Shown here one piece after another: positions 1-64,000 of a DNA stretch of 64,000 bases. Position numbers and translations under genes: made by a program. The stretch comes from Vulcanimicrobium alpinum (GTDB lineage Bacteria > Vulcanimicrobiota > Vulcanimicrobiia > Vulcanimicrobiales > Vulcanimicrobiaceae). Under the pieces are notes generated by a model that was not told the origin of the DNA, ran no database searches, and saw only the letters and a list, made by a program, of their open reading frames with translations. How positions within the stretch are numbered: the first letter of the stretch is position 1; each line of letters begins with the position of its first letter. The DNA is taken from positions 2,670,484 through 2,734,483 of the forward strand of contig NZ_AP025523.1 in the NCBI RefSeq assembly GCF_027923555.1, in the 5' to 3' direction.

Positions 1-17
1 CGCCGACCGTGAAGCCC

Positions 18-263
18 CTACGGTGGCAGCGCGCGGCCGTCGAAGGCGCCGATGCGTTCGCGCACGAATCCATCGCGCACGACGGAATAGATCGAACGGC
101 CGCGCGCGAGTTCCGCTGCGATGTAGGCCGCGATCTCACCGGACCGTTGCGCGCGTCCGCCGGGCGGGCTCGTCTCGACGCTGACGTCCGGCGGCGGATC
201 GCGCCAGCGGTCCGCCCATGCGTCGTGCAGGTCGTGAAGAGACCGCTCGTCGACGTTCATCAT
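18..263 (-). CDS. Small hypothetical protein, last gene of the DAB operon
   Basis: An 81-residue protein whose ATG overlaps the TGA of the PII-like gene (ATGA), so translation is probably coupled. Two Met codons are adjacent (263 and 260). It has an acidic N-terminal half, a Pro-rich linker ([10 protein letters not shown]) and a C-terminal helix-like part ([18 protein letters not shown]). No signal peptide, membrane segment or known motif is visible. The position behind dabB, dabA and the PII-like gene suggests an accessory role in inorganic-carbon uptake; that is inference. I do not recognise the family. Confidence 0.6.
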
Positions 264-568
264 GCCGGCACCGGCGCGAAGTAGGTCGCCCGGCTGACCG
301 CGACATCGCTCACCCACACGACACCGCTCTCGCGTTCGAGCATCGGAACGAGGCCGGCGAGCACGGCTTCGACGCGCTCGGCGTCGATCACCGTCACGAT
401 CATCGTGTGACCGGCAAGATCGTTGAACAGCACTTTACCCTCGTGAAAGCCATGGTGACCTCGGCCGGAAACGGGCGCGATCTGCGTGTAACCGCTGGCG
501 CGGCTATCCAGCAGATCGCGAACCGCCGGTACAACGTCGGACGGGACGACGATCTCGACTTTTTTCAT
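260..568 (-). CDS. PII-like signalling protein of the DAB operon
   Basis: A 102-residue protein starting at ATG 568 ([11 protein letters not shown]). The size, beta-alpha-beta start and the later [17 protein letters not shown] segment resemble the GlnB/PII ferredoxin-like fold, and PII-like proteins are known companions of DabA/DabB carbon-uptake operons. The T-loop region ([14 protein letters not shown]) differs from classical GlnB and lacks the uridylylated Tyr context, so it is unlikely to be a nitrogen-regulatory GlnB. It begins 5 bp after dabA and its stop overlaps the next small gene. The likely role is allosteric control of the transporter by a nucleotide or by bicarbonate status; this is inference from context. 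Confidence 0.7.
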
Positions 569-573
569 CGGAG

Positions 574-3132
574 TCAGGCCGGCAGCGCGCATGCGTCCTC
601 CTTGGCCGGGATGAGTTCCCACCTGCCCGCTCCGGCGTATCGGCGGAAGCGGCCGTCGTCGGGGTCGACGGCGATCAAGCGCACCCAGCGGTTGTCGAAG
701 AGCCGTTGCAGCACACGTTGACGGGCAACGATCGCGTCGATGCGCGCGACGGGCGCGGCGACGACGGCGAGCAGGCGAAGCGGTTCGTGATAGGGGCGGT
801 CGCCGACGGCGACTGCTTGCAGCGGCAGGCCGGAACGCAGATCGCCGCCGTTGCCGAGCACGACGCCGAGTTCGCCGACGGGCTGCTGCAGCATCTTGTC
901 GCCGCTGCCCCAGCGCACCGGATCGACGCTTGCGAAGAAGTACTGCAGGTTGATCCACTGCGCGACGACGAGCGGCGCGGTGAGGATCTGCTCGAGCGCG
1001 ACGCCGTCGGGATCCGCCAACGGATCGTACGAGTGGAGGAAGCAGCGGCCGTCGAGATCGGCGTCACGCGTCAGTTCGCGTGGTCCGCAGACGAACGCCG
1101 CGTTGCGGGCGAGTCCCCATTCCGGCCTGACCTGCGCCCAATCGCCGGCGCGCTCGAGCGGATCGTCGGCGCCGAACGGCGAGCGCGGGAGCGTCGCCCG
1201 GCGACGCGTACGCGCGGCGGCTCCGGCGCGCTCGACATCCGCGATCGCCCGCACGAGCGCCGCGTGAAGCGCGGGATGCACATCCTCGACGACGACGTGC
1301 AGCCGGTCGCGCGTCGTGTCGTGCTCGGCGCCGATGAAGACCGTTTCGCCTGGAATCGCGATGCCGCGAGCCTGCAGTGCGAGTCGTACCGCCTCGCGAT
1401 TGAGGATCGCTGCGGCGACGCGCGCGTTGACGAGCCCGCGGTTGCCGCCGCATGCACCGCAATCGAGCGCCGCCGCGAACGCGTTGTTCACCGTTCCGCC
1501 GCCATGACCGCACAGGAAGACCAACGGCGCAAAGCTGCGAGTCAATCCCATCATACGCAACGCCGTCTCGGCGTAGAGCACCTGCTCTTCGTGGGGCAGA
1601 CCGAGTTCGCCGTCCCGGTCGACGGTGAGCGGCGCGGACGTCACCGCGGCACCTGATCGCTCGGGAACGAGCGTGCGCAGCAGAGCGCGCAGCGCGGCGA
1701 ACGGCCCCAGCATCTCGACGGCCGCAAACGCCGCGAAACCGTCCGCCGCGACGCTGCGGACCGCCGCTCCCATTGCGCGCGAAAGCGCGCGCGTTCGTCG
1801 CAGACGTCGCGCTTGGGGAGGCTGCGGACGTTCGATCACCGTGCGAACGGGCTTCACCAGCACGGGGGCCTGCACGGCATCGCAGACGTCTCCGAACGCA
1901 CGAAAGCGAATCGGCACGCCGTAGAATCCGGCGAAACCGAAGGTTGTGTAGCGTCCCCGGCCCGTCTGCTCGATCGCGCGCCGGAACGGTTCGGAACGCG
2001 CGTCGATGCAGAACGCAAACTGCGCGTCGGGAACCGAGGCATCGGCACGACGCGCGGTGGACAGCGATGCGAGCAGCGTTTTTTCGAAGATGCGCTCGCG
2101 CGCTTCCAGCCTCACGAGCGCTTGCGCCGTCGCGTCGAAACCGCGCACGATCCTCAGCGCGGCCGCCGCATCGTCCGGATGCAGCGCGTGCAGCTCGGAC
2201 GCGTCAACGGCAAGCGCCGCGACCAGCCCGGAGAGCAGCTGCTCGTCGTCCGCGCATTCGCCTCCCGTGCCGGTACGCACGAGAACCGCGTCGCGGACGG
2301 CGCTGTAGCGCGGTACCACGCCGTGCCGGTCGGCGCAGCGTTCGATCTCGCAGCGTTCATACCACACGCGGATCGCCAGCAATGCGACAAGATCGACGTT
2401 CCGCTCGCGACCGTCCGCGACGCGTTTGACCATCCCGGCCCATCCGGGCTGCTGCGCCAGATGACGCGCCAAGTATGCCGCCCACAGCCGCTCGGGCACA
2501 CCCAGCGCTTGCAGAGAGACGACGAGCAGATCGTCTGCGCGTTCGGGGAGCGCCCTGCGCGCGTGGGCGCCGCGACGCTCGTAGCGCGAGAGCGCTAGCC
2601 ATGCGGAATAGAACCCGCGTTCGCGATACGGCATTCCCCACGGCGCTGCGCCGTCGGCCAAATATGCGGCGAGCCAGCGCGCGACGCGTTCGCCGACGAA
2701 CATCGGAACGTCACCCCACCCGAGCGTGCGCGCCCAATCGCCCAGCGTCTCGCTCCACGTGAACGCCGCGACGCGTTCGCGTGCGAGCGCCGGCGGCGTC
2801 GCGAGACGACCGTCGAGCAGCGCGCGCCGTATCGCCGTCGCGTCGATCGTCCGCGAGCCGATGCGAATCTGCGCGTCGCCGTGGTCGCGGGCATGCTCCG
2901 CGAGCGCCGCATCGAGCGCTTCGTCGTCCGCCGCATCATCCGCCGTAGGGAGCACCGGCGCCCGAAAGAGCACCGCGGCATGCGACAGCGCATCCTCGAA
3001 ACGCCGGTTTTCGAATCCGGCGAGCGGATTGACCGCGACGAACGACGACAAGGGCCATGCCGGTGCGACGGTGCGCCCCGCGGCCGCCGCCGCCTCGCGC
3101 ACCGCGATCCGCTCGGCTTCACGCACGTTCAT
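574..3132 (-). CDS. dabA: DabA, zinc-dependent inorganic-carbon accumulation subunit (DUF2309)
   Basis: An 852-residue cytoplasmic partner of DabB. In characterised DAB complexes DabA is a beta-carbonic-anhydrase-like zinc protein that converts CO2 vectorially to bicarbonate using membrane energy. The family signatures are visible: WPLSSFVAVNPLAGF near residue 27, then FAFCIDARSEPFRR supplying Cys375 and Asp377, and FLCGHGGGTVNN with His543 followed by DCGACGG with Cys558. These match the four zinc/active-site positions. The ATG at 3132 overlaps the dabB stop (ATGA), so the pair is translationally coupled. The length is normal for the family and all key residues are present, so it should be functional. 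Confidence 0.93.
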   Translation of the reverse strand: MNVREAERIAVREAAAAAGRTVAPAWPLSSFVAVNPLAGFENRRFEDALSHAAVLFRAPVLPTADDAADDEALDAALAEHARDHGDAQIRIGSRTIDATAIRRALLDGRLATPPALARERVAAFTWSETLGDWARTLGWGDVPMFVGERVARWLAAYLADGAAPWGMPYRERGFYSAWLALSRYERRGAHARRALPERADDLLVVSLQALGVPERLWAAYLARHLAQQPGWAGMVKRVADGRERNVDLVALLAIRVWYERCEIERCADRHGVVPRYSAVRDAVLVRTGTGGECADDEQLLSGLVAALAVDASELHALHPDDAAAALRIVRGFDATAQALVRLEARERIFEKTLLASLSTARRADASVPDAQFAFCIDARSEPFRRAIEQTGRGRYTTFGFAGFYGVPIRFRAFGDVCDAVQAPVLVKPVRTVIERPQPPQARRLRRTRALSRAMGAAVRSVAADGFAAFAAVEMLGPFAALRALLRTLVPERSGAAVTSAPLTVDRDGELGLPHEEQVLYAETALRMMGLTRSFAPLVFLCGHGGGTVNNAFAAALDCGACGGNRGLVNARVAAAILNREAVRLALQARGIAIPGETVFIGAEHDTTRDRLHVVVEDVHPALHAALVRAIADVERAGAAARTRRRATLPRSPFGADDPLERAGDWAQVRPEWGLARNAAFVCGPRELTRDADLDGRCFLHSYDPLADPDGVALEQILTAPLVVAQWINLQYFFASVDPVRWGSGDKMLQQPVGELGVVLGNGGDLRSGLPLQAVAVGDRPYHEPLRLLAVVAAPVARIDAIVARQRVLQRLFDNRWVRLIAVDPDDGRFRRYAGAGRWELIPAKEDACALPA

Positions 3133-4574
3133 CGCGCGCCGCCCGCGATCGCGCGACCTTCGGTGAGCGCGAACACGTAGAGCCGGTCGCGCAAGGGACG
3201 CGCGAGCGCCGTGCGTACGCCGCTCGCACGCAGCAGTCCGCTCGCGACGGCCAGCGCTGCGACCAGCGGCGGCAGCACCGGAACGTCGACGTGCGGCAAG
3301 GCCGCGCCGAGCCATCGGTCGAGCGCCGTTGCGGCGAGCAGATACGCGCCGACGCCGCCGGCGACCGCGGCTGCGCCGGCGATTCGCGCGGGCAGGTCGA
3401 GCACGGTGTCGGCCATCGCACGCGCCGCGACGACGCCGGTCATCCATGCGAGCGCCGCGACGGCGCTGTGCGCGGGGAGCCGCAGCAGCTCCTCGTGCGC
3501 CGCGGCGAACGCAAACCCGACGCCTGCCGACGGCACCGCGAGCGCGAAGAACGCCGTCGCGACGGGAGCGCGACGTGCGCGGCGCAGACCGCGTTCGCGG
3601 GCGCGCCGCGATTCGACGACCGTTCCCGCGACGCCGAGGAACCGCGACGCTTTGTATCCGCCGTGCGCTGCGAGGTGCACCAGCGCGGCGGCAAAGGCGC
3701 CGCAGCCGCACTGCAGCGTCATCCAACCCATCTGCGCAACGGTCGACCAGCCGAGGCGGCGCTTCGCTTCCGGCCGCACCGCGCTCATCCACGCACCGTA
3801 GAGCGCGGTCAGGCCGCCGAGTACGCCGACGGCGACGAGCACGCCGGGGGCGGCAGCGACGAGCGGCGCGCACTTTGCGAACAGCACGCCCGCTCCGTTG
3901 ACGAGTCCCGCGTGCATGAACGCGGAGACGGGCGTCGGCGCTTCCATCGAATTCGGCAGCCACGCATGCAGCGGCAGAAGCACCGAGCGAGCCGCGCCCG
4001 CAGCGACGATCGCGCAGGCGATGACGACCGCGGGCGTGCCCGGCGCGATCGCCGTGCCGATCGCGTGCAGATCGAACGTCCCGTACGTGCGCCCGACGAC
4101 GACGAGGAGGACGATCCATGCCAGATCCCCGATCGCTTCGACGCGCGCGTGACGAAACGCCCACTGTCGCGCGGCGGCACCGGGCGCCACGGCAAGCAGC
4201 GCGCTCGTCGCGATGCCGGTGCCGATCCAGGCGAAGGCCAGCCAACGCAGATCCGACGCGACCGCGACGCCGAGCGCGCCGGCTGCCGCGAACAGCAGGG
4301 TCGCGAAAAAACGCCGGTACGGTGTCGTTCCGCCGTGGATCGCGCGGGTCGCGAATGCGGCGACGAGCGCGGCCAGCACGACGGCCGCGCCGCCGGCAAA
4401 GACCGCGATCCGGTCGCCGCCGAGCGCTGCCGCGATCGCCAGCGCCGACGCAGATCCGGCGAGGGCCAGCAGCGTCACGCGCGCGACCAAGGCGTCGCGC
4501 CGAATCGGCCCCAGCAGCACGAGGGCCGCCAAGGCGGGGGCGGCGGGGACGAGCGCGAAGGCCGCCGTTATCAC
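3129..4574 (-). CDS. dabB: DabB, NuoL-like membrane subunit of the DAB carbon pump
   Basis: A 481-residue, very hydrophobic protein with about a dozen membrane segments. It belongs to the proton-translocating NuoL/MrpA family: the signature LHAWLPNSMEAPTPVSAFMHAG is present near residue 202, including the Glu and His/Lys-type residues used for ion translocation. It pairs with DabA to energise CO2 hydration. It starts with GTG at 4574, only 27 bp from the divergent regulator, and overlaps dabA by 4 bp. It is the first gene of a four-gene leftward operon. Confidence 0.92.
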   Translation of the reverse strand: MITAAFALVPAAPALAALVLLGPIRRDALVARVTLLALAGSASALAIAAALGGDRIAVFAGGAAVVLAALVAAFATRAIHGGTTPYRRFFATLLFAAAGALGVAVASDLRWLAFAWIGTGIATSALLAVAPGAAARQWAFRHARVEAIGDLAWIVLLVVVGRTYGTFDLHAIGTAIAPGTPAVVIACAIVAAGAARSVLLPLHAWLPNSMEAPTPVSAFMHAGLVNGAGVLFAKCAPLVAAAPGVLVAVGVLGGLTALYGAWMSAVRPEAKRRLGWSTVAQMGWMTLQCGCGAFAAALVHLAAHGGYKASRFLGVAGTVVESRRARERGLRRARRAPVATAFFALAVPSAGVGFAFAAAHEELLRLPAHSAVAALAWMTGVVAARAMADTVLDLPARIAGAAAVAGGVGAYLLAATALDRWLGAALPHVDVPVLPPLVAALAVASGLLRASGVRTALARPLRDRLYVFALTEGRAIAGGAR

Positions 4575-4616
4575 GGAACAGCATTACATGAAATCATATT
4601 CGTGAAAAATATAACG
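4575..4616. promoter_or_regulatory. Divergent promoter/operator between dabB and its putative regulator
   Basis: This short gap is strikingly AT-rich against the surrounding GC-rich DNA. It contains an imperfect dyad at 4588-4603 and just upstream: CATGAA, six bases, then TTCGTG (five of six arm positions match). A dyad of this size suits a dimeric winged-helix regulator. Both divergent promoters must lie in or next to this gap, so one bound dimer could control both directions. The binding protein is inferred. Confidence 0.5.
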
Positions 4617-4934
4617 GTGAACTCTCCTTCAGTCAAGCCCGGCAGCCGCCACGCGTGGACGTTCTTCAGCAACCACGGTCACGTGCTGGTCGCGATCGCC
4701 AAGGACCCGGCCGCGCGGGTGCGCGACCTCGCCGATGCGGTCGGCATCACCGAGCGCGCCGTGCTGCAAATCCTGGTCGACCTCGAGACCGCCGGCGTGA
4801 TCGAGCGCCGGCGCGAGGGGCGCCGCACCAACTACGCGGTGAGCATGGACGTGCCGTTGCGGCATCCCCTCGAGCAGCATCGCACAGTGGGCGACATCGT
4901 CGGACTCGTTCGCGAGGACGCGCCGGGGCGTTAG
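4602..4934 (+). CDS. Winged-helix transcriptional regulator, divergent from dabB
   Basis: A 110-residue DNA-binding protein. It contains a clear MarR/ArsR-type winged helix: HGHVLVAIAKDPAARVRDLA (helices 1-2), GITERAVLQILVDLETAGVI (recognition helix) and RRREGRRTNYAV (wing). The GTG at 4602 gives this length; a second in-frame GTG at 4617 is also possible. It has no metal-binding Cys cluster and no extra ligand domain. The head-to-head position suggests it autoregulates and controls the DAB operon, perhaps in response to CO2 limitation. That role is inferred from position only. Confidence 0.75.
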   Translation: MKNITVNSPSVKPGSRHAWTFFSNHGHVLVAIAKDPAARVRDLADAVGITERAVLQILVDLETAGVIERRREGRRTNYAVSMDVPLRHPLEQHRTVGDIVGLVREDAPGR

Positions 4935-4939
4935 ACGGC

Positions 4940-6715
4940 CTAGGCAAAAACCAAGACGTCGTCCGCCGGCGGATCGGCGTACGCGTGCTCGACCGTAGCC
5001 GCACGCCGCTCGAGGACGCGGCGCTGATTCACCGAGCCTTTGTCGGTGAGTTCGCCGTCGGCCGGAGAGAGCGGCTCGGCGACCGTGACGGCGCGGCCGA
5101 CGCAGCACGACGATCCGCCGGCCGACGCGTTGTACGCCTCCAGCGCGCGCGCGATCGCGTCGTGCCGCGGCGCGCGCGCGAACAGGAGCGCGGCGATCGC
5201 GTCGCGATTCTCGCCCGCGACGACGACGTCGTCCACGAGTCCCGCGAGCGCGCCGAGCAGCGCGATGCGCACCGCGCCCGCGTCGACCCACGTCCCCGTC
5301 GTCAACTTGAAATTCTCCGCGAGCCTTCCGTCGAAGAGCAGGCCCAGCGCAGGATCGTCGTCGGCCGCGAAGCGCACCGCGTCGCCGGTGCGATAGAAGC
5401 CTTCTTCGTCGAACGCTGCCGCGGTCAGATCGTCGCGGCGCCAATAGCCCGGCGTGACCAGCGGGCCGCGCACGCGCACTTCGCGCTTGTGCTCGAACGG
5501 GACGAACAGCAGCTCCGTCCCCGGGCCCGGCAAGCCGATGTCGGCAGGATCGCGTAGCGGGTAGTGCACGGCCGTCGCCATCGGTGACGTCTCCGTAAGA
5601 CCCCAGGCGCCGGTGACCGCGACCTCGGCGCCGCCGTACCGGCGCGCCAGCGAACGCAGCGCCTCCCAGGTCGTGCGCGGCAGCCCTGCGGCCGCGTTTC
5701 CGATCAGCCGCAGCCGGGAGAAAAAGCGCCGTGCGAACGCGTCGTCGCGCTCGAGCGCGGCGACCAGGAGCGCGTGCCCGCGCGGGACGTTGAAGTACAC
5801 GGTCGGCGGGACGTCGCGCAACGTCTCGACCGAGCGATCGAAGTGCGCCGGCAGCGGCCGCCCGCGATCGATGTAGAGCGCGCCGCCGTGCTGCAACGCC
5901 ATGTTGAAGTTGTGGTTGCCGCCGAAGGTGTGATGCCACGGCAGCCAATCGACGAGCACGAGTTCATGATCGCCGAGCAGCGGCCACAGCTGCGCGAGAC
6001 TCTGCTGGTTCGAACAGAGCATCCGGTGCGTGTTGATCACGCCTTTCGGCTCGCCGGTCGATCCCGACGTGAACAGAATCTTCGCGACGTCGTCCGGGCC
6101 GACGCGCGCTTCCGCGGCATCCAGCGCCGGATCGACCTCGCCGCGCAGCAGTTCACCGAGCACGAGCGCATCGCCGCGGGGCGAAGATCCGCGGTCGATC
6201 ATCACCGCGATGTCGTCCCCCACGAGCGCGAGCGCATTCGCATACGCATCGCCGTCGGCGGCGAACACGAGCCGCGGCTGCAGCACGCCGAGGATGAACT
6301 GCAATCGCCGCAGATCACCGAACTGCGTCGAGTACGCCGGCGAAATCGGCGCCACGGGGATGCCCGCATCGAGCGCGGAGAGTGAAACGATCGCGTGCGC
6401 GATCGAATTCTCCGAGAGGATCGCGATCGGCGTTTCGCGCCCCAACCCCATCCGCAGCAGCGCCGACGCGAGGCGCCGCACCGCGTCGAGCATCGCGCCG
6501 TAGGTTATCGTGCGCCATTGGTCCCCATCGCGCTCGCCCAAGAAGACGCGCTCGCCGCGCTCCGCCGCCCCGCGGCGAAGCAGCGCCCCGACGTTGGGCG
6601 CATAGGGTTCGAGCGGCTGGACGTTCCACAGCCGCTCCGATCCGTCCGGCCGGCGTTCGCGGCGCACGTCGACCGGCGCGAAGAGCCGGGGCGCCCGGCG
6701 CTCTGAGGCATTCAT
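4940..6715 (-). CDS. Feruloyl-CoA synthase-like AMP-forming acyl-CoA ligase
   Basis: A 591-residue member of the ANL adenylating superfamily. The phosphate-binding loop is LFTSGSTGEPKGVINTH, and the family-typical WLPWHHTFGGNHNFN and LTDKGSVNQRRVLERR motifs are present, which resemble feruloyl-CoA synthases of the FerA/Fcs group more than fatty-acyl ligases. It would activate an aromatic or phenylpropenoid acid with ATP and CoA. The usual partner, enoyl-CoA hydratase/aldolase, is not nearby, so the true substrate is uncertain. It starts at ATG 6715 and ends 5 bp from the convergent regulator gene. Confidence 0.78.
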   Translation of the reverse strand: MNASERRAPRLFAPVDVRRERRPDGSERLWNVQPLEPYAPNVGALLRRGAAERGERVFLGERDGDQWRTITYGAMLDAVRRLASALLRMGLGRETPIAILSENSIAHAIVSLSALDAGIPVAPISPAYSTQFGDLRRLQFILGVLQPRLVFAADGDAYANALALVGDDIAVMIDRGSSPRGDALVLGELLRGEVDPALDAAEARVGPDDVAKILFTSGSTGEPKGVINTHRMLCSNQQSLAQLWPLLGDHELVLVDWLPWHHTFGGNHNFNMALQHGGALYIDRGRPLPAHFDRSVETLRDVPPTVYFNVPRGHALLVAALERDDAFARRFFSRLRLIGNAAAGLPRTTWEALRSLARRYGGAEVAVTGAWGLTETSPMATAVHYPLRDPADIGLPGPGTELLFVPFEHKREVRVRGPLVTPGYWRRDDLTAAAFDEEGFYRTGDAVRFAADDDPALGLLFDGRLAENFKLTTGTWVDAGAVRIALLGALAGLVDDVVVAGENRDAIAALLFARAPRHDAIARALEAYNASAGGSSCCVGRAVTVAEPLSPADGELTDKGSVNQRRVLERRAATVEHAYADPPADDVLVFA

Positions 6716-6761
6716 GCGAACGCTCGGATTCGCCGCCGCCCGGCGCGATGCCGGTGCGCCT

Positions 6762-7388
6762 CTACGTGCCGAAAAGCGAGTCCGCGACCGCCGTGTTCAC
6801 CGTGTAGTCGCCGTAGTTGAACACGGCGTGGACGTGATATCCGCTCGTCGCGAGATCGACCTGCGTGCGCTTGGGGAGCTCGTACGCGCCCACCGTTTGC
6901 TCGTCGATCGTCATCGCGATCGCAACGCCGTCACGCGTGTACCACGTCCCTTGCAGCGGCGCTCGCGGGTCGGCGGGGACGTCGAGCGCGAGGCGCGCGA
7001 TGTCGCCGGCATGTTTCGGCGTCCCCTCGATGTGCGTCGTCCCGGGGCCGCCGCCGGCGACGCGCAAGTTGTAGCGTTCGGTCCACGTCAGCGGCGTGCC
7101 GATCTCGCCGAAGAGCCGGCGGTACTGTTCGGGGACGCTGCGGATCTCGAGCGCCAAGCGCCCCGGCCGCTTGAAATACTGCATCCCGTTCAAGCCGAAG
7201 CGCAGGCCGATCAGTTTGCGCAGGCGGACGTCGAGGTGCACCGGGACGGCGTAGGACGCGATCGGCGCATCGCACGCAACGTACCGGGAGAGCACGTCGC
7301 GGGCACTCGGCGGCTCAGCCGCGGCGCCGGAGGCGGCGGCCAGCAACAACGCCGGAACGGCCCACCGCCGCGCGAGTGCTGACGACAT
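6762..7388 (-). CDS. Exported LolA/DUF1571-like hypothetical protein
   Basis: A 208-residue protein with a signal peptide (basic start, then VPALLLAAASGAAAEP with an AxA cleavage site). The mature part has alternating beta-strand-like segments and resembles the LolA-type open barrel used to bind lipids, but I see no diagnostic motif. It lies 21 bp downstream of hom on the same strand and could be co-transcribed with it. Function is unknown. Confidence 0.6.
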   Translation of the reverse strand: MSSALARRWAVPALLLAAASGAAAEPPSARDVLSRYVACDAPIASYAVPVHLDVRLRKLIGLRFGLNGMQYFKRPGRLALEIRSVPEQYRRLFGEIGTPLTWTERYNLRVAGGGPGTTHIEGTPKHAGDIARLALDVPADPRAPLQGTWYTRDGVAIAMTIDEQTVGAYELPKRTQVDLATSGYHVHAVFNYGDYTVNTAVADSLFGT

Positions 7389-7409
7389 ATCGGATTTTGA
7401 GTGTTCCCA

Positions 7410-8555
7410 CTACGCGGCCGCCCACACCGGAATCGCCGAACGCACCCCGTCCCGCACGCGCTCGAACGCCGGCAGCCGGAGCGGCACCGTCTGGAGATCG
7501 GGGCCGGCATGCGCGGGGACATGGCGCTCGCGCGATTCGAGCGCCGCGACGACGTCGGCGACCACGGCGGAGGCCGTCGGGTCGCCGCCCGCCCCGGTTC
7601 CCGCGAAGAGCAGCTCGCCGCAGCCGGCACCGACGACCCGGACGACGTTCTCAGCGCCGCGCGGGCGTGCGAACGGGTGGTCGGCCGGGACGTACGCGGG
7701 CGTCACGCCCGCCTCGACGACCAGCGCACGGTCGCCCTCAGCCGCCGGCGGTTCCTCCACCCGGCGCGCCACAGCGAGCAGTTTGAGCCGCCAGCCCCGC
7801 TCCGCGCCCGCCCGCACGTCCTCGGCGGTCAAAGCGCCGATACCGCGGCGAGCGATGCGTCCCGAGACCGACGGACGATGAAACGCCAGCCCGGCGAGGA
7901 TCGCGAGCTTGTGCGCCGCGTCGTGCCCGTCGACGTCGGCGCGCGGATCCGTCTCGGCGTAGCCGAGCCGCTGCGCCTCCGCGAGCGCCTCGTCGTAGCC
8001 GGCGCCGTCGCTCATCGCGTCGAGGATGAAGTTGGTCGTCCCGTTCACGACGCCGCCGATCTCGAGCACGTCCTCGTTCGCGAGCGAACCGGCCATCGCG
8101 CGCACGATCGGGATCGCGCCGCCGACCGCGGCTTCGTAGCGCAGCGACGCGCCGGTGCGGGCGGCGAACGCAGCGAGCCACGGCCCCTCCGTCGCGATCA
8201 GGTCTTTGTTCGCGGTGACGACGTCTTTGCCGCGCGCGATCGCCCGCAGCACCAGTTCGCGCGCGAGGCCGACGCCGCCGATGCACTCCACCACGACGCG
8301 CACCGCCGGATCGTCGACCACCTCGAACGGATCGCTCTCGAAATCGGCCCATTCGACCGCGCGCGGCTTGTGCGGATCGCGCACCGCGATCGCGCGGACC
8401 AGCTGCGGATGCAGCGCGAGCAGACGCCGCGCGACGCTCGCGCCGACGGTCCCGCAACCGAGGAGCCCGATACCGTCGACGCGCGTCGTCGCGGTGCCGG
8501 CCGTCGCAATCGACGGGGCATCGGACGGAGACGGAACGCCGGAGAGGGTCAGCAC
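7410..8555 (-). CDS. hom: Homoserine dehydrogenase
   Basis: Makes homoserine from aspartate semialdehyde, the branch point to threonine and methionine. It contains the NAD(P)-binding GIGLLGCGTVGASVARRLL, VTANKDLIA, YEAAVGGAIPIVRAM, GGVVNGTTNFILDAM and the active-site segment LGYAETDPRADVDGHDAAHK. At about 381 residues it is the short form without a C-terminal ACT domain, so direct threonine feedback may be missing; the Thr leader upstream could replace it. GTG 8555 is preceded at ideal spacing by GGAGG, which favours it over the ATG at 8567 that has no ribosome-binding site. Confidence 0.92.
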   Translation of the reverse strand: MLTLSGVPSPSDAPSIATAGTATTRVDGIGLLGCGTVGASVARRLLALHPQLVRAIAVRDPHKPRAVEWADFESDPFEVVDDPAVRVVVECIGGVGLARELVLRAIARGKDVVTANKDLIATEGPWLAAFAARTGASLRYEAAVGGAIPIVRAMAGSLANEDVLEIGGVVNGTTNFILDAMSDGAGYDEALAEAQRLGYAETDPRADVDGHDAAHKLAILAGLAFHRPSVSGRIARRGIGALTAEDVRAGAERGWRLKLLAVARRVEEPPAAEGDRALVVEAGVTPAYVPADHPFARPRGAENVVRVVGAGCGELLFAGTGAGGDPTASAVVADVVAALESRERHVPAHAGPDLQTVPLRLPAFERVRDGVRSAIPVWAAA

Positions 8556-8591
8556 GGAATCCTCCATGATCGCAGCAGCATCAGAGAAACG

Positions 8592-8618
8592 AAAAAGCCC
8601 CCGCCGTGAGGCGAGGGC
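8592..8618 (-). terminator. Threonine attenuator terminator upstream of hom
   Basis: On the minus strand GCCCTCGCC, loop TCAC and GGCGGGGGC form a nine-pair stem (one G-U) followed at once by TTTTT, a standard intrinsic terminator. The 5' arm is perfectly complementary (9/9) to GGCGAGGGC at 8679-8671, inside the leader peptide just after the Thr codons. Ribosome stalling on Thr codons would leave that segment free to form an antiterminator and allow transcription into hom. Normal translation would let the terminator fold. Confidence 0.85.
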
Positions 8619-8646
8619 CGTATCTGTCGTTCGTGAGCGGTGTGGT

Positions 8647-8705
8647 TTACGCCGACGTCGATCCAGACCCGCCCTCGCCGAGGGTAGTCGTCATCGTGGT
8701 CGTAA

Positions 8706-8724
<19 letters not shown>
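8647..8724 (-). CDS. Threonine leader peptide (thrL-like) controlling hom
   Basis: A 25-residue peptide from ATG 8724 to TAA 8647 containing ITTTMTTTL: six of seven consecutive residues around one Met are Thr, after one Ile. The same logic is known from the enterobacterial thr leader (Thr/Ile-rich). It starts inside the last 19 bp of metX and ends 91 bp before the hom start. Immediately after the Thr run, the codons for Gly-Glu-Gly form the antiterminator strand. It is regulatory; the peptide itself need not have a function. Confidence 0.85.
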
Positions 8725-11285
<2,561 letters not shown>

Positions 11286-11318
11286 GCGCCGGACCTTACC
11301 ACGCGCCCGCGCCCGGCG

Positions 11319-12284
11319 TCAAGGGCTCGGGTTGAGGCGCTGGACGAAGTCGCCGGTGCCCTTGGCGTTGCGGTCGCCCCATACGGTCCAGACGGCATGA
11401 TTGGACGAATCGATCCCGACCGTGCCCACCGCCGCATCGACCTTCGTCGTATCGAGCACCGTCGGGGCGCCGTTCTTCGTCAACTGGAAGCGCGTCACGC
11501 CGCCCCCGCCGCCGCAAGCGACGATATGCTGCTTGGCGTCGAGGTCGCACTGGTCGAAGCGGGCCGAACCGACCTGCCCGATCTTCTTCCCGTCCGGCGT
11601 ATAAGCGACGAAGAGGCCCTTGGCGGGGTCGGCCGCATCTCCGCCGCCGACGACGATCTGATCGAACTCCGCATCGCACTGCAGCGGGTGGTTGTGCACC
11701 AGCTCGGGTGTCGGAATCGTTCGCGACACCCGCAGCCCCGACGGGTCGATCACCGCAATCTCGTGCACGTTGTCGATGTTCTGATACACCTCGTGCGTCT
11801 TCGGGTTGACGGCGAGATACTCGGGCTTGTGGCCCGGGATCTCAATCGACTTCACGACCTTGAACGAGTTCGCATCGACGACGTACAGATGCGTGCCGTC
11901 GTCCTCCGCGACATACACCCGTTCCGTGGAGCGGTCGAACGCGAGCGCGTCGACGGCTGAGCCCACCTCAACGCTCTTGACGACCTTCATCGCCACGGGA
12001 TCCACTTCCATGACGGACTTCTCGGCACCGACGAACACGTGACCCGTCGACGGATCGACCGCGATGCCGTGCGACGCGCCGGTACGCACTTGTCCGAGGA
12101 CCGCTCCGGAGTCGGCGTCCACGACCAGCAGGGCCCGCGCACCGGTGTGCGCGGCATAGACGCGCCGCCGCGCCGCGTCGACGGTAACGTAATCGAAGCC
12201 GCTGTAGACGGGGACGGGTTGCGGCGGAGCAGCAGGTGTCAGCACGGCGACGTCCGTTCGAACGGAGCACCGCAGCTCCTCCAT
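11319..12284 (-). CDS. YncE-like beta-propeller protein
   Basis: A 321-residue protein made of repeated blades of the YVTN/40-residue type (DYVTVDAARRRVYAAHTGA, GIAVDPSTGHVFVGAEKS, LAFDRSTERVYVAEDDGT, LAVNPKTHEVYQNIDNV). Such propellers are often exported and bind small ligands or proteins. No convincing signal peptide follows the ATG at 12284, although the first 25 residues are linker-like and the start may be wrong. It lies upstream of the metY leader, so that operon may read through from this gene. Function is unknown. Confidence 0.7.
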   Translation of the reverse strand: MEELRCSVRTDVAVLTPAAPPQPVPVYSGFDYVTVDAARRRVYAAHTGARALLVVDADSGAVLGQVRTGASHGIAVDPSTGHVFVGAEKSVMEVDPVAMKVVKSVEVGSAVDALAFDRSTERVYVAEDDGTHLYVVDANSFKVVKSIEIPGHKPEYLAVNPKTHEVYQNIDNVHEIAVIDPSGLRVSRTIPTPELVHNHPLQCDAEFDQIVVGGGDAADPAKGLFVAYTPDGKKIGQVGSARFDQCDLDAKQHIVACGGGGGVTRFQLTKNGAPTVLDTTKVDAAVGTVGIDSSNHAVWTVWGDRNAKGTGDFVQRLNPSP

Positions 12285-12379
12285 CGCAACGACGGTACGC
12301 GCAATTCACCGCGTTCCCGCTCCGCATAAACGGCGCTTAACAAAACGGCAACCTGTCATTAAGGTCGTGCCAGGACCCT

Positions 12380-15043
12380 GTGCAAGAGATGAACAGACAC
12401 ACGATGCGCGTCGCTATCGCGGCGGCGCTCTTCCTTGCGACGGGGGCCGGTACGGTCCTCAGCTCCTCCCCTGTGCTCGCGCAAGCGGCGCAGACCGCGA
12501 CCATCACCGGCAACGTCGTCGATCAGCAGACGGGGCTCGGGCTGTCCGGTACGAGCGTGGTGCTGTTCCAAGCGGGCCGTCGGATCGCCGAGACGACGAC
12601 GGACAACGCGGGAACGTTCACGTTCGCGAACCAGCCGGCCGGGATCTACGATCTCGAATTCGCCGTGAACGGCTATCAGCGCGCCCGACTGACCGATCAA
12701 GCCGTGGCGCCGGGAACGGCGGGGATCACGCTGCGCGTCGTCCTCACCCGCGCCACGGGCGAAGGCTCCCTGCGCATCATCGGTCGCGTCAATGCGACGC
12801 GGTCAGCCCTCGCGACGACCACCGTCATCAACCGCAACATCGACCCGATCGCGATTCAGAGCGAAGCAAAACTGCGCGTCGGCGACGCGCTGCTTGCGGC
12901 GCCCGGCCTTACCTCGTTCAACCTCGACTCCGCACCCGGCGACGACCTCAACATCTCGATCCGCGGGCAGCGCCCGTCGGAAGCGCAGTTGCTGATCGAC
13001 GGTCACCCGGTCGGGCCGCAAGGCGTGTTCAACGGTACGGGCGGCGGCTTCAACTATCAGCTCTCGCCGTCGTTCGCGCTGAACAACATCGCGATCACCT
13101 ACGGTACCGGCGGAGCCGCGCTCACCGGCGTGCAGGCGCTCGCGGGGACGATCGACTTCCAGACGATCGACCCGACGCGCACGCCGGAATTTTCCTTCAA
13201 GCAAGGCTTCGGGACGCAGGCGCGTTCGCAAACCGTCGCGCAGGCGACCGGCACGATCGGCCGCCTCGGCTACGCGTTCGTGCACGGCGTCGAGGGCAGC
13301 GTCGGCGGGTTCGACCCGCAGGTCGTCACGCAGTCCGGTCTGCTCGCCGGCGACGCCACCTCCGCCAACGTCGCGGCGAACACCTGGCTCGTCACCGGCA
13401 ACTACGTCCTGCGCAACTCGCTGGGCAAACTGCGCTATCAGCTTTCGCCGAAAACCTCCGTCGCGCTCGGCTTCTACGACGCGACGTCGTGGGACGACAA
13501 GACCGGCGAAGGCGACAACGACTTCGTGACGCCGGAGTTTGCGCTCTACTCGGCACAGCAGGGCGGCAACACGTGCACGCTCCCGGACGGGAGCACGGGT
13601 TACCTTGCGGCTACCGACGCGAACCCGAACGCCTGCTTCACTCCGGCGCAGTATGCCTCGACGTTCTCGGGACCCTCGGGCGGCACGCCGCTCGCGTTTC
13701 AGACCCTGCACCTGCAAGACTATAATTACCGGCTCACGACGGCGCTCGGCGCCAACACGATCGTGGTCGAGGGCTTCCAGAACGCGTTCTACCAGTATTA
13801 CGATCGCAATCTGGCGGGCTTCACCAATAAGTACCGCACGGTCGGCGGACGCATCAGCGACGACTTCGTGACCGATCACAACGACCTCGGGATCGGGTTC
13901 CTGAGCGTCGCCCAAATCTATCAGAGCGGCACGTACGGCCCGAAGGGCGTCAAGAACAAGCCGGATGTTCCGCAGGTGACGAACAATGTGTTCCTGCGCG
14001 ACATCTACAAGTTCGGTCCCGCACTGACGGCGTTCGCGAACCTCAACCTCCAGCACAGTTCCGTCACCGCAACGAGTTCGCTCGATCCCCGCCTGTCGCT
14101 GGTGTACAACCCGAAGGGTGTCGACATCTATCGCGTCTCGGTCGGCCGCGGCACCGAGGCGCCGAACGCCTCGCTCAAGTCGTCGCCTCCGAACGTGACG
14201 ACGCAGCCGGGCGCGCTCAACCCCAACTGCGGCGGACTGAACAGCATCGGCAGCTCGTCGAACCCGACCTTGGTCGACGAAAAAGCGAACTCGATCGAGC
14301 TTTCATACGGTCACCGCTTCTCGAACGACAGCAACTTTCAGATCGTCGGCTACGATCAGGAAATCAGCAATCCGATCTTCTCGAGCGTCCTGCCGCTCAC
14401 GACGTTCGGCCCGAGTGCCGTGCCGGCCAACCTCGCCGCTTATCTTGCCCGCATCAGCGGCTACTGCGGACGTCCGGCGACGATCGCGCAGCTCGCGCTC
14501 ACGTCGGCCACCAACGCCGGAGCGGGCCGTTTCCGCGGCATCAGCGCGACGGAGCGCTACCGCGTCACCCGCTCGTTCCTGGTCGACGCCGGCCTCGATG
14601 TGCTCTCGGCGCGCTACTACGGCGTGCCGATCCTCTCCCAGCAGAACAACGTCACGCTCATCAACGGCGGTCAGCTGGTCGGCGTGCCGTTCATGAAAGC
14701 GAACCTCGGGCTCGATTTCACGTTCAACAGCAAGGCGGAGGTCCGGTTCGACGGGTACTTCGTCGGCCGCAACAACGCGCTCTATCGGCCGCCGTTCTCG
14801 TACGCCGACGGGTTCTTCAGCACGCCGTTGCAGCACGGGCTGACGCTCAACATCGGCGTGTCGAACATGTTCAACAGCCAGTACGATCAGTACGGCCGCT
14901 TCGGCTACGCGCAGTATCTCCACGAGAACGCGTTCGGGAGCGACGCGAACGCGCTGCAGGAACAGTTCAACGGAAACTTCGGCGAGCGTTTCGGCCTCCC
15001 CGAACGCTCCTTCGTGTTTTCCGTCAGCACGCGGGTACGCTGA
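12380..15043 (+). CDS. TonB-dependent receptor with carboxypeptidase-like regulatory domain
   Basis: An 887-residue outer-membrane receptor. The signal peptide is VAIAAALFLATGAGTVLSSSPVLAQA. Residues of about 40-130 form a CarboxypepD_reg-like beta-sandwich (ITGNVVDQQTGLGLSGTSVV). A plug domain follows (GDALLAAPGLTS, ISIRGQRPSEAQLLIDGHPVG), then a long beta-barrel ending in SFVFSVSTRVR. The ligand cannot be inferred, and no ExbB/TonB genes are nearby. The GTG at 12380 has AGGA upstream; ATG 12389 or 12404 would also retain the signal peptide. It is divergent from the beta-propeller gene with a 95-bp promoter gap. Confidence 0.85.
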   Translation: MQEMNRHTMRVAIAAALFLATGAGTVLSSSPVLAQAAQTATITGNVVDQQTGLGLSGTSVVLFQAGRRIAETTTDNAGTFTFANQPAGIYDLEFAVNGYQRARLTDQAVAPGTAGITLRVVLTRATGEGSLRIIGRVNATRSALATTTVINRNIDPIAIQSEAKLRVGDALLAAPGLTSFNLDSAPGDDLNISIRGQRPSEAQLLIDGHPVGPQGVFNGTGGGFNYQLSPSFALNNIAITYGTGGAALTGVQALAGTIDFQTIDPTRTPEFSFKQGFGTQARSQTVAQATGTIGRLGYAFVHGVEGSVGGFDPQVVTQSGLLAGDATSANVAANTWLVTGNYVLRNSLGKLRYQLSPKTSVALGFYDATSWDDKTGEGDNDFVTPEFALYSAQQGGNTCTLPDGSTGYLAATDANPNACFTPAQYASTFSGPSGGTPLAFQTLHLQDYNYRLTTALGANTIVVEGFQNAFYQYYDRNLAGFTNKYRTVGGRISDDFVTDHNDLGIGFLSVAQIYQSGTYGPKGVKNKPDVPQVTNNVFLRDIYKFGPALTAFANLNLQHSSVTATSSLDPRLSLVYNPKGVDIYRVSVGRGTEAPNASLKSSPPNVTTQPGALNPNCGGLNSIGSSSNPTLVDEKANSIELSYGHRFSNDSNFQIVGYDQEISNPIFSSVLPLTTFGPSAVPANLAAYLARISGYCGRPATIAQLALTSATNAGAGRFRGISATERYRVTRSFLVDAGLDVLSARYYGVPILSQQNNVTLINGGQLVGVPFMKANLGLDFTFNSKAEVRFDGYFVGRNNALYRPPFSYADGFFSTPLQHGLTLNIGVSNMFNSQYDQYGRFGYAQYLHENAFGSDANALQEQFNGNFGERFGLPERSFVFSVSTRVR

Positions 15044-15092
15044 ACCCCGTCACCCCGAGCCGAACCCCGTCATCCTGAGCTTGTCGAAGGGT
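15041..15092. repeat. Tandem 20-bp repeat with dispersed CCTGAGCTTGTCGAAGG motif
   Basis: Two adjacent 20-bp units (15041-15060 and 15061-15080) differ at four positions and share GAACCCCGTCA and GAGC. The second runs into CCTGAGCTTGTCGAAGG, a motif scattered through many bacterial genomes. The first unit contains the receptor stop codon, and the motif encodes the last residues (DPSTSSG) of the opposite small gene. Confidence 0.6.
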
Positions 15093-15345
15093 CGGGCAAA
15101 TCGTGGAACGTGCGCTTCGGCGCACGTTCTTCTTTTTCGAGGTCGTCGAGGTAGTAATACACGATCTTGCGGTCGTCGAAGCCGACCTTGGCAAGCTCGC
15201 GGCCGCCGATCTCGACGACCTCGTGGATGTGGCCTTCGACCCCCGCATAGCGGTAGTTCACGGCGGTGTAGTTGGGATCGTCGGCCTTGGGGCGCGGGAT
15301 GACCTTGGTCCCGCGCAGGGGGGTGCGATGGCGATGTTCGCTCAA
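15070..15345 (-). CDS. Small hypothetical protein, C-terminus built from a dispersed repeat
   Basis: A 91-residue protein from TTG 15345, which has GGAG upstream. The core (YTAVNYRYAGVEGHIHEVVEIG, then VGFDDRKIVYYYLDDL) has ordinary coding character with many Tyr residues and no signal peptide. The last seven residues, DPSTSSG, come from the dispersed repeat, so the original C-terminus may have been replaced. It is divergent from the carbonic-anhydrase-like gene by 42 bp. The family is not recognised. Confidence 0.5.
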   Translation of the reverse strand: MSEHRHRTPLRGTKVIPRPKADDPNYTAVNYRYAGVEGHIHEVVEIGGRELAKVGFDDRKIVYYYLDDLEKEERAPKRTFHDLPDPSTSSG

Positions 15346-15387
15346 ATGATCCGCTCCAGATTCGCCGTCATTCTTCGAGGGAGACGC

Positions 15388-15945
15388 ATGATCATCGAAT
15401 ACCGCGGGAAGCGCCCGAAGGTGGCGCCGACCGCGTTCGTCGCGCCGACCGCCGTGCTGATCGGCGACGTGGAGATCGGCGAGGAAGCCTCCGTCTGGTT
15501 CGGAACGGTGATCCGGGGCGACAACGGACCGATCCGGATCGGCGCGCGCGCGAACGTCCAGGACAACTCGGTGGTGCATGTCAGCGAGCACTGCGAGACG
15601 GTGATCGAAGAGGACGCGACGGTCGGCCACTGCGCCATCCTGGAAGACTGCCGGATCGGGAAGGGCGCGCTGATCGGCTCGAACGCGGTGGTGCTCAACG
15701 GCGCCGTCGTGGGCGAGCAGAGCCTGATCGCCGCCGGTGCGGTGGTGGCGGCGAACGCGAAGATCCCGCCGCGGGTCGTCGCGGCCGGCGCCCCGGCGAC
15801 GGTGAAAAAACAGCTCGAGGGCCCCGCCGTCGCGTGGGTCGAGCACGCGGGACCGGAGTACGTCGCGCTTTCGCGGTCGTATCTCCGCCACGGGATCGGC
15901 GATCCCGAGATGCACGAGATCGCGGAGTCGCACGTCGCTTCGTAA
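15388..15945 (+). CDS. Gamma-carbonic-anhydrase-like hexapeptide-repeat protein
   Basis: A 185-residue left-handed beta-helix protein, starting at ATG 15388 behind GAGGGAG. Hexapeptide repeats run from about residue 15 to 140. The gamma-CA landmarks are WFGTVIRGD (Arg and Asp), NVQDNSVVHV (Gln, Asp and first zinc His) and TVGHCAILEDC (second His). The third zinc His, normally five residues after the second (in a His-Gly-Cys context), is replaced by Glu. CO2-hydration activity is therefore doubtful; it may bind another metal or be a structural or acyltransferase-like relative. Confidence 0.8.
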   Translation: MIIEYRGKRPKVAPTAFVAPTAVLIGDVEIGEEASVWFGTVIRGDNGPIRIGARANVQDNSVVHVSEHCETVIEEDATVGHCAILEDCRIGKGALIGSNAVVLNGAVVGEQSLIAAGAVVAANAKIPPRVVAAGAPATVKKQLEGPAVAWVEHAGPEYVALSRSYLRHGIGDPEMHEIAESHVAS

Positions 15946-16027
15946 CCTCCCCGGGATCGCGCTCGCGGCGGCCGTCGCGCTCGTCGCGACCTTCGCCGCG
16001 CGCTACGTCCCGCTCGCCGGCGCGCCG

Positions 16028-16909
16028 GTGCTCGCGATCGTGCTCGGCATCGCGCTGCGCGCCGTGATGCCGCTCCCCGAACGATGTCGACCGGGGCTCG
16101 CGTTTTCGTCGCGCACGTTGCTGCAGGCGGCGATCGTCCTTTCGGGTCTCGCGCTTTCGATCGGCGCAGTGATCCGCACCGGCCTCGGTACGCTTCCGGT
16201 GACGCTCGGAAGCGTCGCCGTCGCACTCCTCCTCGCACCGCTCGTCGGACGCGCCCTTGGGCTGCGCGGCGCGGTACGCTCGCTGATCGGCGTCGGCACC
16301 GCGATCTGCGGTGCGTCCGCGATCGCGGCCGTGGCCTCGGTGATCGAGCCGGAAGAGACGGAGATCGCGCTTGCGATCGCAACGGTGTTTTTCTACAACA
16401 TCGCCGCCGTGCTGGTCTTCCCGCCGATCGGTCACGCGCTGCAGATGACGCAGGCGCAATTCGGACTGTGGGCGGGATCGGCGATCAACGACACCTCGTC
16501 GGTGGTTGCGGCGGGCTACGTCTACGGCCAGCAGGCCGGCGCCTACGCGACAATCGTCAAACTAACGCGCGCGACGCTGATCCTGCCGATCGTCGCGGGG
16601 ATCGTCGCGCTGCGCGCGCGCAGCGGTGCGGCCAAGGAGATTCCCTGGCGCCACATCGTGCCGTGGTTCATCTTGTGGTTTCTCGTCGCGGCGCTCGCGA
16701 GCGGAGCCGGGATCGTCCGGGCATCATGGCACGGTGCGATCGGCGTGCTCGCGACCTTCCTGATCGCGACGGCACTCGCCGCGATCGGCGTGAACACGGA
16801 ACTGCGGCGGCTCCTGCGCGCCGGTCCACGGCCGCTCGCGCTGGGGTTCTTCTTGTGGGTTGCGGTCGCGCTGTCGTCGCTTGCGATTCAGCGGGTTACG
16901 GGCCTGTAG
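16028..16909 (+). CDS. YeiH/UPF0324-family putative anion exporter
   Basis: About 293 residues with some nine to ten membrane helices. Typical landmarks are LAIVLGIALR, FSSRTLLQAAIVLSGLAL, GTAICGASAIAAVASVI and WAGSAINDTSSVVAAGY. The family is annotated as sulfate or other anion exporters with little direct evidence. The frame continues upstream from the GTG at 16028 as a hydrophobic helix (PGIALAAAVALVATFAARYV, from about 15950) that belongs to the family N-terminus, yet no ATG, GTG or TTG is found there. The real start is thus unclear. Confidence 0.75.
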   Translation: MLAIVLGIALRAVMPLPERCRPGLAFSSRTLLQAAIVLSGLALSIGAVIRTGLGTLPVTLGSVAVALLLAPLVGRALGLRGAVRSLIGVGTAICGASAIAAVASVIEPEETEIALAIATVFFYNIAAVLVFPPIGHALQMTQAQFGLWAGSAINDTSSVVAAGYVYGQQAGAYATIVKLTRATLILPIVAGIVALRARSGAAKEIPWRHIVPWFILWFLVAALASGAGIVRASWHGAIGVLATFLIATALAAIGVNTELRRLLRAGPRPLALGFFLWVAVALSSLAIQRVTGL

Positions 16910-17312
16910 GCTGCACCGCCGTGATCCGTGCGAACCCCATGACGGTTGTCGTCCCGTCGGCGTCGGTCGCGCGGAGATCGAGCCGGAGAGCGCCGTCGGG
17001 GGTGATCTCGCTGACGGTCGCCGTGCACGTCAGCGCTTGGTGCACGCGGGTGATCGCGACGAACCGCACGCCGAACTCCGCGATCGCCGAGAGCGGGAAC
17101 GTGTCGGTCAGCAAGCGTCCGAGATAGCCCATCACGAGCATCCCTTGAGCGAACACGTCGGGCATGCCGTGCGCGCGCGCGACGTCGGCGTCGATGTGCA
17201 TCGGGTTGTGATCTCCCGACGCACCGGCGTAGAGTGCGAGCGCCGTTCGCGTGATCGGCGGCACGGTCATCGTTGCTGCGATGTCACCTTTGCGCAATGG
17301 CCGCGCGCTCAC
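16896..17312 (-). CDS. MaoC-type (R)-hydratase subunit, HadB-like
   Basis: A 138-residue single hot-dog domain. The catalytic Asp/His are in LYAGASGDHNPMHIDADVA, followed by MGYLGRLLTDTF. Such proteins hydrate enoyl-CoA or dehydrate hydroxyacyl-ACP. The GTG at 17312 overlaps the upstream stop (GTGA); the upstream gene encodes the matching hot-dog subunit without this motif, as in two-subunit HadAB dehydratases. Its 3' end overlaps the convergent YeiH-type gene by 14 bp. Confidence 0.82.
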   Translation of the reverse strand: MSARPLRKGDIAATMTVPPITRTALALYAGASGDHNPMHIDADVARAHGMPDVFAQGMLVMGYLGRLLTDTFPLSAIAEFGVRFVAITRVHQALTCTATVSEITPDGALRLDLRATDADGTTTVMGFARITAVQPTGP

Positions 17313-17767
17313 GAGGCGGCGGACTCCGGCCGCACGACCAGCGTTTTGAACAGCGTGACGACGGGTTCGCCGGCCGCGTTCCGCACCTCGCTGCAGACGG
17401 CGATGAATTCGTACGGACTCGGCGGCCGCGTGTAGATGTCGTCGATCGACGCGCGCACCGTGAGCGTGTCGCCGGCGACGATCGGCACGTGATACGCGAA
17501 TCGCTGTTCGCCGTGCAGCACGCGTTCGATCGCGACGCCCAGGCGCTCCAGCAGGGCGAACGGACGCGACCCTTCCATTTCGAGCGTGTATGCGAACGTG
17601 GGCGGCGCGGGGAGGTCGCGATAGCCGGCCGCACAGGCGGCGGCGAGGTCGCTGAACACCGGGGACGTTTCGCCGATCGCCTGCGCGAAGAAACGCAGCC
17701 GGCCGCGTTCGACGTCGACGGTCATCGGCGGCGCTTCGTAGCCGATGAATGCTCTATCGATGGGCAC
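17309..17767 (-). CDS. FAS1-type dehydratase / HadA-like hot-dog subunit
   Basis: A 152-residue protein, taken to start at GTG 17767 (MPIDRAFIGYEAPPMTVDVE). The FFAQAIGETSPVFSD and ADTLTVRA-type strand pattern (IVAGDTLTVRASIDDIY) match the N-terminal MaoC/FAS1 dehydratase domain, which lacks the catalytic Asp-His pair and pairs with a HadB-like subunit. It overlaps the preceding amidotransferase gene by 14 bp and the next gene by 4 bp, so the three are one transcript. The acyl substrate is unknown. Confidence 0.75.
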   Translation of the reverse strand: MPIDRAFIGYEAPPMTVDVERGRLRFFAQAIGETSPVFSDLAAACAAGYRDLPAPPTFAYTLEMEGSRPFALLERLGVAIERVLHGEQRFAYHVPIVAGDTLTVRASIDDIYTRPPSPYEFIAVCSEVRNAAGEPVVTLFKTLVVRPESAAS

Positions 17768-18488
17768 GCGACGGTACCCGCGCCGCCGCGTCGGCGAAGG
17801 CGCGGAAGATGGCAAGGCTCGCGCCCCCGTCGAGGGTGCGCGTCGACTCCGGATGCCACTGCACCGCGAGCCAGAACGGCGAGGGAAAGCGGGCTTCGAG
17901 CGCTTCGACGATCCCGTCGTCGGTGTGCGCCACCGCGCAAAGGTCTGCGGCGATCCGTTCCGCGGCTTGATGATGACGCGCTCCGGTCGGCAGATCGTGC
18001 GTTCCGACGATCCGCGCCAGCATGCTCGCGGGCTCGATGCGAACGATGTGCCCGGGGATCAGTCCGCGTTCGCCGCGGCCCGACGGATCTCGCAGCGCGT
18101 GCCGGATCGGCGCGTCCGGTCCGAGCGCTTCGGGGATGTCTTGAATCAGCGTCCCGCCGAACGCGACGTTTGCGACCTGCATGCCGCGGCAGATGCAGAG
18201 CGTCGGGATCCCGCGTTCGCGCGCCGCACGAATCAGGGCAATCTCGAGCTCGTCCCGGGCCGTGTCGACGTCGTCGGTGAGCGATGAGGGTGCCGCATCG
18301 TACCGCTCGGGAGCGACGTCGCCGCCGCCGCACAGCAGCAGGGCCTCGACGCCGTCGAGGACGTGCACGCCCGCGTCGGGATCCGCAGCGCTCACGCGTA
18401 CCGGCTCGCCGCCGGCTTCGCGAACTGCGGCCTGGTACTCGGCGCCTTGCGAGCCGGTCGACAGAATCAGGGCGATTCGCGGCACCAA
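17754..18488 (-). CDS. Class I glutamine-amidotransferase-like hydrolase (peptidase C26)
   Basis: A 244-residue enzyme similar to gamma-glutamyl-GABA hydrolases (PuuD-like). The nucleophile Cys is in PTLCICRGMQVANVAFGG, the His/Glu pair in AVQWHPEST, and LLLCGGGDVAPERY marks the oxyanion region. It would cleave a gamma-glutamyl amide. No polyamine genes are nearby, so the substrate is open. It lies 11 bp after the VOC gene and overlaps the HadA-like gene. Confidence 0.8.
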   Translation of the reverse strand: MVPRIALILSTGSQGAEYQAAVREAGGEPVRVSAADPDAGVHVLDGVEALLLCGGGDVAPERYDAAPSSLTDDVDTARDELEIALIRAARERGIPTLCICRGMQVANVAFGGTLIQDIPEALGPDAPIRHALRDPSGRGERGLIPGHIVRIEPASMLARIVGTHDLPTGARHHQAAERIAADLCAVAHTDDGIVEALEARFPSPFWLAVQWHPESTRTLDGGASLAIFRAFADAAARVPSRAHR

Positions 18489-18499
18489 CGTGATCCGGC

Positions 18500-18835
18500 T
18501 CAGCGCGCGAAGATCTCGATCGTGTAGTGATCGGGATCGGTGACGAAGAGAGCGCGACCGCCGCCGTCGCGTGCGTACGTCCCCGTTCCGACGCGCTGCG
18601 CGATCTCGTCGAGCGCTTCGGGGCGTTCGACGCGCAGCGCGAGTTCGAATTTTGCACGCTCCGTCGGTGGCTCATGCTCGAAGACCAGCGTGAAGTCCCC
18701 GAAGGCGATCCGCACCGCGTCGCCGTGCCGGACGGCGCTCACGCCGAGCACGTCGCGGTAGAATCTCTCGGTCGCCTCGATATCGGCGACGCCGAGCGTC
18801 AAGCCCGAGGGAACGATCCCACCGGCCGCGTGCAT
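18500..18835 (-). CDS. VOC/glyoxalase-family protein
   Basis: A 111-residue protein with the beta-alpha-beta-beta-beta repeat of the vicinal oxygen chelate superfamily: LTLGVADIEATERFYRDVLG at the start, FTLVFEH in the middle and ALFVTDPDHYTIEIFAR at the end with the metal-type Glu. The start is ATG 18835, 13 bp from the dnaB stop. VOC proteins range from glyoxalases to dioxygenases and resistance proteins, so no reaction is assigned. Confidence 0.72.
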   Translation of the reverse strand: MHAAGGIVPSGLTLGVADIEATERFYRDVLGVSAVRHGDAVRIAFGDFTLVFEHEPPTERAKFELALRVERPEALDEIAQRVGTGTYARDGGGRALFVTDPDHYTIEIFAR

Positions 18836-18848
18836 GCTGCTCAGTCCC

Positions 18849-21482
18849 TCACGGATTCGGATAGTGCGATTCGTCGCCGTACGGCACGAAGAGCGTATGT
18901 TCCGGCTGGAACCGCAGCCGAATCGTCCCGACCTTCCCGTTGCGATGCTTCGCAATGATGAGCTCGGTCGCATCCGGCTCGGGCGACGTCTCTTTGTTGT
19001 AATAGACGTCGCGATACAAGAACGTCACGATATCCGCTTCCTGCTCGATCGCGCCAGAGTTGTGCGTCACGATATCGTCGACGCAGAAATTGTGGAGGTC
19101 CCCGACGGTGAGGTCGTAGACGGTTTCCTCACGCTGCGGTTCCACCGCAACGATCGGATCCCACAGCACGTCGGACGTGCCGAGAGCGATGAGCAATTCA
19201 TCATCGAGACGATCAGCGAGCATCACGGCCGTCTCACGCGACATCGCCTTGCCCTGATCCCTCCACCCGAGCGATGCATGTGAGAGGTCGCGATCAAGCC
19301 GTAAGGAACGGACGTGGCCGTTGACCTCCACCGGGATCCGATCGAACTGGCCGGCGTCATTTTCCTTGCGGCGAATGACCTTTTCGGCTGCGCGTTCGTG
19401 CTTTATGCCGAGGAAGCCGATCCGATCCATGAACGCGCAAACGGCATCCCGCTGCATGATCGCAACGGTCCAGATCGCCGCCGTCGTCGAGCGATACCCG
19501 CCGATATTTCGCATGTCGGCTTTTACGATCGCGTTGATTCCGAACCGCAGGAGCAGATGCTGAACATCGCGCGCGAGGAGTTCGCTGATCGTCGAGAGGC
19601 GAACCGTGACCCGCGAGGACGTGGCGCTCCTCGTCAGGCTGCCGTCGGCGTGGAAGAGGCCGCGTAGGAACGCCGCGACCGTCTCGTCATCCTCGCGAAG
19701 CAACACTTCCGGAACGAACTTGCGTGCGCCGGTCGTTTTCCACAGGCCGAGGCTGCGGAGCCACGTCGTCAGGGGGTTCTTGCCCGCTCCGCACATTGTG
19801 CCGGTCGTGAAGTCAACGCGCAGCGCGGACGTCTCGGGGCGCTCCGGCTTGACGATCGGACGTAGACCGAATTCGGCCATTGCCAGATCAGAGGCGAGCT
19901 GCGCTTCTTCAGCAGTCGCCACCGTCAGGGTTGCGCTTCCTCCCAGGTGGCCGTCGCCAAGGAGCCAGCCGAGAAGCAGCGCTTTATCCTGCGGGATCCG
20001 GCTTGCGCGGCTGCTCGGCGGCTCGTAACGGCGTGGTACGGCGACGCAGCGGCCCGGCTCGAGGTCTTTGAGCTCGCTCCAGCCGGACGCGGTCAGGAAA
20101 CGATGGCCGTCGGTGCACCGCAGGACGCGCCCGCTCTTCGTCGTGACGCGGAAGATCGGCTTTGTACCGACGACCCAGACGTCGGTGATCGGTTTGCGCA
20201 CGAGCCGGAAGCGATCATCGACGGCCCAGACGTTGAACCGCAATCCGCGCTCAACGATTTCACGGACCGGAACACGCTCACCGGTATCGGCGTTGGTTAC
20301 GCGCGCTTCGCCCGCGAGACAATCGCGCAAGTCTGAGAGCATCGGGCGTTTGTCGGCGCGTGTTTCGACCGCGCGATTGAGCTGCGCGAGCGCGATGATC
20401 GGGACTTCGAGATCTTTGGCCGTCGCTTTGAGCGTGCGGCAGATGTCGGAGAGTTCTTCGTTGCGGTTGACGACTTTGCCGAGCGTCGCCGGACGGACGA
20501 GCTGCAGGTAGTCGATGAAGACTGCGGCCAGACCGTTCCCGCTCTTGAGGCGGCGTAAGCGGCTGCGGATCTCCGTGACCGTGACGGCGCCGGCGTCGTC
20601 AAGATAGATCGGCAGTTCGTGCAGCACGCCCATCGCGTGGCCGATCTTCTCCCAGTCGCGGTCGGCGATCGCGCCGCGGCGCAGTTTCGACGCATCGAGC
20701 CTCGCTTCCGACGAGAGCAGCCGCTCGACGAGCTCCTGTTTCGTCATTTCGAGCGAGAAGACCGCGACCGGTTTGCGCTCGTCTTTTGCGGCGGCGACGG
20801 CCATGTTGAGTGCCAGCGACGTCTTGCCCATCGCCGGGCGCGCCGCAAGGATCACGAGGTTGCCCGGCTGCCAGCCCGCGGTGTAGTCGTCGATGTCGCG
20901 GAAGCCGGAGGTGACGCCGGTGCGATCGCCCTTCTGCTCGTGACGGCGCTCGAGCGACTGGAACACGCCGAGCAGCAGCGACGGAACCGTCGCGAACGCG
21001 TTGCGCTGGCCGCGGTTGCCGACGTCGTAGACGACCTGCTCGGCGCGGTCGAGCGCGCCCGGCACGTCGTCTTCGGACTCGTACCCGAGCTGCGTGATCT
21101 GCGTGCCGGCGTGGATCAATCCGCGCAGGCTCGACTTCTCGCGGACGATCTTTGCGTAGTACTCGGCGGACGCCGCGGTCGGCACGGTGTCCATCAGCGA
21201 ACTCAGGTACGCCATCCCGCCAACTTTGTCGAGCAGGCCGCGATTCTTGAGTTCCTCGGCGAGTGCGACTTTGTCGAGCGGTTCGCCGCGCTCGTACAGC
21301 GCGAAGAGGGCGAGGTAGATCGTTTCGTGGAGCGGCGCGTGGAAATCGCCGGGCTGGACGATCTCGCTGACCGTCGCCATCATCTCCTTGTCGACCAGTA
21401 CCGACCCCAGCAGCGCCATCTCCGCCTCGAGGTTGTTGGGCGGGAGGCGATCGACGCTGGAGACGAACGAGGCGACGTTCAC
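18849..21482 (-). CDS. dnaB: Replicative DNA helicase DnaB, containing an intein
   Basis: An 877-residue precursor. After removal of the intein (residues 388-808) the helicase is 456 residues, normal for DnaB. The N-terminal domain starts PPNNLEAEMALLGSVLVD; the RecA-like domain has Walker A ARPAMGKTSLALN (residue 214 on), Walker B AVFIDYLQLV and the conserved SDLRD//SGAIEQEAD split by the intein. The helicase unwinds DNA at the fork and recruits primase. The GTG start overlaps the stop of the Lon-like gene. Activity needs protein splicing. Confidence 0.95.
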   Translation of the reverse strand: MNVASFVSSVDRLPPNNLEAEMALLGSVLVDKEMMATVSEIVQPGDFHAPLHETIYLALFALYERGEPLDKVALAEELKNRGLLDKVGGMAYLSSLMDTVPTAASAEYYAKIVREKSSLRGLIHAGTQITQLGYESEDDVPGALDRAEQVVYDVGNRGQRNAFATVPSLLLGVFQSLERRHEQKGDRTGVTSGFRDIDDYTAGWQPGNLVILAARPAMGKTSLALNMAVAAAKDERKPVAVFSLEMTKQELVERLLSSEARLDASKLRRGAIADRDWEKIGHAMGVLHELPIYLDDAGAVTVTEIRSRLRRLKSGNGLAAVFIDYLQLVRPATLGKVVNRNEELSDICRTLKATAKDLEVPIIALAQLNRAVETRADKRPMLSDLRDCLAGEARVTNADTGERVPVREIVERGLRFNVWAVDDRFRLVRKPITDVWVVGTKPIFRVTTKSGRVLRCTDGHRFLTASGWSELKDLEPGRCVAVPRRYEPPSSRASRIPQDKALLLGWLLGDGHLGGSATLTVATAEEAQLASDLAMAEFGLRPIVKPERPETSALRVDFTTGTMCGAGKNPLTTWLRSLGLWKTTGARKFVPEVLLREDDETVAAFLRGLFHADGSLTRSATSSRVTVRLSTISELLARDVQHLLLRFGINAIVKADMRNIGGYRSTTAAIWTVAIMQRDAVCAFMDRIGFLGIKHERAAEKVIRRKENDAGQFDRIPVEVNGHVRSLRLDRDLSHASLGWRDQGKAMSRETAVMLADRLDDELLIALGTSDVLWDPIVAVEPQREETVYDLTVGDLHNFCVDDIVTHNSGAIEQEADIVTFLYRDVYYNKETSPEPDATELIIAKHRNGKVGTIRLRFQPEHTLFVPYGDESHYPNP
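19059..20321 (-). other. Intein with LAGLIDADG homing endonuclease inside DnaB
   Basis: Encodes 421 residues, from Cys388 (CLAGEARV) to the terminal His-Asn (DDIVTHN), followed by Ser809 of the C-extein. All splicing residues are in place: Cys1, a block-B Thr/His region (CTDGHRFLT), penultimate His, terminal Asn and +1 Ser. Two LAGLIDADG-type helices, LLGWLLGDGHL and FLRGLFHADGSL, show an apparently intact homing endonuclease. The insertion splits the conserved SDLR-(E/D)-SGAIEQ motif of the helicase, a known site type in bacterial DnaB. Confidence 0.93.
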
Positions 21483-23386
21483 CGGGATACCTTTCGAGAG
21501 CGGCTGCGCGGCGCAGGCGGAACGGGGACGCGCAGGCCGAGTGCCGCGAACGCTTCGACGACGGTCCCTACAGCGATCACGTCGATCCCTTCCGGTGCAG
21601 CTTCGATATCTCGAGCGTTCTCGCGCGGAATCACGATCGCGCGCATCCCGGCTTGACGGGCAGCATACAACTTTTCGACGACGCCGCCAACACCGCGAAC
21701 GCTGCCCGCGAGCGAGATCTCACCGGTCACCGCGACGTCCTGCGGCAGCGCAACGCGCGCTAACGCACTATGCAGCGCGAGGAAAAACGCGAGCCCCGCC
21801 GACGGACCGTCGATGTTTCCCCCGCCGACGACGTTGACGTGCAGGTCGTAGTCGCTCGGATCGGTGCCGGTGATTGCGCGCAGCACCGACGCGGCGTTGA
21901 AGACGGCGTCACGCGCCATCGAGCCGGCCGTATCGTTGAAGCGGACCATCCCCTTGCGCGGCTCGCGCGCCGGGAACGCGGCCGCTTCGATCTCGACGAT
22001 CGAACCGACGTACTGCAGCACGCCCAGGCCATGGGCTTTCCCGATCTCTTTCGTGCGCCGCGCACGCGACGGCGTGTGCTGGACGATGCGCCCGGCCTGC
22101 ACGACCTCGAGGACGTCTTCCTCGCGCACCGAGGCGCTGCGCCCGCCGGCGCGTTCGAGCGCGTGACCGTAGGCGTCGGCGAGGATCTGCACCGCTTTGC
22201 GTCCCTCGATCGTGTACGACGCGATCAGATCGGCGACGCGGCGGTTGAGCTTCGCCCCGAGCCGCTGGGCGGCTTCGCGCACGATGCGCGCCACCTGCGT
22301 CTGGGTGAGCGGCTCGAAGTAGACGGCGGCGCAGCGCGAGCGGATCGCCGCATCGATCGCGTCGGGATCGCGCGTCGTCGCGCCGATCAGGACGAAGTCG
22401 GCCGGCGCGCCGTCGCGGAAGAGCTTCTTCACGTAGGCGGGGACGTTGGGGTCGAGCTCGTCGTAATAGGACGATTCGAAGTGCACGCGCTTGTCTTCGA
22501 GCACTTTGAGCAGGCGCGTCTGCATCGCCGGATCCATCTCGCCGATCTCGTCGATGAACAGCACCCCGCCGTGCGCTTTCGTCACCAAGCCGAGCTTCGG
22601 CTCGGGGACGCCGCCCTCCGCGAAGTCGCGCCGCGCACCCTGATAGATCGGGTCGTGTACGCTCCCCAGCAGCGGATTCGTCGTCTCGCGGTGATCCCAG
22701 CGCAGCGTCGTCCCGGCGGCCTCGACGAACGGCGGCGCCGCCGCGAACGGTGCGTGCGCGCGCGTCTTCGCGAGTTCGAGCGCGAGCCGCGCGACGGTCG
22801 TCTTGCCGACGCCGGGCGGCCCGTAGAGGATCACGTGCTGCGGATACGGCGACGCAAGTTTCGCGATCAGCGCCTTGATCGCCGATTCCTGACCGACGAC
22901 CTGGTCGAGCGCGCGCGGACGCAGGACGTCGAGCGCCGCGCGGGCGAGCCCGCGCGCATCGAGCGCTTCGAGTTCGGAGAGCCGCCTCTGCGTCGCAGGC
23001 GTCTCGGGCCCCGCGTCCTCGCGGAGCGCTTCGAGCCGCAGTTCGCGCAGATACTCCTGATGGCGGGCGACCATCTTCGCGTTGACCTTCGCTTCGAGCG
23101 CGTCGCCGACGCTGCGCTGCGCGAGCAGATCGGCGAGGCGGTCTTCGATCTCGTTGATGACCGCCTTGTACTGCGCTTTCCCCGGACGCGTCTCGAGCGT
23201 GGGATCTTCGAAGACGAGCCGTTGGAGCGCGAGCAGGCGATCGGGGATCGCCTGCGAGCGCATCTCCTTGAGCGTGCCCAATTTCCCGGCGCGCATGACG
23301 ACCTTCTCGGTCCCCAGCGCTTCGGTGAGGACGTCGTACAGCGCCGCGATCTCGCGGCGCAACCGCTCCTCCGGGCTGCGTCGCAC
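21479..23386 (-). CDS. Lon-family ATP-dependent protease (LonB/LonC type)
   Basis: A 635-residue protein. After a coiled N-terminal region (1-150) comes an AAA+ module with Walker A YGPPGVGKTT (189-196 core) and Walker B VLFIDEIGEMD, an insertion with FESSYYDELDP, then the Lon peptidase domain with Ser529 in NIDGPSAGLAF and Lys572 in GGVVEKLYAARQ. It lacks the substrate-binding N-domain of LonA, so it resembles LonB/LonC. It sits between rplI (1 bp) and dnaB (4-bp overlap) in a core operon. Confidence 0.88.
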   Translation of the reverse strand: MRRSPEERLRREIAALYDVLTEALGTEKVVMRAGKLGTLKEMRSQAIPDRLLALQRLVFEDPTLETRPGKAQYKAVINEIEDRLADLLAQRSVGDALEAKVNAKMVARHQEYLRELRLEALREDAGPETPATQRRLSELEALDARGLARAALDVLRPRALDQVVGQESAIKALIAKLASPYPQHVILYGPPGVGKTTVARLALELAKTRAHAPFAAAPPFVEAAGTTLRWDHRETTNPLLGSVHDPIYQGARRDFAEGGVPEPKLGLVTKAHGGVLFIDEIGEMDPAMQTRLLKVLEDKRVHFESSYYDELDPNVPAYVKKLFRDGAPADFVLIGATTRDPDAIDAAIRSRCAAVYFEPLTQTQVARIVREAAQRLGAKLNRRVADLIASYTIEGRKAVQILADAYGHALERAGGRSASVREEDVLEVVQAGRIVQHTPSRARRTKEIGKAHGLGVLQYVGSIVEIEAAAFPAREPRKGMVRFNDTAGSMARDAVFNAASVLRAITGTDPSDYDLHVNVVGGGNIDGPSAGLAFFLALHSALARVALPQDVAVTGEISLAGSVRGVGGVVEKLYAARQAGMRAIVIPRENARDIEAAPEGIDVIAVGTVVEAFAALGLRVPVPPAPRSRSRKVSR

Positions 23387-23387
23387 G

Positions 23388-23837
23388 CTATTTCAGCGCG
23401 ACGACTTGTACCGCCGACTTCGCGACGATGTTGTTCCCCAGACGAATCTCCACCGGGTACGTCCCCAGCGCCTTGATCCCGTCCTTCATCTCGATCTTGT
23501 GACGGTCGATCGTGACGTTGAGCTGTTCCTGCAGCGCGTCGGCGACCTGCGTGTTGGTCACCGTGCCGAACAGACGGCCGTTGCCGCCCGCCTTCGCGGC
23601 GACGCGGATCGTGATCTGCTCGAGCTGGGTGGCGATGTCCTGAGCGTTCGCGACCTCTTCGGCCTGCTTGCGCTTTTTCGCGTTCTGCTGCTGCTCGAGC
23701 TGCTTCATCGCGCCGGGCGTCGCAACGACCGCGAGCTTCTGCGGGAGCAGGTAGTTGTGCGCGTATCCGTCCTTGACGTCGACGAGCGCACCGCGGTTGC
23801 CGAGCGGCTTGACGTCGCTGGTGAGAATGACCTTCAC
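23388..23837 (-). CDS. rplI: 50S ribosomal protein bL9
   Basis: A 149-residue protein of normal length. The N-terminal domain binds 23S rRNA (MKVILTSDVKPLGNRGALVDVKDGYAHNYL pattern, seen here in shorter pieces), a long helix (KQLEQQQNAKKRKQAEEVAN) connects to the C-terminal domain (GRLFGTVTNTQVADAL). It lies 10 bp after rpsR and 1 bp before the Lon-like gene, the same neighbourhood as dnaB in many bacteria. Confidence 0.96.
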   Translation of the reverse strand: MKVILTSDVKPLGNRGALVDVKDGYAHNYLLPQKLAVVATPGAMKQLEQQQNAKKRKQAEEVANAQDIATQLEQITIRVAAKAGGNGRLFGTVTNTQVADALQEQLNVTIDRHKIEMKDGIKALGTYPVEIRLGNNIVAKSAVQVVALK

Positions 23838-23847
23838 GGCGCTTCTC

Positions 23848-24102
23848 CTACTGGACGACGAACGGGAGCAGTGCGATCACGCGGGCGCGCTTCACGGCGG
23901 TCGTCAGCGAGCGCTGGTGCGCCGCGCAGTTGCCGGAGATGCGTCGCGGAAGAATCTTGCCGCGCTCGGAGATGAACTTGCGCAGACGCGTGGTGTCCTT
24001 GTAGTCCAAGTCGTCTTGCTTGTCGGCGCAGAAATTGCAGACTTTACGCTTCGGCCGGCGATCTTTTTTCGCCGCCGCGCGCTTGCCTTTGGGAGCAGCC
24101 AT
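23848..24102 (-). CDS. rpsR: 30S ribosomal protein bS18
   Basis: An 84-residue protein with the usual core [20 protein letters not shown] and [15 protein letters not shown]. It keeps Cys residues (KVCNFCADK and GNCAAHQ), so it is the zinc-binding form. It is the first gene of the rpsR-rplI-lon-dnaB run. The usual upstream rpsF and ssb are absent; the adjacent gene is a divergent PPK2. Confidence 0.96.
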
Positions 24103-24289
24103 GAGAGGAGTGACCTTTCGGTGATGTAGGTGGTGATGGCCGAGAGGAACTCGACCCTACACACGTGGCGCCCGAGGGCGACACGACCCGGCGGCGGTCC
24201 GTTAGTGCGGACGCCGGGAACCCTCCTACTATACCGGAAAGCGGGTCGGGCCGCTAGGGGGACGACACCTTCGCGACGGCAGGGCAACC
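24103..24289 (-). promoter_or_regulatory. Leader and promoter region of rpsR
   Basis: A 187-bp gap between divergent rpsR and ppk2. A TATAGT hexamer at 24233-24228 (minus strand) could be the -10 element, but no good -35 is seen. This would leave a long 5' leader of about 120 bases with GC-rich hairpin potential, as expected for autoregulated ribosomal operons. I could not identify a convincing S6:S18-binding motif. Confidence 0.3.
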
Positions 24290-25138
24290 GTGCATGTGAA
24301 CGCTCGAAAGCACTTCGCGATCCCGCCGGACGAGCGCGTGCGGCTCGCCGAGATCGATCCGGGCGATACGGGCTCTTTTACCGCCGAGGCCGACGCGCAT
24401 CAGGCGACGCATGACGCCCTCGCGGCGATCGCCGACCTGCAGTATCGGCTCTACGCCGAGCACCGTCACGCGCTGCTCATCGTGCTGCAGGCGATGGACG
24501 CCGGCGGCAAAGACGGCACGATCCGCCACGTCTTCGGCGCGCTCAGCCCGCTGAGCGCCTACGCGCACGCGTTCAAGGAGCCCACGCCCGAGGAAGCGGC
24601 GCACGATTTTCTGTGGCGCGTGCACAAGGTGACGCCGGGCCACGGCGAGATCGCGATCTTCAACCGTTCGCACTACGAAGACGTGCTCGTGGTGCGCGTC
24701 CACGACCTTGTCCCGGAAAAGGTGTGGTCGAAGCGGTACGCGCGCATCAACGCGTTCGAGAAGACCCTCGTCCGCGGCAACACGACGATCCTGAAGTTCT
24801 TCCTGCACATCAGCCGCGACGAGCAATTGCGGCGATTCGCGCAGCGGCTCGACGATCCGGCGCACCAGTGGAAGATCAGCGAGTCCGACTACACCGAGCG
24901 CGCATACTGGGACGACTACATGCGCGCGTACGAAGCGGTGCTGGAGAAAACAAGCACCGCGCGCGCGCCGTGGTACGTGATCCCCGCCGACCGCAAGTGG
25001 TTCCGCAACTGGGCGGTTGCACAGATCGTCGCCGAAACGCTGCGCACGATCGATCCGAAGACGCGCGCGCCGTCCGTCGATATCGAGGAGATTCGGGCGA
25101 AGTATCACGAGGTTGAGCGCAGCGAGCACGGCGCGTAG
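24290..25138 (+). CDS. Polyphosphate kinase 2 family protein
   Basis: A 282-residue PPK2-domain protein. Walker A is VLQAMDAGGKDGTIRHVF, Walker B is AIFNRSHYEDVLVVRVH, and the lid is seen in RINAFEKTLVRGNTTILKFFLHIS. PPK2 enzymes transfer phosphate between polyphosphate and nucleotides; the single-domain length fits the class that phosphorylates ADP or AMP. It starts at GTG 24290 with another GTG two codons later. It is divergent from rpsR and convergent with the SDR gene. Confidence 0.9.
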   Translation: MHVNARKHFAIPPDERVRLAEIDPGDTGSFTAEADAHQATHDALAAIADLQYRLYAEHRHALLIVLQAMDAGGKDGTIRHVFGALSPLSAYAHAFKEPTPEEAAHDFLWRVHKVTPGHGEIAIFNRSHYEDVLVVRVHDLVPEKVWSKRYARINAFEKTLVRGNTTILKFFLHISRDEQLRRFAQRLDDPAHQWKISESDYTERAYWDDYMRAYEAVLEKTSTARAPWYVIPADRKWFRNWAVAQIVAETLRTIDPKTRAPSVDIEEIRAKYHEVERSEHGA

Positions 25139-25141
25139 CGG

Positions 25142-25993
25142 CTAGGGAAGGCGCATCGAGCGCCGGATCGCGCGATCGCGCAGCCTCGCGGGGACGAGCG
25201 CCAAGAGGCTCCCCGCCTTGGCCGGACCGCCCAAGAGGCGGTTCGCCGGCGGGTGCGGTGCTCGCAGCGCGTGCGCGATCGCCTCGGAGACGCGCTCGAC
25301 CGGCAGCCCCGCTTTCTCTTCGCCGTCGATCACCGCGAAGAGGCGTTCGATCGCCGGCCCGTAGTGCGTCAGCGCCTCCGGCGGCAGCATCGCGCGCTGC
25401 GATGCGACCGACGCGCGCCCCTTGCCCCAGATCGGCGTCTTCACCGCGCCCGGCTCGACGAGCGTCACGCCGACACCGAACGGCGCGAGCTCGATCCGCA
25501 GCGCGTCCGTCAGCGCGCGCAGCGCGAACTTCGAGGCGCTGTACGGTCCGATGAACGGCGAGGCCAGCCGGCCCGAGATCGAACCGACGAAGACGATGCG
25601 GCCGCGCGCGGCGCGCAGCATCGGCAAAAACGCCTGCGTCACCGCGATCGCGCCGAACACGTTCACGTCGAACTGGCGTCGCAGTTCGCTGACCGGCAGA
25701 AACTCCAGCGGACCGCCGATCGCGATCCCGGCATTGTTCACCAGCCCCCGCAGCGGGATCGCTGCGTCGCGCACCTGCTGCAGCGCGGCGCCGATCGACG
25801 CGTCGTCGGTGACGTCGAGCCGCACCGCACGCACGTTCGGGTGCAGCGCGGCAACGCTCGCCGCGTCGGCGTCGCTGCGCACGCCGGCAAAGACGATGCT
25901 GCCGTCGCGCGCCAGATGCAGCGCGGTGGCGGCGCCGATCCCCGTCGACGCGCCGGTGACGACGATCGCCTCTCCCGCAGCCGCTGCGCTCAC
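25142..25993 (-). CDS. Short-chain dehydrogenase/reductase
   Basis: A 283-residue classical SDR. The dinucleotide site is VVTGASTGIGAATAL, followed by LVNNAGIAIGG, the catalytic Ser in VGSISGRLASPFIG and YSASKFALRALTDALR with Tyr and Lys. The C-terminal extension is basic (RLRDRAIRRSMRLP). The GTG at 25993 overlaps the stop of the upstream SDR. The substrate is unknown. Confidence 0.82.
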   Translation of the reverse strand: MSAAAAGEAIVVTGASTGIGAATALHLARDGSIVFAGVRSDADAASVAALHPNVRAVRLDVTDDASIGAALQQVRDAAIPLRGLVNNAGIAIGGPLEFLPVSELRRQFDVNVFGAIAVTQAFLPMLRAARGRIVFVGSISGRLASPFIGPYSASKFALRALTDALRIELAPFGVGVTLVEPGAVKTPIWGKGRASVASQRAMLPPEALTHYGPAIERLFAVIDGEEKAGLPVERVSEAIAHALRAPHPPANRLLGGPAKAGSLLALVPARLRDRAIRRSMRLP

Positions 25994-26784
25994 GACGGCA
26001 CGTTCGCGCGCTCGGCGCGCGCGTCGCGGTTGAGGAGCGCTTGGATCCGGCGGTCGCCGAAGACGAGGTCGGTCAAACCCGGAAACGCCTGGACCAGCAG
26101 CACCGGAAGGCGATACGAGGCGGGGACGATGACGCGGCGGCGGGGCCGTTCGATCGCGCGAACGATCGCGTCGGCCACGATCTCGGGGCCGGGCAGGTTC
26201 GCCATCGCCGCGTTCATCGGCGTCGCGACGAACCCCGGCTCGATCAGCGTCACGCCGACACCGTACTGCCGCATCTCGCGCCGCACCGAGTCGTTCAAGC
26301 CGCGCAGCCCGAATTTCGAACCAGAGTAGACGCCCATGATCCCCGCTTCGCCCGCGATCGACCCGATGTTGACGATCGCGCCGGCCCGCTGCGCCTGCAT
26401 CACGGGGATTACCGCATGCATCATCCGCGCGGCCCCGAGCAGGTTCACCGCCAGCACGCGTTCGATGTCGGCATCGCTCGCATCCGCCAACGACGGGCTC
26501 GTGCTGGTCCCCGCGACGTTGACGAGCGCGTCGACGCGCCCGAACGCGACCAACGTGCGCGCGACGGCGAGATCGACGTCGCGGCGCGAGGTGATATCGG
26601 TCGGCACCGTCAGCGTTCGCGTGCCGAACGGCGCGATCTCGGCGGCGATCGCGTCGAGCAGCGCATCCTGCGGTGCCGCAAGGACGACGTTCATCCCGCG
26701 CGCGAGCAGCGCGCGCACGGTTGCGGAGCCGATCCCGCCCGAGGCACCGGCGACGATCGCCGTCCGGCCGCGCAGTGACATCAT
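25990..26784 (-). CDS. Short-chain dehydrogenase/reductase
   Basis: A 264-residue SDR with IVAGASGGIGSATVRALL, ALVNVAGTSTSP, the Ser in IVNIGSIAGEAGIMG and the YSGSKFGLRGLNDSVRRE catalytic Tyr/Lys. The C-terminus (VFGDRRIQALLNRD) resembles that of lipid- or steroid-acting SDRs. Two ATG codons are adjacent at 26784 and 26781. It overlaps the next SDR by 4 bp and is 40 bp from thymidine kinase. The two SDRs are related in sequence and may act as a pair. Confidence 0.82.
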   Translation of the reverse strand: MMSLRGRTAIVAGASGGIGSATVRALLARGMNVVLAAPQDALLDAIAAEIAPFGTRTLTVPTDITSRRDVDLAVARTLVAFGRVDALVNVAGTSTSPSLADASDADIERVLAVNLLGAARMMHAVIPVMQAQRAGAIVNIGSIAGEAGIMGVYSGSKFGLRGLNDSVRREMRQYGVGVTLIEPGFVATPMNAAMANLPGPEIVADAIVRAIERPRRRVIVPASYRLPVLLVQAFPGLTDLVFGDRRIQALLNRDARAERANVPS

Positions 26785-26824
26785 CGGCCGCCTTCTCGTG
26801 CGGGGGCCGCCGCTCCCGCGACGC

Positions 26825-27412
26825 TCAGGTGAGGTCGAAGAGCGGCGGAACGCGATGCAGGTAGAAGCACTGCGCGCACTGCTGGATGTAGCGCACGTCG
26901 CCTTCGATCGCGATCTGCTCGCCCTCGACGATCCGCTTGCCGTACTCGTCGATGCGCACGTTGAACGTTGCTTTCTTCCCGCAGGCGCAGATCGTCTTGA
27001 TCTCCTCGATGCTGTCGGCAAGCGTGAGGAGGTACGCCGAGCCGGGGAACGGTTCGCCGCGAAAGTCGCTGCGAATCCCGTAGCACATCACCGGGATGCC
27101 GAGGACGTGCGCGGCGCGGTGCAGCTGGCGCACCTGTTCCGGAGTGAGGAACTGCGCTTCGTCGAGCAGGACGCACGAGAGCTCCTGCGCTTGGGCAAGC
27201 AGCGCGTAGAAATCCATGACCTCGTCGAATACCTCGACTTTGCGCTGCGGCCCCAGGCGCGACGTGATGATCCCGACGCCGTAGCGGTGATCGATCGCCG
27301 AAGTGAACAGGCGCACGACCCGTCCGTGTTCTTCGTAGTTGTGCGCGACTTGAAGCAGCGCGGTCGATTTCCCGGCGTTCATCGCGGAATATCGAAAGTA
27401 GAGCTTCGCCAT
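26825..27412 (-). CDS. tdk: Thymidine kinase (type II)
   Basis: A 195-residue enzyme that phosphorylates thymidine for dTTP salvage. The P-loop is FRYSAMNAGKSTALLQ, the Walker-B-like segment LLDEAQFLT, and the lasso region holds GKRIVEGEQIAIEG. Zinc Cys pairs are seen in ICACGKKATF and QQCAQCFYLH. The chosen ATG at 27412 fits the family N-terminus (MAKLYFRYSAM). It is divergent from the degraded SulP gene. Confidence 0.94.
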   Translation of the reverse strand: MAKLYFRYSAMNAGKSTALLQVAHNYEEHGRVVRLFTSAIDHRYGVGIITSRLGPQRKVEVFDEVMDFYALLAQAQELSCVLLDEAQFLTPEQVRQLHRAAHVLGIPVMCYGIRSDFRGEPFPGSAYLLTLADSIEEIKTICACGKKATFNVRIDEYGKRIVEGEQIAIEGDVRYIQQCAQCFYLHRVPPLFDLT

Positions 27413-27467
27413 CCGTGCGCCGCCCATTCTGCAGGCGACCGGGCCGGACCGCCGTAAGCGCGGTCGC

Positions 27468-29093
27468 ATGGCCGTTCAGTCCGCCCGCGGGCCGGCGATC
27501 CTTCACGCACTGCGGGGATACTCGCCGGCACGTTTTCGCGCCGATCTGATCGCCGGAATCACGGTCGGCCTGGTGGCGCTTCCGCTCGCCATGGCGTTCG
27601 GGATTGCATCCGGCGTTGTGCCGCAGGCGGGGATCTACACGGCGATCATCGGCGGCTTTCTCGTCGCGCTCGTCGGGGGCTCGCGCACGCAGGTCGCCGG
27701 ACCGACCGGCGCATTCGTCGTGATCGTCGCCGCGATCATCGCGAAGCACGGCGTCTCCGGCCTCCTGCTCGTCACCGTGATGCGGGCTGCATCCTGCTGG
27801 TCCTGGGGTTGACGGGGCTCGGATCGGCGGTGAAGTTCATCCCGCGCCCGGTCGTCATCGGCTTCACCAATGGGATCGCGCTCCTGATCGTCTCGACGCA
27901 GATCAAGGACTTCTTCGGCCTGCAGGTCGCCGCCGGCGCCGGGGAGTTCTTCGCGCGCATGGCCGCACTCGCACGCGCCGTACCGACGTTCGATCTCGCG
28001 ACGACGCTCGTCGCCGCCGGCTCGCTGGCGCTGCTGATCGCGATGCCGCGGCTGGTGCCCCGGGTGCCGGGCGCGATCGTCGCGCTCGTCGTCGCGACCG
28101 GCGCGGTCGCGCTCTTTCACGTCCACGTTGCGACGATCGGTTCGCGGTTCGGCGGCATTCCGGCCGGTCTGCCGCCGCTGGTGATCCCGCAGTTCCGCCC
28201 CGACTTGATCCTCTCGCTGATCCCGTCCGCGTTCACCGTCGCGATTCTCGCCGCGGTCGAGAGCCTGCTCTCGGCGGTCGTCGCCGACTCGCTGACCGGC
28301 GACCGTCACGACTCCAACGCCGAACTCGTCGCACAGGCGTCGCCAACCTCGTCGTCCCGCTCTTCGGCGGCATCCCCGTTACCGGCGCGATCGCGCGGAC
28401 GGCGACGAACGTCCGCTCGGGCGGACGCACACCGGTGGCCGCGATCGTGCACGCCGCGACCCTGCTCGCGATCGTGCTGCTCTTCGCGCGGCTCGCGTCG
28501 TCGATACCGCTCGCGACGCTGGCCGCAATCCTCGTCGTCGTCGCGTACAACTGGTCACCTTCGTGCGGACCGTGATCGCCGATCTGACCCTCGCCGTCGA
28601 GGTCGGGATGGCGCTCGCGGCGCTGCTCTACATCTACCGCATTTCGCAAACCACGACCGTTTCGCTGGTCACGCCCGAAGACGTCGAAGACGGGCGCATC
28701 CACATTCTGCAGGACAAGCCGATGCCGCCGTACGTCTCGATCGTGCGCATCCACGGCCCGTTCCTCTTCGGGACGACGGAGACGCTGCTCGAGCAGACCG
28801 GCGACGTCGAGCGGTACGCCCCGATCGTCATTCTGCGGCTGCGCAACATGACGGCAATCGACGCGACGGGGCTGCACGCGCTCGAGCTGCTGAGCGAACG
28901 GCTGAAACGTTCGGGCCGCACGCTCCTGCTTTGCGGCGCCCGCGATCAGCCCAAGCGTTTCCTCGAGCGCGCCGAGTTCGTCGGGAAGATCGGGCCGACC
29001 AACATCCTTCCGAACGTCCATGCCGCGCTCGATCGCGCGAGCGAGATCCACGACCGCTTCGACGGATCGGCGACGAGTTCGCACACGACATGA
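27468..29093 (+). pseudogene. Degraded SulP-family anion transporter with STAS domain
   Basis: The original protein had N-terminal helices (RADLIAGITVGLVALPLAMA), the SulP core ([19 protein letters not shown]) and a C-terminal STAS domain (RLRNMTAIDATGLHALELL). Three lesions separate these parts: a one-base loss near 27781-27785, another near 28335-28338, and at about 28553 a missing stretch estimated at 60-75 bp after VVAYN, where the family has about 20-25 more residues. Each single-base site restores a family-typical sequence when one base is added. The third lesion argues for true decay. Substrate (sulfate or bicarbonate) is unknown. Confidence 0.85.
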
Positions 29094-29111
29094 TCTAGGC
29101 GCGCCGCGAAC

Positions 29112-31790
29112 TCAGCGCTGCGGTCCGAGGATCGTGCGGACGAAGTTCTCCGGCTGGACGTAGGTCGAAAACGCGCTTTGAATCGAGGCCGCGTCGGTCG
29201 CGGCGATGCGCCGCGCGTCGATCTGCGCCTGATCGAACGGGTATCCGGCCAGCGCGTCTTCGAGCAGCGACTGTCCGATCGCGCTGACCGACGCGGTGCC
29301 GATCGCCGTCTGATGCACGATCGACGCCTTCGCCAGCGCCAGTTCGAACTCGCCGACCGGCTGCGTTTTCATCCGCGAGATCTCGGTCTCGATCAGCGAG
29401 AGGATCCGCCCTTCGTTGCTCGGCAGGCACGCGAACTCGATCGAGAGCAGGTAGCGCGAACGCCGCGGCTGGAGCCGCGACGCGACCGTGTAGACGAGTC
29501 CGGCGTTCTGGCGCAGATCGCGGAAGAGCCGGCTCTGTTCGGGGCCGAGCGAGCCGCCGCCGAGGATCGCGTTGCCGAGCAGCAGCGGATACAGCTGCGG
29601 CGCGTTGCGTTCGAGCCCGACGATCTGCTGCAGCTGCACGTTGTCCTGACCGCTCGGGATCGGGATGCGCACCTCGCCCGGCCGGTTGGGCGGGAGCGGC
29701 GACGGCTCGACCTGCGGCGCGGGACCGCTGGCGCGCCAGTTGCCGAACTCTCGCTCGATCGCGCTGCGCGCCGCTTCGGCAGTCACGTTGCCGACCACGA
29801 CGATTGTGGTGAGATCGGGGCGGAACGCGTGCTGATAGTACGCGCGCACGTCGTCGAGCGCGAGCATCTGCATCCCGCGCGCCGTCGGCTGGCGCAGTTC
29901 CGGATCGTCGGGCGGCAGCAGAAAGCGCGCGGCACGCAGGTTCGCAATCGTCCCGCTGCTCGAGAGCGTCGTCTGGAGTTCGTCGATCGCGCGCTTGCGC
30001 GCGAGTTCGAACGTCGGCTCGTCGAAACGCGGCTGGAGCTGATTCTGGGCGAGAAGGGCGACCCCGCGCGCAAACTGCTTCGAGGTCGTCTGCAAGCCGA
30101 AGCCGCTCCCCGCAACCGCGTTCGAATCGGCGTCGTCGAGCGCGCGCTGAAATCCGATGCGGTCCTGCGTGCGCGTTCCGTAGGGGAACATCGCGTCGAG
30201 CACCGCCGAGACGCCCTCTTTCCCCGCCGGTTCCTCGAGATCGGGATTCGATTTCACCCGCCCGTACACGAACACCGAGTCGGAGATCGTCTCCGGCTGC
30301 ACGATGAGCGTCAGCCCGTTCGGCAGCGTGGTGCGCGTCGGCGCGAGCGACGACGGCGTAACGTCGACGTGATGGATCGCGTCTTCCGCCCAACTCGGGA
30401 GGTGCGTGACGGGCGGCTGGGCGGCGAGCAGGTTTTCCGGCCCGCGCTGCGGCGGCGTCGGCGCGTCGGTGCGCGACGCGCTCGCCGAAGGCGTGAGCGC
30501 CCCGACGATCGCGTGACGCGGGTCAAGGTAGGTGCGCGCGACGCGGTCGACCTCGTCGAGCGTCACCTTCGCGATCAAGTCCTGTTCGTGCGCGATCGAC
30601 GGTTCACGGTCGAGCGCGATCGTGGTCGACCAGTCGGAGGCGAGCGCTTCGATCGAGTTGCGGCTCTGCTCCTGATCGGCGATCAAGTGCCGCTTCGTCG
30701 TCTCGAAGAGTTCGCGCGGAACGCCGCGCTTGGCATACCCGGTAAGGATCGACTGCAGTTTCTCCGTCATCGCGGACGGATCGGCGCCGGGCGGGAGCGC
30801 CGCCGTCGCAAACGCGAGCTGCGCTTCGGGGACGTACGGGAACGACGTCCACCCCGCGTCGAGCGCTTGACCCGTATCGCGGAGCGCATGGAGCGGACCG
30901 CGCTCGGCGCCGAGGATCCCCTGCAGCACGAACGACGCGAGGAAGTCGGCGTCGTTGAGCCCCGGCATGCGGAAACCGACGGCCGCCAGCGGGTATATCA
31001 GCGTCGTCGTCCGCTTGAGCACGGTGCGCGGCACGGGCTTGAGATGCGCCGCCGCATGCGACGCGATCGTGCGCGCCGGAATGCTCTCGAAGCGCGCGCG
31101 GATCTGCTCGAGCGCGCGCGCCGGATCGACGTCGCCGGCGATGACGAGCAGCGCGTTATTGGGCGCGTACCAGCGCTCCCAAAACGCCTTGATCTGAGGT
31201 CCGGTGAGCCGGTCGAAGGCGGACTTCGTCCCGACGCCTTCGTGTCCGTAGGGCGTGCCGTCGTATGCGATCCGCTGGGCGTCGCGGAAGAAATCGGCGC
31301 CGGGCGTGGATTCGTCGCGCAGCACTTCCTGTTCGATTGCACCGCGCTCGTTCTGCCACTGGTCCTGCGCGTCGAGGACTTCACGCATCCGGTCCGATTC
31401 GATGCGCAGGATGGCGTCGAGATCCTCGCGCGGGACGTTGAACTGATATTGCGTGAGCGTGTCGCTCGTCGCGGCGTTGAACGAGCCGCCGAGCGCCGTC
31501 GCGATCGTCCCGAGTTCGCTCGTCGAAAGATTGCGCGTCCCGCGGAACATCATGTGCTCCTGGGCGTGCGCCATCCCCGGGACGCCGGCCGGATCGTCAC
31601 GCGAACCCACCAGGTACGTCATCTCGGTGGAAACCGCAGGCGCGATCGCGTTGCGGACGATCACCACGCCCATCCCGTTGCGGAGCGTCGCGTGCACGAC
31701 GTCGGTCGCCGGCGCCGACGGCGCCTGACCGGTCAGGGCGCCTGTGAAGACACACAGCAAGAAGGCAAAGCGGAACCGGCGAATCGTCAT
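29112..31790 (-). CDS. Exported M16-family zinc peptidase (fused two-domain pitrilysin type)
   Basis: An 892-residue protein with a signal peptide (RFAFLLCVFTGALTGQA). The N-terminal half has the inverted zinc motif HAQEHMMFRGT (HxxEH) and the downstream Glu in NERGAIEQEVLRDE. The C-terminal half is the second, inactive M16 repeat (DLTTIVVVGNVTAEAARSAI). Such periplasmic enzymes degrade short peptides. Its ATG overlaps the stop of the MmcQ-like gene. It is the last gene of a long operon. Confidence 0.9.
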   Translation of the reverse strand: MTIRRFRFAFLLCVFTGALTGQAPSAPATDVVHATLRNGMGVVIVRNAIAPAVSTEMTYLVGSRDDPAGVPGMAHAQEHMMFRGTRNLSTSELGTIATALGGSFNAATSDTLTQYQFNVPREDLDAILRIESDRMREVLDAQDQWQNERGAIEQEVLRDESTPGADFFRDAQRIAYDGTPYGHEGVGTKSAFDRLTGPQIKAFWERWYAPNNALLVIAGDVDPARALEQIRARFESIPARTIASHAAAHLKPVPRTVLKRTTTLIYPLAAVGFRMPGLNDADFLASFVLQGILGAERGPLHALRDTGQALDAGWTSFPYVPEAQLAFATAALPPGADPSAMTEKLQSILTGYAKRGVPRELFETTKRHLIADQEQSRNSIEALASDWSTTIALDREPSIAHEQDLIAKVTLDEVDRVARTYLDPRHAIVGALTPSASASRTDAPTPPQRGPENLLAAQPPVTHLPSWAEDAIHHVDVTPSSLAPTRTTLPNGLTLIVQPETISDSVFVYGRVKSNPDLEEPAGKEGVSAVLDAMFPYGTRTQDRIGFQRALDDADSNAVAGSGFGLQTTSKQFARGVALLAQNQLQPRFDEPTFELARKRAIDELQTTLSSSGTIANLRAARFLLPPDDPELRQPTARGMQMLALDDVRAYYQHAFRPDLTTIVVVGNVTAEAARSAIEREFGNWRASGPAPQVEPSPLPPNRPGEVRIPIPSGQDNVQLQQIVGLERNAPQLYPLLLGNAILGGGSLGPEQSRLFRDLRQNAGLVYTVASRLQPRRSRYLLSIEFACLPSNEGRILSLIETEISRMKTQPVGEFELALAKASIVHQTAIGTASVSAIGQSLLEDALAGYPFDQAQIDARRIAATDAASIQSAFSTYVQPENFVRTILGPQR

Positions 31791-32203
31791 CCGCTCGAGT
31801 GTTCCCGGTTTCGCTGGGAGGAGCCCTTGGGTGCGTCGAGCGCCGCGAGGAGCGTGCGCGGCGCGACGACGCGATACGCTTCCTCGACGATCTCCGAAAT
31901 CGCCGGCCAGTCAGGCGTGCGGTCGAGGCGCACGCCGATCCAGCCCCGATGACCGACGTACGGCGGGCGGAAGAACCGCTCGCCGTCGGCGCCGATCAGC
32001 GCCTCCTGCGCGCCCGTCGGCGCCGCGCACCACAGCGCCAAGCGCCCGTCGCCGTGATGATCGTCGAGAAACATCACGAACGTCGACTTGTCGCGCACGA
32101 AAAAGCACGGCGCGCCGTGGCTGAGACGCTCGCTCACCTCCGGCAGCGCCGTGCACAGCGCGCGCACGCGCCGCAGGGCGGCGGCGGCGGTTCGCGCTGA
32201 CAT
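31787..32203 (-). CDS. MmcQ/YjbR-family protein
   Basis: A 138-residue protein of the double-wing DNA-binding-like YjbR fold: ALCTALPEVSERLSHGAPCF, FVRDKSTFVMFLDDHHGDGR and RGWIGVRLDR are typical. The family often appears near stress genes, but its biochemical function is not established. It starts at ATG 32203, 4 bp after glutathione peroxidase, and overlaps the M16 gene by 4 bp. Confidence 0.82.
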   Translation of the reverse strand: MSARTAAAALRRVRALCTALPEVSERLSHGAPCFFVRDKSTFVMFLDDHHGDGRLALWCAAPTGAQEALIGADGERFFRPPYVGHRGWIGVRLDRTPDWPAISEIVEEAYRVVAPRTLLAALDAPKGSSQRNREHSSG

Positions 32204-32207
32204 CGCG

Positions 32208-32765
32208 TCAGCTCTTCGCCAGTTCGGCCTCGATCGCGGCCAGCAGCGCCGGATCATCCGGCGTGACGTCGGGCGCGAAGCGCGCGACGACGTCGCCATG
32301 GCGACCGATCAGGAACTTCTCGAAGTTCCAGGTGATGTCGTCGGGCTTCTTTCCGGTGATGAGACCTTTCTCGGTCAGTCGCGCTTCCAGCGCGCTATCC
32401 GCGTTCTTGCGTGCCGCCGGCTGCGCCGCGATCAGCGCATCGTAGAGCGGATGCCGATCGTCGCCTTTCACGACGATCTTCTCGAACATCGGAAACTGCA
32501 CGCCGAACGACGTCTCGCAGAACTGCGCGATCTCGGCGTTCGAGCCGGGCTCCTGCGCACCGAACTGGTTCGCGGGAAAACCGAGTACCGCGAAGCCTCG
32601 GTCGCGAAAGCGTTCGTAGAGCACCTCGAGGCCGGCGTACTGCGGGGTGAGCCCGCACTGCGAGGCGACGTTGACGACGAGCAGGACGGTGCCGTCGAAC
32701 TCGGCGAGCCGGGTGGGCGATCCGTCGATGCGGTTGACGGGAATCTCTTGCAAAGGTGCAGGCAT
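32208..32765 (-). CDS. Glutathione peroxidase-family thiol peroxidase
   Basis: A 185-residue protein with the peroxidatic Cys in LLVVNVASQCGLTPQYAGLE, the Gln in GFPANQFGAQEPG and the Trp in ITWNFEKFLIG, completing the usual Cys/Gln/Trp set. The Cys form normally uses thioredoxin. It starts at ATG 32765. It sits in the overlapping gene run between the membrane protein (41-bp gap) and MmcQ. Confidence 0.9.
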   Translation of the reverse strand: MPAPLQEIPVNRIDGSPTRLAEFDGTVLLVVNVASQCGLTPQYAGLEVLYERFRDRGFAVLGFPANQFGAQEPGSNAEIAQFCETSFGVQFPMFEKIVVKGDDRHPLYDALIAAQPAARKNADSALEARLTEKGLITGKKPDDITWNFEKFLIGRHGDVVARFAPDVTPDDPALLAAIEAELAKS

Positions 32766-32806
32766 GCGGGGCGCGTTCGCCGCCGCGCGCGCGGCACCAT
32801 CGTCCC

Positions 32807-33262
32807 TCAGCGGCCGGCGCGGTCGTGGATGAACGACCAGAACTCGTCGTCGCGGCCGGACGGATGCGGCCGCCGCCGCGCGCCGAGCGACGCAGGCAGC
32901 GCGACGAAGACGGTCAGCACGAGCGCGTACGCGATCCCGGCGAGCAGCACGACCGCGACGCGCTCGCGCAGCGGATCGAGGTGCCACATCTCCAAGAGCT
33001 CGCTCGGATGCGCGGTGCGCGCGCAGGCGAGGCCGAGCCACGCTGCATAGGCGATGAGAAACGCGCGTCCGACCGTCGCGGGAGCGTCGCCGCCGCGCGC
33101 GCTCCAGCCGAAGGCTGCCAACAGGAACGCGACGCTCGCGGGCGCGACGACCGGTTCCCACCCCGCCGCGTCGGCGTACCGGGTGAAGCCGTACTCCCAT
33201 CCCGCCGCGAGCCCGGCGAACGCGATTACGCTCGCCCAGCGGCGCACCGGCGCCGGTATCAT
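32807..33262 (-). CDS. Small four-helix membrane protein
   Basis: A 151-residue protein with four predicted membrane helices (ASVIAFAGLAAGWEYGF, VVAPASVAFLLAAFGW, AFLIAYAAWLGLACA, RVAVVLLAGIAYALVLTVFV) and a charged C-terminal tail (GARRRPHPSGRDDEFWSF). The ATG at 33262 overlaps the GNAT stop. No family is recognised. Confidence 0.65.
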   Translation of the reverse strand: MIPAPVRRWASVIAFAGLAAGWEYGFTRYADAAGWEPVVAPASVAFLLAAFGWSARGGDAPATVGRAFLIAYAAWLGLACARTAHPSELLEMWHLDPLRERVAVVLLAGIAYALVLTVFVALPASLGARRRPHPSGRDDEFWSFIHDRAGR

Positions 33263-33801
33263 CCGGAATCGTTCGCCGCACCCGCCGGGAAACGCTCGAA
33301 CAGCAGCGTCGGATCGCCGTGGTAGGTCGTCCGGGCGGCTTCGCGATACCCGCACTTTTCGGCGACGCGGACCGACGCGCGATTCTGCGGATCGATCAAG
33401 CAAGCGGTCCGCGCTCCGGCAAACCGCGCGTCGCCCCACGCAACGATCGCCCGCACGGCTTCGGTCGCATACCCGCGCCCGAAGAACGCCGGCGCGAGCA
33501 CCCAGCCGATCTCGGGGACATCGACCAGCGGCGGATCGATCTCGCGATGATAGTCGGCGAACCCCGCCTCGCCGACGAATGCGCCGCTCGCGCAGTCTTC
33601 AAGCGCCCAGTACCCGAAGCCGAGCAGCGCCCAATGGCCGGCGTAGCGCAGCAGCCGCGCCCATGACAATTCCGCAGTCGACGGACGTCCGGTGATGTAC
33701 TGCGTGACGCGCGGATCGGCCCACATCGCCGCGAGCGCATCGAAATCGTCGAGGCGATGCGGACGCAGCGTGAGCCGGGGCGTCGTCAGGGTCGAAATCA
33801 T
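33259..33801 (-). CDS. GNAT-family N-acetyltransferase (RimJ/RimL-like)
   Basis: A 180-residue acetyltransferase starting TPRLTLRPHRLDDFDALAAM, with the acetyl-CoA-binding stretch IGWVLAPAFFGRGYATEAVR and the NRASVRVAEKCGYRE motif. These mark the RimJ/RimL ribosomal-protein-acetyltransferase-like branch, although the substrate cannot be told. ATGA overlaps occur at both ends, with the hydrolase and with the membrane protein gene. Confidence 0.87.
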   Translation of the reverse strand: MISTLTTPRLTLRPHRLDDFDALAAMWADPRVTQYITGRPSTAELSWARLLRYAGHWALLGFGYWALEDCASGAFVGEAGFADYHREIDPPLVDVPEIGWVLAPAFFGRGYATEAVRAIVAWGDARFAGARTACLIDPQNRASVRVAEKCGYREAARTTYHGDPTLLFERFPAGAANDSG

Positions 33802-34487
33802 CGCTCCTCCGGGGTTGCGATGCGCGCGATCTCGCGCGCCATCGCGGCGGGACGCAGAAAGCCGACGCCGTGACCGGCGTTCGGCACGACGACGAAACGC
33901 GCGCGCGGCGCCGCGCGCCGATAGGCATGCGCTCCGATCCGCGCCGGATCGAATGCGCCGTCGATGAACGTCAGCGGCGCGACGATCGTGCCCGCGAGCG
34001 CGGGGTAATCGATCCCGAACAACGCGCGCAGGGTGAGCGAACGCTGCGCCGGCGCGATCCCCGCAGCGAGCACCGCATCACCGTCGCCGCGCACGCGCGC
34101 TCCTCGGGCGATCGCGCGCACCGCGAGCCGGCCGACGCGATCGGGGAGCGGCACGTCCGTCGCGCGCGCGATGCGTGACCACCACCCATGCAGCGGAAAC
34201 GTGCAGCCGCCTGCGACGACGGCGGCAACGGACGCGCGCGCCGCGACGAGCAGTGCGAGATATCCCCCGAGCGAGTCGCCGCACACGATCGGCGGCTCGC
34301 CCGCGCGGCAACGCGCGACGAGTTCGTCGACCGCGAGCGGCAGATCGAATCGCTCACCGATGCGCGCGCCGTGCCCCGGCAGATCGGGTGCCTCGACGGC
34401 GAATCGCGCGCCGAGCGCACGCCGCAGGGGCCGCCACGCTGCGCCGTTCACCACCGCACCGTGAATCGCGACGACCCGCCGGCTCAC
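33798..34487 (-). CDS. Alpha/beta hydrolase
   Basis: A 229-residue protein from GTG 34487. It has the oxyanion segment VVAIHGAVVNGAAWRPL, APDLPGHGAR, the nucleophile elbow IVCGDSLGGYLAL, and late Asp (LTFIDGAFDPARIG) and His (VVPNAGHGVGF). The full triad is present, so it should be active, but the substrate is unknown. It overlaps the cupin gene and the GNAT gene by 4 bp each. Confidence 0.82.
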   Translation of the reverse strand: MSRRVVAIHGAVVNGAAWRPLRRALGARFAVEAPDLPGHGARIGERFDLPLAVDELVARCRAGEPPIVCGDSLGGYLALLVAARASVAAVVAGGCTFPLHGWWSRIARATDVPLPDRVGRLAVRAIARGARVRGDGDAVLAAGIAPAQRSLTLRALFGIDYPALAGTIVAPLTFIDGAFDPARIGAHAYRRAAPRARFVVVPNAGHGVGFLRPAAMAREIARIATPEER

Positions 34488-34963
34488 TCCTCGCCGTCGA
34501 AGTAGTCGAGCGGCTCCGAGCGGATCGCGCGCCGCTCCGGCGAGCGCACGACCCACTTGTCGCTGTCCGGGAAATGCGTCGACTCGCCGATCGGGTTGTC
34601 GGCGACGACGAAGAGCACCAGATCCGTCGTCCCCGAATTGCGCAGCTGATGCGGCTCGCCGGGCTTGAACAAAAACGCATCGCCCGCCGCGATCGGCGTT
34701 GTCCCGCCGGCGTCGCGCACCTCGCCGCTCCCTGCGATCACGTGATAGAACTCCCACTGCATGCTGTGCGAGTGATACGGATACGGCGTCGCGCCCGGTG
34801 CGATCCGCGCGATTTCGACATCGAACGGATGGCGCGCAAGCAGATCGGTCGACTGCGGATCGCGCCCCAGCGCCTCGGAGATCTGTCTCCCTGCGCCCGC
34901 GAACGTCGCGCGCGGCGAGGACCAGCGCAGTTCCTCGACCTCGGCCACGTTGACTTTGCGCAC
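34484..34963 (-). CDS. Cupin-domain protein
   Basis: A 159-residue protein with the two cupin metal motifs: PYPYHSHSMQWEFYHVIAGSG (His, His, Glu) and FKPGEPHQLRN (third His). The start is taken as GTG 34963, 2 bp after the zinc-ribbon stop. Single-domain cupins can be sugar isomerases, dioxygenases or ligand sensors; none of these is favoured by the neighbours. Confidence 0.78.
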   Translation of the reverse strand: MRKVNVAEVEELRWSSPRATFAGAGRQISEALGRDPQSTDLLARHPFDVEIARIAPGATPYPYHSHSMQWEFYHVIAGSGEVRDAGGTTPIAAGDAFLFKPGEPHQLRNSGTTDLVLFVVADNPIGESTHFPDSDKWVVRSPERRAIRSEPLDYFDGEE

Positions 34964-34965
34964 GC

Positions 34966-35370
34966 CTAGCGCTCGCGGTTGAAGCGGTTGGTGAAGACCG
35001 GCGCATCGTCCTCGACCTCGCGGCGATGACAGCGGTCGCACAGGCTGTACTTGTTCGGAATCGGGTACGGCTTCTTATTCCAGCGGAGGCTCAAGTCGTG
35101 CACGAGGTGGGCGCGCCGCTTGCAGCCGGGGCAGACGAAATGCTCGCCGTCGGCGTACAGCACCGGATCCTTCGGGGTCCACGTCTCCGGCTCGCCGCTG
35201 AAATGCGGGCATTTCTTGAGCGCTTGCTCGTAGGCGTATTTGAGACCGGCCGCATGATCGGTCAGCGCTTCGGCGGCACGCTCCTGCTCCGCCCGGCACT
35301 CGGGACACACGGAGCTGCGAAGCGTCCGTACATCCTTGGGCTGCTTGCAGACGGCGCACCGGAATTCCAT
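34966..35370 (-). CDS. Zinc-ribbon protein of unknown function
   Basis: A 134-residue protein with four Cys-X2-Cys pairs: FRCAVCKQ, SVCPECRAE, FVCPGCKRR and SLCDRCHRRE, enough for two structural zinc sites. The first pair and second pair lie within 25 residues, the others in the C-terminal half. It starts at ATG 35370, 23 bp after the UdgX remnant. It could bind nucleic acid or a protein partner; I do not know the family. Confidence 0.7.
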   Translation of the reverse strand: MEFRCAVCKQPKDVRTLRSSVCPECRAEQERAAEALTDHAAGLKYAYEQALKKCPHFSGEPETWTPKDPVLYADGEHFVCPGCKRRAHLVHDLSLRWNKKPYPIPNKYSLCDRCHRREVEDDAPVFTNRFNRER

Positions 35371-35393
35371 GTTCTCACCTTGGCGCTCGGAAT

Positions 35394-35831
35394 CTAGGCG
35401 TCCCGCATCAGCCGGGCGACGATCTTCAAATCGTCGACGAACGCCGAAAGCTCGACACGGCGAGCGGCATGGACGGTCGCTACCACGCGCTCGGCGTGCG
35501 GTGCGGAGACGAGTTCGCGATGCGCGGTGACGCGGAACGACGGTCCCAGCAATGCCTGCGCCGCAGTCGCTCCCAGCGCGACGACGAGCCGCGGCCGCAC
35601 CACCTCGATCTCGGCGACGAGCCTCGGCTCGCACGCGCGCACTTTAATGCGTTTCGGCGACGCGTGGATGCGTCGCTTCCCGCGCTCGACGAATTTAAAA
35701 TGCTTGACCGCGTTGGTGATGTAGACGTGCGCCGGATCGATCGCGGCCTCGCGCATCGCGTCGCGCAGCAGGTTCCCGGCGGGACCGACGAAGGGATGGC
35801 CTTGCCGGTCTTCGCTGCGGTATTGCAGCAA
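35394..35831 (-). pseudogene. Truncated UdgX-type uracil-DNA glycosylase
   Basis: The readable part matches UdgX: EDRQGHPFVGPAGNLLRDAM, VYITNAVKHFKF and the UdgX-specific GKRRIHASP loop with the His that traps uracil covalently. The N-terminus with the GEQPGDQ active-site motif and its Fe-S Cys is missing, since the frame opens (TTG 35831) directly after the helicase stop. The C-terminal HPS motif is also damaged: ATVHAARRV replaces the expected HPSSxLR. Both active-site ends are gone, so it is probably a remnant. It sits 10 bp after the DEAD-box gene. Confidence 0.75.
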
Positions 35832-35841
35832 ACGAACCCGC

Positions 35842-37506
35842 TCAGCCGAACCGTTCGCGGCGCGGCCGCATCGGTTTGCCGCGGATCGTCGTCTGCCGCA
35901 GGGCGCGGATGATCGCGTCGGCCGCATCCGAGGGGACTTCGACCAGCGAGAAGCGGTCGGCGATCTCGATCGCGCCGATCGCTCGGGCGTCGATGCGCGC
36001 TTCGTTGGTGATCGCGCCGACGAGATCCGCCGGACGGATCCCGGCGTTGCGGCCGAGGCCGACGTACAGCCGCTCGACGCCGGCTTTCGGCGGCGGAGGC
36101 CGCCGCTTCGCGGCCTGACGCGCCGGCGGGATCGGCGGAGGCGGCGGGATGTGGACGATCTCCTCGTCATCCTGCGCGCCGTCGCGCGCGTCGAGCGCGA
36201 GTTTGACCGCGGCCGCCGCGACGTCGAAGACGTCGTGCTCGGCCGCGAGCGCCTCGACGAGCGGCCGGAACCGTTCGAGATCGCCCTCGGCGAGCGTCGT
36301 TTCGAGCGCGTCGCGTGTGTGCTCGAGCCGGCGCGCGCGCATCTCGTGCACCGTGGGAACGCTCTCGGTGACGATGCGGCGCTTCGTCGTCTGCTCGATG
36401 TTGCGCAGCAGGCGGTGCTCTCGCGCTTCGACCAGCGTGATCGCGACGCCGGCCCGTCCGGCACGTCCCGTGCGCCCGATGCGATGGACGTAGGCGTCGG
36501 GCGAGGCAGGCAGATCGAAGTTTACGACGTGCGAGACGTGTTCGATGTCGAGACCGCGCGCAGCGACGTCGGTCGCGACCAGCACGTCGCTGGTGTTATC
36601 GCGGAAGCGGCGCAGCACGCGGTCGCGCTGTTCCTGCGTGAGGCCGCCGTGCAGCGCCTCGGCGCCGAGCCCGCGCGCGGCGAGGGTCTCGGTGAGTTCG
36701 TCGACCTCGGTGCGCATGCGGCAGAACACGATCGCCGACGTCGGATCTTCCATGTCGAGGATGCGCGCGAGCGCGGCGACCTTGTCCGCACGCCGCACCA
36801 CGTACGCGACCTCGCGCACGCGCGGCCCTTCGCCGGCGGGCTGCACTTCGTCGACGATCGTCACGTGCTCGGGATCGCGCTGATGGCGCTGCGCGATCGC
36901 GAGGATGCGCCGCGCCATCGTCGCGGAGAACAGCGCGGTCTGCCGCTCCGCCGGAACGGCGGCGAAGAGCGCTTCGAGATCCTCGGCAAACCCGAGATCG
37001 AGCATTTCGTCGGCTTCGTCGAGCACGACGACGTCGACGGCGCGCAGGTCGAGCGTGCCGCGGCGGACGTGGTCGAGCGCACGGCCCGGCGTGGCGACGA
37101 CGACGTCGACGCCGCGCTGCAGCGCGCGCAGCTGCTGCTGCAGCGACTGTCCGCCGTAGATCGGGAGCACCGCGACGCCGAGCGCGCGCCCGTATTTGTG
37201 CACCGCTTCGGCGACCTGCATCGCCAGTTCGCGCGTCGGCACCAGGACGAGTGCGCGCACCGCGCCGGCCGGCTCGCCGCCGCGGCGTGCGACGCGCTGG
37301 AGGAGCGGCAACGCGAACGCCGCCGTCTTCCCGGTCCCGGTCGCCGCTTGGCCGAGGACGTCGCGGCCGGCGAGCAGCGGCGGGATCGCGGCGCGCTGGA
37401 TCGCCGTCGGCTCCTCGTAGCCCAGGCCATTCACGGCCGCGACCAGCGCCGGCTCGATCCCGAGCGCCCCGAACCCGTCGCCCTCTGCCGTCGTGCCGCT
37501 ATCCAT
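35842..37506 (-). CDS. DEAD-box RNA helicase (DeaD/CsdA type)
   Basis: A 554-residue helicase. Motifs in order: Q motif GYEEPTAIQRAAIP, I ATGTGKTAAF, Ia PTRELAMQV, II VLDEADEMLDLG, III FSATMARRI, V DVAARGLDIEHV, VI HRIGRTGRAGR. The C-terminal part (VERLYVGLGRNAGIRPADLVGAI) is a DbpA-type RNA-binding domain. It remodels structured RNA in ribosome assembly or cold adaptation. The ATG at 37506 removes a low-complexity upstream extension. It may head the long operon down to the M16 gene. Confidence 0.94.
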   Translation of the reverse strand: MDSGTTAEGDGFGALGIEPALVAAVNGLGYEEPTAIQRAAIPPLLAGRDVLGQAATGTGKTAAFALPLLQRVARRGGEPAGAVRALVLVPTRELAMQVAEAVHKYGRALGVAVLPIYGGQSLQQQLRALQRGVDVVVATPGRALDHVRRGTLDLRAVDVVVLDEADEMLDLGFAEDLEALFAAVPAERQTALFSATMARRILAIAQRHQRDPEHVTIVDEVQPAGEGPRVREVAYVVRRADKVAALARILDMEDPTSAIVFCRMRTEVDELTETLAARGLGAEALHGGLTQEQRDRVLRRFRDNTSDVLVATDVAARGLDIEHVSHVVNFDLPASPDAYVHRIGRTGRAGRAGVAITLVEAREHRLLRNIEQTTKRRIVTESVPTVHEMRARRLEHTRDALETTLAEGDLERFRPLVEALAAEHDVFDVAAAAVKLALDARDGAQDDEEIVHIPPPPPIPPARQAAKRRPPPPKAGVERLYVGLGRNAGIRPADLVGAITNEARIDARAIGAIEIADRFSLVEVPSDAADAIIRALRQTTIRGKPMRPRRERFG

Positions 37507-37634
37507 CCCGGTCGAACGTCGCCGGTCCGGCCGGGCGATCCCTGCGCGCGAAGGCGCGATCGTGTGTGCAGCCTCACGGTGCCTGCAAAACACTCAAGTA
37601 AGCGCCCTGCCGCGACGACCATGAGAACACTCCG

Positions 37635-38504
37635 ATGCTGTCGCTCACCGGTCGTCTGCGCGTAAGTGCGGCGGCCGTCGCCGTCGTTCTCCCGGTCGCC
37701 GCCGGCATCTGCGCGGCCGCGAGCCCGCGCGACGAGATTCTCGTCTCGCGCTACGCGACCGTGCTGGCCGAGCAGAACACGCGGCTGACCGCTCCGGCCG
37801 GGCGCGAACTGGCCCAGCGGGTGCTTCTCCTCACGTCCTATTATCGGATCGATCCGCGACTGCTCGTCGCCCTCGTCACGACGGAGTCGTCGTGGCACTC
37901 GCACGCGGTCTCGCCCTCCGGCGCGATCGGCTTCGGTCAACTGATGCCCGGGACAGCGGCGACGCTCGACGTCGATGCGCTCGAACCGTACGAAAACCTC
38001 GACGGCACCGCACGCTACTTGCGCCGCATGCTCAACCGTTACGCCGGGCGCGATCAGCGCACGCAGATGCGGCTCGCGATCGCGTCGTACAACGCCGGTC
38101 CGGCGGCCGTCGCGCGGTATCACGGCGTCCCGCCGTATCGCGAGACGCAGCGCTACGTGCAGACGGTGATGCAGCGCTGGGAGCGCCTCGTCGCGCTCGT
38201 CGGCGCGCCGGCTCCCGGCGCCGCGCCGCCTGCTGCGTCGAATGCGATCCGCGTCGCGCACACGCTGCGGCGCGCGCACGGCGCGCTCGCCGCGGTCTCG
38301 CAGGCATACCGCTCGCCGTATCTCGACGCCCTCGATCCGAACAGCGTCCCGCTCGCAGCAACGCCGCCGCCGGTGCGGCTCGAACGCTCGCACTCGTTCG
38401 TCGCCCGTCTTTTCGGGTTGCGTCATCGGGCCGCCGACGCCGCGCCGGCTGCCGCACCACCGGCCGCGCCGGCGCTTTCTGCAACGACGCGTTCACCCGG
38501 CTGA
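37635..38504 (+). CDS. Lytic transglycosylase (SLT domain)
   Basis: A 289-residue exported muramidase-like protein. A signal peptide (AAAVAVVLPVAAGICAAAS) precedes an SLT/goose-lysozyme domain with catalytic Glu in LVTTESSWHSHAVSPSGAIG, FGQLMPGTAATL and SYNAGPAAVARYHG. It cleaves peptidoglycan to anhydro-muropeptides. The C-terminal 100 residues are Ala/Pro-rich and disordered. It ends in a 12-bp convergent overlap with the SET gene. Confidence 0.9.
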   Translation: MLSLTGRLRVSAAAVAVVLPVAAGICAAASPRDEILVSRYATVLAEQNTRLTAPAGRELAQRVLLLTSYYRIDPRLLVALVTTESSWHSHAVSPSGAIGFGQLMPGTAATLDVDALEPYENLDGTARYLRRMLNRYAGRDQRTQMRLAIASYNAGPAAVARYHGVPPYRETQRYVQTVMQRWERLVALVGAPAPGAAPPAASNAIRVAHTLRRAHGALAAVSQAYRSPYLDALDPNSVPLAATPPPVRLERSHSFVARLFGLRHRAADAAPAAAPPAAPALSATTRSPG

Positions 38505-38927
38505 ACGCCGCCGCAAGCGGTTGATCGTGCCGCGGCAGTCGGGTGCGCCGCAGGTGCAGCGCTTGCGGTCGGAGTGCATCGTCGCAACGTAGTCGATCGT
38601 GATCTCGTCGCCCGGCCGCAGATCGCGCAAGGCGAATACGAGCAGATGGCCGCGCACGGTCCGCATGAACGCCGTGGGGCTGCACGAGTGGTTGATGTAG
38701 TGCGTGCCGTTGCCGCCGCGGCTGCCATCGATGCTGTAGCGACCGTCGAGCCCGCTGATGCGCAGCACGCGGCGCCGGCCGCGCCGTTCCGCCTCGGCGT
38801 TGGTGATTTTCTCACCGGTGTATTCGGCGATCTTCTTCCAGCGCGCGAACCGGCGCGTCGCGAAGCAGCCGCGGCCATGAATCGGAGAAGCGGCGACGAC
38901 CAGCCCGGGCGCAAGCGCGAAGCGCAT
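38493..38927 (-). CDS. SET-domain protein lysine methyltransferase
   Basis: A 144-residue protein containing a complete small SET domain: IHGRGCFATRRFARWKKIAEY (start), NGTHYINHSCSPTAF (cofactor-binding NHSC) and DLRPGDEITIDYVAT (catalytic Tyr). A post-SET-like Cys cluster follows (RCTCGAPDCRG). SET domains are typical of eukaryotic histone methyltransferases and occur in some bacteria. The target is unknown. The small size, with no added domain, suits a modifier of an abundant basic protein. Confidence 0.88.
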   Translation of the reverse strand: MRFALAPGLVVAASPIHGRGCFATRRFARWKKIAEYTGEKITNAEAERRGRRRVLRISGLDGRYSIDGSRGGNGTHYINHSCSPTAFMRTVRGHLLVFALRDLRPGDEITIDYVATMHSDRKRCTCGAPDCRGTINRLRRRSAG

Positions 38928-39044
38928 CGCGACCGCGGTTCGCGAGCACCGCAGGAGCGGTCCTCGCGGTGTGCTGTTTTGAACTGACGGCGGGCCCTCG
39001 CCGCGGTATGCTGGCCATCCCCGGCTTGGCGGAGACGAGTTTCA

Positions 39045-40031
39045 ATGCTTGCAGACCGAATCGGCTGCACCCACTTCGAGACGGCGCGGTTTCCCCTTCA
39101 CGGCCTTCCCGTGTCGTCGTACAGCATGCCGGCCCTCCGCGGCGGCGACGGCGGAGACTGGTGCGAAGCCTTTGCCCTGCCGGATGACCGCATCGCTCTT
39201 TCGATCGGAGACGTGTCGGGCCACGACCTCGCGGCGGCACTGCCGATGACGCGAATCCGCGCGATGATCCGGCGCGAGGCCGCGCTCGGGGCCGCGCCTG
39301 CCGAGCTCCTCGCACGGGCCAACGCCGCACTCTGCCGAGATGAGAGCGCGCGCCACGCAACCGCGATCTTCGCGACCGTCGACCTCACGAATCGCGAACT
39401 CACGTTTGCCAACGCCGGACACCCAAAACCGCTGCTCGTGCGGCGTGGTGCGATCCGGCACTTGGGTGCCGGCGCCGGCGCCATGCCGTTCGGCGTCACC
39501 GAGGACCTCCAGCTGCGGTCGCACGTCGTGCCGCTGGAAGCGGAAACGCTGTTGATGCTCTACACCGACGGCGTCGTCGAATTCGACGAACGATCGCATT
39601 TCGGCCAAAGACGACTTCACTTCGCCGCTCGCCGGGCGCACGGCGCGGTCGGCGACGCCGCCAAGTACATCGCAGATCAACTGCGGTTACCGGCCCGCTT
39701 CCACGACGACGCTTCGGTTCTCGCGGTCCGCGTTCTCGGCAGCCCTGCCCCGTCGTACCGGGGAGGAAGCGGTCCGGAGTATCTGGCACCCTCTTTGCAT
39801 GCGCAAGGCGGACGGCGCAAGCGCGGCGCGGGTGCCCGTTTCAGCGCTGGCGCGCTTCGGGGTCGGGCGTCCGGCGCGACAGTTCCAAGCAAATCAGCGG
39901 ATCTTTTCGCAGGGCGATGCAGCGGATGCGGTTTTCTACGTGCGCCGCGGCAAAGTGAAGCTCACCGCGATGTCGTCACGCGGGAAAGAAGCGGTCATCG
40001 CCATGCTGGGCGTCGGCGAGTTCTTCGGTGA
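39045..40031 (+). CDS. SpoIIE/PP2C-type protein phosphatase
   Basis: The phosphatase domain spans about residues 20-235: RGGDGGDWCEAF, LSIGDVSGHDLAAAL, FANAGHPKPLLVR, LMLYTDGVVEF and HDDASVLAVRV hold the metal-binding Asp residues. There is no sensor domain. Such enzymes usually act on anti-sigma-factor antagonists. The frame continues to 40031, deep inside the downstream Crp-type gene, with an Arg/Gly-rich tail that looks non-native. A lost stop or frameshift near 39745 is likely, and the true protein is probably about 240 residues. Confidence 0.78.
   Translation: MLADRIGCTHFETARFPLHGLPVSSYSMPALRGGDGGDWCEAFALPDDRIALSIGDVSGHDLAAALPMTRIRAMIRREAALGAAPAELLARANAALCRDESARHATAIFATVDLTNRELTFANAGHPKPLLVRRGAIRHLGAGAGAMPFGVTEDLQLRSHVVPLEAETLLMLYTDGVVEFDERSHFGQRRLHFAARRAHGAVGDAAKYIADQLRLPARFHDDASVLAVRVLGSPAPSYRGGSGPEYLAPSLHAQGGRRKRGAGARFSAGALRGRASGATVPSKSADLFAGRCSGCGFLRAPRQSEAHRDVVTRERSGHRHAGRRRVLR
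39784..39798 (+). promoter_or_regulatory. Candidate sigma-54 (-24/-12) promoter before the Crp-type gene
   Basis: TGGCAC, five bases (CCTCT), then TTGC: an exact match in sequence and spacing to the conserved -24/-12 elements of RpoN promoters. It lies just before the crp-type gene. If used, transcription starts near 39810, so the start at 39799 would be lost and GTG 39832 would serve. No enhancer-binding protein gene is in the window. Confidence 0.4.
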
Positions 40032-40458
40032 AGGCTGTCTGGCCGGTCAGCCGCTGCGCATGTCCACCGCGGAATCCCTCGAACCGTCCTCGCTCGTGCG
40101 CACCAAACGCGAAGATATGATCGCGATGCTGCGCTCCGACGCCGAATTCGGCGGCGTTTTCATCGCGCATCTGCTCTCGCGAAATATCCGGATCGAGGAA
40201 GATCTCGTCGATCAGCTCTTCAACTCCAGCGAGAAGCGCCTGGCGCGCATCCTGCTGCTCTTGGCCAATTTCGGCAAGGAAGGGCAGCCGGAGCCGGTCG
40301 TCGCGCAGATCAGTCAGGCGACGCTCGCAGACATGATCGGAACGACCCGTTCGCGCGTCAGTTTCTTCATGAACAAGTTCCGGCGGCTCGGTTTCATCGA
40401 ATACAACGGCGGTCTGCACGTCCACAGTTCGCTGCTCAGCGTCGTCCTGCACGACTGA
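39799..40458 (+). CDS. Crp/Fnr-family transcriptional regulator
   Basis: A 219-residue regulator. The N-terminal cNMP-type beta roll has ANQRIFSQGDAADAVFYVRRG and GVGEFFGEGCLAGQPLR; the C-terminal helix-turn-helix is ISQATLADMIGTTRSRVSFFMNKFRRLGF. No Fnr-type Cys cluster is present. ATG 39799 is possible; GTG 39832 gives the start MPVSALARFG and fits the promoter motif. It is separated from the phosphatase in function, but the two may be linked in a stress pathway (inference). Confidence 0.88.
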   Translation: MRKADGASAARVPVSALARFGVGRPARQFQANQRIFSQGDAADAVFYVRRGKVKLTAMSSRGKEAVIAMLGVGEFFGEGCLAGQPLRMSTAESLEPSSLVRTKREDMIAMLRSDAEFGGVFIAHLLSRNIRIEEDLVDQLFNSSEKRLARILLLLANFGKEGQPEPVVAQISQATLADMIGTTRSRVSFFMNKFRRLGFIEYNGGLHVHSSLLSVVLHD

Positions 40459-40469
40459 GCCGCCGGAGC

Positions 40470-41876
40470 CTAGCGCGAGCCGACGGTCGGAAACGCCGGC
40501 GTATTCGGGGAACAGCCGTCGGGTGCGCCGACCGGCGGCGTGTATGGTTGCGGCTGGGCCTCGGTAACGCCGAATTCGAGCGGATAGAACGAGCCGCCGT
40601 CGGTCATTGTCAGCGTCGTCGTCGCGCCGGTCGAATGCGGGGGCAACTGATAGGTGGCGATCCAGTACGGCTGGGAGACGCGCACGCACCCGATCTCTTT
40701 GAGCTGACCGTCGACGACGAAACTGCTGCGCACCGGTCCGCCCAGCGGCTTTTCGTAGAGATAGACCCGATGCGGATCGTCGGTCGGATTGGCGAGCGCG
40801 AACGTGATCCGGTGCAGAACGCCGTAGTCGCCGTAATCGTGCCCGTCGTCATTGGGATCGAGGTTGCGCGGCGTCGGCGTGCGCGCGCCGTACTGCACCG
40901 CCGCGGGCGGTCCGCCCACGGTGAACGCGCCGGCGATCGCGCCGTAGCTCGCGAGATCGAACACGCCGTGACGGCGGTGTCCGTCGTACGCGACGCGCGG
41001 CCCGTTCAAGAATTGATCGGGCCGTCCGCCGGCCGGCGAACCGATCACCGAAACGCCGACGCCGCCGCCGCTCACGACATGCAGGTCGAGGGACCCGGCC
41101 ACGACTTCGCCCTGCAGCATCAGCGTGTGGCGCACGACCAGCGGCCTTCCCGGCTCGACGTCGACGACGACGCCTTCGTTCGCCTGCTGATAGCGCAGGA
41201 AATCCCGCGACACCGAGTGCCCGACGCTCATCACGTCGAGATCGGGGCCCGAGCTCGACGCGATCATCTGCACGCGTGACGGAACGCTCGCGGTGAGCAC
41301 GACGTCGAGATCGCGCGGCACCCCGACGTCGGAATGATAGTAGTAAAGTCGCGCCGGGCGTTCGATCGCGACGGTATTGTGAAAGACGAGTCCCTCGCTC
41401 TGGAAATATTCCGGATCATCGCTGAGGAACAGGACGGCCGGCGAGGCCGGCGCGACCGGGACGCTGTTGAGCGTAACGGTCGTCGTCGCGGTGACCGCGG
41501 CGCTCGGATCGTCGCCGGCGACGGAGACGGTGACGTTCACCGCGGCGCGCTGCCCCGGCGCGAGCGGCAGCAGCGGCCACGGAACGACCGGTCCGTAACG
41601 GATCGACGCGCCGGGGCGCAGCGTCGGCCGGATTCGGCGGTCGAGCGCGTCGCGGATCTGCGCGTCGAGAAAGAGCCCGTCCGCAGCCGGCGAGCCGGTG
41701 ACGTCGACCGAGAGCGCGGAGGGGATGACGCCCGCCGGCGCAGGCGCCGCGACGGATTCCACCGCCGGTGGCGGCGGAGGCTGCTGCGCGTACGCGGGGC
41801 GAGAGACGAACGCGAGAAGGACGGAGACCAGCAAGACGAACGGCTTGCTCGCGTGAACGCGACGACGCAAGGGCAT
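40470..41876 (-). CDS. Exported hypothetical protein, beta-rich
   Basis: A 468-residue protein with a signal peptide (PFVLLVSVLLAFVSRPAYAQ), a Pro-rich linker (QPPPPPAVES), then long beta-strand-rich segments (VPRDLDVVLTASVPSRVQMI, RPLVVRHTLMLQGEVVAG, YGVLHRITFALANPTDD). It resembles no enzyme I know. The large beta-sandwich-like body and Cys pair (IGCVRV, DGCSPN) suggest a periplasmic or surface protein. It is convergent with the Crp-type gene and separated from the beta-CA gene by 86 bp. Confidence 0.65.
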   Translation of the reverse strand: MPLRRRVHASKPFVLLVSVLLAFVSRPAYAQQPPPPPAVESVAAPAPAGVIPSALSVDVTGSPAADGLFLDAQIRDALDRRIRPTLRPGASIRYGPVVPWPLLPLAPGQRAAVNVTVSVAGDDPSAAVTATTTVTLNSVPVAPASPAVLFLSDDPEYFQSEGLVFHNTVAIERPARLYYYHSDVGVPRDLDVVLTASVPSRVQMIASSSGPDLDVMSVGHSVSRDFLRYQQANEGVVVDVEPGRPLVVRHTLMLQGEVVAGSLDLHVVSGGGVGVSVIGSPAGGRPDQFLNGPRVAYDGHRRHGVFDLASYGAIAGAFTVGGPPAAVQYGARTPTPRNLDPNDDGHDYGDYGVLHRITFALANPTDDPHRVYLYEKPLGGPVRSSFVVDGQLKEIGCVRVSQPYWIATYQLPPHSTGATTTLTMTDGGSFYPLEFGVTEAQPQPYTPPVGAPDGCSPNTPAFPTVGSR

Positions 41877-41962
41877 GCGGTCGCTACGTTTCGTCGGTAG
41901 AATTCGCTTTTCCGGTGCGCCGGCGAAGGAGTGAGCCGTGACGGAGTCAAGCTAGGGAGCCG

Positions 41963-42466
41963 ATGGCAGGGACGGAAATCGACGAACTTGTGCGCAACGC
42001 GCACGACCACGAGGCGGACTTTCCGGGGATGCGTGCCGTCGTGCCGGCTCGGCACGTCGCGATTGTCACCTGCATGGATTCGCGCATCGACAACTTCGCG
42101 ATCTTCGGCTTGGAGAGCGGCGAGGCGCACATCATCCGCAACGCGGGCGGCCTGATCACCGACGACGTTCTGCGGTCGCTCGTGGTGTCGCAGCGGGTGC
42201 TGCAGACGCGCGAGGTCGTGCTCGTCCACCACACTAACTGCGGCCTGCACAACGCCGACGAAGAGGCGATGCGCGCCGCGATCCGCAGCGAAACGGGCGC
42301 CGAGCCGCCTTATCGGTTCGGCGCGTTCACCGACTTGGACGAGGCCGTGCGCCGCGCGATCGCGTTAGTGCGCGAACACCCGTTTTTGCCACACCGCGAC
42401 CGCGTGCGCGGCTTCGTCTACGACGTGCACACGGGACATCTGCGCGAGGTCGCGCCGGGCACGTGA
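41963..42466 (+). CDS. Beta-class carbonic anhydrase
   Basis: A 167-residue enzyme interconverting CO2 and bicarbonate. Zinc and active-site residues are all visible: Cys37-X-Asp39-X-Arg41 in IVTCMDSRIDNFAIFG, and His90/Cys93 in VLVHHTNCGLH. HIIRNAGGLITDD is the usual structural strand. It starts at ATG 41963 and overlaps the following alcohol dehydrogenase gene by 4 bp. Together with the DAB operon it indicates managed inorganic carbon in this organism. Confidence 0.9.
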   Translation: MAGTEIDELVRNAHDHEADFPGMRAVVPARHVAIVTCMDSRIDNFAIFGLESGEAHIIRNAGGLITDDVLRSLVVSQRVLQTREVVLVHHTNCGLHNADEEAMRAAIRSETGAEPPYRFGAFTDLDEAVRRAIALVREHPFLPHRDRVRGFVYDVHTGHLREVAPGT

Positions 42467-43449
42467 CGATGCGCGCCGCGGTGTACGACGCATCGCGGCA
42501 CGCGCTCGACGTCGTCGAGCGCGACGTCCCGGCCCCGCAGCCGGGCGAACTGCTGCTGCGGGTCCGCGCCTGCGGCGTGTGCCGGACAGATCTGCACATC
42601 GTCGACGCGGAGCTGCCCGCCCGCCTTCCGCACGTCGTCCCCGGCCACCAGATCGTCGGCGAGGTCGCCGGCGGTGCAACGCCGGAACGCCCGCTCGGGA
42701 TGCGGGTCGGTGTCTCGTGGATCGCGTCGACGGACGGCACCTGTGCGTACTGCACGAGCGACCGCGAAAACCTCTGCGACGCGATCCGCTTCACCGGCTA
42801 CGATCGCGACGGCGGCTTCGCGCAGTACGCGCTCGCTCGCGCCGACTTCACCTATCCGCTCGACAAGCGGCTCGTCGACGCGCACGCGGCGCCGCTTCTG
42901 TGCGCGGGGATCATCGGATTTCGCGCCCTGCGCGTCGCCGGTGTCGAGCGCGGCGAGCGGGTCGGCCTCTACGGGTTCGGTGCGTCGGCCCACTTGATGG
43001 TGCCGGTTCTGCGCGCGTGGGACTGTTCGGTCTACGTCGCGACACGCGGTGACGCGCACCGCGCGTTCGCACGGCGCCTCGGCGTCGACTGGACGGGAGA
43101 CGCCGCGGATCGCCCGCCGCATGCGCTCGATCGCGCCGTCACCTTCGCACCGTCGGGCGACGTTGTCGTCGCCGCGCTGGGTGCGTTGCGCAAGGGCGGC
43201 GTCGTCGCGATCAACGCGATCCACCTCGACCGTATCCCGGCGTTCGATTACGACGCGCTGCTGTGGGGCGAGCGCCAGATACGTTCCGTCGCGAACATGA
43301 CGCGCGACGACGCGCACGCTTTCCTCGATATGGCTGCCCGCATCGGTCTGCGCCCGCAGGCGACGGTGTATCCGCTGGACCGCGTCGCCGACGCGCTGGC
43401 GGCAATTCGGCTCGACGAGGTCGACGGTGCCGCGGTGATCGTGCCCTAA
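42463..43449 (+). CDS. Zinc-dependent alcohol dehydrogenase
   Basis: A 328-residue medium-chain dehydrogenase. The catalytic zinc site is RACGVCRTDLHIVD and VPGHQIVGEVAG; cofactor binding is in VGLYGFGASAHLM. The structural zinc lobe has only three of four Cys (TDGTCAYCTSDRENLC, with Asp at the first position), so it may be less stable or not bind the second zinc. GTG 42463 overlaps the carbonic anhydrase stop; ATG 42469 is also possible. The N-terminus resembles AdhP-type enzymes. Confidence 0.85.
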   Translation: MTMRAAVYDASRHALDVVERDVPAPQPGELLLRVRACGVCRTDLHIVDAELPARLPHVVPGHQIVGEVAGGATPERPLGMRVGVSWIASTDGTCAYCTSDRENLCDAIRFTGYDRDGGFAQYALARADFTYPLDKRLVDAHAAPLLCAGIIGFRALRVAGVERGERVGLYGFGASAHLMVPVLRAWDCSVYVATRGDAHRAFARRLGVDWTGDAADRPPHALDRAVTFAPSGDVVVAALGALRKGGVVAINAIHLDRIPAFDYDALLWGERQIRSVANMTRDDAHAFLDMAARIGLRPQATVYPLDRVADALAAIRLDEVDGAAVIVP

Positions 43450-43468
43450 GCGTCAGGATCGCGTAAAA

Positions 43469-44281
43469 CTACTTCGGCTTCGGGGGCATCGCGCCGAACA
43501 CAACCGCGAGCAGCGACGACGCTTTCGCGTACCCTACCGGAATCGCGAATCGCGCTGCCGCCGGAACGCCGCGCGTGAACTCGTCGACCGCGTAGGAGAG
43601 CTTGGCGTGAAACGGCGCCGTGCCGGGCTCGACCGCGACGTCGAGCGTCATCGGAAACGCAGCGAAGTCATCGGCGAGCTGGGTCATCGCGGTGAGATGC
43701 GAGACCGCCGGATCGCCGGCGTCCTTGACATTGAGATCGAGGGCGAGGCCGGTCGTCGCAACGCCGATCGTCGTCGTGTGTCCGATGAGGTGCAGCGAGA
43801 GATCGAGCACTTCGAGCCGCTTGAACGGCGAAACGGGATTCGGCGGACGCGGGCTCGCCCCGGCGGAAGGCGACGGGCTCGGCGCCGGCGACGGGCTCGC
43901 GCTGGTGCCGAGCCGCACGGAGAACGGCTGGACGTAATAGGTCTTCGCCGTGTCGTTCCACACCGTGAGGGTGCTCGCGCGGCGATCGACGACGAGCGTC
44001 AGGCTCAGCGGCGGCACCGCTGTCGCATCGGTCTTGAACGCGAGCAGATCGATGCGCGTGAGGTCGCCGCGCTGGGCGATCCCGAACTGCGCGGTGCCGC
44101 TCATCGCGGTACTCTGCGCGGTCCCGGAGACGCTCGCATGCGCGCGCGCCGAGAACGCGATCGGACTCGGTACGGGCGAGGGCGATGGCGCGGCCGACAC
44201 GGGTTGCCGCGGGACGCCCACGCAGGCCACGCACGCGGCCAGGATCATGCCGATCCGGCGACACCGCACGACGCTCGTCAT
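43469..44281 (-). CDS. Exported hypothetical protein with Ser/Pro linker
   Basis: A 270-residue protein with a signal peptide (GMILAACVACVGVPRQPVSA) followed by a PSPSPVPSP linker. A second SPSPAPSPSPSAGASP linker lies in the middle. The two ordered parts are beta-rich (LTLVVDRRASTLTVWND, YAVDEFTRGVPAAARFAI). It looks like a LolA/LppX-type lipid-binding module, but that is weak. It is convergent with the alcohol dehydrogenase by 19 bp. Confidence 0.6.
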   Translation of the reverse strand: MTSVVRCRRIGMILAACVACVGVPRQPVSAAPSPSPVPSPIAFSARAHASVSGTAQSTAMSGTAQFGIAQRGDLTRIDLLAFKTDATAVPPLSLTLVVDRRASTLTVWNDTAKTYYVQPFSVRLGTSASPSPAPSPSPSAGASPRPPNPVSPFKRLEVLDLSLHLIGHTTTIGVATTGLALDLNVKDAGDPAVSHLTAMTQLADDFAAFPMTLDVAVEPGTAPFHAKLSYAVDEFTRGVPAAARFAIPVGYAKASSLLAVVFGAMPPKPK

Positions 44282-44310
44282 GCGCTCGCTCGTTGAAGTT
44301 CGAGGCGGCG

Positions 44311-44994
44311 TTACCTTTCGCCGATCGGTCCGAGATGACGGGCGAGCCAGTCTCGCGCCACCCGCGCCGCCTCGTCCAGGGCTCCCGGCTCCTCAGAGAG
44401 ATGCGTCGCGCCGGCGACGACCGCGAGTTCGGCTTCCGCGTTGCGCAGGCGCTGGAGCGCGGCGCGGTTGTATTCGAGCACGTCGGTGTCGGCGCCGCCG
44501 ACGATCAGCAGGGTCGGTGCGTCCACGCGCGAGAGCGTCGCCGGCGAGATCGGGACGCCCGCCCCGCGAGACGATCGCGGCGATCGTGCGCGGCCGGCGC
44601 GCCGCCGCGACAGCGCCGCCGCCGCGCCGGTGCTCGCGCCGAAGTACGTGACCGGCAGCGTCGCGGTCTCGCGCCAATGCAGGGCGGCATCGGTCGCGAG
44701 CGCGAGGCGTTCGGCGAGCAGTTCGATGTCGAAAAGGAACTGCGAAGTGCGGCGGTCGGCGTTTTCTTCGCGCCCCGTGAGCAGGTCCAGAACGAGCGTC
44801 GCGAGCGCCGCGCGATCGAGGACGTCGGCGACGAGGCGTTTGCGCGGACTGAGCCGGCTGCTCCCGCTGCCGTGCGCGAAGATCACCAGACCGCGCGCGC
44901 CGAGCGGGACGCGCAGGGTTGCGAGCATCCCGTCGTCCGTCGGCAGGGCGATACGCACGACGCGCTCGACGGAGGCCTCCGGGCGGGCGTGCAT
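44311..44994 (-). CDS. Dienelactone-hydrolase-like alpha/beta hydrolase, with compensated frameshift
   Basis: A 227-residue hydrolase with LVIFAHGSGSSRLSPRK, the nucleophile region VTYFGASTGAAAAL, a late Asp (TLLIVGGADTDVLEYN) and His (VVAGATHLSEEPGA). Between about 44525 and 44625 the frame reads SRRRAGRARSPRSSRGAGV, while the neighbouring frame reads the family-typical ARRPRTIAAIVSRGGRPDL. Two opposite indels thus bracket about 30 residues. It is next to the phosphoribosyltransferase it is often fused to in other bacteria. Confidence 0.75.
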   Translation of the reverse strand: MHARPEASVERVVRIALPTDDGMLATLRVPLGARGLVIFAHGSGSSRLSPRKRLVADVLDRAALATLVLDLLTGREENADRRTSQFLFDIELLAERLALATDAALHWRETATLPVTYFGASTGAAAALSRRRAGRARSPRSSRGAGVPISPATLSRVDAPTLLIVGGADTDVLEYNRAALQRLRNAEAELAVVAGATHLSEEPGALDEAARVARDWLARHLGPIGER

Positions 44995-45007
44995 CGCTAC
45001 CGATCGC

Positions 45008-45697
45008 TCACGACGCGCGGCTCAGCGAGGCGCGGGCGAGCAAGTCACGGACCTCCTCGTCGCCGACTTGCGAGAAGTCATCGTACCAGGCGCCGACGCC
45101 GCCGAACGGTTCGGGCGTGCCGCGGCAGATCACGTCGTCGGCGTGCGTACGCAGCATCGCGCACGTATCGGCCGGAGCCACCGGGACCGCGACGACGACG
45201 CGCTCCGGATCTTTCTGCCGCAACGCGCTGATCGCGGCGAGCATCGACGCACCGGTGGCGAGCCCGTCGTCGACCAGGATGACGGTCTTTCCGGCGAGCT
45301 CGGGGAACGCGCGGTGGTCGCGGTACAGACGTTCCCGGCGTTCGAGCTCTTTGCGTTCGCGTTCAGCGACGCGGACGACGGCCCCGTGCGGAATCCGCAG
45401 CGCATCGATGACGTCGGGGTTCAGGACGAACGCTCCGCCGCTCCCGATCGCACCCATCGCGAGTTCTTCCTGTTCGGGGACACCGAGCTTGCGCACGGTG
45501 AAGATGTCGAGCGGAGCGCCGAGCGCCGCCGCGACCTCGTAGGCGACCGGCACGCCGCCGCGCGGAAGGCCGAGAACCACGACATCCCGCCGGCCGGCGA
45601 ACCGGCGCATCAGCGCGGCGAGCGAGCGGCCCGCCGCGCGCCGGTCGACGAATGTTTCCGGCTGCGCCTCGTCGAGGTCGCGATCACCGTCCTGCAT
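45008..45697 (-). CDS. Phosphoribosyltransferase-domain protein
   Basis: A 229-residue protein with the PRPP-binding motif KTVILVDDGLATGASMLAA and the preceding VVLGLPRGGVPVAYEVAAAL. PPi-loop residues are in IFTVRKLGVPEQEELAMGAI. This stand-alone type is often fused or paired with a dienelactone hydrolase, as here (13-bp gap). The nucleobase substrate is unknown, and a nucleic-acid-unrelated role is possible. Confidence 0.88.
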   Translation of the reverse strand: MQDGDRDLDEAQPETFVDRRAAGRSLAALMRRFAGRRDVVVLGLPRGGVPVAYEVAAALGAPLDIFTVRKLGVPEQEELAMGAIGSGGAFVLNPDVIDALRIPHGAVVRVAERERKELERRERLYRDHRAFPELAGKTVILVDDGLATGASMLAAISALRQKDPERVVVAVPVAPADTCAMLRTHADDVICRGTPEPFGGVGAWYDDFSQVGDEEVRDLLARASLSRAS

Positions 45698-45815
45698 GTC
45701 TGGCTCCTCTCGCGGCTTCTACCATACCGGCCGCCTCAGAACGTGCCGTGAACGCAGCCGAAGCGCGTTTGCTTTCCGAGAGATCGGGGCCAAGTCGGGG
45801 TACCTGAGTGCTTCC

Positions 45816-46630
45816 ATGTCTTTTACCGCCTCGCACCCGGACACGATGATCGGCAGCCGCTCGCCGATGCAGAACAAGGTTCCGCAGGTCACGATCTTCT
45901 TCTGGATCATCAAGATCCTTGCCACGACGGTCGGGAGACCGCCGCCGATTTCCTCGCAACGAGGCTGCACCTCGGCCTGATCGCCACGGCGTGCATCATG
46001 ACCGGACTGTTCGTCGCCGTGCTCGCCGTCCAACTGCGCGGGAGCCGCTACGTTCCCGCGATCTACTGGACCGTCGTCGTGCTGATCAGCGTCGTCGGGA
46101 CCCTGCTCTCCGATACGCTCGTCGACAAACTCGGCGTCGGTCTTCGCACCAGCTCCCTCGTCTTCGCCGCCGGACTTGCCCTGGTGTTTCTCGCCTGGTG
46201 GCTCAGCGAACGAAACCTCTCGGTCCACAGCATCACGACGACGCGCCGCGAACTGTTCTACTGCGGCGCGATCCTGCTGACGTTTGCGTCCGGGACCTCG
46301 ACCGGCGATCTGGTGGGCGAGTCGTTCGGTCTAGGCTACGGCATCTCCGCGCTGGTGTTCGCGGGACTCATCGCGCTCACCGCGCTGGCGTATTACGCGT
46401 TCAAGGTGAACGGCGTGCTGGCGTTCTGGATCGCGTACATCCTCACCCGGCCGCTCGGCGCGTCGATGGGCGATTTGCTCGCGCAGTCGCCGAAAGACGG
46501 CGGGCTCGGGATCGGGACGACGCTGACCAGCGCAGTCTTTCTCGCGATCATCGTTGGGCTGGTGACGTATTTGTCGCGGACCGGGGCCGATGAAATCGCA
46601 GCGGCGCGCGCGGAGCGCCGCGCGGCCTGA
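45816..46630 (+). pseudogene. COG4705-type membrane protein with a frameshift
   Basis: The family N-terminus NKVPQVTIFFWIIKILATTVG is read in one frame from ATG 45816; the rest (TGLFVAVLAVQLRGSRYVPA, then LGASMGDLLAQSPKDGGLGI) is read in another from about 45940. Adding one base near 45932-45936 joins them as VGETAADFLATRLHLGLIAT, giving about 271 residues with seven to eight helices. The family is uncharacterised. It is either a recent loss or a base missing from the assembly. Confidence 0.75.
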
Positions 46631-46635
46631 ACGCG

Positions 46636-47021
46636 CTAGGCGATGTCCGGATCGAGCACGAGCGACGCGGCGAGCACGTCGCGCGGCACCGGTGTGATTT
46701 GCCGCTCTTCGGTGATGTCGTCTTCGTAGAGACCGGGCCGTTCGCACGACGCGTCGCGTGAGCCGTCGCGCGGTGCCTCCTCCGGGACGCGCGCTTCATA
46801 CACCGGCGCGGGGCGGTTGGCCGGCGACAAGCGCGCGGCCATCTCGCGGTAGAGGTCGCGGTTCGGTTCGGACAGCAGGCCGCTGACCCGAAAGACCGCG
46901 TCGCCGGAGAGCCGGATCCCCGTCCGCGGCATCCCGCGTGGCGCTGCACGAGGAGGTACGTCTCGATCCCGGTTGCATAGATCGCGAACTGATTCGACTG
47001 CGAGACCAGCTTGATCCCCAC
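46636..47021 (-). pseudogene. Small hypothetical protein with a frameshift
   Basis: GTG 47021 opens GIKLVSQSNQFAIYATGIET, and after about 46940 the sequence continues in the next frame as RTGIRLSGDAVFRVSGLLS and then EDDITEERQITPVPRDVLAA to the stop at 46636. Adding one base near 46935-46941 joins them into about 128 residues. Both halves have good coding character. The family is unknown. It follows the PHB-depolymerase-like gene on the same strand by 38 bp. Confidence 0.5.
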
Positions 47022-47059
47022 GAGGTCCGTTTGCGGGCGATGAACCTGGAAGCCGAGCG

Positions 47060-48238
47060 CTACGGGCGTCCGGTGATGCGCTGGACCATCGCGTAGACCG
47101 CGGACATCTGCGTCCCGGAGCGCAGCGAATAGTTCGGGTCGTCGTATCCCCACCAGTCCCAGCAGCCCTGCGGATTGTAGGCCGTCGGCGAACTCGACTT
47201 GATCGCATACGGATAGAGGACGACGATGCTGTTGCGATCGGCCCACTCATCGATTCCCGATTCGGTGATGAAGCGCAGCACGATATCGGCCTGCGTCTGC
47301 AGGCAGCCGTGCAAGGCAACGACCAGACCGCAGCGCGCGCCTTTGGCACAATTGTGCGGTACGAAGACGTAGCCAGTGTTGTCCATCGAGTTGCTCGCGC
47401 TCGCGCCGAATGCCGTCTGGTCGAACGGCAGGAGCGAACCCGAAAGCGTCCCTCCGTTGCGCGGCGAGAGCGATCCGAAGAACGCCTGCAGCCAGGTCTG
47501 CTCGGAGTCGTAGGCGCCCGCGGCGTTGCTGCAGCGCACCATGTACGGCGAAGCTTGCGTGCTGCACGCCAGCTCACCGTCGGGTGACTCCCAGCCGTGG
47601 CCAGCAGGATAGGTCTTGTCGTACGCGACGATGTGCGCACCGTAGCGGCGGTACTCGCTCGCGAGATCGTTCATCTCGAGCGGGCTGACGACCGTGTCGT
47701 TCGTCCCCGACCACAGATACACGGGTTGTCCGGCCAGATTGCTCGAAGCATCGATCGTCCCCGCCGCCGACTGCTGGTCCAGGTACTGTTCCGACGCGGC
47801 CAGCGTGCTCTGGTATAGCCCTTCGCCGCCGCACGCGGCGAGCGCGATCGTGAGGCTGTCTTCGGCGCAATGGTACACGCCGCCGGCGTAGATCGCAGCA
47901 CCCTTGAACGTTCGCGAATGCGCGACGTGCATCTGCACGCCGAAGAAGCCGCCTGCCGAGATTCCGGCGACGAACACCTTCGCCGGATCGATGTCGTACG
48001 TCGCGAGCGACGCGGTACCGGCCGGCGAAAACGCGGCGGTCGACGGAGCCCGCGCTCCCGCCGACGGCATGCTCGCGGCGGAAGGGACCGCACCGGCACC
48101 GGATCCGCCCGAGCAGCCGGAGGCCGAGAGGGCCGCCGCAAGTGCAGCGATCGAAGCGTAGCGCGAACGATGCAACGTTGGTCCCTTTCCGCCGGCAACG
48201 GCAACCTGTTCATACCCGGCTTTCGCCGTTCGACTCAT
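47060..48238 (-). CDS. PHB-depolymerase-like exported lipoprotein (type 2)
   Basis: A 392-residue protein with a lipobox (ALSASGC) after a hydrophobic stretch. The catalytic Ser is in FVAGISAGGFFGVQMHVAHS, Asp in WSGTNDTVVSPLE and His in PAGHGWESPDGE. A second conserved block, VPHNCAKGARCGLVVALHGC, marks the type-2 short-chain-length depolymerase family. It may degrade extracellular polyhydroxybutyrate or a related polyester. The ATG at 48238 leaves a 49-bp gap from the dehydratase. Confidence 0.85.
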   Translation of the reverse strand: MSRTAKAGYEQVAVAGGKGPTLHRSRYASIAALAAALSASGCSGGSGAGAVPSAASMPSAGARAPSTAAFSPAGTASLATYDIDPAKVFVAGISAGGFFGVQMHVAHSRTFKGAAIYAGGVYHCAEDSLTIALAACGGEGLYQSTLAASEQYLDQQSAAGTIDASSNLAGQPVYLWSGTNDTVVSPLEMNDLASEYRRYGAHIVAYDKTYPAGHGWESPDGELACSTQASPYMVRCSNAAGAYDSEQTWLQAFFGSLSPRNGGTLSGSLLPFDQTAFGASASNSMDNTGYVFVPHNCAKGARCGLVVALHGCLQTQADIVLRFITESGIDEWADRNSIVVLYPYAIKSSSPTAYNPQGCWDWWGYDDPNYSLRSGTQMSAVYAMVQRITGRP

Positions 48239-48287
48239 GAGGCCCGATCGGTACACGCTCCGCGCCGAGCGCGGGGCGGAACGACCC

Positions 48288-50069
48288 TCAGTGAATCTCG
48301 GGCTCCCGCGGCGCCGACGCAGCGAGCGCAACGTCAAAATCGCACCCGTCGTTCGCCTGCGAGACGTGCGCGGCGAACAGCACACCATAGCCGCTCGCCG
48401 CCCGCGGCGCGGGTGCGCGCCACGCGGCCCTGCGGCGCGCCAGCTCGGCCTCGTCGACGTCGAGATGCAGCCGCCGCGCCGCGACGTCGAGCTCGATGAA
48501 GTCGCCGGTGCGCACGTACGCGAGCGGGCCGCCGACGTACGCTTCCGGCGCGACGTGCAGGATGCAGGCGCCATAGGACGTGCCGCTCATCCGCGCATCG
48601 GAGATCCGCACCATGTCGCGCACTCCCGCGCGGACTAGCGGGAGCGGGATCGGCAGCATCCCCCATTCCGGCATCCCCGGACCGCCTTGCGGTCCGGCGT
48701 TTTTCAGCACGAGCACGTGGTCGGCGGTGACGTCGAGGTCCTCGCGTTCGACGGCCGCCGCCATCTCGTCGTAGCTCTCGAAGACGAGCGCGGGACCGCG
48801 ATGGCGCAGCAGACGCCGATCGGCGGCCGATGATTTCATCACCGCGCCGTCCGGCGCGAGGTTGCCGCGCAGCACGACGGTGCCGCCCTCATCGGCGACG
48901 GGATCGGAGAGCGGACGGATCACCTCGTCGTTCCACACCTGCGCGCCGGCGACGTTCTCTCCCAGCGTGCAGCCGTTGACCGTCAGGCACGCGAGATCCA
49001 GCAGCGGTGAGAGCCGGTTTAGAAACGCGCGCGACCCGCCCGCATAAAAGAAGTCTTCCATCAGGAAGCGGCCCGACGGGCGGATGTCGGCGATCAGCGG
49101 AACCTCGCGCGCGATCTCGTCGAACCGGTCCAGCTGCAGCGGAATGCCCGCGCGGCGCGCGATCGCGAGCACGTGGATGATCGCGTTGGTCGAACCGCCC
49201 AACGCCTGCTCAGCGCGGATCGCGTTGTCGACGGCGGCGGCGCTGACGATCCGATCGGGGGTGCGATCCTCCCACACCATCTCGACGATGCAGCGTCCGG
49301 ATTCGCTCGCCATGCGCGCGTGGCCGGAGTCGGGAGCGGGAATCGACGACGCGCCGGGCAACGTGAACCCTAGCGCTTCCGCTATCGCCATCATCGTGGC
49401 GGCGGTGCCCATCGTCATGCACGTCCCGAACGAACGCGCGATCCCGCCTTCGATCTCGTGCCAGTCGTCGTCCGTGATGCGGCCCGCGCGCAGTTCGTCC
49501 CAGTATTTCCACGTGTCGGAACCCGAGCCGAGGACGCCGCCGCGTAGCGTTCCGCGCAGCATCGGCCCCGCCGGGACGACGATCGCGGGGACGCGCGCCG
49601 AGATCGCGCCCATGAGCAGGCCCGGGATCGTCTTGTCGCAGCCGCCGAGCAGCACGGCACCGTCGATCGGCTGACTGCGGATGAGTTCTTCGGTCTCCAT
49701 CGCGAGCAGATTGCGGTAGAGCATCGTCGTCGGCTTCATGAACGTTTCCGCGAGGCTGATCGCGGGAAGTTCCAGCGGAAATCCGCCGGCCTGCCACACG
49801 CCGCGCTTCACCTCGTCGGCGCGCGTCCGCAGGTGAGCGTGGCACGGGTTGATATCCGACCACGTGTTGACGATGCCGATCACCGGTTTGCCGGCGAAGT
49901 CTTCGCGATCGTAACCGATCTGTAGCAAACGCGAACGGTGGCCGAACGAGCGAAGGTTTTCAACCCCCAGCCAGCGGTGGCTGCGCAGTTCCTCCGCGCG
50001 CTTCGTCAACGCGGCGATCCCGTTACGGTCACGATCACGCGTCGTACGTCGGCCGTCATGGAACCTCAT
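48288..50069 (-). CDS. IlvD/Edd-family dehydratase, arabonate-dehydratase-like
   Basis: A 593-residue Fe-S dehydratase. The cluster Cys residues are in NTWSDINPCHAH, VLLGGCDKTIPG and CLTVNGCTLGENV. The N-terminus (ELRSHRWLGVENLRSFGHRS) and GKPVIGIVNTWSDINPCH are typical of sugar-acid dehydratases such as L-arabonate dehydratase, not of IlvD in valine synthesis. It would turn an aldonate into a 2-keto-3-deoxy acid. No sugar catabolism genes lie adjacent. Confidence 0.87.
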   Translation of the reverse strand: MRFHDGRRTTRDRDRNGIAALTKRAEELRSHRWLGVENLRSFGHRSRLLQIGYDREDFAGKPVIGIVNTWSDINPCHAHLRTRADEVKRGVWQAGGFPLELPAISLAETFMKPTTMLYRNLLAMETEELIRSQPIDGAVLLGGCDKTIPGLLMGAISARVPAIVVPAGPMLRGTLRGGVLGSGSDTWKYWDELRAGRITDDDWHEIEGGIARSFGTCMTMGTAATMMAIAEALGFTLPGASSIPAPDSGHARMASESGRCIVEMVWEDRTPDRIVSAAAVDNAIRAEQALGGSTNAIIHVLAIARRAGIPLQLDRFDEIAREVPLIADIRPSGRFLMEDFFYAGGSRAFLNRLSPLLDLACLTVNGCTLGENVAGAQVWNDEVIRPLSDPVADEGGTVVLRGNLAPDGAVMKSSAADRRLLRHRGPALVFESYDEMAAAVEREDLDVTADHVLVLKNAGPQGGPGMPEWGMLPIPLPLVRAGVRDMVRISDARMSGTSYGACILHVAPEAYVGGPLAYVRTGDFIELDVAARRLHLDVDEAELARRRAAWRAPAPRAASGYGVLFAAHVSQANDGCDFDVALAASAPREPEIH

Positions 50070-50232
50070 GCCCGCTGCCGCAGCAAGCCGATTGACTTTG
50101 CGGGCGTGCGGGCGTAGCCTCGGGCGACCTGGCGGGGTTACGCCCGCCGCGCGACGTGCCGTTCCCGACTAGGCACATCCAGCCTCGGTGGTACGAACGT
50201 ACGGCCGTGAATGCAAGGTCAGAACGGTGCAG

Positions 50233-50504
50233 ATGAAAGCACGCGTCGCAGCCGTCGTCGCCGGCGCCTCGACGATCGTCGAGATGAAGGCCGACGGCAC
50301 GATGCGCGTCATCCGCAAGGGCACGACGCGAGCGGACCGACGGCGGGCAATCACCGGATCGCCACCGGACCGCACGTGATGATCGCCGGCCCGGACGCGG
50401 CGGCGCTGGCCGGGTATCCGAGCGGCCCGGATCCCGATACGGCGAAGCCTTATGTGATGTGGGCCGGCACGCCGTACGCCCACCTCATGATCCCGATGAA
50501 ATAG
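50233..50504 (+). pseudogene. Small conserved-looking protein with a frameshift
   Basis: ATG 50233 reads MKARVAAVVAGASTIVEMKA, then TMRVIRKG; after about 50320 the other frame continues HDASGPTAGNHRIATGPHVM and ends WAGTPYAHLMIPMK at 50504. One base added near 50319-50322 joins them into about 90 residues. The C-terminal block (PYVMWAGTPYAHLMIP) is strongly coding-like. Function is unknown. It overlaps the convergent membrane protein gene by 20 bp. Confidence 0.5.
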
Positions 50505-52644
50505 CGGTCCGGGCAGACGTCAGGCGCGATCCCGCGGCGGCGTAGAACGCGATCGTCAGCGTCGCCGCGGCGAGCGCCGTCACGCCGGCAACCGGTTGAA
50601 GGAACCACGCCGGCAGCGAACACGCCGCGGCCCATGCGCCTACCGCTAGTCCGCGGCGCATCCCCGCGCGTCCGCCGCCCGCGTCTCCGCACGCGCCGAG
50701 CGCGAACGCGGGCAGGACGAACGACTGCACGATGACCGCGGCGAACCCCGCGGCTTCGAGCACGACGAACGGCGTCTGCAGCGCGCGCAGATGCTGCATC
50801 TCCGACGGCAGCAGCACCAGCGCATCGACCGACGCGAAGGCGACCGCGAGCGGCACGAGTGCGAAGCCGCGCGTACGCGGCGAAAGACGGGAACGCTCGC
50901 CCCCGCCGGTCGATGCGCCGTCGCCGTCGCGCGCCGCAACGACGCGATACGTGCACCAAGCCAGCACGAAGCTGATCGGGACGAGGACGACGACGCCCGC
51001 GAGCACGCCGTAGCAGCACAGCATCAGGCGCCGCAGCGCCGCCCGATCGAGGCCCAGCGATGAGGGTTCGGCGCGCATGCCCGCGGCCAGCAGCGTGCCG
51101 AAGAGCAGCGGGCCCAACGGCGCCAGCGAACGCAGAAACGAGGCGCTCAGCGGCAGAAACGAGAGCGGATTCGCGAACGCCGTGCCGGCGAACTCCGGCA
51201 CGCGCATCCACTCGTCGCCCGCAACGAGCGGGAGCGGCAGCGCACACGCGCAGGCGGCGATCGCGACGAAGCCGAGCGCGGCGAGGCACACGGCGTTCGC
51301 CGCATCGGCAACGAGCTGTCCCGCGAGCGTCGCGCTGCGTACTGAGAGGTGCGCGACGCTGGACGCGAGCAGCGCGAGCACCGCACCGATCGCCGCGGGG
51401 ACCAGCAGCAGGTTCACCAGCGGCGCGGGGAGCGCGCGCAGCGCGGGCACGAGCAGCAGCAGCTCGCCGTCGACGTCGGGCTGCGCCGAGATGCACGCGT
51501 CGAAAACGTCCGCCGCGACGGCGACCGCGATCAGCCGCCGCGCGATGCGCGCATACCGGGCGTTGCGCCCGCGCGCGAGCGCGAGATACGCGAACATCGG
51601 CAACGCTAGTTCGAACCCGTGCAGGAAGGCGAGAAAACGCGCCGCAACATGCGGCACGAACGCAAACACCGGCAGGCCGAGCCCGCGCCGCAGCGCGTCG
51701 ATCGACGAGAACGGCGAGAACGCAAGCGAGACGACGACGGGCGCACGCACGGGAGACGTCGCTCGCTCCCAGATCGCGGTTGTGCCGTCCTCGCGAAGCG
51801 GGGCCGGCACCCGGTCGACCGTGCGGTAATCGGCAAGCTGCAAGCGCACGACATCGCGGGACCAGCGCCGCGCCGACGACGCCGTCGCCGCACCGTCGCT
51901 CGCAAGTTCGAGGTCGCCGCGAAGTGCCGGCAGATCGTCGAGCCCCACGTCGCGGTACCCCGACGAGGCGCGCACGACGACGTCGTCGCCGGCTCGCCCG
52001 ACACGCGGCTGCACGCCGTGAAAGAACGCAGCGATCGAAGCGCGGTTCATGCGCGGGCCGTCGAAGACGTCCTCGACGAACGCGGCGAGATCACCGTGCC
52101 TTGCGAGCGCGGCGACCGCGCGATCCGATACCGCGAGCCGGACCGTGAAGGCGGCGGCGGCTTCGCGCTCCCGCACGGCCAGCGTGAGGATGCGCGCGTG
52201 GCGCGTCGCCACGCTTGCGGGCCGATCCGCCCGGCGATCCACCGGCGACGGCGGGTTGACGATGCGCAGTTCGTCGGCATGCGCACGTTCGAACGCCGCG
52301 TACCACAGGAATGTCCGGGCGACGACCGTGTTGCTGCCGTCGTCGAGCGCAACCCGCTCGAAGCGAACCCGACGCCCGTTCCAGGGAACGTATCCGGACG
52401 CTGCAGGTCGCCCATTCACGCGCAATTCGACGCGCGAGAACGGCGCCGCGTCGACAGCGAACGCGGCCCACGCGTGATGCGCGCGCCCGGCTGTCGCGTC
52501 GCGCTCGACGTGCAGGCGGGCGTAACCGGGATCGCGACCCGAGACCAACGCAAAGATCACCGCGGCGACGATGAGGAGAAGCGCCGCGACGCGCGCGCTG
52601 AGCGCCGGCGCTGCCGCAACGACCCGTTCAGCCGCGCCGTACAT
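50485..52644 (-). CDS. Large multi-spanning membrane protein of unknown function
   Basis: A 719-residue protein: one N-terminal helix (ARVAALLLIVAAVIFALVSG), an exposed region of about 300 residues with beta-rich segments (GRPAASGYVPWNGRRVRFE), then about nine helices in the C-terminal half (GAVLALLASSVAHLSV, GFVAIAACACALPLPLVA, LFGTLLAAGMR). The last part resembles YIP1-type membrane domains only in general layout. No catalytic motif is visible. It is divergent from the glycosidase-like gene. Confidence 0.65.
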   Translation of the reverse strand: MYGAAERVVAAAPALSARVAALLLIVAAVIFALVSGRDPGYARLHVERDATAGRAHHAWAAFAVDAAPFSRVELRVNGRPAASGYVPWNGRRVRFERVALDDGSNTVVARTFLWYAAFERAHADELRIVNPPSPVDRRADRPASVATRHARILTLAVREREAAAAFTVRLAVSDRAVAALARHGDLAAFVEDVFDGPRMNRASIAAFFHGVQPRVGRAGDDVVVRASSGYRDVGLDDLPALRGDLELASDGAATASSARRWSRDVVRLQLADYRTVDRVPAPLREDGTTAIWERATSPVRAPVVVSLAFSPFSSIDALRRGLGLPVFAFVPHVAARFLAFLHGFELALPMFAYLALARGRNARYARIARRLIAVAVAADVFDACISAQPDVDGELLLLVPALRALPAPLVNLLLVPAAIGAVLALLASSVAHLSVRSATLAGQLVADAANAVCLAALGFVAIAACACALPLPLVAGDEWMRVPEFAGTAFANPLSFLPLSASFLRSLAPLGPLLFGTLLAAGMRAEPSSLGLDRAALRRLMLCCYGVLAGVVVLVPISFVLAWCTYRVVAARDGDGASTGGGERSRLSPRTRGFALVPLAVAFASVDALVLLPSEMQHLRALQTPFVVLEAAGFAAVIVQSFVLPAFALGACGDAGGGRAGMRRGLAVGAWAAACSLPAWFLQPVAGVTALAAATLTIAFYAAAGSRLTSARTAISSGS

Positions 52645-52814
52645 CAGGACTCAACCAAAGACATGCGTCCCATCACCCGTCGCCGAGACGTTCGCGGTGC
52701 GCGCGCGTGGGTCCGTCCGCGCGAGCGCCGGAGGCTCGGTTGCCCGGCAGTCGTCCTTCCGGCGGCCGTGGAAAGCGCGCGGCTCCCCTCGACCCAGAGC
52801 ATAGTGAACTTGCA

Positions 52815-53705
52815 ATGACCCGTTCCAAGGCGCTTGCCGGGATAGCGCTGACTCCGATCGTTGCATCAGGGTGTGCTTCCAACCTCAGCGGGCTCGTGGC
52901 GACCAGAGGGTCTCCGGCACGACCGACCGCGTTCGGCAGCCAGTTGTATCCGTCCGACGACGTGCCGCAGGCCATCTCACTGCTCGCCGCGTGCGGAGCA
53001 ACGCTCCTGCGCGCCACTGCCGACGGCAGTCAGTTCCCGTATTTCGACTCGCTGTTCTCCCTCGCCGCGCAGCGCGGGATGCGTGTGATCCTCATTTCGG
53101 ATTACGCGCCGCAGCCCGTCGACGTCGCCGCCTATGCGGCGAGCGCAGCAGCGTTTCACCGGCGCTATGCCGCGTTCGATCCGATCTGGGAACTCTGGAA
53201 CGAGCCGAACCTCGCGGCATACTGGCACGCGCCGCCGAACCTCGACGCGTACGCGCGGCTGGCGATCGCAACGGCGAAGGCATTGCGCGACGCCGGCGCG
53301 CGCGAGGTGCTCTCGGGCGGCACGAGCGGCGTCGACACGGATTGGATCTATGGGCTGCACGCGCGGCGCGTCTTCGACGTCGCGACCGGTTGCGCGGTGC
53401 ACAGTTACAAACCGCCCGCGCACGCCCTCAACGAGTACCTGCAGGCGATCAGTCTGCTTCCCGGCGGCGTTCCGCTGCACACCACCGAGGCGTGCGTCGT
53501 GACGTCGAACGGTCAGCCTGCATTCTTCCGCGACATGTGGAACCTGCATCGCGACCTCGGGCTGCCGACGATGGTGTGGTGCGAATTTCGCGACGGGACG
53601 GCTGGTCCGTATCCGCCCTACACCGATCCGATGGGACTCGTCACGCCCGACTACGGGCGCAAGGCGGTGTACTACACGGCGCAGTCGCTCGTGCTCGACG
53701 ATTGA
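52815..53705 (+). CDS. Glycoside-hydrolase-like (TIM-barrel) lipoprotein
   Basis: A 296-residue protein. The start at ATG 52815 gives a signal sequence with lipobox-like VASGC. The barrel shows the clan-A features: acid/base Glu in IWELWNEPNLAAYW and nucleophile Glu in PLHTTEACVV, with HSYKPP and TMVWCEFRDG strands between and after. It probably cleaves a plant- or microbe-derived polysaccharide at the cell surface; the substrate is not inferable. Confidence 0.8.
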   Translation: MTRSKALAGIALTPIVASGCASNLSGLVATRGSPARPTAFGSQLYPSDDVPQAISLLAACGATLLRATADGSQFPYFDSLFSLAAQRGMRVILISDYAPQPVDVAAYAASAAAFHRRYAAFDPIWELWNEPNLAAYWHAPPNLDAYARLAIATAKALRDAGAREVLSGGTSGVDTDWIYGLHARRVFDVATGCAVHSYKPPAHALNEYLQAISLLPGGVPLHTTEACVVTSNGQPAFFRDMWNLHRDLGLPTMVWCEFRDGTAGPYPPYTDPMGLVTPDYGRKAVYYTAQSLVLDD

Positions 53706-53800
53706 CCCGCCGCTACTTGTCTCTCGCAAAGCATCTCGATAGCATCCAGAGCAGCCCGCTCGTCGAGCGATGCACGAACGTGTTTGGGGAGGACCAGATC

Positions 53801-54142
53801 ATGGCGACACAATTGGTATGACGTTGCCCCGAGGCGTGCCCCAGTCATAAGTGGAGAGCAGGCAGCGAAGGGTCGTCCTTGGAGTTGCCCCGTTCGTTAT
53901 CGGCTGCGCGCCGCAAGACGAAGCCGACCGGTTTGGGAACCATCTTTCCGACGGCGGAAAACCGGGAGCGTGCGGCTGGCTCGAAGACAAATACGGCGTG
54001 TTGCGGCAAGTCGTGCCGTCGGCGCTGCCCGACTTTGCTCGGCGCCGACGACGACGCGAAAGCGGATGCGGTCATGCAGGCGATGCTGGCGACGAAGAAA
54101 CTCGACATCGCCGCATTGCAGGAGGCCTACGACCGGGCGTAG
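53801..54142 (+). pseudogene. Remnant of a VOC-family (PhnB-like) gene
   Basis: ATG 53801, with GGGGAGGACC upstream, encodes MATQLV and then stops. Downstream, the C-terminal half of a VOC protein is readable: DRFGNHLSDGGKPGACGWLE, DKYGVLRQVVPSALPDF, and after a one-base shift ADAVMQAMLATKKLDIAALQ. The family normally begins MATQ and has about 90 more residues in between. So the start and end survive with an internal deletion plus a frameshift near 54030. Clear gene decay. Confidence 0.75.
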
Positions 54143-54161
54143 CCCGGTCGCACGGATCTAA

Positions 54162-54530
54162 CTAGTGGGTGTTAATCGAGTCGGCGTTCAGTGAGTGATC
54201 GGCCTGCGCCGTACCGCTGACGTCGACCGTCATCCCCGGCGTGATCGTCGTGCCGCGCGGGTTGATGATCGTCCCCTGGTGGAGGTGAATCTGCCGGTAG
54301 ACGTTCGGCGCCGTCTCGATCTGCAAATCGAAGCGCCGGAAATACGTCACCTTGCCGTGAGCGGTGTTGCCGTTTGTGGTCTGCAGCAAGCCGCCGACCC
54401 CTTGGAGGATGCTCTGAACGATCGGGTTGTTCTGGACGTCGGGCGGCACGGAGGGGATGCTCTGCGCGAAAGCCACGCCGGCGCCCGCGATCCACAAAGC
54501 CGCCGTCAAAGGGAGAATGCGCGCTTTCAT
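54162..54530 (-). CDS. Small exported beta-barrel-like protein (DUF5666-like)
   Basis: A 122-residue protein with a signal peptide (LPLTAALWIAGAGVAFAQS). The mature part is a short OB-like barrel: KVTYFRRFDLQIETAPNVYR, HLHQGTIINPRGTTITPGM, VDVSGTAQADHSLNADSI. These resemble exported DUF5666-type modules. The function is unknown. Its start (ATG 54530) is well supported by the signal peptide. Confidence 0.72.
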   Translation of the reverse strand: MKARILPLTAALWIAGAGVAFAQSIPSVPPDVQNNPIVQSILQGVGGLLQTTNGNTAHGKVTYFRRFDLQIETAPNVYRQIHLHQGTIINPRGTTITPGMTVDVSGTAQADHSLNADSINTH

Positions 54531-54679
54531 ACCCACGCAACGAAGCGCCGCACCGGAATGTTGCGCGCATGGTGCGGAGTCGCTCGAATCACGGCCGGGG
54601 AGCAACCGCCGTCTCGTGCGCGCGGCCCGGAGCGCGGTGCCCACCTCGGGGGATCGCGCCGCTGCGTCCCCGGCCTACC

Positions 54680-54930
54680 TGAGGACCGAGAAGAAGCCGC
54701 GGCACGGGACCGACCTGTCGTCGCTGTGGGCGGTCGTGCCGACGTTCGCGGCCTACATGCTGAGGCTGCGCTTCGCGTTCGTCGCGCCGTTCATCTCCGA
54801 CGCGCTGTTCGTCATCGTCGTGATCATCTGGGTTCGTCTTCGACCGGCGTTTCGAACCGGTCATCGCCGAGCGCAAGGTCCGTCCCGCGCCGCGTGAAGT
54901 GCGGTCGCCGCATCGAGCAGTTGGCTCCAT
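54680..54930 (+). pseudogene. Remnant of a TMEM175/DUF1211-type potassium channel gene
   Basis: SSLWAVVPTFAAYMLR and FAFVAPFISDALFVIVVIIW are parts of TMEM175-type membrane repeats, followed after a one-base shift by FVFDRRFEPVIAERK, the family's usual C-terminus. The N-terminal helices and the segment between the two pieces are missing. No start codon with a ribosome-binding site is present. It is a decayed gene. Confidence 0.55.
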
Positions 54931-55023
54931 CAGCCGGCGGCGATATCTCCCTTGAAACGGCGCGACGCCGATGAGAGAATAGTGTCGTCAGCCCTCTCAC
55001 GATAGCGAGGGACGGAAAGGTTG

Positions 55024-55605
55024 ATGGCTATGGTGACTCATCTCGCGCGCGAGTGGTGGATCGTCGCCCTGCGCGGCGTGCTCGGGATTCTCTTCGGCGT
55101 CGTCGCCTTCGTGTGGCCGGGGATGACGCTACTCGTGCTGATCGCGCTCTTCGGCGCGTACATGTTCCTCGACGGTGTTGGCGCACTGGTCCAGGCGAAA
55201 CGGTTCCGCCACGAACGCGAACGCTGGCCGGCGCTGCTGGCCGAAGCGGCGCTCGGGATCATCATCGGCGTGGTGACGTTCTTCTGGCCCGGTGTCACCG
55301 CGCTCGCCTAGATCTACACGATCGCGGTGTGGGCGCTGCTCACCGGCGCGCTCGAGCTCTGGCTCGCGATCCGGCTGCGCCGCCAGTTCTCCGGCGAATG
55401 GTTCGTTCTGCTCACCGGCATCGCGTCGATTCTGCTCGGCATCGCGCTGCTGATCATGCCGCTGGCGGGTCTGATCGCCTGGGTGTGGACGATCGGCGCG
55501 TACTCGATCGTCTTCGGCGGCCTGCTCATCGCCTTTGCGCTCCGCCTGCGTCGAGGCTCGTCCTCCGCGCCGACGGACCTCTCGGCGGCGGCGGGCGCGC
55601 GCTGA
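55024..55605 (+). pseudogene. HdeD-family membrane protein with an in-frame amber stop
   Basis: About 193 codons encode six HdeD-type helices (REWWIVALRGVLGILFGVVA, MTLLVLIALFGAYMFLDGVG, FFWPGVTALA, then IYTIAVWALLTGALELWLAI and GSIVFGGLLIAFAL-like end). A TAG at 55309-55311 falls where the family has a Leu between TALA and IYT; one base change from TTG would explain it. The same frame runs on both sides. TAG ends other genes in this window, so it is a real stop. ATG 55024 has GGAAAGG upstream. Confidence 0.8.
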
Positions 55606-55610
55606 ACGGC

Positions 55611-56357
55611 TCAGCGTCCGCCGAACGGGTGAACGTCGTCGAGGAAGGCGGCGAGCTGGGCCGCGGCGGGTCCGCTCGACGCTGATTCGGCGAGCGCCGT
55701 TCGGGCGCGTCCGAGATGCAGGATCACCTGCAGCACCGCACGGCGATATGCCGGCGAGACGAGCAGCGCTTCGCGGACGCGTTCGGCCGCGGCCGCATCG
55801 CGCCGAGCGGATTCCAACAGCGTGACGAACGCATCGCGAGCCGGCCGTTCGAGCATCTCGACATGCCAGACCAACGGCAGCGTTCGCGTGCCGTTCCTGA
55901 TGTCGCGACGGTGCGGATCGGCGGAGAGTTCGGCGAGATCGGAGACGAACTGATTCGCCATCCCGTATTCGAAGCCGAGCCGCGCGAAGCAGCGCTGACG
56001 CTCCGGTGAAACGCGAGCGAGCACGGCGCCGAGGCCGGCAAAGAGCGCGCATTCGCCGCCGGTCTTCCCCGCGACCGACGAGAACACGCGACCGCTCGTC
56101 ACGTCGGAGGAACGCGCGTTGTCGAGGTCCTCGATTTGACCGTCGGCCATCTCCCCGAGTCCGCGCGCGATCCACAAATGGAGCTGCGCTTGGACCTCCG
56201 GGGAATCGTGCAGCGAATGCGCGATGACGTGCGCCGTCGTCGCGAGGAGCGCGCTGGCCATGACGCCGAGTTCGCTCGGATCGAACCCCGGCCACCGCGT
56301 TTGGACGTCGCCGTCGGCGATGTCATCGAGCGCGTCAAACGCGGTCCACAGCACCAA
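55611..56357 (-). CDS. ComQ/polyprenyl-synthetase-like protein
   Basis: At least 248 residues from TTG 56357, but the reading frame stays coding-like up to about 56600 (WRLPNRAAIVAAAREFAFRT, RLSLNTDLAPLVFAAATG), so the true protein is near 325 residues. No ATG, GTG or TTG is available in that upstream part. The first Asp motif is FDALDDIADGD and the second region FVSDLAELSADPHRRD, followed by NGTRTLPLVW. These match class-I isoprenyl diphosphate synthases and ComQ, which prenylates a peptide. It lies directly downstream of the NHLP-type peptide gene. Confidence 0.65.
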   Translation of the reverse strand: MVLWTAFDALDDIADGDVQTRWPGFDPSELGVMASALLATTAHVIAHSLHDSPEVQAQLHLWIARGLGEMADGQIEDLDNARSSDVTSGRVFSSVAGKTGGECALFAGLGAVLARVSPERQRCFARLGFEYGMANQFVSDLAELSADPHRRDIRNGTRTLPLVWHVEMLERPARDAFVTLLESARRDAAAAERVREALLVSPAYRRAVLQVILHLGRARTALAESASSGPAAAQLAAFLDDVHPFGGR

Positions 56358-56593
56358 CGTGAGCGCGGCGAGATCGACGCGCGCATGCGCGGAGCCCGTC
56401 GCCGCCGCGAAGACGAGCGGCGCAAGGTCCGTATTCAGTGAGAGCCGCTCGGAGACGGCGCGCGGATGCTCGATTGCAAACGCGAAGATCGCGCGATGCC
56501 GCGGGACCCGGATCGTGCGAAAGGCGAACTCCCTCGCCGCCGCGACGATCGCCGCGCGGTTCGGAAGCCGCCATTCCGCGGGAACTGCGACGG

Positions 56594-56800
56594 CTAACTC
56601 GCCATCATCTTGCTGACCCGCTGCGCGAGCTCTTCATGCGAGCCGGTCCAGTCCATGCTGTTGACGGCGGCTTCTTCTTCCGGCGTCAGACTGATGCCGT
56701 GTGCGACGATCGTTCCGTGCGGGTCTTTGCGGAATTCGTCCTTGAATCCAGGTTCGTTGGTCCAGCGATCCATCAGGGTAGCAACCGCTTCTTGGCTCAT
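56594..56800 (-). CDS. NHLP-clan (Os1348-like) putative RiPP precursor peptide
   Basis: A 68-residue peptide from ATG 56800 behind a perfect GGAGG. It has the NHLP/Nif11-like leader pattern: LMDRWTNEPGFKDEFRKDPH, GISLTPEEEAAVNSMDWTGS and a Ser/Met-rich end (RVSKMMAS). Similar short proteins (Os1348 type) occur beside peptide-modifying enzymes in several phyla, but their products are mostly unknown. There is no double-Gly cleavage site and no Cys core. Two Trp residues are present, which matters because of the adjacent ComQ-like gene. The peptide status is inferred. Confidence 0.65.
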   Translation of the reverse strand: MSQEAVATLMDRWTNEPGFKDEFRKDPHGTIVAHGISLTPEEEAAVNSMDWTGSHEELAQRVSKMMAS

Positions 56801-56908
56801 GACGCCTCCGAGGACGATGCGTAGGGGGGAATGTACCGTTTCGTCAGATCGGCTGCTTGGCCCCTGGCAAAGCCAATCGGCACAGGCGCACCGGGGAATG
56901 AACGTCGT

Positions 56909-58531
56909 ATGCAGCGAGATCCCGCCTGGCCGAGCGCGCACGAGTACGCCGAGGCCGTCGTCCGCCGCGATGCGATCGGCAACGCCGCCTCCCGCGATGC
57001 GGCGATCGAGCGCAAACCCGGCGGGACGCCCAAGGTGTACGCCGGCGCGTTTACCGCAACGTTTCACCTGATCGCGGCGAGCGGCGACACGGCGCTGCGC
57101 TGCTACACCCGCGAACGCGACGACGTCGAGCGGCGCTACACCGCGATCGCCGAACTGCTCCGCTACGCACGCACCGAGGCGCTGGTCCCGGCGCGCTATC
57201 TCGACGAAGGCATCTCGGTTGGCGGCGCGTGGTGGCCGGCCGTCTCGATGGAATGGGTCGGGGGCCGCGCACTCAACGCTGAGGTGGAGGCCCGTCTCGG
57301 CGACGGCGACGCTCTGCTCGCGCTGGCCGAGACGTTTCGCGAGATGGTGCGTTCGCTGGAGGCGCTGGGCATCGCGCACGGAGACCTGCAGCACGGCAAC
57401 ATCCTGGTGAGCGAGGGCGGCTTGCGCCTGATCGACTACGATGCGATGTACCTGCCGGCGATCGCGGACCTTCCGCAACGAGAATGGGGTCACCGCAACT
57501 ATCAGCATCCACGGCGCCGCGAGGCCGCGTTCGACGGCCGGCTCGACCGCTTCTCGTCGCTCGTGATCTACATCGCGCTGATCGCGCTCGCCGCGGACCG
57601 TTCGCTGTGGCGGCGATTCAACGACGGCGACAACCTGCTCTTCCGCGCGCACGATTTCACGTCGCACGGCGACTCGGAACTCTTTCGCTCGCTTCTCGCA
57701 TACAATGCGACCAGCGGCCTCGCGGGGGAATTGCTCGCAGCCTGTCGCGCTCCGGTCGACGACGTGCCGACGCTCGAGCAGGCGATCTCGGCGGCGTCGG
57801 GCACGATGCCCGCGGCGCGGCCCGATTCACCGCCGCGCCGCGCCACCTCGCCGGCGGCCGCAACGCCGCCTCCGCCGCCTCCGCCGCTTCCCGCCGAGGA
57901 CGCGACGGTGCGCGTCGCGGGCGTGCAACGCGTCGGGCGATCGACTGCGCTGACGGCGGTCGCCGTCGTTTTGATCGGGCTGCTCATCGGCGTCGCGCTC
58001 GCGGCGTGGACGCGCGGAACGCCGCGCACATCGACGTCGCGCTCCGGCCGCGAGACCATCGCAACCGCAACGCGTTCGACGCATGCTGCGACGCACGCGC
58101 CCGTCGCGACGCCGGCCGCGACGGCAACCCCGCTCGCGACGGCAACGCCGGTCGCAAAGCGGACCGTTCGCGTGAACGCCGCGCCGGTGCAAGGTACGTG
58201 GCAGATAGACGAAGCGAACGTGCAGGACGGCCGGATGGTCTGGACCGGAACCGCCGCGCGCTCGAGCGGCGGTGCGATCGTCCTCGACGTGCACAAGGCC
58301 AGCGTCGCCGGAAGTGCGGCGACGTCATGCGAACGCGCGACGAACCTGCACGTCCCCGTGCTCGCGGGCGCGGCGGGGCAGACGACGTCGTTTCAGGAGA
58401 GGAACTGCAGCGGCGCGACGTCGACGGGAGAGGTCCGAGTCGACGGCGTCGCGCCGGACGGACGGTCGTTCCGCGGCAGTTTTTGGCAGAGCGGGGTGAA
58501 GCTCGGCGACTTCATCGCCAGCAGGCAGTGA
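56909..58531 (+). CDS. Membrane-anchored protein-kinase-like protein
   Basis: A 540-residue protein from ATG 56909. The kinase-like core keeps the catalytic loop IAHGDLQHGNILV (157-164) and the metal motif LIDYDAMY (176-178). The usual beta-3 Lys is not evident: LRCYTRERDDV stands at that place. A Pro-rich linker follows, a membrane helix (ALTAVAVVLIGLLIGVALAA, about 347-367), a Thr/Ala-rich stalk and an exposed beta domain of about 110 residues (GTWQIDEANVQDGRMVWTG). It is divergent from the peptide gene. Confidence 0.75.
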   Translation: MQRDPAWPSAHEYAEAVVRRDAIGNAASRDAAIERKPGGTPKVYAGAFTATFHLIAASGDTALRCYTRERDDVERRYTAIAELLRYARTEALVPARYLDEGISVGGAWWPAVSMEWVGGRALNAEVEARLGDGDALLALAETFREMVRSLEALGIAHGDLQHGNILVSEGGLRLIDYDAMYLPAIADLPQREWGHRNYQHPRRREAAFDGRLDRFSSLVIYIALIALAADRSLWRRFNDGDNLLFRAHDFTSHGDSELFRSLLAYNATSGLAGELLAACRAPVDDVPTLEQAISAASGTMPAARPDSPPRRATSPAAATPPPPPPPLPAEDATVRVAGVQRVGRSTALTAVAVVLIGLLIGVALAAWTRGTPRTSTSRSGRETIATATRSTHAATHAPVATPAATATPLATATPVAKRTVRVNAAPVQGTWQIDEANVQDGRMVWTGTAARSSGGAIVLDVHKASVAGSAATSCERATNLHVPVLAGAAGQTTSFQERNCSGATSTGEVRVDGVAPDGRSFRGSFWQSGVKLGDFIASRQ

Positions 58532-58532
58532 G

Positions 58533-60545
58533 TCAGGCGGAGGCGGCGTCGTTGACGCGCCGCAACTCGGAGGCCAGCTTCACGATCGCCCCGACACAGA
58601 CGCCGACCGGGAGGATCCACGCCGCGGCCTCGGCGATGCCGGCCGGAACGATCTGCGCGAGCCGGTGTTGCCCGACGACCCGGTACACGACCAGACACTG
58701 CACCGCCGCGAACACGACATAGGCGATCGTCCCGGCGGAATACACGCACTCGACGACGTGGCCGCGGATGAGGCGCGGATTGCGCGCGACGGCACCGAAC
58801 TGCGACCCCAGCCATGCCAGGCTCTGGCGGCGCAGGTTCGGCCGGTCCAGCAGATCGACGAGGACGTAGTATCCGTCGAACTCGAGTAGCGGGTTGAGGT
58901 TCTCGACGACGCCGACGTAGGCGGCGAAAGCGAACTGCCACGCCGCGATGACCGCGATCGGCGACGCCGACCGCAACGCCGTCGCGGAGGCGATCGCGGC
59001 GAGGACGAGGTTTGCGACGAGGCCCGCGGCGGCGACCAGGACGCGCTGGTGCCGCGAGCACACCCAGGTGTCGGATGTGTCGACGAAGACGATCGGCCCG
59101 AACCAGAACCATCCGATGCCGACGCTTTCAACACGCCGGCCCACGGCCTTCACGGCCAGACCGTGCGCCGCTTCGTGCAGCGCGATCATCAGGGCATATG
59201 CCGGGATCATCAGCAGCACGAACGACGTTGCGCCGGCGGGAGTCCACAGCAGCGCGACGGCCTTCGGCGTGCTGGCGACGAATGCCGCGAGCCCGGCGAC
59301 TGCGACGAGGAGCAGCAGCACGGCCGACGGCCGCGAAAACAGCGCCGGCCCGACGACGCGGTACACGGCCGCGAACGCGCCGTCGACGTCGTCGTAGTGC
59401 ACGGTCCACGTCAGCAGTCCGCGAACGGTGCGCGCGATGCGCGCAGCGACGGAACTCGTGCGGGACTCGTCCCTGGCGGCGCGGACGCCGGAATCGGCTT
59501 GCAGAAATCCCTGGCGCTTCATCTGACCGACCGTATTGATCACCGTCTGCGGCGCGAAATGCCCGCGCTCGGTGAAGAGCGCGGTCGCGAGGTCGCGGAT
59601 CGTATGGGTGCCGTCGCAACGCTCCCACAGAAAGAGACTGTCGCCCGAAAGTCGGAAATACTTGTGATGAACGGGGTCTTTGAGGACCGCGATCTTGCTG
59701 CCGTCGGCGGCGATCTGACGATACGACTCGATCCCGTCCGCACGGAGGGGCCGGTCGCGCGAGTTCAGCAGGTCGATCATGCGCGCGCGGGCCGCGGCGT
59801 TCGTCTGCAGGATGTTCAAGAGCGGCTCGCGCTCGAGCGTCAGCAGCGCCGTCTGCTCGCGCGCAAGCACCGTCGCGTTGCGGCGGACGTCGTTGAGCAG
59901 CGCCGCCTCGCCGAACATCGCCCCGCGCCCGAGCGTCGCCAGGACGCGCTCCGTCTCGGCATCGATCACGTCGACGGAGCCGTCGACGATCACGTACGCT
60001 TCGTTGCCGACGTCGCCTTGCGTGACGATCTCCTCTCCCGCTTGCGCCACGCGGCGGTGCGCGCTGCGGACGAGCCCGCGCATCTCGTCGGCGCTGACCT
60101 CGTCGAACGACGACGTCGCGCGCACGAGGTGTTCGAGCATCTGGCGCTCCGTCCGATCGCGCAGCGCCGCCGCAAATGCCGGATCGGCGTCGACGATCCG
60201 CCGGAACAGCTCCGCATCGAGATGGACGACGTCGGCGTCCGACGCGGCGACGGCGACGACGGGCTGCGCCGCGTCGATATCGGCAAACGTGCCGGCGGCG
60301 CACGATTCGCCCGGGCTTGCCGTGCCGACGACGTGATCCGCACCGTTGCGCGTCTGCCGCAGGATCAGGTGGCCGCGGGCAACGAGCGAACACGTAGCGT
60401 CATCGCGTTCGAGACAGACGACGGTACCGGCCGGCACGTGCTGATCGCGCGCCATGCGGATCAGCGCCTCGAGATCCTCGGACGTCAACACGCCGTACGC
60501 GAGCGCGGCGCGCACGAGTTCGCTTCGTTCCGTTTCCTCGAGCAT
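58533..60545 (-). CDS. cNMP-binding/PqqD-like/M50 membrane metalloprotease
   Basis: A 670-residue protein. Residues 20-135 and 150-260 are two cNMP-type beta rolls (second one: RGAMFGEAALLNDVRRNATV). Residues 285-348 resemble a PqqD-like peptide-recognition domain (HHKYFRLSGDSLFLWERCDG, TIRDLATALF). Then comes an M50 site-2-type protease: zinc motif IALHEAAHGLA (457-461) and NPLLEFDGYYVLVD (Asp557). Such proteins accompany RiPP loci. It lies 1 bp from the convergent kinase-like gene. Confidence 0.82.
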   Translation of the reverse strand: MLEETERSELVRAALAYGVLTSEDLEALIRMARDQHVPAGTVVCLERDDATCSLVARGHLILRQTRNGADHVVGTASPGESCAAGTFADIDAAQPVVAVAASDADVVHLDAELFRRIVDADPAFAAALRDRTERQMLEHLVRATSSFDEVSADEMRGLVRSAHRRVAQAGEEIVTQGDVGNEAYVIVDGSVDVIDAETERVLATLGRGAMFGEAALLNDVRRNATVLAREQTALLTLEREPLLNILQTNAAARARMIDLLNSRDRPLRADGIESYRQIAADGSKIAVLKDPVHHKYFRLSGDSLFLWERCDGTHTIRDLATALFTERGHFAPQTVINTVGQMKRQGFLQADSGVRAARDESRTSSVAARIARTVRGLLTWTVHYDDVDGAFAAVYRVVGPALFSRPSAVLLLLVAVAGLAAFVASTPKAVALLWTPAGATSFVLLMIPAYALMIALHEAAHGLAVKAVGRRVESVGIGWFWFGPIVFVDTSDTWVCSRHQRVLVAAAGLVANLVLAAIASATALRSASPIAVIAAWQFAFAAYVGVVENLNPLLEFDGYYVLVDLLDRPNLRRQSLAWLGSQFGAVARNPRLIRGHVVECVYSAGTIAYVVFAAVQCLVVYRVVGQHRLAQIVPAGIAEAAAWILPVGVCVGAIVKLASELRRVNDAASA

Positions 60546-60632
60546 CGACGGCCTCGGCTGGTGAGTCGACGGCGTTCGGACTTCGCAGCGTGCTCCCCTG
60601 GGCAGCCGCGACGGGCCGTCGCGGCGTATGCT

Positions 60633-61040
60633 TCAGCGGACCGCGCGAGCGCGGGTCGCGAGCATCGGCGCTGCCGCGGCCACGCCAACGCCGGCGCCGC
60701 CGGTGGCGAACAGCGTGAGCGCCGCGCCGGCGGCATCCGGGTTCACCGTCATGAGAAAGAGTAGCGCGCACGCGTTGACCGTCGAAAACACGCCGGCGCC
60801 GCGCAGGATCGGGTCGCGCCGCAGCGCATGGTCCGCCGCGATCGTCGCACGGTTGCGGGCGAACGCCGCCGCGGCGAGCGCGCCCAAGCGGCGTGCGAGC
60901 ACCACTTTGCCGACGATCGCGCCGGGCGACGACGAGCGCGAAGGCGGCAAGAAGCCACGCCGTGCGCCAATCGCGGCCTCCGCCGCCATCAGCGCGACGC
61001 CCGACGCGACGAGGAGCAGTGTCGACGCCGGAAAGAGCAC
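60633..61040 (-). CDS. Partial small membrane protein (DUF2269-like)
   Basis: A frame with helices FPASTLLLVASGVALMAAEA, VFSTVNACALLFLMTVNP and AALTLFATGGAGVGVAAAAP, of the layout seen in DUF2269-type proteins. The start is uncertain (GTG 61040), and the N-terminal helix expected in the family is absent; the upstream 150 bp border the IS481 element. It may be a fragment cut during an insertion. Low certainty. Confidence 0.4.
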   Translation of the reverse strand: MLFPASTLLLVASGVALMAAEAAIGARRGFLPPSRSSSPGAIVGKVVLARRLGALAAAAFARNRATIAADHALRRDPILRGAGVFSTVNACALLFLMTVNPDAAGAALTLFATGGAGVGVAAAAPMLATRARAVR

Positions 61041-61647
61041 AGGAACCAGTTTGCCCGCGTTCAGGGCTCTCGGATCTCCGCCCTCTGCGTCGCCCGTCGG
61101 ATCCGCTCCATCATGACGGTTTCGAGGGTCACAGCACCGGGGAGCTGTTGCTTCCCGACAGGTCCAGGACACCTTCTCGGATGATGGTATCTGAACCTGA
61201 CGGAGCGAACGTGTGACGATGAGCCGTTCAAACTCCAAGCTGACGGCGCGCGGCCGGCTGGCGATGGTGAAGCGGCTTGTACGAGGCGAATCAGGGCGAG
61301 CGGTCGCAGCCGGCTTGGGATTGGCCGTTTCCAACGTGTATCGTTGGTGGGCTCGATACCGCGAGGAAGGCGCAGCTGGTCTTGCCGATCGCACGTCTCG
61401 TCCGCTTGTCATCACCGTGGAAATGCAGAACTCAAAGACAAGGTTGAAGCGCTGCGGCGCAAGCGATGGACGTACGCGCGTCTTGCTGCCGTCGTCGGCC
61501 GCAGCGAATCAGCTGTAGCGCGCGTCGCTCAAGAACGCGGGGTTGCGAGGCTTGATCGCTTGGACCCTCGTGAGTCGGTGATTCGATACGAGCGCGCTAA
61601 CCCGGGTGAGCTCGTTCATTTCGACAACAAGAAGTTGGGCCGAAATG

Positions 61648-61656
61648 AGTACATCG
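61648..61656. repeat. Target-site duplication, left copy (IS256)
   Basis: AGTACATCG, repeated exactly at 63018-63026 on the other side of the inserted element. Nine bases is a usual duplication length for the IS256 family. Joining the IS481 reading frame across one copy restores a continuous frame (NEYIGHRITGD). Confidence 0.85.
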
Positions 61657-63017
61657 TCCCCAGCCGTGGTGTACGAGCGGTGGCTCGGCGAGGGTAGCGC
61701 TCAGCCGTTAATCACGGCGGAGAGCTTGGCGGGCTGATTATCGCTGACGGCACTGAGTCCTTCGAGTTGCATGTAGCGCCGCTGCAGTTGCCATTCGTCG
61801 TTCTGTTCCAGTAGGAGCGCACCGACGAGGCGTACGATGGCAGCATCGTTCGGGAAGATACCGACGACATCGGTGCGCCGCTTGATCTCCGCGTTGACCC
61901 GTTCGAGCGGATTGGTTGAGGCGATCTGCTTGCGGTGCGCCTTGGGAAAGTCCATGTACGCGAGCACGTCGTTCTCGGCGTCGTCCATCATCGCCGCGAG
62001 CTTCGGGAACTTCTGCCGAAGCTGCTCGGAGACGATACGCCATTGCTCGTGCGCAGCTTCCGCTGTCTCTTGCGCGAATACCGTGTTGATCAACGCGAGG
62101 ACCATCTGCCGTTGCCCTTTACCCGCATGTGCGAGCGCGTTTCGCATAAAATGCACGCGGCAGCGCTGCCACGTTGCTTTGAATACTTTCGCGATGGCCG
62201 CTTTCAGGCCGACATGCGAGTCGGAAATGACGAGCTTGACACCGCGCAATCCGCGGCGGCTCAAGCTGCGAAGAAAGTCGATCCAGAACGGCTCTGCTTC
62301 GCTCGGACCAACCGCGAGGCCCAACAATTCCCGTGTCCCATCGGTGTTTACGCCGACGGCCAGTATCACGGCGACCGAGACGATGCGTCCGCCGGAGCGC
62401 GTCTTCACGTACGTCGCGTCGATCCAAAGATAGGGCCAGTCGCCTTCGATCGGCCGGGTAAGAAATGCGTTCACGCGTTCGTCGATCTCTTCGCACAGCC
62501 GTGAGACCTGACTCTTGGAGATGCCTGTCATCCCCATCGCCTTGACGAGCTCGTCGACCGAGCGCGTGGAGATGCCCTGGATGTAGGCCTCTTGGATGAC
62601 GGCGGTGAGCGCCTTCTCCGCCGTGCGGCGCGGCTCGAGGAACGCGGGGAAGTAGCTACCTTTGCGCAACTTGGGGATGCGCAGTCCGATCGTGCCGGAA
62701 CGCGTCTCCCATTGGCGCTCGCGGAAGCCGTTGCGGGCGTTCTGTCGGCCGGGGCCGCGCTCGCCGTAGGGCAAGCCGCAGAGTTCCTCAACATCGATCT
62801 CCATGATCCGCTGCCCGGCGTACTGGAGCATCTCGCGAACGAAGTCGACGTCGCCGCCCTTTTCGACGAGCTCGGAAAGTGCGATACTGGGTTTGGCCAT
62901 CGTGGATCCCTTTCGGTCGGTTATTTGTTGCAAAAACAACCTTCGCCGAAAGCCACGATGGCCGCTCTCTATGCTACAAGGGCGACCCTCTCATACACCA
63001 CGGGCCGGGACACGATC
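61657..63017 (-). mobile_element. IS256-family insertion sequence
   Basis: A 1361-bp element with a single transposase gene read leftward, flanked by AGTACATCG duplications. The ends are imperfect inverted repeats: CCGTGGTGTACGAG (left, 61662-61677 area) against CCGTGGTGTATGAG on the opposite strand of the right end (about 62985-63003). The exact outermost bases are unclear because the right end has about seven extra bases. The transposase is intact, so this copy may be recent. Confidence 0.88.
61701..62900 (-). CDS. IS256-family transposase
   Basis: A 399-residue transposase from ATG 62900 ([12 protein letters not shown]). The mutator-type DDE core is present: Asp in [14 protein letters not shown], Asp in [17 protein letters not shown] with [11 protein letters not shown], and Glu in [15 protein letters not shown]. 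The length and order are normal for the family, and the frame is intact, unlike the IS481 gene it interrupts. Confidence 0.94.
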
Positions 63018-63026
63018 AGTACATCG
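63018..63026. repeat. Target-site duplication, right copy (IS256)
   Basis: AGTACATCG, the second copy; see the left copy at 61648-61656. The IS481 frame resumes here. Confidence 0.85.
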
Positions 63027-63256
63027 GCCATCGAATCACTGGCGATCGACGTGGACAACACAGCACTCGCTTAACGCGCGGATGGGAATTTGCGCACGTT
63101 GCAATCGACGACGCATCGCGCAGTTCGTACAATCGAGGTTCTTCCGAACGAGCAAGGCCAGACGGCGACGGCGTTTGCGGAACGCGCGCTGGCGTGGTTT
63201 GCAAGCCTTGGCGTCCGCGTCGAGCGCATTATGAGCGACAACGGTTCCGCATATCG

Positions 63257-63400
63257 CTTGGTTCGCACCTGGGCCGAGCGCGGGGCGCTCCGCGCCGGGC
63301 TTTCCGAAAACGAAGCAGCGGACGTCATGTGGGCGGTGTCGAGCGACGCGCTCTACACGCAATTCGTGCGCGAGCTGCAACGGCGGGGGCGATTTCTTCT
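63257..63400 (+). pseudogene. Fragment of a TetR-type regulator C-terminus
   Basis: RTWAERGALRAGLSENEAAD and VMWAVSSDALYTQFVREL match the ligand-domain end of TetR-family regulators (typically LRxGLSxxEAADxxWAxxSxxxY). No DNA-binding part is present; the fragment is fused in frame to the truncated IS481 gene at about 63256. It marks a junction of unrelated genes. Confidence 0.5.
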
Positions 63401-63993
63401 GCGTCGGCGGTAATTTTTCGCTCACCGGCGATGGTGCTGCTGGAGATGCTGCTGCCGATCATGCACATCCGCGACGAAGCGGAGAAGGCGGTGTTGCGCT
63501 GATGCATCGAGCGGACCAGCCAGGAGCTGCGCGCACCGCGACCCGGCGGCTTCTCGTCGCGCAGCAGCTCGCGACGTTGATGCTGGTGCAAGCCCTGCGC
63601 CGGCATCTTATAGAAGGCATCAGCTCCGGCGTCGGGTCGCTTGTCGCGCTGGCGGATCCGCACATGAAGGCCGCGATCACGGCGATGCACGACGACCCGT
63701 CGCACCGCTGGACGCTGCAGTCGCTGGCGGAGCGCGCCGGGACGTCGCGTACGAGCTTCGCGCTGAGTTTCAAGGAGACGGCGGGCACCTCACCGATGGA
63801 ATACCTCACACGCTGGCGGATAATGCTTGCCGGCGATCGACTCGCGACCTCCCGCGACTCCGTCTCCGAGATCACGCAGGCACTCGGTTACGAATCGGAG
63901 AGCACGTTCAACACCGCGTTCAAGCGGCTCCAAGGATGTTCGCCGCGTCAGTACAGCCGCGGCAGCAGCGTCCCGCCGCAGATCAGAGCCTGA
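63385..63993 (+). pseudogene. Degraded AraC-family regulator (cupin_6 type)
   Basis: The C-terminal two helix-turn-helix units are readable: WTLQSLAERAGTSRTSFALS and VSEITQALGYESESTFNTAF. Upstream, the cupin-type N-terminal part survives as GGNFSLTGD and LLEMLLPIMHIRDEAEKAVL, but a TGA falls where a Trp is expected (LR-stop-CIERTSQELRAPRPGG), and one base is missing near 63550 before VAQQLATLMLVQALRRHL. The first ~100 residues are absent. It is dead unless it initiates downstream. Confidence 0.7.
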
Positions 63994-64000
63994 TTCACGA

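Follow-up and report, generated by a model that had tools for sequence, protein, structure and literature searches.

We propose that a locus of Vulcanimicrobium alpinum encodes a small RiPP-like maturation module, in which a peptide undergoes RRE-guided proteolysis at the membrane, here probably together with prenylation; we give this reading a probability of about one half. The locus lies in a window of 64,000 nucleotides, the whole stretch of DNA that was analysed, which belongs to a closed genome of 3.5 Mb (G000); all positions below are those of the window. Three of its genes are on the minus strand and follow each other from high to low positions: the gene of a 670-aa protein (60545-58533), that of a 68-aa peptide (56800-56594) and a polyprenyl-synthetase-like ORF running down to 55611. 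A kinase-like gene on the plus strand (56831-58531) is the only gene separating the peptide and protease genes. Judged by the sequence and by family scans, these four genes are where an earlier note on this DNA had placed them. When the neighbourhood was read, no transporter or immunity gene was seen adjoining the locus; an Rfam scan of positions 54000-62000 gave no match and a promoter scan found nothing.

The putative substrate is a precursor-like peptide of the Os1348 family of the NHLP clan. It scores 44.7 bits against the NCBIfam model NF038399 ("Os1348 family NHLP clan"), above the cut-off of 40, and an orthologue (P0009) reaches 56.5 bits. A GGAGG ribosome-binding site (56805-56809, minus strand) is located four bases 5' of the ATG. 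These results agree with the first description of the gene, as that of an NHLP-clan, RiPP-like precursor with a strong ribosome-binding site. From the translation and an alignment of the three orthologues, we distinguished a helical, leader-like block (residues 1-45), a variable linker (46-57) and a conserved tail, LxxRVSKxxxxS (58-68), the window peptide ending in MMAS. Identical columns amount to 22 of 69, none of them in the linker; at the level of the alignment, two conserved blocks around a variable linker have the layout of a leader and a core. The peptide contains two Trp residues: W13 falls within the region of the first leader helix, whereas W51 belongs to the variable linker, at 18 residues from the end. 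The conserved tail contains neither Trp nor Cys. In a weak structural match, W51 aligns with a Trp belonging to the fold of gallate dioxygenase itself, and it may be structural rather than an acceptor. The earlier proposal of Trp prenylation is weakly supported, and a Trp acceptor is doubtful because of the alignment of W51, the position of W13 in the first helix and the lack of Trp in the tail.

By Pfam and NCBIfam scans, and by a structure model and fold search for residues 265-670, the 670-aa protein combines two cNMP-binding-like domains, a PqqD-like RRE and an M50 site-2 protease. The cNMP family matches two stretches (E 5e-27); the second domain retains the FGE-ALL-R-A cassette and the first is degenerate in the window genome, though not in its orthologue from another genus (G028). 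The PqqD score, 22.4 bits, is slightly below the Pfam cut-off of 23.4, whereas the G028 orthologue passes it with 24.4 bits; for M50 (cut-off 27.2) the corresponding scores are 20.7 and 29.2 bits. The RRE-M50 daptide protease model NF041824 matches with 138.8 bits, spanning both domains and remaining below the cut-off of 300. With a profile of 17 sequences of the PqqD-M50 part, one region matched TbiB1 (1.7e-5), TfuB1 and PqqD (0.027), and the other matched the site-2 proteases MJ0392 and RseP.

The RRE domain covers about residues 270-350 (59496-59738, minus strand). Whereas a single-sequence structure model of the full protein has a pLDDT of 38, the AlphaFold model of residues 265-670 (mean pLDDT 83.5) opens with three strands, after which come three helices, as an RRE requires (PMC12710340). 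The top Foldseek matches were TbiB1 (in its leader complex, rank 1) and TfuB1, with a probability of 1.00, TMt of 0.71-0.76 and E-values above 0.05, and the nearest solved folds are lasso RREs. Family scans, profile match and predicted fold, three lines in all, show that an RRE fold similar to known leader-binding RREs is present. In the protease part, the zinc-binding motif HEAAH (residues 457-461; 59163-59177, minus strand) corresponds to an HExxH that is invariant across the 17-sequence alignment, and NLNPLLEFDGY (residues 549-559; 58869-58901, minus strand) corresponds to an intact NxxPxxxxDG motif of site-2 proteases. The double-cNMP/PqqD-like/M50 architecture read from the sequence is therefore upheld, cNMP by its E value, the RRE by scans, profile and fold and the protease by its intact motifs. 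The note would have given up its reading if profile searches had missed the PqqD-like region; since the profile, the AlphaFold fold and Foldseek all give an RRE, this assignment stands. The cNMP part leads to another explanation, a defence or stress-response protease that a cyclic nucleotide triggers through Pycsar-like sensing, with the peptide as its regulator or substrate. In PADLOC the cNMP domain does match Pycsar TIR effectors (37 bits), but this match is limited to that domain and the protein receives generic domain matches only, for which reason we rejected it as a defence system. Moreover, the RRE indicates a peptide substrate, and a relative described below (P0005) has no cNMP part. 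We regard a defence protease as highly improbable.

The association of peptide and protease was examined in a phylum sample of 149 genomes. A long protein with cNMP, RRE and M50 parts occurs in only three of them, the window genome, G028 and G111, the last two being two species of another genus. In G028 a 69-aa Os1348-type peptide is encoded by the next gene downstream of the protease gene, 46 bases away; in G111 such a peptide is likewise next to the protease gene, which is broken by an assembly gap. Side by side in two more genomes and parted only by the kinase gene in the window, the two genes are linked by more than chance; since G028 and G111 are closely related, the sample for this pairing is effectively two. 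We set aside the other NHLP-like matches in the phylum, which were either parts of longer proteins or neighbours of radical-SAM-like genes. We consider it likely that the RRE-protease acts on the peptide.

The neighbourhood comparison in relatives thus supported the peptide-protease pair but not the whole set. At the G028 and G111 peptide-protease loci, including a reading of L006 and L049, neither a ComQ-like gene nor the kinase was found, and the peptides of both genomes contain no Trp. The kinase-like gene encodes a protein with a transmembrane segment and an exposed domain, as first described, and it is a real gene, but its membership in the system did not hold. Its full-length relatives (52-56% identity) are in G017 and G030, two genomes without the other genes of the locus, and we rejected it as a system partner because its closest relatives are in genomes without peptide, protease or ComQ genes. 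The protein matches STK_OB of PADLOC with 221 bits, and its start is probably M27 (56909, plus strand), since the homologues start at residues 20-31.

The remaining gene is a trans-IDS-like, ComQ-like prenyltransferase ORF, hereafter P0001 (55611-56618, upper end at about 56600, minus strand), supported by the Pfam family polyprenyl_synt (PF00348; 45.4 bits, cut-off 27), the GC frame plot and the relative P0006 (locus L007). It lies directly 3' of the peptide gene on the same strand and overlaps the end of the peptide frame by 45 bases. The ComQ/polyprenyl-synthetase-like gene reported beside the peptide is present, but its proposed start, TTG 56357, appears too late: it is only about 10 codons 5' of the first Asp-rich motif, and both the coding signal in the GC frame plot and the alignment to the relative reach back to about 56560-56590, beside the peptide stop. 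Upstream of this TTG no ATG, GTG or TTG start codon was found in the frame, which is intact over 335 codons and has normal codon periodicity. Because a normal start codon is lacking, the ORF may be frame-disrupted or have an unusual start. A fusion of peptide and ComQ-like protein by frameshift was considered and set aside, since inspection by eye showed no classical slippery heptamer within the 45-base overlap.

The window genome encodes three ordinary polyprenyl synthases elsewhere, and P0001 is the fourth and most divergent homologue. The motif GKRxRP holds IPP in the polyprenyl synthase family; it is absent from P0001 and P0006, whereas ordinary synthases from these genomes, where aligned in frame, have GKRxR. 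When aligned with canonical synthases, P0001 keeps the first Asp-rich motif, or FARM (DDIAD, residues 98-102; 56313-56327, minus strand), and has a pseudo-SARM, SDLAE (residues 226-230; 55929-55943, minus strand), in which the second Asp alone is retained. ComQ itself keeps the FARM together with a pseudo-SARM that has the second Asp only (PMC5331326). By motif pattern, P0001 has the active-site signature of ComQ-type peptide prenyltransferases, and we rejected an ordinary housekeeping isoprenoid synthase because GKRxRP is lost and the SARM has become a ComQ-type pseudo-SARM, the other three synthases being present.

When 84,980 species were scanned with a pattern, one further protease relative, P0005, was detected in a Sphingomonadaceae MAG (G060); it has no cNMP part at all. 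The motif GWFWFxxxxFVDTSDxW is common to the window protease and P0005 and missing from the aligned RRE-M50 proteins of HlyD type. The start of P0005 overlaps the stop of P0006, which indicates translational coupling, and P0001 and P0006 are each other's best match, with 59-62 bits, whereas no ordinary synthase of their genomes exceeds 33 bits. Relatives of the P0006 type are rare, G060 being the sole match among 385 Alphaproteobacteria and among 299 genomes of its family. No ComQ relative was found within a 1.5-kb flank of HlyD-type RRE-M50 proteins in 398 Pseudomonadota with many such proteins; many locus flanks were 1.5 kb only and genomes were sampled. In the plasmid collection there was no ComQ relative, the matches being M50-HlyD or cNMP proteins only, all distant, and the viral contigs searched gave no match. 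On this comparison, the pairing of a ComQ-like enzyme with an RRE-M50 protease of the GWFWF/FVDTSD subfamily is present in two phyla. That two unrelated rare subfamilies adjoin each other in both phyla speaks more strongly than any other observation for a functional pairing, and it supports the suggestion that the ComQ-like enzyme belongs with the protease.

The first ORF of the sphingomonad operon (49 aa) shows normal codon periodicity, has a ribosome-binding site and ends in GGGQGGTAC, with a free C-terminal Cys; beyond the coupled pair, the operon encodes a UbiE-like methyltransferase, an IPP isomerase, which scores 167.5 bits (cut-off 127), and also a StyA-like monooxygenase. These three enzymes would also suit a meroterpenoid, and the best single model for P0001 is an encapsulin cargo polyprenyl transferase (NF041169; 62.6 bits, far from the cut-off of 450). 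The ComQ-like protein might accordingly serve small-molecule isoprenoid metabolism unrelated to the peptide, like Ord1, which farnesylates free Trp, or like an encapsulin cargo. No family 2B encapsulin shell was found above cut-off in the window genome and we rejected the cargo role for lack of a shell protein. In addition, an RRE-M50 protein, which is a peptide-maturation enzyme type, is present at both loci, and in the window the ORF is on the same strand as the peptide gene and overlaps it. We hold a small-molecule role to be quite unlikely.

A more serious alternative, to which we still attach clearly less than even odds, is that the unit consists of the peptide and the cNMP-RRE-M50 protease only, the peptide being cleaved and otherwise unmodified and the ComQ-like gene being a chance or decaying neighbour. 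Indeed, G028 and G111 have the pair alone, a standard start codon is missing from the ComQ ORF and the Trp positions are unlike those of known ComQ and PalQ substrates. However, the intact ComQ-like frame with its normal periodicity lies directly behind the peptide gene, in another phylum the nearest ComQ-like relative is coupled to the protease relative that is closest outside the phylum, and such ComQ-like relatives are rare. That the ComQ-like enzyme prenylates the window peptide is a tentative proposal, which we rate slightly short of an even chance.

In the maturation module that we favour, the NHLP-type peptide would be the substrate. The RRE of the 670-aa membrane protein would bind its leader and present it to the attached site-2 protease, which, at or in the membrane, would cut the peptide to give a C-terminal product with the conserved RVSK tail. 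The cNMP-type domains could plausibly couple this cut to the level of a cyclic nucleotide. In the window genome, the ComQ-like enzyme, without the IPP site but with the prenyl-diphosphate-binding Asp motif, would have been added to the peptide operon and, before cleavage or at about the same time, it would probably lipidate the peptide or the product derived from it. By analogy, each of these steps separately has a precedent, nucleotide control excepted. NHLP helices dock on an RRE (PMC12455567), MpaP is an RRE-dependent intramembrane peptidase (PMC10036551), EpeP and TglG are further precedents (PMC10885120) and PalQ acts on an NHLP-type precursor (PMC10853753).

The closest described systems each share a part of this set. 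The three-gene locus PalX/PalQ/PalP of Paenibacillus alvei (PMC10853753) likewise has an NHLP-type precursor beside a prenyltransferase of the isoprenoid synthase superfamily. However, PalX is prenylated on a C-terminal Trp, whereas the Trp residues of the window peptide are at positions 13 and 51 of 68; in PalQ the SARM residues D200 and D204 are said to be retained, whereas P0001 has only the second Asp; PalP is a histidine kinase and, unlike at the window locus, an RRE-M50 protease is not described. ComQ (PMC5331326) shares with P0001 the FARM, the pseudo-SARM and a gene adjoining the peptide gene, but for ComX, the Trp of which is 2-5 residues from the C-terminus, neither an NHLP leader nor a dedicated RRE protease is reported. 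MpaP of the daptides (PMC10036551; NF041824) has the same order of an RRE and an M50 core (131-139 bits across both parts). The window locus differs in scoring below the cut-off of 300 and in the cNMP domains added to the protease; when its neighbourhood was read, it held no aminotransferase, decarboxylase or DUF-RRE genes (MpaA-D/M) and no precursor with a C-terminal Thr. The Os1348 cluster of Pseudomonas sp. Os17 (PMC7726476; PDB 6LK7) shares the peptide family and a metallopeptidase-like gene, but Os1349-1351 are an acetyltransferase, an MA-clan-like peptidase and a SagB-type dehydrogenase, and the cluster is without ComQ or RRE-M50. Finally, TIGR03896 proteins of bacteriocin-type transport loci carry tandem cNMP domains in a bacteriocin context; the locus protein matches this model with 49-69 bits (cut-off 161) in the cNMP part only, and no such transporter is beside the window locus.

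The claim that no described system has this set consequently needs to be divided: an NHLP peptide with a ComQ-like enzyme is known (PalX/PalQ, PMC10853753), and so is an RRE-site-2 protease (MpaP, PMC10036551), but the joined set is unreported in the literature covered. In this literature, of which the coverage was partial, we found no paper joining an NHLP peptide, a ComQ-like enzyme and an RRE-M50 protein, and no report of cNMP domains fused to an RRE-M50 protein. From the sequence comparisons, the locus appears to be a rare and so far undescribed variant among known systems of peptide maturation, with a smaller chance of marking an undescribed class. Such a RiPP class would be defined by the GWFWF/FVDTSD RRE-site-2 protease together with a trans-IDS-like prenyltransferase without IPP site, in at least two phyla and with different precursors. 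In the sphingomonad it would involve prenylation of a C-terminal Cys with protease and methyltransferase steps, CaaX-like in outline, a reading suggested by the free Cys that ends the candidate precursor and by the methyltransferase and IPP isomerase of its operon; in the window organism, release would be gated by a cyclic nucleotide. We consider this wider proposal unlikely.

To our knowledge, few systems of prenylated bacterial peptides made by ComQ-like enzymes have been described, the acceptor being always Trp, and the protease releasing ComX is described as unknown. A ComQ-like enzyme together with an NHLP peptide and a dedicated RRE protease would give such a system a defined protease partner and possibly a non-Trp acceptor, and nucleotide-sensing domains fused to an RRE-protease would be a new mode of control for peptide maturation.

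The reading frame of the ComQ-like gene stays open, with coding periodicity, as far back as the stop of the peptide gene. In this stretch (56357-56642) we found no ATG, GTG or TTG in that frame; the ATG at 56574 lies in a different one.

The closest relative of the ComQ-like protein and the closest relative of the protease outside the phylum are found in a Sphingomonadaceae MAG (locus L007, 8762-13747), in which a 49-aa ORF is followed by five genes overlapping one another and encoding a ComQ-like protein, an RRE-M50 protein, a methyltransferase, an IPP isomerase and a StyA-like monooxygenase. The candidate peptide of this locus ends with a Cys and has no Trp.

The first cNMP domain of the protease (58533-60545) is degenerate in the window genome; by eye, it is intact (FGE...RTAS) in P0008, the orthologue from another genus of the phylum (G028). 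The kinase-like protein (56831-58531) matched the PADLOC model STK_OB with 221 bits, and related C-terminal parts are also present in genomes G006 and G007.

Several NHLP-like N-terminal domains were also observed in another family of the same phylum (L051, L054, L055 and L056; genomes G135, G137 and G139), within proteins of about 470-545 aa whose genes adjoin, by eye, apparent B12-binding radical-SAM genes, with an additional ABC-exporter-like gene at L056.

Eight terminator-like hairpins were observed in 55400-61200, versus 3.0 expected from shuffles, none of them at a clear gene-end position. Beyond the protease gene we recognized by eye transposase-like ORFs (IS630-like, IS256-like and an integrase-core fragment; 61213-63413), and the locus therefore borders a mobile region.
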